A stretch of 32,039 bases of DNA, taken from Tissierellia bacterium. GTDB taxonomy: Bacteria; Bacillota; Clostridia; Tissierellales; Tissierellaceae. Positions within the stretch are counted from its first letter, which is position 1. Each line of letters begins with the position of its first letter. The translations under genes and the position numbers were made by a program. The DNA is taken from positions 1 to 32,039 of the forward strand of contig JAAYLY010000058.1 in NCBI GenBank assembly GCA_012521625.1. Reading direction: 5' to 3'. Positions 1 through 32,039 of this stretch are shown here, piece by piece. The notes below the pieces were generated by a model. It had not been told where the DNA came from and searched no databases. It saw only the letters and a list, made by a program, of their open reading frames with translations.

Positions 1-1
1 T

Positions 2-292
2 AGTGCAGTCCTGGCCATGTTCTTATTAAATACGGCCTATACATATTTGGAAGTTAAAAAGGTATCCGTCATCTCCAATAGTATGATTATAGTTACCATC
101 TTTGCTGGGGTAGTACTTCTTAAGGAGAGTTTTTACTGGTACCATATAGTTGGTAGCCTTTTAATTATAGTAGGAGCCATAGGTGTTAGTATTTTTGATG
201 ATGCTAAGGATGTAAGTCAAGGTGATGAACAGAGGGAGCATAATTATTGTGATCAAGATAATTGTAATTTAGGATATGGTGATGACCGCTAA
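2..292 (+). CDS. EamA/DMT-superfamily transporter, C-terminal fragment (5' truncated by window)
   Basis: Frame is open from the window edge; hydrophobic C-terminal helices (SNSMIIVTIFAGVVLLKESFYWYHIVGSLLIIVGAIGVSI) typical of EamA transporters; stop at 292. Confidence 0.75.
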   Translation, partial: SAVLAMFLLNTAYTYLEVKKVSVISNSMIIVTIFAGVVLLKESFYWYHIVGSLLIIVGAIGVSIFDDAKDVSQGDEQREHNYCDQDNCNLGYGDDR

Positions 293-339
293 GGGGTGGG
301 TCTAGTAGCAAGAAGAAATATAAATTATGAATAAAAAAT

Positions 340-378
340 AGGCCTTTCATGCTTTTTAGCTATGGAAGGCCTTTTTAT
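340..378. terminator. Bidirectional intrinsic terminator between convergent genes
   Basis: Stem AGGCCTTTCAT (340-350) / ATGGAAGGCCT (362-372) with one wobble; followed by TTTTT on + and preceded by AAAAAA (T-tract on -). Confidence 0.8.
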
Positions 379-444
379 ATTTCTATCATTAATACTATCT
401 TTAGCACTAGATTGTAATCTGTTACTATCCTAATATTAATAATC

Positions 445-1737
445 CTATTCCATCCTAATGGCCTCTAGGGCGCTTAAGTTCATGGCCCTTCTAGCTGGGA
501 AATATCCCGATAGGACTCCGATTAGGGCTGAGAAGGCCATGGCGGCTAGAACCAGCCAGAAGGGTATGACGGAAATCTTTGTGGCCCCATACATGCCTAG
601 GGCTTCCCCAAAGGCTTGGGCTCCAAACTTATTCAGTAGGAAGGAAAGTAGGTAGGAAAAAGCTATACCTAGGCTTCCTCCCAATAGGCCTATAAGGGCT
701 GATTCAAATAGGAATAGATCCCTGATATCCTTAAGGGAGGCCCCGATAACCTTCATAACTCCTATTTCCCTTGTTCTTTCATATATGCTCATGATCATGG
801 TATTGGTAATGCCGATGGCGGCTACTAGCAAGGAAATTGCTCCTATACCCCCTAGGACAGCTTGGATTATGGCTGCCTGTTCCTTTATAAAGTCTAAGGC
901 ATCACTAAGGCTGTAGGCTTCAAAGCCCATTTCCCTGATGGTATCTTGTAGGTCTGCTACTTGTTTGACATCGGCTACTTTAACGTCTATCTTACTGTAC
1001 TCTAGCTCACTTCTTCCTTGGGTCTTTTGACCCTCAGCCTTTTCCTTATCCCTTATCATCAACTGGACGTCCTTGATGGGCATATAGATACCGTAGCTTA
1101 GATCCATATTTTCATCTACTAGGACCCCAGCTGTCTTAATCTTATATTCCTTGTAATTTACCCTATTTTGTCCAGGCATATCGTAGCCGTAGTTAGGATC
1201 TAGGGTAATTCTCATCCTATCCTTCATAAGGTTGATCTTAGGCTCCCTATAGACCCTGGCCTTTGGATCCCAGAAGTGGGTGTTTTTGCCGAAGACTACT
1301 GCAAATTCATCCCGGTCAGTTAACAACCTACCTTCCTCCACCTCAAAGCCAAAGTCCTCCATAGTTTCGGGGATTATACCCTTTATGGGAACCTGGGCTA
1401 TATACCTGCCGTTTATAACGGTTCCGAAGGTTTCCAGTACGGGGCTTATGGCTTGCACATTGGGGAGCTTTCTTAAGGCTTCTACTGCTTTGTCATCTAA
1501 TTTTACTTCCTTTTCTCCCAGGGTTGGGTCAACCCATTTCTTATAGACGTTGATGGTAGTTAAGCTACCCCATTGGGAGATCTGGTCTTCCATAAAATAG
1601 GTTAAACCAAAACCTAAGCTGAGCATTACAATAATGGCGCTGGTACCTATGACTACTCCTAAAATAGTAAGGGAAGTTCTAAGCTTTCTCCTCCACAGAT
1701 TTTTAATTCCCATTAGGATTAAATCAAGCTTACTCAT
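445..1737 (-). CDS. MacB/FtsX-type ABC transporter permease
   Basis: 430 aa; N-terminal 'LWRRKLRTSLTILGVVIGTSAII', large extracytoplasmic domain, C-terminal 'NTMIMSIYERTREIGVMKVIGAS' FtsX-like signature. Confidence 0.9.
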   Translation of the reverse strand: MSKLDLILMGIKNLWRRKLRTSLTILGVVIGTSAIIVMLSLGFGLTYFMEDQISQWGSLTTINVYKKWVDPTLGEKEVKLDDKAVEALRKLPNVQAISPVLETFGTVINGRYIAQVPIKGIIPETMEDFGFEVEEGRLLTDRDEFAVVFGKNTHFWDPKARVYREPKINLMKDRMRITLDPNYGYDMPGQNRVNYKEYKIKTAGVLVDENMDLSYGIYMPIKDVQLMIRDKEKAEGQKTQGRSELEYSKIDVKVADVKQVADLQDTIREMGFEAYSLSDALDFIKEQAAIIQAVLGGIGAISLLVAAIGITNTMIMSIYERTREIGVMKVIGASLKDIRDLFLFESALIGLLGGSLGIAFSYLLSFLLNKFGAQAFGEALGMYGATKISVIPFWLVLAAMAFSALIGVLSGYFPARRAMNLSALEAIRME

Positions 1738-3766
1738 CTAGGGTCAATTCCTCTTCTTTTAGTTTTTTCTTCCTCCTATAGAAGAAGGTGATTCCTAAGG
1801 CTATAATAAGGGCCGCTATGATCCAACCCTTGGATTTTAGGAAGCCTCCTATACCAGCAGGTTTTTCCACCATTGGTGGCATTTCACCTCCCCAGGGGTC
1901 TTCGAAGACGGGCATTTCCATAACGTTTAAGGAGAAATCCTTTCTAACTTCCTGTATTTGACCTGTGGAGTCCTCATAGGTAAATACTATTTGGCCTTCT
2001 AAGGGGCCAGCTTGGGCTGGGATTACATATCCTTCGAAGTAATCGCTGCTTCCACTTTCGAAGTTTCCTACATAATACTGACCGCTTTCCGTTTGAAAAT
2101 CTCCCTCTAGCTTAACCATCAGATTATATAGGGTTACCTTACCCGTATTATAGAATTCGATGGAGACAGGTGTTGACTCTCCCACATAGGCTTCGGGGAA
2201 GACTCCCACCTCTCCCGTATCCAATTTAGACTGTTGGACTACAGGAACCCCTATTAATTCTATGTCCTTTAATTCGTTGCCCTCACTATCTTCATATTCA
2301 AAATTGGCAGTTATGGTATGGGTCTTGGCTATGGCGTCTGGTACTACAAACATGGTAATGGTCTTTTCAACCCTGCCTTTAGGTGGGATTGAGTCTATAT
2401 AGAAGGTATTTGAACTTTCTACAGGTGTAAAGGCTGAGCCCCCACCACTTCCATCAGTTGTAGACCCAGGCTCTGCTGTTAAGAAGATCTTTATATTCTT
2501 AACGGTCTTAGAGCTATTAGTATTATAGAAGGAAAGGTTCATCTTGAAATTTTCCCCAGCCTTGACCAATTGGGGCTCAAAGCTATATTTGTCAATGATA
2601 AGCTTAGGCTTTCCTCCCATACCTGCGTCAGGACCTTCCTCCACATACATACCCACATATTGATTTAGAGTATATTTTTCATCCTTATTTAATTCATCTT
2701 CATACTCTACTGATATTTGGATAGGGTAGTTGCGGTTTTCAGCATCCTCTGTGGCAAAGAAGGAAAAGCTTACATTCTTACTTTCTCCAGCATTGATGGT
2801 CCCTAAATTAACTATATTATTAGTCCTTGGCAAAATAGCTGGGTCTGTGCTTTCAGCCTTTACTATTATATTTTTAGCAGCTAAAGCACCATCATTTATT
2901 AAATCGAAATTTATAACAAAGTCCTTATTAGGGCCTAGGCCGGAAGTAGGGTATTCTAGATTTTCCATTATAAGATTAGGGCTGGCTTCAGAACCACCAA
3001 CTACTAGATAGATTTTCTGCCTTTCCACTTGGCCGCTATGTTCAAATACCACTTCCAGTTCATGGGTACCGCTGGCGATATTTTGGGCAGCCCTTAAGTC
3101 ATAGTTTAAAGAGGAGATTGCACCTCCACGGGCTCTATTTACATATCTTAAATCGCTACCAGAAGTAATATAGAAGCCGCTGCTACTTAAACCTTCTATT
3201 CGCACCTTTAGATTGTTGGCATCCATAGTACCCTTGTTTTGGTATAGGATGTTAAGTCTAAAGTCTTGGCCTGGTAATATGACCTTGGGGTTGGTATTGG
3301 CTTCTGTAATTAAAAGTTTTGGAGTGGAGCTCCTATCGGATACTCTTACATAGACTATTGCAGATTCTGTTTGAACAGCGGGCACTATTTTATCCCCATT
3401 ATAATATGAATAGCTGAAATTTAGTTTTATAGGATAATTAGCTGGCAAAGCATCCTGTGAAGCCTTAATTTCTAATTTTAGAGGCACTGTCTTATTAATG
3501 TTAATGTTACCTAAGGAAATTCTAGTGGTAAAGTTATCAGAAGTTATTGGTTCAGTAAACTCCGGTGTCACCACTACATCATAGGCACTGTTTCCTATGG
3601 CCTTTAGGTTGAGGGTAATGGTCTTCTTCTTCCCCGGATCTATAGTTGGTATATTCATATCCTCCACAACAATAGTAGGTTGAGGATATTTTTCTGCCCA
3701 TGCTGCCATAGGCAGTGATGTTAATAAGAGTATAAAAATTAAAATTAATGACAAGAATCTTTTCAT
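1730..3766 (-). CDS. Secreted/membrane-anchored COG1361-like protein with repeated NEW3/CARDB-type beta-sandwich domains
   Basis: 678 aa; signal peptide (MKRFLSLILIFILLLTSLPMAAWAE), about five repeats of the form 'PKLII....P..V..G..F...L.F.N.G....N..V', C-terminal TM helix then RRKKK. Overlaps the permease by 8 nt and the ATPase by 4 nt. Confidence 0.8.
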   Translation of the reverse strand: MKRFLSLILIFILLLTSLPMAAWAEKYPQPTIVVEDMNIPTIDPGKKKTITLNLKAIGNSAYDVVVTPEFTEPITSDNFTTRISLGNININKTVPLKLEIKASQDALPANYPIKLNFSYSYYNGDKIVPAVQTESAIVYVRVSDRSSTPKLLITEANTNPKVILPGQDFRLNILYQNKGTMDANNLKVRIEGLSSSGFYITSGSDLRYVNRARGGAISSLNYDLRAAQNIASGTHELEVVFEHSGQVERQKIYLVVGGSEASPNLIMENLEYPTSGLGPNKDFVINFDLINDGALAAKNIIVKAESTDPAILPRTNNIVNLGTINAGESKNVSFSFFATEDAENRNYPIQISVEYEDELNKDEKYTLNQYVGMYVEEGPDAGMGGKPKLIIDKYSFEPQLVKAGENFKMNLSFYNTNSSKTVKNIKIFLTAEPGSTTDGSGGGSAFTPVESSNTFYIDSIPPKGRVEKTITMFVVPDAIAKTHTITANFEYEDSEGNELKDIELIGVPVVQQSKLDTGEVGVFPEAYVGESTPVSIEFYNTGKVTLYNLMVKLEGDFQTESGQYYVGNFESGSSDYFEGYVIPAQAGPLEGQIVFTYEDSTGQIQEVRKDFSLNVMEMPVFEDPWGGEMPPMVEKPAGIGGFLKSKGWIIAALIIALGITFFYRRKKKLKEEELTLDE

Positions 3767-4482
3767 GCCTGCATATGTTCTCCTTTCATAAGATTTTCTT
3801 CAATCCTTTCAATTTTACCGTCCCTAAGATGTACGATCCTATCCACATATTGGGTAAGTTCCATGTCGTGGGTAACTATGATCAAGGTCTGCTTAAATTC
3901 CTTAGCCATACCAGTCATAAGGTCCATGACCTCATAGGTGGTCCTAGTATCTAGATTTCCAGTAGGCTCATCGGCAAAGATGATCTTGGGATTACCAACG
4001 AAGGCTCTGGCAATACTGACCCTCTGCTGCTGCCCCCCACTTAATTCGGAAGGTTTGTGGTGAAGCCTATGGCCCAGTCCCACATTCTCCAACATCTTCT
4101 TAGCCATCTTATTCCGCTTCGCCCTGGGTATTCCCTTAAAGGTCAGACCTAAACTAACGTTTTCCATGGCCGTCAATGTGGGGATTAAGTTGTAGGATTG
4201 AAAGATGAAGCCCACATTAAGCTGGCGGAATTTAGTAACTTCCCTTTCGTTCATTTTGTCTATGTGATGTTTGCCGATTATTATTTCACCCTTTGTAGGC
4301 TTTTCTAATCCAGCCATCAGATTTAATAGGGTACTCTTGCCTGAACCAGAGGTACCCAGTAGGCAGAGAAATTTCCCCTTAGCTATGGTCAAGTTTATAT
4401 TATTTAAAGCTAAGATCTTTTCCTCTCCCATCCTGTAGATCTTAGTCAAATCCCTCAGGATTATGAAATCATTCAAAGCCAT
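3763..4482 (-). CDS. ABC transporter ATP-binding protein (MacB/LolD type)
   Basis: Walker A GTSGSGKST, signature LSGGQQQRVSIARA, Walker B IIFADEPTGNLD. Real start may be TTG at 4476, because AAGGGGG lies directly against the ATG at 4482. Confidence 0.93.
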   Translation of the reverse strand: MALNDFIILRDLTKIYRMGEEKILALNNINLTIAKGKFLCLLGTSGSGKSTLLNLMAGLEKPTKGEIIIGKHHIDKMNEREVTKFRQLNVGFIFQSYNLIPTLTAMENVSLGLTFKGIPRAKRNKMAKKMLENVGLGHRLHHKPSELSGGQQQRVSIARAFVGNPKIIFADEPTGNLDTRTTYEVMDLMTGMAKEFKQTLIIVTHDMELTQYVDRIVHLRDGKIERIEENLMKGEHMQA

Positions 4483-4504
4483 CCCCCTTACTAGAATTAT
4501 TTAG

Positions 4505-4560
4505 TTTATTTTACCATATATATCTTTAATAATTTATTTTACCATATATATCTTTAATAA
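4505..4560. repeat. Exact 2 x 28-bp tandem duplication
   Basis: tttattttaccatatatatctttaataa at 4505-4532 and again at 4533-4560, no mismatch. Confidence 0.97.
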
Positions 4561-4766
4561 ATAGTTACAATTATATTAAGATTTGCCCCTATATATCAAG
4601 AATTATCCTTATATTAAGGTTTTCCATTAATATTTAAGAGGCTACTTACCTTAAACTTATCCATGATACATTTTATGGATTATAGGATTTCACTATGTTA
4701 TAATTAGGGCAAAGTTTGGGCTAATGGTCTAGAGGATGATATTTGGTAACATATATATATAAAAAG

Positions 4767-4796
4767 TTGTGATAAATGTTATATTAATGCTATAAT
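4767..4796 (+). promoter_or_regulatory. Sigma-A-like promoter upstream of fba
   Basis: TTGTGA (4767-4772), 18-bp spacer, TATAAT (4791-4796), 31 nt before the fba ATG. Confidence 0.6.
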
Positions 4797-4827
4797 AAAG
4801 CTATAAAAAATATTGGGGGGATAAGAG

Positions 4828-5679
4828 ATGTTAGTGACAACTAAGGAATTGTTATTAGATGCCCAGAAGAAAAATTATGCAGTAGGGGCATTTAATATAA
4901 ACAATATGGAGATAATTCAAGCTATAATTGGTGCTGCAGAGGAATTAAATTCACCAGTTATCCTTCAAGCCAGCCAGGGTGGTATTAAATACGCCGGCAT
5001 AGAATACATAGCTGCATTAGGTAAGGCTGCTGCCCAAAAAGCAAAGGTACCAGTAGCCCTACACCTAGACCATGGTACGGACTTTGACCAGATAGTATTG
5101 TGTATAAGAAATGGTTTTACTTCTGTCATGATCGATGGTTCAAAGTATCCCTTTGAAGAAAATGTGGCTATAACTAAGAAGGTAGTGGAAATAGCTCATG
5201 CAGTAGGAGTTTCTGTGGAAGCCGAGCTGGGTAAAATCGGAGGAACGGAAGATGATATAACTGTAGACGAAAGGGACGCTACTATGACGGACCCAGAGGA
5301 AGCCAGAAGGTTTGTAGAAGAAACAGGTGTAGATTCACTGGCTATAGCCATAGGTACTGCCCATGGAGTATATAAGGGGGAACCTAAATTGGATTTCGAA
5401 AGACTTAAGGCCATTAGGGAAGTTGTAGAGGTTCCACTAGTATTACACGGTTCCAGCGGTGTACCTTCTGAAAGTTTAGAGAAGGCCATTGCTCTTGGTA
5501 TCTGTAAGGTTAATATAGATACGGACATAAGAGCTGCATTTGCCAGAGGGGTAAAGGAGTTCGTAGCAGAAAATCCAGATGAGATTGATCCTAGAAAGAT
5601 CTTAGGACCAGCTAGGGAGGCTATGAAGGAAGTTATTAAAGACAAGATTAAGATCTTCGGTTCAGTCGGTAGGGCTTAG
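4828..5679 (+). CDS. fba: Class II fructose-1,6-bisphosphate aldolase
   Basis: 283 aa; [42 protein letters not shown] motifs; SD GGGGGG upstream. Confidence 0.95.
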
Positions 5680-5689
5680 GAGGTTTAAT

Positions 5690-6334
5690 ATGAAATTATT
5701 TATAGATACGGCTAATTTGGACCAAATTAGGGAAGTAAATGAATGGGGGGTTATCTGTGGTGTAACTACTAACCCCAGTTTGATAGCTAAGGAAGGTAGG
5801 AATTTTGAGGAAGTAGTTAAGGAGATTACTGAAGTAGTAGATGGTCCTATAAGTGCCGAGGTAATCTCTCTAGATGTGGAAGGAATGCTTAAGGAGGCTA
5901 GAGAGCTGGCTAAGATCCACCCTAATGTGGTAATTAAGATTCCTATGACTAAGGAAGGCTTAAAGGCCGTTAAGCTTTTAAAAGGGGAAGGGATTAAGAC
6001 CAACGTTACTTTAGTATTTTCAGCTGCTCAGGCCCTATTAGCTGCTAGGGCAGGAGCTACTTATGTCAGCCCCTTTTTGGGTAGGCTTGATGATATCGGA
6101 AATCTGGGAATGAATATCATCGACGACATAGTTAATATCTATAATATCCATAAGATTGATACTGAGATTATAGCAGCAAGCATTCGCCATCCAATCCATG
6201 TCTTGGAAGCTGCTAAGGCAGGAGCTCATATAGCTACAATTCCTTATGAGGTTTTTCTAAAGATGCTTAATCACCCGCTTACTGATATAGGTATAGATAA
6301 GTTCATTCAAGATTGGAACAGCCTTAAGGAGTAA
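5690..6334 (+). CDS. tal: Transaldolase / fructose-6-phosphate aldolase-like protein
   Basis: 214 aa; [36 protein letters not shown], catalytic [27 protein letters not shown]. Confidence 0.93.
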
Positions 6335-6346
6335 TCCTTAAGCCTG
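6319..6346 (+). terminator. Hairpin overlapping the tal stop codon (possible weak terminator)
   Basis: CAGCCTTAAGGA (6319-6330) gtaa TCCTTAAGCCTG (6335-6346), one mismatch; only a loose T-rich tail (TTTCCTTCACTTTTT). Confidence 0.5.
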
Positions 6347-6466
6347 TTTCCTTCACTTTTTCCTATCTTATAAAATTCCATAATTATATTAAAATAAATA
6401 GGGATAATAAAGGATTGAATAATGAAACACTAAAGATAAGTAGTGTACTCAATGGAGGTGTTTATT

Positions 6467-7435
6467 TTGGATAGAAATTTACCCATTAATTTAGGTAGGG
6501 TTACTGAGGCTGCTGCCTTAGCCTGTGCCAAGTATTTTGGTAAGGGGGACAAGGAAGCAGCAGACCAGGCAGCTGTAGATGCTATGAGGAGGATGTTTGA
6601 CACCCTAAATATAGATGGGGTGGTAGTTATTGGTGAAGGGGAAATGGACGAGGCCCCCATGCTGTATATAGGGGAAAGGATCGGTAAGGGAGATGACGAT
6701 TCCCTAAAGGTTGATATAGCCGTAGACCCAGTAGATGGAACTACCTCAGTAGCCAACGGTTTACCCAACGCCATATCTGTAGTGGCAGTGGCACCTAGGG
6801 GATGTTTATTACATGCTCCTGATACTTATATGATGAAGATAGCAGTAGGTCCAAGGGCTAAAGGGGCCATAGATATACATAAGTCAGTATCAGAGAATAT
6901 CTTAAATGTGGCCAAGGCCTTAAATAAGGCTGTGGATGAAATAACTGTAGAAATATTAAATAGGCCTAGACATGATGAAATCATTAAGGAGATTCGTGAA
7001 TTAGGGGCTAGGATTAAGTTAGTTAGCGATGGTGATATTTTAAGTGCCATATCCACCTGCTTTGATTATACAGCTGTGGACATAGCCATGGGTATAGGTG
7101 GAGCACCAGAAGGTGTTATTACTGCAGTGGCCTTAAAGTGTATGGGGGGCGATTTCCAAGGAAAGCTGATGCCGCCTAATGAAGAGCACCGAGCTAGATG
7201 TATTGAAATGGGAGCAGATATTGATAAGGTCTACCATATAGATGATTTAGCTAAGGGAGAACAGATGTGCTTTGCTGCCACTGGAGTTTCCTATGGGGAA
7301 TTATTACATGGTGTAAAATACTTTAAAAACAATATGGCCAAGACCCATACCCTGGTATTGAGGGCAGAAACGGGTACTATCAGGTTCATAGAATCCATAC
7401 ATCAATTGGATAAAAAACCAGATTATGCGAAATAG
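6467..7435 (+). CDS. glpX: Class II fructose-1,6-bisphosphatase
   Basis: GlpX motifs [15 protein letters not shown] and DPVDGTT. ORF track starts at 6443, but SD GGAGGTG sits before TTG at 6467, giving [19 protein letters not shown]. Confidence 0.92.
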
Positions 7436-7451
7436 ATTAGGTGGTGATTTT

Positions 7452-8873
7452 TTGGATCAGCAGGAACTGAGGAGCAAGAAGGTCGTCGAACTAAGGGAAA
7501 TGGCTAAGGAACACGGCATATTACAACCATACAAGTTTAAAAAGGATGAGCTAGTGGAATTGCTTTCAAGGTTAACGGCCAAGGAAGCTGGAGGAGTGGA
7601 TGAAGCTAAGGATTTAGTAGAGTCTAGGGAAATGGAGAAGAGTAAGGAGATGGAAGAAAACTTTGAGGAGTGGGATGAACCTGAGAAGATCCATATATCA
7701 GACATAGATCTAAATGCCCTATCTGATGAAGCCTCAGAGGAGATAGAGCATCTAGATGAAATAGATACTGCCCAGGGGATTTTGGAAATCCATGCTGATG
7801 GCTATGGGTTTTTAAGGAGGGACAATTATCAGTCAGGGGATGACGACATATATATTTCCCCTTCTCAAATTAGGAGGTTTAGGTTAAAGACTGGGGATAA
7901 GATACTTGGTGTCACCAGGCCACCTAAGTCCGGGGAAAAATTCCAGGCCCTCTTATATGTTAAAGCTGTAAATGGTATGGATCCAGAGACGGCAGTAGAC
8001 AGGCCGGATTTTGATAGCCTAACGCCTATTTATCCCAGGGAGAGATTGGTTTTAGAAACAGGTCCCAATGAATATGCCATGAGGATGATAGACTTAGTGG
8101 CTCCTATAGGTAAGGGACAAAGGGGTATGATAGTATCACCTCCAAAGGCGGGTAAGACAACCCTTTTAAAGATGGTGGCTAATGCCATTACTCTAAACCA
8201 TCCAGAGGTGGAGCTGATAATCCTCCTAATAGATGAAAGGCCAGAAGAAGTTACAGATATGAAGAGGTCTGTTAAGGGTGATGTTATCTATTCTACCTTC
8301 GATGAGCTACCAAAGAATCATACTAAGGTGGCGGAAATGGTTTTAGAAAGGGCTAAGAGGTTGGTAGAACATGGTAAGGATGTGGTTATCCTCTTAGATA
8401 GTATAACTAGGTTGGCTAGGGCCTATAATCTTACTATACCTGCCACAGGCAGGACCCTATCTGGAGGTTTAGATCCAGGAGCCCTTCATAAGCCTAAGAG
8501 GTTCTTCGGTGCCGCTAGAAATTTAGAGGAAGGGGGTAGCTTGACTATTTTAGCTACTGCCTTGGTAGATACTGGAAGTAGAATGGATGATATGATCTTT
8601 GAGGAGTTTAAGGGTACTGGCAATATGGAAATCCATCTGGACAGGAGGTTATCTGAGAAAAGGATCTTTCCTGCCATAGATATTCATAAATCAGGCACAA
8701 GAAGGGAAGAGCTATTATTGAATCAAAAAGAATTAGAGACCATCTGGGCTATAAGGAAGGCCATGGGTAATGCATCTACCCAGGAGGTAACTGAGAGCTT
8801 TATCGAAAATTTAGTTAAGACCAAGTCCAATGAGGAATTTATTGAAGATATGAGAAAGAAAGTCTGGTTATAG
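7452..8873 (+). CDS. rho: Transcription termination factor Rho
   Basis: [51 protein letters not shown] before TTG at 7452 (ORF track start 7425 lies inside glpX). Confidence 0.95.
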
Positions 8874-8902
8874 TTGCTTTGAAAATAAAATTATGTTATA
8901 AT
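8874..8902 (+). promoter_or_regulatory. Putative sigma-A promoter for rpmE
   Basis: TTGCTT (8874-8879), 17-bp spacer, TATAAT (8897-8902) in the rho-rpmE gap. Confidence 0.5.
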
Positions 8903-8960
8903 CAAATGGTTAAAATGATGAGTATCCTTTAAGATAGATATTTTGGAAAGAGGTGAGGTC

Positions 8961-9164
8961 ATGAAAGCCAATATTCATCCTAAATATTTTGACGAAGCTA
9001 CAGTAACTTGTGCTTGTGGAAATACTTTTAAAACAGGTTCCACTAAGGAAGAATTAAGGGTAGAAATTTGTTCAGAATGTCATCCATTCTTTACTGGAAA
9101 ACAAAAGTTCGTAGAACGTGGTGGCCGTGTGGAAAAATTCAAGAAGAAATACAATTTGGACTAA
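8961..9164 (+). CDS. rpmE: 50S ribosomal protein L31 (zinc-binding type)
   Basis: [21 protein letters not shown]...[28 protein letters not shown] with CxC and CxxC; start re-called from 8943 to ATG 8961. Confidence 0.95.
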
Positions 9165-9181
9165 TTTCTTCACTGAAATTT

Positions 9182-9215
9182 AGGTTAGTTGCTAGAGGGC
9201 ATCTAACCTTTTTTT
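9182..9215 (+). terminator. Intrinsic terminator after rpmE
   Basis: AGGTTAG (9182-9188) / CTAACCT (9203-9209) followed by TTTTTT to 9215. Confidence 0.75.
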
Positions 9216-9243
9216 GAAACCATTTTTAGAAGGTAGTGAACAG

Positions 9244-10188
9244 ATGGAAAGAACAAAACTGACTAATAAACATATTACCTCCATAGGGGGCCAAGCCTTA
9301 ATTGAAGGAGTAATGATGAGGGGGCCTAAAAAAATTGCCACAGCCGTCAGGAAGCCCGATGGCAGTATGGAATTAAAGGTGGAAGACCTAAACACCCTAG
9401 CCATGAGGTATAAATTCTTCAGGCTTCCCTTCATAAGGGGTATAGTTGGCCTAGTTGAGGCCATGGTTATAGGAACTAGGGAGCTGATGTATTCAGCTGA
9501 ATTCTACGAAGAGGAAGAAGCTGAGAGTACAAAGGAAAGCTGGACACAGAAGATCTTTAAAGATAAGGCAGAAGATGTGGAGATGTTATTAGCCGTCTTT
9601 ACTTCTGTAATCTTGGCTTTAGCCATCTTTATGGTACTGCCAAGCTTTATTACCAATCTATTTAAAAATCTCACTGATAACCATATAATCTTAAACCTGT
9701 TGGAAGGTATTATCAGGGTTTTTATATTTTTTATCTATGTGGTTTGGATTTCAAAGCTGGAGGATATTAAGAGGGTATTTGAATACCATGGGGCTGAACA
9801 TAAGTCCATCCACTGCTATGAAAGCGGCTTAGAGTTGACAGTTGAAAATGTTAAGAAATTTCCAATATTACATCCTAGGTGTGGCACAAGCTTCCTTTTT
9901 ATGGTGATGCTTGTCAGTATCTTTGTCCTATCCTTCTTCGGTTGGCCTAATCCCCTTCAAAGGGTCTTAATTAGGATCCTAATGTTTCCAGTCATAGCGG
10001 GAATCTCCTATGAGATAAATAAAATAATTGGCAGAAGCAGTTCTAAATTTTGCTTCCTCTTATCCTATCCAGGTCTGATGGTGCAGAAATTGGCCACCGT
10101 AAGGGAACCGGATGATGAACAGATTCAGGTTGCCATCCTTGCTTTAAAGGAAGTGATCCCTGGGGATAGGGAGGAAGACAGATGGTAA
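9244..10188 (+). CDS. DUF1385 (YqhQ-like) membrane protein
   Basis: MERTKLTNKHITSIGGQALIEGVMMRGPKKIATAVRKPDG, FEYHGAEHKSIHCYE. ORF-track start 9214 lies in the terminator T-tract, so ATG 9244 is preferred. Confidence 0.88.
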   Translation: MERTKLTNKHITSIGGQALIEGVMMRGPKKIATAVRKPDGSMELKVEDLNTLAMRYKFFRLPFIRGIVGLVEAMVIGTRELMYSAEFYEEEEAESTKESWTQKIFKDKAEDVEMLLAVFTSVILALAIFMVLPSFITNLFKNLTDNHIILNLLEGIIRVFIFFIYVVWISKLEDIKRVFEYHGAEHKSIHCYESGLELTVENVKKFPILHPRCGTSFLFMVMLVSIFVLSFFGWPNPLQRVLIRILMFPVIAGISYEINKIIGRSSSKFCFLLSYPGLMVQKLATVREPDDEQIQVAILALKEVIPGDREEDRW

Positions 10189-11072
10189 TAAGGGAACTGA
10201 TTGCAAAGGGTATGGCTCTAATGGAAGGAATAGAATATTCTAATCCTCACTTAGAGTCTATTCTCCTTTTGTCTCATCTTTTAAAGGTGGATAAAAACTA
10301 TATATATTTAAATGGGGATGAGGAAGTAGATATTGAGGTGGAAGAGGACTTTCTCCGTATAATTAATAGGCGGAAGGAAGGTTACCCCCTTCAATATCTT
10401 TTAAAGGAAGAGGAATTTATGGGCCTTAAGTTTTACCTGGAGGAAGGGGTCCTTATACCAAGACCTGAAACGGAACTTTTAGTGGACTTTATCATAAAAA
10501 AGATAAATGAGGATTTGATTACAAAAGAGGAATTAATTAGGGCTAAGGGCTCAAGGATTAAGGTCTTAGACCTGGGGGTTGGCAGTGGTGCCATTTCCCT
10601 AAGTATTGCTAAATACTGCCCCCAAGTTTTTGTATATGGAGTAGATATATCGGATAAGGCCATAAGAATAGCCAATATAAATAAGGAAAGGCTAGGGCTT
10701 GAAAATGTTCAGTTCTTTAAAGGGGATCTATTTAAGGCCTTGGAAGATAATAATATAGATGAAAAGTTTAATATTATAGCCTCCAATCCTCCCTATATAA
10801 GAAGGGAGGATATAACAAGCCTACAGCCGGAGGTACGACATGAGCCTGTTTTGGCCCTAGATGGTGGTCTAGATGGCTTAGACTTTTATAGGAGAATAAG
10901 TAAAGATGCAAAGGACTACTTATTGGCTGATGGCATATTGATCTATGAAATAGGTTATGATCAGGGTCAGCAGGTTAAAGATATCCTATCTAGGGAAGGC
11001 TATAGGGATATTAAGATCTTAAAGGATTATTCGGCAAATGATAGGATAGTATATGGTATAAGGGGACGATAA
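10182..11072 (+). CDS. prmC: Peptide chain release factor N5-glutamine methyltransferase
   Basis: LDLGVGSGAISLSIA SAM motif and NPPYI catalytic motif; 7-nt overlap with upstream gene. Confidence 0.93.
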   Translation: MVIRELIAKGMALMEGIEYSNPHLESILLLSHLLKVDKNYIYLNGDEEVDIEVEEDFLRIINRRKEGYPLQYLLKEEEFMGLKFYLEEGVLIPRPETELLVDFIIKKINEDLITKEELIRAKGSRIKVLDLGVGSGAISLSIAKYCPQVFVYGVDISDKAIRIANINKERLGLENVQFFKGDLFKALEDNNIDEKFNIIASNPPYIRREDITSLQPEVRHEPVLALDGGLDGLDFYRRISKDAKDYLLADGILIYEIGYDQGQQVKDILSREGYRDIKILKDYSANDRIVYGIRGR

Positions 11073-11074
11073 CT

Positions 11075-11596
11075 TTGAGTAAATTGATACAACTATTTAT
11101 TTCCTTTTTCAAGATTGGAGCCTTTAGCTTTGGCGGAGGCTATGCCATGTTACCCTTACTTGAAAAGGAGTTAATTGAAAAACATCAGTGGATAAGTTCT
11201 ACAGACTTTATAGATATAGCAGCTATTTCTGAAATGACTCCTGGACCTATAGCTGTAAATTCAGCCACCTTTTTAGGTTACAAGATTGCAGGAGTTTTAG
11301 GTTCTATAGTAGCCACTATTGCAGTTATTTTACCCTCCTTTATCATTATCTCTTTAATATTTAAGTTTATAAGTAAGTTTAAAAGCTCCCCCTACATAGA
11401 ATGGATTTTTAGGGGAATAAGGCCTGTTGTTTTAGGCCTTATTGGGGCTGCAGCCGTAACAGTGGGTAAGACCAGCTTTGTAGATATAAAGGCTGTAATA
11501 ATAAGCATACTATTGTTTTATTTAGTAAGTATTAGGAAGTTAAACGCTATATTGGGTATAATATTAGCAGGTGTAATGGGGATTTTTTTATATTAG
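11075..11596 (+). CDS. chrA: Short (single-domain) chromate transporter family protein, subunit 1
   Basis: 173 aa; FFKIGAFSFGGGYAMLPLLEKE, EMTPGPIAVNSATFLGYK; TTG start. Confidence 0.88.
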   Translation: MSKLIQLFISFFKIGAFSFGGGYAMLPLLEKELIEKHQWISSTDFIDIAAISEMTPGPIAVNSATFLGYKIAGVLGSIVATIAVILPSFIIISLIFKFISKFKSSPYIEWIFRGIRPVVLGLIGAAAVTVGKTSFVDIKAVIISILLFYLVSIRKLNAILGIILAGVMGIFLY

Positions 11597-11607
11597 GAGA
11601 TGGGAAT

Positions 11608-12171
11608 ATGTTATTAAAATTATTTATCACCTTTTTTAAGATTGGTGCTTTCACCTTTGGTGGAGGCTTTGCTATGATTCCCATTATTCAGCAGGAGATG
11701 GTTGAGAAAAATAACTGGATTAAAGATGAGGATTTTCTAGATATCATATCCGTAGCCCAATCAGCTCCAGGGCCTATAGCTGTAAATGCTAGTGTCTATG
11801 TAGGTTATAAGATTAAAGGTTTGCCAGGAGCCCTTGTGGCGGCAGGGGGTACAGTCTTACCATCATTTTTGACTATCTTGTTAATAGCCATTTTCTTTTC
11901 TAGATTTAGTGAAAATATAATCATTCAAAAGATATTTCTGGGTATCAGGCCAGCTGTTGTAGCATTGATTCTATCAGCCATATATGGCTTGCTTAAGAGT
12001 TCCCGTTTAAATAGGGGACAACTTTTACTAGCTTTAACTTCATTTTTTATAATAGTTTTTCTTGATTTAAATCCCATATATATGATAATTTTAGGAATAG
12101 CCATATCCATATTTTATAATAAGTCAAAGAACAGCAGTAATTACAAGAGTACAAGAACACTGGATGATTAA
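11608..12171 (+). CDS. chrA: Short (single-domain) chromate transporter family protein, subunit 2
   Basis: 187 aa; FFKIGAFTFGGGFAMIPIIQQEMV, QSAPGPIAVNASVYVGYK; paralogous to the preceding gene. Confidence 0.88.
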   Translation: MLLKLFITFFKIGAFTFGGGFAMIPIIQQEMVEKNNWIKDEDFLDIISVAQSAPGPIAVNASVYVGYKIKGLPGALVAAGGTVLPSFLTILLIAIFFSRFSENIIIQKIFLGIRPAVVALILSAIYGLLKSSRLNRGQLLLALTSFFIIVFLDLNPIYMIILGIAISIFYNKSKNSSNYKSTRTLDD

Positions 12172-12197
12172 TATAAATATAGCATTAGGGGGTTAAT

Positions 12198-13262
12198 ATG
12201 TTAGAGAAGTTAGATTTTATAGAGAAGAAGTACAAGGAATTGACGGAAAGGTCAATAGATCCTGAACTCTTAAAGGATATTAAGGAATACCAAAAGGTCA
12301 TGAAGGAACATGCTGAAATAGAGCCTATAGTGATGAAATACCGTGAATATAAGAAGTATCTTGAAGAGCTAGAAGGGGCTAAGGAGATGCTTCAGGAAAA
12401 ATTAGATGATGATATGAATGAACTGGTTAAGGAAGAGATAAAGGAACTGGAAGAAAATATTGCAAGTATAGAAGAAGAGCTAAAGGTCCTTCTAATTCCA
12501 AAGGATCCTAATGATCACAAGAACGTAATAGTAGAAATCAGGGCTGGAGCAGGTGGGGACGAGGCTGCCCTATTCGCTGGAGACCTCTTTAGGATGTATA
12601 CCAGATTTGCCGAGAGGAACAACTGGAAGGTTGAAGTAATGAGTACTAATGAAATAGGCATCGGTGGCTATAAGGAAGTAATCTTTATGATAAAGGGTAA
12701 GGGTGCCTATAGTAAGTTAAAGTTTGAATCGGGAGTCCATAGGGTTCAAAGGGTTCCGGAGACGGAGGCAGGCGGCAGGATTCATACCTCAACTGCCACA
12801 GTAGCAGTTCTTCCTGAGGCTGAGGATGTGGACGTGGAAATCAACGAAAGTGACTTAAAGATCGATATCTACAGGTCATCTGGAGCCGGTGGCCAGCACG
12901 TAAATACTACCGATTCTGCCGTTAGGATTACCCACCTTCCTACTGGTATAGTGGTCTCCTGCCAGGATGAAAGGTCCCAGATAAAGAACAGGGAAAAGGC
13001 TATGAAGATTCTAAAGACCAGGCTCTATGATAAGATGTTAAGCGAACAGGCTGCTGAAATTGCAGAGGCTAGAAAGAGTCAAGTTGGTACAGGAGACAGG
13101 TCTGAAAGGATTAGGACCTATAACTTCCCGCAGGGAAGGGTTACTGACCACAGGGTAAACTTAACCCTTCATAAATTAAATGATATCCTAGATGGGGATA
13201 TTGATGAGATAATTGAAACCTTAATAACTACAGATCAGGCTGAGAAATTAAAGGAAATGTAA
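12198..13262 (+). CDS. prfA: Peptide chain release factor 1
   Basis: 354 aa; [18 protein letters not shown] motif in [21 protein letters not shown]. Confidence 0.96.
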
Positions 13263-13307
13263 AGAGGGGGTAACTCCTCTTTAATTTATGATAAGAAGGT
13301 GATTGCT

Positions 13308-14351
13308 ATGGAAACCAGGATCATAAAGATAGATAGGGAAAGGATAGACGAAGGCCTTATGGAGGAAGCAGCCACAATCATTAGAAAAGGCGGAACCGTT
13401 GCCTTTCCAACTGAGACCGTATATGGCCTTGGAGCTAATGGCCTTGATGAGGAGGCTGTAAAAAAAATCTATAAGGCCAAGGGCAGGCCCAGCGATAACC
13501 CTCTAATCCTTCATATTAGCTCCATGGAAGAATTAAAGCCCTTGGTGGATGAAATAAGTGAGGAAGCAAGATTATGTATAGAAAAGTTTTGGCCTGGTCC
13601 TTTAACTATAATTTTCAAAAAAAGTGGAATGATACCAGATATAATAACGGCAGGGCTGGATACGGTTGCCATTAGGATGCCAGACCATCCTATTGCAGCA
13701 AAGTTGATAGCTAAAGCCCAGGTTCCAATAGCTGCCCCATCGGCTAATCTATCGGGAAAACCCAGTCCTACTAAGGCCAGCCATGTAATAGAAGATATGA
13801 TGGGTAGAATAGATATGATAATAGATGGTGGAGACACGGGAGTTGGACTTGAGTCTACAGTATTAGACTTATCTACAGAAATACCAACAATTTTAAGACC
13901 AGGCGGCATAACTTTAGAAGATTTAAGGGAAGTTATCCCCAGTGTAATACAGGATGCTAGTATTACTGACAGCCAAAAGGTGCCTAAATCACCAGGGCAA
14001 AAATACAGACATTATGCTCCCGAAGCTGAAATGCTTCTCTTTTCAGGCAGTGTGGAAGCCATAGTAGAGGAAATAAATAAAAGGGCTAGAGAACTTATGG
14101 AGGAAGGAAAGAAGGTAGGAATTCTTGCTACAGAAGAGACTAGGGATAAGTACCCTCAAGGCTTAGTATTGGTGGTAGGCTCCAGGGAGAGGGAGGAAAC
14201 CATTGCCCATAATCTTTTTGATGTTTTAAGGAGTTTTGATGAGGAAAAAGTGGATATAATTTTAGCCGAGGGAGTAGGTTATAATCATTTAGGCATGGCT
14301 ATTATGAATAGAATGCTAAAGGCGGCCAGTGGTAAAATTATAAAGCTTTAA
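13308..14351 (+). CDS. L-threonylcarbamoyladenylate synthase (Sua5/YwlC type)
   Basis: TVAFPTETVYGLGANG, KGRPSDNPLILHI, APSANLSGKPSPT and C-terminal Sua5 domain (SPGQKYRHYAPEAEM). ATG 13308 preferred (SD AAGAAGG). Confidence 0.92.
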   Translation: METRIIKIDRERIDEGLMEEAATIIRKGGTVAFPTETVYGLGANGLDEEAVKKIYKAKGRPSDNPLILHISSMEELKPLVDEISEEARLCIEKFWPGPLTIIFKKSGMIPDIITAGLDTVAIRMPDHPIAAKLIAKAQVPIAAPSANLSGKPSPTKASHVIEDMMGRIDMIIDGGDTGVGLESTVLDLSTEIPTILRPGGITLEDLREVIPSVIQDASITDSQKVPKSPGQKYRHYAPEAEMLLFSGSVEAIVEEINKRARELMEEGKKVGILATEETRDKYPQGLVLVVGSREREETIAHNLFDVLRSFDEEKVDIILAEGVGYNHLGMAIMNRMLKAASGKIIKL

Positions 14352-14362
14352 GAGGTGATGGG

Positions 14363-14806
14363 GTGAATAAGAAGGTATTATTTGTATGTACTGGAAACAC
14401 TTGTAGGAGTCCCATGGCAGAAGGTCTATTAAGGGATATGGCTAATAAGAAGGGTTTGAGCCTAGAGGTAAAATCTGCAGGCACCTTTGCCATGGATGGA
14501 GTTGGGGCGGCTGAAAATGCCATATTAGCCCTTAAGGAACTAGATATTAACATTTCAGACCATAAGGCCCAAAGCCTTAGTAGGGGACTGGTAGAGGAAG
14601 CTGATCTTATCCTTACCATGTCTAGATCCCATAAGGAATCCTTATTATTGAAATATCCCCATATTAAGGATAAGGTCTACTTACTTAATGAATATGCCTT
14701 TGGGGAAGTAAGGGATATTCAAGACCCCTTTGGCAGGGATGAGTATAACTATAAGCTGGTTAGGGATGAGATTTTAAAGGCTTTGGAAAATATTAAATGG
14801 GATTAA
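14363..14806 (+). CDS. Low-molecular-weight phosphatase, probably protein-arginine phosphatase (YwlE-like)
   Basis: VCTGNTCRSPMAEG P-loop with Thr where Tyr phosphatases usually have Ile, and C-terminal DIQDPFG. Confidence 0.85.
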   Translation: MNKKVLFVCTGNTCRSPMAEGLLRDMANKKGLSLEVKSAGTFAMDGVGAAENAILALKELDINISDHKAQSLSRGLVEEADLILTMSRSHKESLLLKYPHIKDKVYLLNEYAFGEVRDIQDPFGRDEYNYKLVRDEILKALENIKWD

Positions 14807-14902
14807 AATTATACCTATAGGGGTGGGGTTAAATTAGCTTGATACTTATCTGTTTTATAAAGGGTGGATAAGGCAGATTTAACAAACAAAGGAGGAAGGA
14901 TC

Positions 14903-15340
14903 ATGAAAATAGGAATAGGTAGCGACCATGGTGGTTATGAGTTAAAGGAGGTCATAAAGGAATATTTAACTAGCGAAGGAATAGAGTTTGTCGATTATGG
15001 AACCAATTCCCTAGATTCTGTAGACTATCCGGATTTTGGTAAAAGGGTAGCTGATGCAGTATTAAATAAGGAAGTAGATAGGGGAATCTTAATCTGTGGA
15101 ACTGGTATTGGAATTTCAATTACTGCCAACAGGATTAAGGGGATAAGGTGTGCCCTATGTTCAGACACCTTTTCAGCTAGAATGAGTAGATTACACAATG
15201 ATGCCAATATCTTAGCCCTAGGGGGAAGGGTCTTAGGAAAAGGCTTGGCTTTAGATATCGTTAAGATATTTTTGGAGACGGAATTTGAAGGTGGAAGGCA
15301 TGAGAGAAGAATAAATAAAATAGATGAAATAACTTGTTAA
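14903..15340 (+). CDS. rpiB: Ribose-5-phosphate isomerase B
   Basis: [61 protein letters not shown] before ATG 14903. Confidence 0.95.
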
Positions 15341-15344
15341 TCTA

Positions 15345-15353
15345 TGGTATAAT
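15345..15353 (+). promoter_or_regulatory. Extended -10 (TGG-TATAAT) upstream of upp
   Basis: tgg tataat at 15345-15353; no strong -35. Confidence 0.5.
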
Positions 15354-15388
15354 TTGTACTAGTGAAATTTAACATAGGGGGAAAAACG

Positions 15389-16018
15389 ATGAGTAAAGTT
15401 GTAGAAATGGGTCATCCTTTAATAAAACATAAATTGACATTAATTCGTGACAAAAATACTGGTTCCAAGGAATTTAGGGAATTAGTGTCAGAACTATCTA
15501 TGTTGATGGGTTATGAGGTAACTAGGGATTTTGAGCTGGAAGAAGTTGAAATAGAAACTCCATTGATGAAGACTAAGGCTCAGGTTATTGCTGGTAAAAA
15601 GGTTGGTATAATTCCTATTTTAAGGGCTGGCCTAGGCATGGTTGATGGTATGTTGAGTCTAATTCCTGCAGCTAAAGTTGGCCACATAGGTCTATATAGG
15701 GATCCGGAAACCTTACAGCCGGTAGAGTATTATTGCAAATTGCCTCAGGATATAGAAGAAAGACACCTAATAGTATTAGATCCAATGTTGGCAACAGGTG
15801 GCTCCGCCGCCGCAGCTATTGACTTCTTAAAGGAAAGGGGAGCTACGAATATAAAATTCGTATGTTTAATAGCTGCTCCAGAAGGAATCCAGGCTTTACA
15901 AGAAGCTCATCCTGACGTGGATATATATGTAGGCCATATAGATGAAAAACTTAATGAGGACGCATATATTGTTCCAGGTTTAGGAGATGCTGGAGATAGG
16001 TTGTTTGGTACTAAATAG
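15389..16018 (+). CDS. upp: Uracil phosphoribosyltransferase
   Basis: [55 protein letters not shown] 15389 with SD AGGGGG. Confidence 0.96.
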
Positions 16019-16023
16019 TCCAG

Positions 16024-16056
16024 AAAAGGGGAGCAGTTTACTGTTCCCTTTTTTTC
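16024..16056 (+). terminator. Intrinsic terminator after upp
   Basis: AAAAGGGGAGCAG ttta CTGTTCCCTTTTTTT. Confidence 0.8.
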
Positions 16057-16091
16057 AACTGGCTAGTAATAAGTGAAGGAGAGAAGCTTTC

Positions 16092-17132
16092 ATGGAGAAT
16101 TATATCATACCCATTATAGTAGCAATTATTATTTCTTTAGTATCCACTCCTTTAGTCAAGAAATTAGCTGTAAGAGTAGGGGCCATAGACGTTCCCAAGG
16201 ATGAGAGGAGAATACATAAAAAGCCCATGCCCTTAATGGGAGGCTTAGCCATATATATTGCCATTGTTATAGCGGCCTTGATATTTTTACCCTTAAATGA
16301 TACCCTGATCTCCATTTTAGTTGGGGCAACTATAATATTGGTTTCTGGTATTATTGACGATATTAAGGGTTTAAGTCCTAAGCTTAAGCTGGTATTTCAA
16401 ATTATTGCAGGACTTGTACTTATTTATGGAGGCGTAAAGGTAGATTTTATAACTAATCCCTTTTCTAAGGATTATGCCCTCCTCTATTTAAATGGACTAT
16501 CCATCCCCATAACCCTTTTTTGGATTGTGGGTATTACTAATACTATAAACCTTATAGACGGCCTAGATGGTTTAGCTTCAGGGGTGGCTATGATTTCAGC
16601 TTTGTCCTTGATGTTGGTAGCTGAGAAATTTGGTCAAGAGGAGGTTACCATCCTATCTGCCTTGGTAGCTGGAGCCTGTTTAGGTTTTATACCCTATAAC
16701 TTTAATCCGGCTAAGATCTTTATGGGGGATACTGGTGCCCTCTTATTGGGCTTTATGCTAGCGGCCATATCCATAGAAGGGGTTATGAAGAGTGTTGCTA
16801 CCATAGCTATAGTCGTCCCCATTCTAATCCTAGGGGTACCCATATTCGATACTACCTTTGCCATCTTCAGAAGATTATTAAGTGGACGTTCCATAGCAGA
16901 AGCTGATAAGGGCCATCTACACCATAGGTTGTTGGATAAGGGATTTTCTCAAAGGCAAACGGTTCTGATCCTTTATGGCCTATCTGCAGTCTTTGGTATA
17001 TTTGCAGTAATAGTAGCCAAGGCCAATAGCAAGCAGGCAGTCTATATGTCGGTCCTACTATTTTTAGCTGCCATATTATTTGCCTTTAAGCTGGGCATGT
17101 TTACGAACAAGAAGAATACTAATAAGAAGTAA
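16092..17132 (+). CDS. tagO: Undecaprenyl-phosphate GlcNAc-1-phosphate transferase (TagO/WecA)
   Basis: 346 aa polytopic; DERRIHKKPMPLMGGLAIY, TNTINLIDGLDGLASG, FMGDTGALLLGF. Confidence 0.93.
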   Translation: MENYIIPIIVAIIISLVSTPLVKKLAVRVGAIDVPKDERRIHKKPMPLMGGLAIYIAIVIAALIFLPLNDTLISILVGATIILVSGIIDDIKGLSPKLKLVFQIIAGLVLIYGGVKVDFITNPFSKDYALLYLNGLSIPITLFWIVGITNTINLIDGLDGLASGVAMISALSLMLVAEKFGQEEVTILSALVAGACLGFIPYNFNPAKIFMGDTGALLLGFMLAAISIEGVMKSVATIAIVVPILILGVPIFDTTFAIFRRLLSGRSIAEADKGHLHHRLLDKGFSQRQTVLILYGLSAVFGIFAVIVAKANSKQAVYMSVLLFLAAILFAFKLGMFTNKKNTNKK

Positions 17133-17150
17133 AAGGAAGAGGTGAGCTGA

Positions 17151-18266
17151 TTGAAGAGGTTAAAGGTGATGACTGTATTTGGGACAAGGCCTGAAGGGAT
17201 AAAAATGGCACCTATCATCAAGGAGTTGGAAAAAAGGGAGGATGTGGAAAGCATAATCTGTGTTACCGCCCAACATAGGGAGATGCTTGACCAAGTTCTT
17301 AAAATATTTGACATAGAACCAGACTACGATTTAAATATCTTTGAACCAGGCCAAAGCTTAACAAAGATTACTACCAGGGCCTTGGAGGGATTAGAAAGGG
17401 TCATAGCAAAGGAAAAACCAGATGTCTTGCTAGTTCAGGGTGATACCACCACAGTCTTTTCTGGAGCCCTAGCAGCTTTTTATCAAGGGGTTAAGGTTGG
17501 CCATGTGGAAGCAGGCCTAAGGTCAGGTAATATTTACTCCCCCTATCCTGAAGAGGCCAATAGGATGTTGACGGGAATTTTAGCCGAATACCATTTTTGT
17601 CCTACTATTAGAAACAAGGAAAATTTACTAAGGGAAAACTATCCAGAAGACAAGCTCTATATCACTGGTAATACGGTAATAGATGCACTCCAGTATGTGG
17701 TTAAGGATGAGTACATATTTGATAATGGGTTATTAAATAAGATAGATTATGAGAATAAAAGGGTAATACTTTTAACCTCCCATAGGAGGGAAAATATAGG
17801 AAAGGCTATGGAAAATATTTTTTCAGCCGTCAATGATATTGTAAATAAGTATGATGATGTGGAAGTGGTTTTCCCAGTCCACCTAAATCCTAGGGTCAGG
17901 GAGATAGCGAAAGGGATTTTAGGCTCTAATGAAAAGGTCCATTTGATCGATCCCCTTGATTACGAACCCTTTACCAATTTAATGAATAGGGTTTATCTGG
18001 TGGTAACGGACTCAGGTGGATTACAGGAGGAGGCTCCAACCCTGGGTAAACCTGTATTAGTAGTAAGGGAAGAAACGGAAAGGCCGGAGGGGATAGAGGC
18101 TGGTACTGCTAAATTAGTGGGCACTGAGTATAAATCAGTTTATGATAATTTAGATTTTTTACTATCCAATGAAGCTGAATATACAAAAATGGCTAAGGCG
18201 GTAAATCCTTATGGGGACGGTACTGCAGCTAAAAAAATAGTGGATATATTGCTGAATGCTAATTAA
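17151..18266 (+). CDS. wecB: UDP-N-acetylglucosamine 2-epimerase (non-hydrolysing)
   Basis: TVFGTRPEGIKMAPII, VTAQHREMLDQVL, VQGDTTTVFSGALAAF, TDSGGLQEEAP; TTG start. Confidence 0.94.
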   Translation: MKRLKVMTVFGTRPEGIKMAPIIKELEKREDVESIICVTAQHREMLDQVLKIFDIEPDYDLNIFEPGQSLTKITTRALEGLERVIAKEKPDVLLVQGDTTTVFSGALAAFYQGVKVGHVEAGLRSGNIYSPYPEEANRMLTGILAEYHFCPTIRNKENLLRENYPEDKLYITGNTVIDALQYVVKDEYIFDNGLLNKIDYENKRVILLTSHRRENIGKAMENIFSAVNDIVNKYDDVEVVFPVHLNPRVREIAKGILGSNEKVHLIDPLDYEPFTNLMNRVYLVVTDSGGLQEEAPTLGKPVLVVREETERPEGIEAGTAKLVGTEYKSVYDNLDFLLSNEAEYTKMAKAVNPYGDGTAAKKIVDILLNAN

Positions 18267-18290
18267 TTAAGTTTCTAATAGAATGAATTA

Positions 18291-18327
18291 ACCTTATCTA
18301 ACTTTAGATAAGGTTTTAATTTTTTTG
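18291..18327 (+). terminator. Intrinsic terminator after wecB
   Basis: Perfect 10-bp stem ACCTTATCTA actt TAGATAAGGT followed by TTTTAATTTTTTT. Confidence 0.9.
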
Positions 18328-18582
18328 ATATGGCTTTAATGTACCTAAGCAATATAAAGAAAACTGGGAAGAAACAATAAGTATATATTTAATATCTTTT
18401 TAGTATCATAATAATAATTATTTTGTATTGAAGTATGTAACAAGGGTTACCGAATATCGATTATATTTTGTATAGAATTTTATTAAGACTATTTCTATAT
18501 CTTTGGTCCTAAATAACCCTTTCCCCTTTAATCTTCATTGCATGTTTCTAAATATTTTGATAATATAATATTAACTATTTTA

Positions 18583-18591
18583 TGATATAAT
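18583..18591 (+). promoter_or_regulatory. Extended -10 (TGA-TATAAT), candidate atp operon promoter
   Basis: tga tataat at 18583-18591, about 45 nt before the AtpZ-like gene; no well-spaced -35. Confidence 0.45.
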
Positions 18592-18633
18592 TGATTATAT
18601 GAACCATGAAAAGCTAGAGTCAAATAAGTTGGA

Positions 18634-18873
18634 GTGAATATGGTGAAGAAAAAGAGAGATTACAAAGATACCTTAAAAAATCTTACCCTAATAAGCCAAA
18701 TAGGCTTATCCGTTGTAACCCCCATCCTTATTGGAGTTTTTCTAGGGCAATTGTTGGACAAGTGGTTTGGAACTAGAAGCATCTTTGTAATCATATTTAT
18801 TGTTCTAGGTGCTGGTGGTGGGTTTTTAAACCTATTTAAAATTACTGGTACATGGAAGGATAAAAGGAAGTGA
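18634..18873 (+). CDS. AtpZ/AtpI family membrane protein
   Basis: 79 aa with two TM helices, GVFLGQLLDKWFGTRSIFVIIFIVLGAGGGFLNLFK; first gene of the atp operon. ATG 18640 also possible. Confidence 0.85.
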   Translation: MNMVKKKRDYKDTLKNLTLISQIGLSVVTPILIGVFLGQLLDKWFGTRSIFVIIFIVLGAGGGFLNLFKITGTWKDKRK

Positions 18874-18877
18874 ATAC

Positions 18878-19243
18878 GTGAACAATGACCTTATATTAAA
18901 GATATACAAAAGGACCCTTATATTTAGTTTTTTCATTATAGGATTTAGCTTTTTTTTGCTTAAGGAGCCTAAGGCAGCAATATTAGGTTATATCTTTGGT
19001 ACTTTAATTGCCATGTTAGCCTTTAAACTATTGGATCTATCAGTACAAAAATCGGTTAAAATGCCCCCTAGAAGGGCCTCCGCATATGCAGTTGGACAGT
19101 ATTTTATTAGGTACACTATATATGGGACAGTACTCTTGGTAGCAGGTAAGGCAGATTACCTAAGTTTAACGGCTACTGTTTTAGGGCTATTAAGCATAAA
19201 GATTGTTATAATTTTGTCATCCATTTTCAATAAAAGCCTATAA
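18878..19243 (+). CDS. ATP synthase subunit I-like protein
   Basis: 121 aa, four predicted TM helices, located between the AtpZ-like gene and atpB. Confidence 0.75.
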   Translation: MNNDLILKIYKRTLIFSFFIIGFSFFLLKEPKAAILGYIFGTLIAMLAFKLLDLSVQKSVKMPPRRASAYAVGQYFIRYTIYGTVLLVAGKADYLSLTATVLGLLSIKIVIILSSIFNKSL

Positions 19244-19299
19244 ATAAGAAATATTTATCCGATTTCATTAATTATGAATATATGAAGGGGGGGATAAAA

Positions 19300-20264
<965 letters not shown>

Positions 20265-20271
20265 AAAAGGC

Positions 20272-20296
20272 TAGAGGTGGGTATATCCCATCTCTA
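20272..20296 (+). other. Intercistronic RNA hairpin between atpE and atpF (no T-tract)
   Basis: TAGAGGTGGG (20272-20281) tatat CCCATCTCTA (20287-20296), 10 bp with one G-U; followed by AAACATTG, not T-rich. Confidence 0.75.
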
Positions 20297-20321
20297 AAAC
20301 ATTGAAATAGGAGGTTGAGTA

Positions 20322-20843
20322 ATGGGAGAAATAGATATTGTAGTTAGGGTCTTACCCGAATTAAGCTCTGTTCTCATATCTTGGGCAACATTATTAGTAC
20401 TTTATTTATTACTAAGAAAACTATTATATAAACCAGTTTCCAAGATTTTAAGTGATAGACAGGCTAAGATTCAGTCTAATATAGAAGAAGCAAAACAGTT
20501 AAGGGAAGAGGCAGAAAAGCTAAAGCTAGATTATGAAGCACGTATAGCTGATGCAAAGAAGGAAAGTCAAGATATTATAGAGTCAGCTAGGAAGCGTGGA
20601 GAAGAACTAAGGGAAAATATAGTAGAGGAAGCAAGAAAAGAAGCAGAACTACTCATGGATAGGGCAAGAAAGACTATAGAACAGGAAAAGGAAAAGGCCT
20701 TTGAAGATATTAAAGCTCAGGTAGGTGAATTAGCAATATTAATAGCCTCAAATATAATGGAAGAAGAAATCAATCCTGCTAAACAGGAGGAATTAATCCA
20801 TAAATTTATCGATGAGGTAGGTAGTTCACAATGGCTGAATTAG
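20322..20843 (+). CDS. atpF: F-type ATP synthase subunit b
   Basis: N-terminal TM then long charged coiled coil (RQAKIQSNIEEAKQLREEAEKLK). Confidence 0.93.
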   Translation: MGEIDIVVRVLPELSSVLISWATLLVLYLLLRKLLYKPVSKILSDRQAKIQSNIEEAKQLREEAEKLKLDYEARIADAKKESQDIIESARKRGEELRENIVEEARKEAELLMDRARKTIEQEKEKAFEDIKAQVGELAILIASNIMEEEINPAKQEELIHKFIDEVGSSQWLN

Positions 20844-21370
20844 TTTCTAAGAGATATGCTTTATCCATATTTGAGGCTGGCTTGGAGCTAGAGAAATTAG
20901 ATATCTTTAATAAAGAGTTAAAATATTTAGACGAAGTTTTAAAAGCTGAGAAGGATTTTTTTGAGATCCTTAAGAATCCAAGGATTAGCAAGGATGAAAA
21001 AAAATCTTTAATTACTGAAATCTTTAGGGGGCGTCTATCCCAGGAAGTTATAAATTTCTTTTATATAATAATAGATAAAAGAAGGGAAAAGTTTATCTTT
21101 GATATAATTAGGGAGTATCAATCCATCTATAACGAATACAATAATATCCTAAAGGTGGAAGCAGTTACAGCCATCCAAATGGATGAAAAAGCAAAGGAAA
21201 AATTAAAGCTAGTATTGGAAAATAAGTTAGGTAAAAAGGTTGACATTATAAACAAGGTAGATAAATCCATATTAGGTGGAGTTTTATTGAAGATGGAGGG
21301 TAAGATAATCGATTCAACCATTAGGAGTCAATTAAAGAAACTAGAAAATCTAATAACCAATGTTCATTAA
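20831..21370 (+). CDS. atpH: F-type ATP synthase subunit delta
   Basis: MAELVSKRYALSIFEAGLE, conserved C-terminal GGVLLKMEGKIIDSTIRSQLKKL; 13-nt overlap with atpF. Confidence 0.93.
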   Translation: MAELVSKRYALSIFEAGLELEKLDIFNKELKYLDEVLKAEKDFFEILKNPRISKDEKKSLITEIFRGRLSQEVINFFYIIIDKRREKFIFDIIREYQSIYNEYNNILKVEAVTAIQMDEKAKEKLKLVLENKLGKKVDIINKVDKSILGGVLLKMEGKIIDSTIRSQLKKLENLITNVH

Positions 21371-21392
21371 GGTGAAGTCGAGGTGATAAAAT

Positions 21393-22895
21393 TTGGAGTT
21401 AAGGCCAGAAGAAATAAGCTCAATTATAAAGGAACAAATCAAGCGATATGAAAAGAAGTTAGACCTGGTTGACGTAGGTACTGTACTTGAGGTTGGAGAT
21501 GGTATAGCCAGATTATACGGCCTGGAAGGTTGTATGGCTGGTGAATTAATTGAATTTCCAGGTGAAGTATACGGTATGGCCCTAAACTTAGAAGAAGATA
21601 ATGTTGGATGTGTTCTTCTAGGTTCAGACGCCAATATCAAAGAGGGAGATACAGTTAAGAGAACTGGTAGGATTGTTGAAGTTCCAGTTGGAGAACAGAT
21701 GATAGGTAGGGTAGTTAATGCCCTGGGGCAACCTATTGATGGGAAAGGAAGCATAAATGCTGATAAATTTAGACCCATAGAGAGGATAGCACCAGGGGTT
21801 ATTACCAGAAAAAGCGTTAGCGAGCCTTTACAGACTGGTATCAAGGCTATAGATGCCCTATTCCCTATTGGAAGAGGCCAGAGGGAATTGATCATAGGTG
21901 ACAGGCAGACTGGTAAAACCGCAATCGCCATAGATACCATCTTGAATCAAAAAGAAGAAGATGTAATCTGTATATATGTTGCCATAGGGCAAAAACGTTC
22001 AACAGTAGCTCAAATTGTGGACGTGCTGGAGAAAAATGGAGCAATGGACTATTCCATAGTGGTATCTGCTACGGCTAGTGAGCTGGCACCCCTACAATAT
22101 ATAGCTCCTTATGCTGGTGTTGCAATGGCAGAAGAATTTATGGAAGCGGGTAAGGATGTTTTAATTATATACGATGACTTATCTAAACATGCTATTGCTT
22201 ATAGGGCCATGTCTCTATTATTAAGGAGACCACCAGGAAGGGAGGCCTTCCCAGGAGACGTATTCTATCTACACTCTAGACTTTTAGAAAGGGCTGCTAA
22301 ATTAGATGATAAATTTGGCGGTGGATCCATTACAGCATTGCCTATAGTAGAAACACAGGCGGGAGATATTTCAGCCTATATTCCTACTAACGTTATCTCT
22401 ATTACAGATGGACAGTTATTCCTGGAAACGGACCTATTCTTTGCAGGCCAAAGACCAGCTATCAACACTGGACTTTCAGTTTCCAGGGTAGGGGGAGCTG
22501 CCCAAACTAAGGCCATGAAGAAGGTTGCCGGAAAATTAAAGCTAGAGTTGGCCCAATATAGAGAATTGGCTGCCTTTGCCCAATTCGGTTCAGATCTGGA
22601 TCCAGAAACTAAGGCTACCTTGGAGCAAGGGGCTAGGATGATGGAGATATTAAAGCAGCCACAATACAGTCCGGTTTCCCTAGCACACCAAGTTATAATC
22701 TTATATGTTGCAGGTAATAAGCACCTATTGGATATAGAAGTAGATAAGGTAGTACTTTTTGAAAGGGAATTCTTAAACTTCGTAGATAATAACTATCCTG
22801 AAATAGTGGAGGATATTACTAAGACTAAGGATTTAACAGATGAAACTATTGAAAAGATCGAGGAAGCAATACAAGAATTTAAAAAGAACTTCTAG
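21393..22895 (+). CDS. atpA: F-type ATP synthase subunit alpha
   Basis: [36 protein letters not shown] start after GAGGTG. Confidence 0.97.
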
Positions 22896-22918
22896 ACTAA
22901 AAAGCGGGAGGTGAGCTT

Positions 22919-25193
<2,275 letters not shown>

Positions 25194-25194
25194 A

Positions 25195-25599
25195 ATGGCT
25201 AAAGTTCATCTTCAAATCGTTACGCCCGAAAAGGAATTCTTTAATGGCCAAGTGGATATGGTTATAGCTAAAGGTGTGGAAGGTGACTTTGCTATTTTAA
25301 GGGGCAGGGCTCCAATTGCGACTCCACTAGAGATAGGAAAGCTAAGAATTAAGCAGGATGGAGTGGAAAGGATAGCTGCCATATGTGGTGGCTACTTAAC
25401 TGCCTTAGATAATGAAGTTACAATAGTAACAGATTCAGCCGAATGGCCTGAAGAGATAGATGTGGAAAGGGCTATGGAAGCTAAGAAGAGGGCGGAAGCC
25501 AGGTTAAATGGGAAGGATCCTAATATAGATGTGGCTAGGGCTGAAGCTGCTTTAAGAAGAGCTATGAACAGATTGGAAGTTTCTAAGGATAAAAAATAG
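25195..25599 (+). CDS. atpC: F-type ATP synthase subunit epsilon
   Basis: HLQIVTPEKEFFNGQVDMVIAKGVEGDFAIL; last atp gene. Confidence 0.95.
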   Translation: MAKVHLQIVTPEKEFFNGQVDMVIAKGVEGDFAILRGRAPIATPLEIGKLRIKQDGVERIAAICGGYLTALDNEVTIVTDSAEWPEEIDVERAMEAKKRAEARLNGKDPNIDVARAEAALRRAMNRLEVSKDKK

Positions 25600-25632
25600 A
25601 TAAAAAAGCAAAAAAATTTTAAAAAGATGTAT

Positions 25633-25685
25633 AAAAAGTACCCTTCTTTGGTAATACTTTGTACTAAAGGAAAGGGTACTTTTTT
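25633..25685 (+). terminator. Intrinsic terminator of the atp operon
   Basis: AAAAAGTACCCTT (25633-25645) / AAGGGTACTTTTTT (25672-25685) ending in a T-tract. Confidence 0.85.
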
Positions 25686-25811
25686 AATAGAATGTTTTGT
25701 CCCCCTTTACATTCTTAAAAAAGGCTCTTTCCTTTTTACAAATAAAAGGAAAGCCCATCTAATTTTTATTTTAAAATGGGACTTGCCTTCAATTTTGGGG
25801 GAGGAATTCAC

Positions 25812-26597
25812 ATGAAAAGATTAGTCTGTGTATTTATCATATTGGGACTTCTAATACCTATAGGTTCTCAGGCGGAGACGAAAAAGGATGAATTAGACAT
25901 TCTCTACAACATAATGGAAGGCCTTGATGGCAAATGTCTAGAAGTGGATCTGGTCTTCAACGGAATAATATTTGATACTTTTATAGATGGAGAGGAATTA
26001 AAGCTAATAGGAGAGGAAGTAAGGACTAAATTAGGCATAGTAGGTAAGGAAGTGGATCCCTATATAGAGGAAGAAGTTTTGGAAGAACACTATACTAAAG
26101 AAGTAATTTTCCAAGAGGATTTTAACCAAATTACCTATATAGGTCAGGATGAGGACTTAAATAAAATAGTTATAATCCTAACCTCCTATGAATATGATGA
26201 GGTAAAAAGTGGAGAAACATATTTATATATAAATATTATGAAAAATAGTGATTTAATAAAAAATAATGATATAATAGAAGCGGTAATGTCAATTTATGAA
26301 AGCTTTAATGTAGCAATAGACAAAACATATTGCTTACTAGGTGAAATTTCTAACGATATGAGTTATAATAATATGGTGAAGGAAATTAACAAAATTTTTG
26401 CTCGGATGGATGTAGAAGTTGTAGATGAGTTTACAGATGGAAGTATGATTTCTTTCACAGCTTACACACCACTGATTGAAGAATACATAGAGATAGGAAA
26501 GGATAGGATCAACTTAAATATAGCAATTAGATCTAGCCAGATAGATGATAAGACTCATATATGGATAGCTACACCAGTCATAACTGTTGGATATTAA
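25812..26597 (+). CDS. ywmB: YwmB family (TATA-box-binding-like fold) secreted protein
   Basis: Signal peptide MKRLVCVFIILGLLIPIGSQAE; located between atpC and murA as in B. subtilis; SD GGGGGAGG before ATG 25812. Confidence 0.7.
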   Translation: MKRLVCVFIILGLLIPIGSQAETKKDELDILYNIMEGLDGKCLEVDLVFNGIIFDTFIDGEELKLIGEEVRTKLGIVGKEVDPYIEEEVLEEHYTKEVIFQEDFNQITYIGQDEDLNKIVIILTSYEYDEVKSGETYLYINIMKNSDLIKNNDIIEAVMSIYESFNVAIDKTYCLLGEISNDMSYNNMVKEINKIFARMDVEVVDEFTDGSMISFTAYTPLIEEYIEIGKDRINLNIAIRSSQIDDKTHIWIATPVITVGY

Positions 26598-26610
26598 AGG
26601 AGGTTATAAT

Positions 26611-27870
26611 TTGGAAATTATCGTTGTAGAGAAGAGTCCTCCACTAAAGGGGAAGATTAGAGTAAATGGAGCAAAAAATTCAGCACTTCCTATATTAGCA
26701 GCGTCACTATTAGGAACTGAAGACATCATACTGGAAGATGTACCTAAGATAAAAGATGTTGAGATAATGTGTGAAGTCTTAAGGACCTTAGGAGCTAAGG
26801 TGGAAATTTTAGATGAGGGAATCATAAAGATTAATGCTAAAAATTTAGATAATTATGTTACACCCTATAACCTTATGAATAAGATGAGGGCATCCCTCTT
26901 GGTAATGGGCCCCATCTTAGCTAGATTGGGTAAAGCTGTTTGTTCACAACCTGGCGGTTGCGCCATTGGAACTAGGCCAATCGACCTACACCTAAAGGGA
27001 TTTAAGGCCCTAGGTGCAGGGGTTGAAACTGAATTTGGAAATATAAATGCCCACACTGATAAATTAGTAGGCAACAAGATTTATCTAGATTTTCCTTCTG
27101 TTGGGGCTACTGAAAATATAATGATGGCTGCCACCATGGCTGAAGGAGTAACTATTATCGATAACGCCGCCATGGAGCCGGAAATAGTAGACTTGCAGAA
27201 CTTCCTAAATAAGTTGGGAGCAGATATAAAGGGAGCAGGTACATCTACAATTAAGATAAAGGGTGTAAAAAAATTAGGTGGGGCCTCCCATCAGATTATA
27301 CCAGATAGGATAGAAGCCGGAACCTTTATGGTTGGAGCTGCAATTACCGGTGGAGACGTTATAGTAGATAATGTAATAACCAGCCACATAAAACCTGTCA
27401 TTGCTAAGTTAAGGGAAGTTGGAGTTGAGGTAATTGAAAATGCAGATAGTGTTAGAGTAATAGGTACAGATAAACTAAAGGCCATAGATGTAAAAACCTT
27501 ACCCTATCCGGGCTTCCCAACGGACATGGCAGCTCAGTTTATGGCCCTATTGACCATATGTGAAGGAAGTAGCGTAGTAATAGAGACCGTATTCGAAAAT
27601 AGGTTTATGCATGTGGATGAGCTAAAGCGTATGGGAGCAGATATTAAGATAGATGGCAAGTCTGCCATTGTAAGGGGAGTTGACCATTTAACAGGGGCTC
27701 CAGTAAAGGCCTCTGACTTAAGGGCAGGGGCAGCCTTAATCCTAGCAGGAATGGCTGCAGATGGCACCACTGAAATTGAAAACATCCACCATATCGATAG
27801 GGGATATGTGGATATTGAAGCCCGCTTAAGAAGTCTAGGTGCTAGAGTTTATAGAAAAACTGTGGAATAA
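26611..27870 (+). CDS. murA: UDP-N-acetylglucosamine 1-carboxyvinyltransferase
   Basis: NGAKNSALPILAASLL, active-site Cys in QPGGCAIGTRPIDLH; SD AAAGGAGG before TTG 26611. Confidence 0.96.
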   Translation: MEIIVVEKSPPLKGKIRVNGAKNSALPILAASLLGTEDIILEDVPKIKDVEIMCEVLRTLGAKVEILDEGIIKINAKNLDNYVTPYNLMNKMRASLLVMGPILARLGKAVCSQPGGCAIGTRPIDLHLKGFKALGAGVETEFGNINAHTDKLVGNKIYLDFPSVGATENIMMAATMAEGVTIIDNAAMEPEIVDLQNFLNKLGADIKGAGTSTIKIKGVKKLGGASHQIIPDRIEAGTFMVGAAITGGDVIVDNVITSHIKPVIAKLREVGVEVIENADSVRVIGTDKLKAIDVKTLPYPGFPTDMAAQFMALLTICEGSSVVIETVFENRFMHVDELKRMGADIKIDGKSAIVRGVDHLTGAPVKASDLRAGAALILAGMAADGTTEIENIHHIDRGYVDIEARLRSLGARVYRKTVE

Positions 27871-27974
27871 TAAACAGTAGAAGAGAAAGGGAAAATAAAA
27901 TAGCTAATAAAAAGATTGAAATATCTAATAAAAAGAGCAAATAAAAGATTGGAATAATTAATTTGAATATAATA

Positions 27975-27990
27975 GCTAATAATTATTAGC
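27975..27990. repeat. Perfect 16-bp palindrome downstream of murA
   Basis: GCTAATAATTATTAGC. Confidence 0.9.
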
Positions 27991-28020
27991 GATAAGGTTG
28001 TCACCTTATCGCTTTAATAT
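27988..28020 (+). terminator. Terminator-like hairpin after murA
   Basis: AGCGATAAGGT (27988-27998) tgtc ACCTTATCGCT (28003-28013), perfect 11-bp stem, then TTAATATTT. Confidence 0.75.
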
Positions 28021-28033
28021 TTAAAATTTTCGT

Positions 28034-28054
28034 TGAGAATGACTATCATTTTCA
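28034..28054. promoter_or_regulatory. Fur box upstream of feoA
   Basis: TGAGAATGACTATCATTTTCA; the inner 19 nt match 15/19 of GATAATGATAATCATTATC. Confidence 0.8.
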
Positions 28055-28083
28055 TTGACAAGGTAAATCTAAAGTGTTAAAAT
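28055..28083 (+). promoter_or_regulatory. Promoter of the feo unit
   Basis: Consensus -35 TTGACA (28055-28060), 17-bp spacer, extended -10 TGT-TAAAAT (hexamer 28078-28083). Confidence 0.82.
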
Positions 28084-28141
28084 TTTATTAAACAAATGAT
28101 ATTATATATTAATGAAAAAGATGTTTGCAGGAGGGGATCTC

Positions 28142-28354
28142 ATGCCTATATATAGCTTAAATAAAGACACTAGCTGCAGGATAGTATCTATCCCTAATGT
28201 AAGCCTATTAGAATCTCTAGGCATTAGGAAGGGTATAAAGGTTAAGTTGAAAAATAAACAGCCACTAGGCGGGCCTGTAGTAGTACAAATGGGTACTAGG
28301 AATATTGCCATTGGGCGTGATATAGCAAATCAAATAATGGTGGAGGTAATCTAG
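28142..28354 (+). CDS. feoA: FeoA-domain protein
   Basis: MPIYSLNKDTSCRIVSIPNVSLLESLGIRKGIKVKLKNKQPLGGPVVVQMGTRNIAIGRDIANQIMVEVI; SD AGGAGGGG before ATG 28142 rather than 28112. Confidence 0.88.
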   Translation: MPIYSLNKDTSCRIVSIPNVSLLESLGIRKGIKVKLKNKQPLGGPVVVQMGTRNIAIGRDIANQIMVEVI

Positions 28355-30115
28355 ATGAGCAAGAGTAGTACTGACATTGAAACTGCTACTGCTAGTAAGA
28401 GGATCTTACTTATGGGTAACCCCAATGTGGGTAAGAGCGTCTTGTTTTTTAAAATGACTGGTGTTCAGGTTGAAATTTCAAACTACACTGGAACGACAGT
28501 TGGATTTACTAAGTCTAGGATACAGCTTGGGGATGAAGAAGTTGATTTTATAGACGTTCCAGGTACATATTCCCTAGAGTCCACATCTGAAGCAGAAGAT
28601 GTGGCAGTTAAGTTTTTGGAGTCTAAACCTACGGCTGTAGTTTGTGTTTTAGACTCAACCAACCTGGAAAGGAACTTAAGGTTGGCCCTACAGATTAAGG
28701 AATATAATATTCCCATGCTTTTTGTCTTAAATCTGATGGACGTGTCCAAAAGGCAGGGAATCAATATAGATGTTAAACAGCTGGAAAGGGAATTAGGAGC
28801 TAGGGTAATCCCTGCTGTTGCTGTTAAAGATCAGGGTGTAGACGATATTCGAAAAGAATTAACTAAATTGATAAAGGATATAGGGGATGAAGATAATAGG
28901 ATAAGGCCTAAAGGTGAAAGCCTTAGCAATGAAGAATTGTGGAATAGGGCTGCAGAAATAGCTGGTAGGGTACAAAGTTTTACCAGGGTAGAGAAGAATA
29001 TCCTTGAAAGGTTGGGAGAGCTTACCATCCAGCCATGGCCTGGTATCCCTATAGCTATCTTGGTAATGGTCTTATCATTGGCCTTAGTAGTAGGAATAGG
29101 TAAGGGGATAAGGGCTTTAATTCTACTTCCCTTTGTTAATGATGTCTATGCCCCCCTAGTTACTAAGTTGATTTCCACTTTCATTGGACCAGGTATATTA
29201 AGAAATATCCTAGTTGGTGAGTATGGAATCTTGATTAAGATGGTAGAATGGCCTCTAGCACTGATATTGCCTTATGTATTTTTATTCTATGTGGTTATAT
29301 CCTTCTTGGAGGATTCCGGCTACCTACCCAGGATAGGGGTTCTAATGGACGCCATCCTTAGTAAACTAGGAGTTCAAGGGGGAAGTATGATACCTATCCT
29401 ACTAGGTTACGGTTGTGCAGTACCTGCTGTTATAGGTACCAGGGCGGCAACAACCCTTAAGGAGAGGCTATTGGTGACCCTGATGGTTTGCTTTGCTGTA
29501 CCCTGCGTATCCCAAACAGGCGCCTTCATAAGCCTATTAGGGGATTATTCTGTTTTTATGTTAGTTACTATATACTTAATATCCCTACTTACTATGGTAG
29601 TGGTAGCTAAAATAGCCGACAGGGTCATCAAGGGACAAGCAGAACCTATGATAATCGAAATTCCAAACCTGTTGCTTCCTGATAGAAAGGCCTACTTCAG
29701 GAAGTTAAAGATGCGTATGCAGCATTTCTTTGTAGATGCAGAGCTTCCTATGTTAATAGGGGTTTTAATAGCTGCCTTAGTAATAGAAACTGGAATCTTA
29801 AACCAAGTTAGCCAATGGATTGAACCCCTTGTTGTAAATTGGTTAGGTTTACCTAAGGAAGCCAGCCTATCTCTCTTATTAGGTATAATTAGAAGGGAAT
29901 TAGCAGTCCTACCCCTGTTGGACATGAACCTAAATGGCCTACAGATGTTTGTAGGTAGTATAGTTGCCCTATATTATCTTCCATGTTTGTCCGTATTTGC
30001 AGTATTAATAGAGGAGTTTAACTTAAAGACAGCTATTAGCATATCAATAGCCACTATAGTCTCTGCCTTTTTAGTAGGGGGTATAGTCAACCAAATAGGC
30101 CTGTTGTTTATCTAG
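28355..30115 (+). CDS. feoB: FeoB-family ferrous iron transporter, divergent short form
   Basis: 586 aa; G1 GNPNVGKS, FIDVPGTYSLES, NLMD; membrane part with LLGYGCAVPAVIGTR; starts directly after the feoA stop. Confidence 0.85.
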   Translation: MSKSSTDIETATASKRILLMGNPNVGKSVLFFKMTGVQVEISNYTGTTVGFTKSRIQLGDEEVDFIDVPGTYSLESTSEAEDVAVKFLESKPTAVVCVLDSTNLERNLRLALQIKEYNIPMLFVLNLMDVSKRQGINIDVKQLERELGARVIPAVAVKDQGVDDIRKELTKLIKDIGDEDNRIRPKGESLSNEELWNRAAEIAGRVQSFTRVEKNILERLGELTIQPWPGIPIAILVMVLSLALVVGIGKGIRALILLPFVNDVYAPLVTKLISTFIGPGILRNILVGEYGILIKMVEWPLALILPYVFLFYVVISFLEDSGYLPRIGVLMDAILSKLGVQGGSMIPILLGYGCAVPAVIGTRAATTLKERLLVTLMVCFAVPCVSQTGAFISLLGDYSVFMLVTIYLISLLTMVVVAKIADRVIKGQAEPMIIEIPNLLLPDRKAYFRKLKMRMQHFFVDAELPMLIGVLIAALVIETGILNQVSQWIEPLVVNWLGLPKEASLSLLLGIIRRELAVLPLLDMNLNGLQMFVGSIVALYYLPCLSVFAVLIEEFNLKTAISISIATIVSAFLVGGIVNQIGLLFI

Positions 30116-30130
30116 TTGGGGGATGGGCAT

Positions 30131-30754
30131 ATGGCTTTAATAACGGCAATTACCCAAAGGCTGGAGTATATGGTAGAGAAACTACCCTGGACCTACTTAT
30201 TCTTTAAGAAGTACTACGATCAAATTATAGATAAGGAAATAAAATTAGCAGATATAAAAGAAACGGATAGGATCCTCTGCATAGGTGGGGGTCCTTGTCC
30301 CTGTACGGCCATTGAACTTCACAAGAGGACTGGGGCCCGTGTATGGGTTGTTGATAACGACAGGGAAGTAGTCTACAATGCCTTGAGGAACATAGAGAGG
30401 CTAAATCTTTCGGACTTTGTATCTGTAAAATATGCCGACGGGAGAGATATCTGCCCTAAGGATTTTGATATTATACATATAGCCTTGCAAGTGACCCCAA
30501 AAGGAAAAGTCTTTGAAAACTTAATAAATAAGGCTAGGCCAGGAACTAAGATATTAGTTAGGATAGCCACTGATAAATATTCTAAGCTGTATAGTTCTTT
30601 AGATATTGCTGAGGCTGAGAGGGGAATCTACAAAAAGATTAATCATAACCGAAGGAATTTAGACTATACATTCCTTTATGTAACTGCAGGAGGGCTTAAT
30701 GAAGAAGTACTTAAAGTGGATAATAATACTGCTCTTGATAGTATTGCTATTTAA
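30131..30754 (+). CDS. Small SAM-dependent enzyme resembling nicotianamine synthase family
   Basis: 207 aa; Rossmann motif ILCIGGGPCPCTAIEL then VWVVDNDREVVYNALRNIERL; ATG 30131 preferred over TTG 30116. Confidence 0.6.
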   Translation: MALITAITQRLEYMVEKLPWTYLFFKKYYDQIIDKEIKLADIKETDRILCIGGGPCPCTAIELHKRTGARVWVVDNDREVVYNALRNIERLNLSDFVSVKYADGRDICPKDFDIIHIALQVTPKGKVFENLINKARPGTKILVRIATDKYSKLYSSLDIAEAERGIYKKINHNRRNLDYTFLYVTAGGLNEEVLKVDNNTALDSIAI

Positions 30755-31700
30755 ACAATTGGATATAAATGAATACCTATTAAGCCTGAAGAAGCTTAGC
30801 CTTAATCACTGGTTAGCCTTAATTATGATGCAGCTATTAAGTTTTGCCCTCCTGCTAGTCCAGTGGAGAAGGTTGGCTACTGCTCTAGGTAAAGATATAA
30901 GAACTATGGATATGGTCTATGTAAATATGAAGGGTACCTTCTATGATACTATAACTCCTGGTTTAAAGGTGGGGGGAGAATTTGCAAGGGGTTCCAGCTT
31001 GGTAAATAAATTTGGATTTACACCAGCAGAAGCCTCGGCTTTAATAATTATACAAAAGAGTATAAGCGTATCCGCCTTAGTTTTACTCAGCATATTTTCC
31101 CTCTATCTCTTAAGTACACAATTTAAGTTGCAAGATTTGGTATTAGTTATAGCAAGTATAAGCTTTGGGGTTATACTTGCTTTACTTATTACTATTCTTT
31201 TGTTACCGGAAAAACTATATAACCATTTAGCTAGCAAAAGGCTGGAGGGAGTTTTTAAAGAAAAGAATCTTAAGTTTCTAGAAAAATATACTGAAGCCAG
31301 CAAGCTGCTTACTAAAGCTAAGAAGGAGATAGTGTTTCAATTTGTTCTATCCCTAATAGTTTGGACCCTGTTCCCCTTTAAGCTATATTTCATAATTCAA
31401 GCCTTGGGATTAGAGCTATCCTTTTTTAAAGTCTTTGCTGCAACAATCATCTCCTATATTGCTGGAATGCTTCCCCTCCTGCCAGGTGGATTAGGCAGTT
31501 TTGAAGGAACCATGGTTGCCCTCTTTCTCATCTGGGGAATTGAAAGGGAGTTAAGCTTAGTTATAGCCACCATATTTAGATTTATAACTTTTTGGTTTTT
31601 ATTCTTTATAAGCCTGGTCTATTTAGCAGGAAAAAAGGCTGGGTCAAAATTGAAAGGAGTACCTTATGAAAGTAGCCAAGAAAGCCAGTTTAAATTTTAA
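30699..31700 (+). CDS. YbhN/UPF0104 (LPG_synthase_TM) flippase-like integral membrane protein
   Basis: 333 aa polytopic; PGLKVGGEFARGSSLV and MLPLLPGGLGSFEGTMVALF motifs; SD GGAGG; 56-nt overlap with upstream gene. Confidence 0.85.
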   Translation: MKKYLKWIIILLLIVLLFKQLDINEYLLSLKKLSLNHWLALIMMQLLSFALLLVQWRRLATALGKDIRTMDMVYVNMKGTFYDTITPGLKVGGEFARGSSLVNKFGFTPAEASALIIIQKSISVSALVLLSIFSLYLLSTQFKLQDLVLVIASISFGVILALLITILLLPEKLYNHLASKRLEGVFKEKNLKFLEKYTEASKLLTKAKKEIVFQFVLSLIVWTLFPFKLYFIIQALGLELSFFKVFAATIISYIAGMLPLLPGGLGSFEGTMVALFLIWGIERELSLVIATIFRFITFWFLFFISLVYLAGKKAGSKLKGVPYESSQESQFKF

Positions 31701-32039
31701 AAGATATGCTCCCATCTTCTTTACCTCCTTAAATGCCCTTATGGGTATCCTAGTTATATATCTCATGATCCTAGATGGGGGAAATGGAAAGAAAATCTAC
31801 CTACCCCTTATGATAATATTTGCCGGAATATGCGACTGTTTAGATGGAAGGCTTGCTAGGAAGTTTAATGCGGATACCCTCTTTGGTAAGGAGTTGGACT
31901 CCTTAGCAGATGCCATCAGCTTTAGTTTAGCCCCTGTTAGCCTCTTGATAAATAATCTATTGGAATATACAGGACTTTTAGGTCTTGTGGCGGCCATAAC
32001 TTATCCCTTAGCCGGCATCTATAGACTGGCTAGGTTTAA
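31666..32039 (+). CDS. pssA: CDP-diacylglycerol-serine O-phosphatidyltransferase, N-terminal part (3' truncated by window)
   Basis: My translation from ATG 31666: MKVAKKASLNFKRYAPIFFTSLNALMG...CDCLDGRLARKFNADTLFGKELDSLAD; matches the CDP-alcohol phosphotransferase motif DxxDGxxARx8GxxxDxxxD; SD AAAGGAG; not in ORF track. Confidence 0.9.
   Translation, partial: MKVAKKASLNFKRYAPIFFTSLNALMGILVIYLMILDGGNGKKIYLPLMIIFAGICDCLDGRLARKFNADTLFGKELDSLADAISFSLAPVSLLINNLLEYTGLLGLVAAITYPLAGIYRLARF

What the first reader, a model, noticed from the sequence alone, without database searches (positions are those of the whole stretch)
28034..32039. Apparent Fur-controlled unit joining FeoAB, a NAS-like enzyme, a YbhN-type membrane protein and PssA
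Seen: a Fur-box-like palindrome abuts a near-consensus promoter and five same-strand genes follow with no internal gap: feoB starts right after the feoA stop, the NAS-like ATG is 15 nt after the feoB stop, it overlaps the YbhN-like gene by 56 nt, and that overlaps pssA by 35 nt. Known: Fur boxes upstream of feo are common. Inference: an iron-responsive transcript that also encodes a metallophore-like enzyme, a flippase-like protein and phosphatidylserine synthesis would link Fe(II) uptake to membrane lipid composition or to a small iron-handling ligand. I do not know of this combination being described.
Basis: partly seen in the sequence, partly recalled or inferred. Interest (0 to 1): 0.75.

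Follow-up and report, generated by a model that had tools for sequence, protein, structure and literature searches.

The report
Iron-uptake operon with lipid-tailoring genes
An iron-controlled gene set found across many anaerobic bacteria, and even in methane-making archaea, couples a ferrous-iron pump to enzymes that appear to build, modify and flip a special membrane lipid, which may itself be the cell's iron-catching molecule.

Summary
In detail: a Fur-box promoter followed by feoA, feoB, a NAS-like gene ("NASL"), ybhN and pssA, tightly packed on one strand. It is not strain-specific. The same order recurs in about 70 genomes of Clostridia, Bacilli and Methanosarcinaceae, about half with clear upstream Fur boxes.

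NASL is a nicotianamine-synthase domain without its N-terminal helical domain; the positions of the catalytic Glu/Tyr pair and the SAM motif are kept (invariant in 65 sequences). Phosphatidylserine (PS) synthase tracks it: in the order, 16/16 NASL genomes have pssA against 14/233 others. PS decarboxylase (psd) is absent from all 49 genomes with pssA in the cassette and present in 20/22 whose cassette lacks it. ybhN and pssA are fused in three genomes. PS is thus the likely substrate.

Best model: NASL adds a SAM-derived 3-amino-3-carboxypropyl group to the PS amine, YbhN flips the lipid, and FeoB imports the Fe(II) it captures: a membrane-anchored nicotianamine-like chelator. Shown: linkage, Fur sites, catalytic positions, pssA/psd pattern. 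Inferred: reaction, flipping, chelation. I found no description in the open literature searched.

The parts
27988..28013 (+). intrinsic terminator-like hairpin between murA and the unit (outer boundary)
   Evidence: 11-pair stem, loop of 4, T-rich tail
28034..28054 (+). Fur-box-like site TGAGAATGACTATCATTTTCA
   Evidence: 12/14 to the 7-1-7 consensus, p 0.005 by shuffles; boxes conserved upstream of feoA in relatives
28055..28083 (+). sigma-70-type promoter TTGACA-17-TAAAAT
   Evidence: 11/12 consensus with TG before the second hexamer
28142..28354 (+). feoA, 70 aa
   Evidence: Pfam FeoA 58.6 bits vs cut-off 23; GGAGGGG ahead of the ATG
28355..30115 (+). feoB, short subtype, 586 aa
   Evidence: Pfam FeoB_N, Gate, FeoB_C; TIGR00437 342.9 bits vs cut-off 315.65
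30131..30754 (+). NASL, N-terminally truncated nicotianamine-synthase-family enzyme, 207 aa; catalytic positions E12 and Y29
30699..31700 (+). ybhN-type lipid flippase family protein, 333 aa
   Evidence: PF03706 158.7 bits vs cut-off 33.4; TIGR00374 115.8 vs 43.2
31666..32039 (+). pssA, phosphatidylserine synthase, 5' part only (contig end)
   Evidence: PF01066 67.3 bits; TIGR00473 71 bits on 100 of 153 positions; full-length orthologue next to the cassette in G002, 113.6 bits vs cut-off 107

Best explanation
A Fur-repressed, iron-starvation operon that makes a special phospholipid for the FeoB ferrous-iron transporter. PssA makes phosphatidylserine (PS). NASL, a stripped-down NAS-type enzyme, transfers a 3-amino-3-carboxypropyl group from SAM to the alpha-amine of the serine head group; known NAS-like enzymes use that kind of nucleophile (glutamate, histidine). 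The product is a lipid whose head group resembles the first nicotianamine/staphylopine intermediate, a multidentate metal ligand. The YbhN flippase exposes it on the outer leaflet, where it gathers Fe(II) next to FeoB, which imports the metal with FeoA. Shown: gene order, co-inheritance, Fur sites, homology and retained catalytic positions, co-occurrence with a PS synthase, and absence of PS decarboxylase when pssA is in the cassette. Inferred: the reaction, the flipping, the chelation and the hand-off.
For: Conserved feoA-feoB-NASL-ybhN(-pssA) order across Clostridia, Bacilli and archaea, correlated divergence r 0.86-0.90, Fur boxes. NASL profile hits MtNAS at 5e-21 and CntL at 1e-14, fold match first to MtNAS, E12/Y29 at the positions of Glu81/Tyr107 (roles), invariant in 65 sequences. 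pssA in 16/16 NASL genomes vs 14/233 others in the order; psd in 0/49 cassette-pssA genomes vs 20/22 whose cassette lacks pssA and in 19/22 non-cassette pssA genomes of a class sample. ybhN-pssA fusions in L069, L104, G245.
Against: No biochemistry. NASL lacks the NAS N-terminal domain that helps build the reaction chamber, and class I methyltransferase models also match it. pssA is missing from about 30% of cassettes, though a pssA then lies elsewhere. About half of the loci, including both archaea, show no clear Fur box. Only 4 independent pssA/psd switches lie on strong branches. Two exceptions have neither cassette pssA nor psd (L075, L096).
Confidence: 0.38

Rival explanations
1. Same lipid pathway, but the modified PS is a structural or regulatory lipid (annular lipid for FeoB, or envelope charge control under iron starvation), not an iron ligand.
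For: The same pssA/psd, fusion and linkage evidence; flippase domains of this family move charged lipids in MprF-type proteins (family knowledge).
Against: Uses a NAS-derived enzyme, whose characterised relatives make metal chelators, in a Fur-linked operon with a metal transporter.
Confidence: 0.22
2. NASL is a lipid N-methyltransferase (PS or PS-derived) that only looks like NAS, comparable to bacterial PmtA-type enzymes.
For: Generic class I methyltransferase models also match; SAM-binding fold; short length.
Against: NAS and CntL are clearly the best family, profile and fold matches; the NAS catalytic Glu/Tyr positions are invariant, which a methyltransferase would not need.
Confidence: 0.13
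3. NASL makes a soluble nicotianamine-like metallophore from a free amino acid; YbhN and PssA serve the membrane separately.
For: NAS/CntL homology; conserved catalytic positions.
Against: No opine dehydrogenase, exporter or receptor gene recurs in the cassette; the N-terminal substrate-chamber domain is lost; it does not explain the pssA and psd pattern or the ybhN-pssA fusions.
Confidence: 0.12
4. Ordinary neighbours: an feo operon that happens to be followed by unrelated lipid genes.
For: No expression data; pssA is optional in the cassette.
Against: Order kept across families and in archaea, correlated divergence, co-occurrence with pssA in trans and mutual exclusion with psd.
Confidence: 0.05

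Closest known systems
Feo ferrous iron transport system (feoAB, Fur-regulated)
   Same: FeoA, FeoB with GTPase and Gate domains, Fur-type box
   Different: Short FeoB subtype (about 585 aa) linked to NASL, ybhN and often pssA; no FeoC seen
Nicotianamine synthase family (MtNAS, plant NAS, CntL of staphylopine synthesis)
   Same: Rossmann SAM domain with GGGxxP motif, catalytic Glu/Tyr positions
   Different: N-terminal helical domain missing (187-220 aa instead of about 270-300); no CntK/CntM partners; sits with lipid genes
MprF / YbhN-type lipid flippases (LPG_synthase_TM)
   Same: YbhN matches PF03706 and TIGR00374 above cut-off
   Different: No aminoacyl-PG synthetase domain; linked to PS synthesis and FeoB, in three genomes fused to PssA
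BtaA, betaine-lipid synthesis
   Same: Works like the proposed step: SAM-derived 3-amino-3-carboxypropyl put onto a lipid (PMC10491745)
   Different: BtaA is not homologous to NAS-type enzymes (PMC10491745); it acts on diacylglycerol, not on an amine (own knowledge)
PssA-Psd route to phosphatidylethanolamine
   Same: PssA family enzyme
   Different: Genomes with pssA in the cassette have no psd, so PS is not turned into PE by the known enzyme

Membership tests
Feo system | FeoB with G-protein and Gate membrane domains | tested here: met
   Pfam and TIGR00437 above cut-off
Feo system | FeoA partner | tested here: met
   PF04023 58.6 bits
Feo system | Fe(II) transport | not testable with these tools
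   needs uptake assay
Nicotianamine synthase family (PF03059) | C-terminal SAM-binding domain with GGGxxP motif | tested here: met
   27.9 bits vs cut-off 27.1; 60 of 65 members match at E<=0.001
Nicotianamine synthase family (PF03059) | Catalytic Glu (MtNAS E81) and Tyr (Y107) | tested here: met
   Y29 by profile alignment; E12 by global profile-profile alignment only; both invariant
Nicotianamine synthase family (PF03059) | N-terminal helical domain | tested here: not met
   about 70 residues absent in all members
Nicotianamine synthase family (PF03059) | Aminocarboxypropyl transfer from SAM | not testable with these tools
   needs enzyme assay
Staphylopine-type opine metallophore cluster | CntK racemase, CntM dehydrogenase and dedicated transporters beside the NAS gene | tested here: not met
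   no such genes recur beside NASL in the loci read; by reading and blast of neighbours, not a profile scan
YbhN / LPG_synthase_TM flippase family | PF03706 / TIGR00374 domain | tested here: met
   158.7 and 115.8 bits
YbhN / LPG_synthase_TM flippase family | Lipid flipping | not testable with these tools
   needs leaflet assay
MprF | Aminoacyl-PG synthetase domain | tested here: not met
   only the membrane domain matches; 42.6 bits vs cut-off 600
Phosphatidylserine synthase PssA (TIGR00473) | Equivalog score over 107 bits | tested here: inconclusive
   Window gene truncated by the contig end (71 bits on 100/153 positions); full-length cassette copies of G002, G003, G004 and G020 pass, those of G230, G232 and G245 score 101-106.5 bits

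The most novel reading that the evidence does not exclude
A membrane-anchored metallophore: NAS-type aminocarboxypropylation of the PS head group makes a flippable chelator lipid that captures Fe(II) for FeoB. It would suit cells without an outer membrane, which lose diffusible chelators.
Probability: 0.38. Interest if true: 0.93.

Novelty: new variant of a known kind. Interest (0 to 1): 0.8.

Why it matters
How FeoB collects Fe(II) outside the cell, and whether it needs accessory ligands, is a long-standing question. A conserved cassette that ties one FeoB subtype to PS synthesis, a NAS-derived enzyme and a flippase gives a direct, testable answer for many anaerobes. It also predicts a new lipid class and would explain why a set of Firmicutes have a PS synthase but no PS decarboxylase.

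Tried and rejected
The single-sequence scan of genome contigs found no relatives; the alignment scan found 66 loci. Weak 'NASL' hits at 20-30 bits in the order search look like other methyltransferases and were not counted. Literature searches for NAS with FeoB or Clostridia, FeoB with phosphatidylserine and flippase, and the feoB operon with lysylphosphatidylglycerol returned nothing relevant; the mBio Feo evolution paper (PMC8749426) has none of the terms nicotianamine, methyltransferase or phosphatidyl. Considered and rejected: strain-specific arrangement (the cassette is widespread); NASL as a replacement for Psd (NASL persists in psd-bearing genomes); PE as the common substrate (psd is absent in all cassette-pssA genomes); soluble opine metallophore (no partner genes). 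An earlier count gave 16 of 17 FeoB relatives with NASL; the recount is 15 of 17.
Full report
What is there. The unit begins after a terminator that closes murA (27988-28013). A Fur-type box (28034-28054) runs straight into a strong promoter (28055-28083). Then come feoA 28142-28354, feoB 28355-30115, a 207-aa NAS-like gene (NASL) 30131-30754, ybhN 30699-31700 and pssA from 31666, cut at the contig end, which is also the window end. Internal promoter-like sites are at the chance level and no + strand terminator interrupts the unit.

It is a conserved cassette. In the order of the source genome, 16 of 249 genomes hold a real NASL (over 200 bits; the remaining hits at 20-30 bits look like other methyltransferases). 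In the seven relatives read in full, the order feoA-feoB-NASL-ybhN is the same, with pssA next in four. A scan of GTDB genomes with the NASL profile gave 66 loci, from Tissierellia, Clostridia, Heliobacteria, Tepidanaerobacter, Alkaliphilus, Natroniella, Bacillaceae and two Methanosarcinaceae archaea. Nearly all with enough flank show the same order. Exceptions: L056, whose contig starts at NASL; and the two termite-gut Defluviitaleaceae loci, L066, where FeoB lies about 4 kb upstream and ybhN is convergent, and L092, where no partner is seen in the piece held. Median gaps are 8, 15, 8 and -20 nt. Starting from FeoB instead, 15 of 17 testable relatives of this short FeoB subtype in the class have NASL and ybhN directly behind them; L125 and the paralogue L133 do not, and L131 ends at the contig edge. 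FeoB, NASL and YbhN distances correlate at 0.86-0.90 over 63 loci, against a maximum of 0.17 in 1000 permutations, so the genes travel together.

Regulation. Of 62 upstream regions, six hold a perfect TGATAATNATTATCA, 31 have at least 12 of 14 matches, and 35 are at p<=0.05 by dinucleotide shuffles where about 3 are expected. Fur control is therefore well supported in about half of the loci. The others, including both archaea, show no clear box.

What NASL is. The best matches by sequence, profile and fold are nicotianamine synthases: MtNAS by phmmer 1e-11, by family profile 5e-21, CntL 1e-14; Pfam NAS in 60 of 65 members. The AlphaFold2 model (mean pLDDT 88) matches MtNAS first (E 9e-12; TM up to 0.77 by query length). 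The protein lacks the NAS N-terminal helical domain. Yet the two residues said to deprotonate the acceptor amine in MtNAS, Glu81 and Tyr107 (PMC10491745), both essential in AtNAS1 as E77 and Y106 (PMC10248798), have counterparts. Y29 aligns with Tyr107. In a global profile alignment with full-length archaeal NAS, E12 falls on the conserved Glu and T8 on the Thr four places before it. T8, E12, Y28, Y29, G52-G54, P57, D75, H116, Q120 and R144 are invariant in 65 sequences. The E12 match rests on the global alignment only; the local one starts after it. The first helix is on average more amphipathic than its shuffles (moment 0.39 vs 0.23, sd 0.12), a weak hint of membrane contact.

What it acts on: the strongest new evidence. 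In the order, pssA (E<=1e-15) is rare: 30 of 249 genomes. All 16 NASL genomes have it, against 14 of 233 others (Fisher 2e-17, relatedness not corrected). In the 14 genomes with pssA in the cassette that were tested, that copy is the only strong pssA; in the 16 tested genomes whose cassette lacks pssA, one lies elsewhere. PS decarboxylase (psd), which normally turns PS into PE, shows the reverse: absent from all 49 genomes with cassette pssA, present in 20 of 22 whose cassette lacks pssA (Fisher 1e-15). Non-cassette genomes with pssA nearly always have psd: 14/14 in the order and 19/22 in a class sample. So a PssA housed in the cassette feeds the cassette and not PE synthesis, and PS is the metabolite shared by both genome types. 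Many of these genomes are MAGs, so single absences are unsure, but incompleteness cannot give 0/49 against 20/22. On the FeoB tree the in/out state of pssA needs about seven changes; psd goes the opposite way in essentially all independent pairs, but only four such pairs lie on strong branches, too few for significance. ybhN and pssA are fused into one frame in three genomes (L069, 527 aa; L104, 492 aa; G245, 525-aa frame), linking the flippase to the PS pathway.

Mechanism. NAS-like enzymes attach a SAM-derived 2-aminobutyrate to the alpha-amino nitrogen of an amino acid (PMC10248798). PS carries a free serine alpha-amino acid on its head group, so it is the lipid version of such a starter. 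The simplest model: PssA makes PS, NASL adds one aminocarboxypropyl group, YbhN moves the product to the outer leaflet, and the new head group (amines, carboxylates, phosphate) concentrates Fe(II) for FeoB. Chemistry, flipping, chelation and hand-off are inference. Transfer of the same SAM fragment to a lipid is precedented by BtaA, a non-homologous enzyme (PMC10491745). Rivals that keep the lipid pathway but drop chelation, or make it a methylation, cannot be excluded. A soluble metallophore and mere coincidence fit the pssA/psd pattern poorly.

Novelty. No paper in the open library joins these genes; most subscription literature was not searchable. Each protein belongs to a known family or derives from one; the assembly, the truncated NAS domain and the psd exclusion appear undescribed. 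I class it as a new variant of a known kind (a Feo system with a lipid module). If the lipid is the chelator, it would be a new kind of metallophore.

Noticed in passing
L088 and L100 (Methanosarcinaceae, incl. Methanosalsum natronophilum): The bacterial cassette sits in methanogenic archaea, whose pssA- and psd-type genes lie in tandem elsewhere in the genome; on the FeoB tree they branch inside the bacterial loci, suggesting transfer.
   Followed up: partly
L134 (genome G568): A divergent FeoB (42% identical) has a YbhN-type gene directly upstream but no NASL, in a genome that also holds the full cassette. The YbhN-FeoB link may be wider than NASL.
   Followed up: no
L138, L143, L147 (genome G770, contig C19) and G733 contig C49: Clusters of two to four full-length NAS genes side by side in archaea; function unknown to me.
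   Followed up: no
L070, L075, L076, L083, L087, L097, L100, L102, L112: Many named carriers are alkaliphiles or soda-lake organisms, where iron is poorly soluble. Not tested statistically.
   Followed up: no
L066 1888-5901: Between FeoB and NASL lie four genes for secreted proteins, three of them similar to each other at the start (MKK...AHGVF), instead of direct adjacency.
   Followed up: no
window 11075-12171: Two adjacent small genes, the second (11608-12171) with the chromate transporter domain PF02417; looks like a split two-gene chromate transporter.
   Followed up: no
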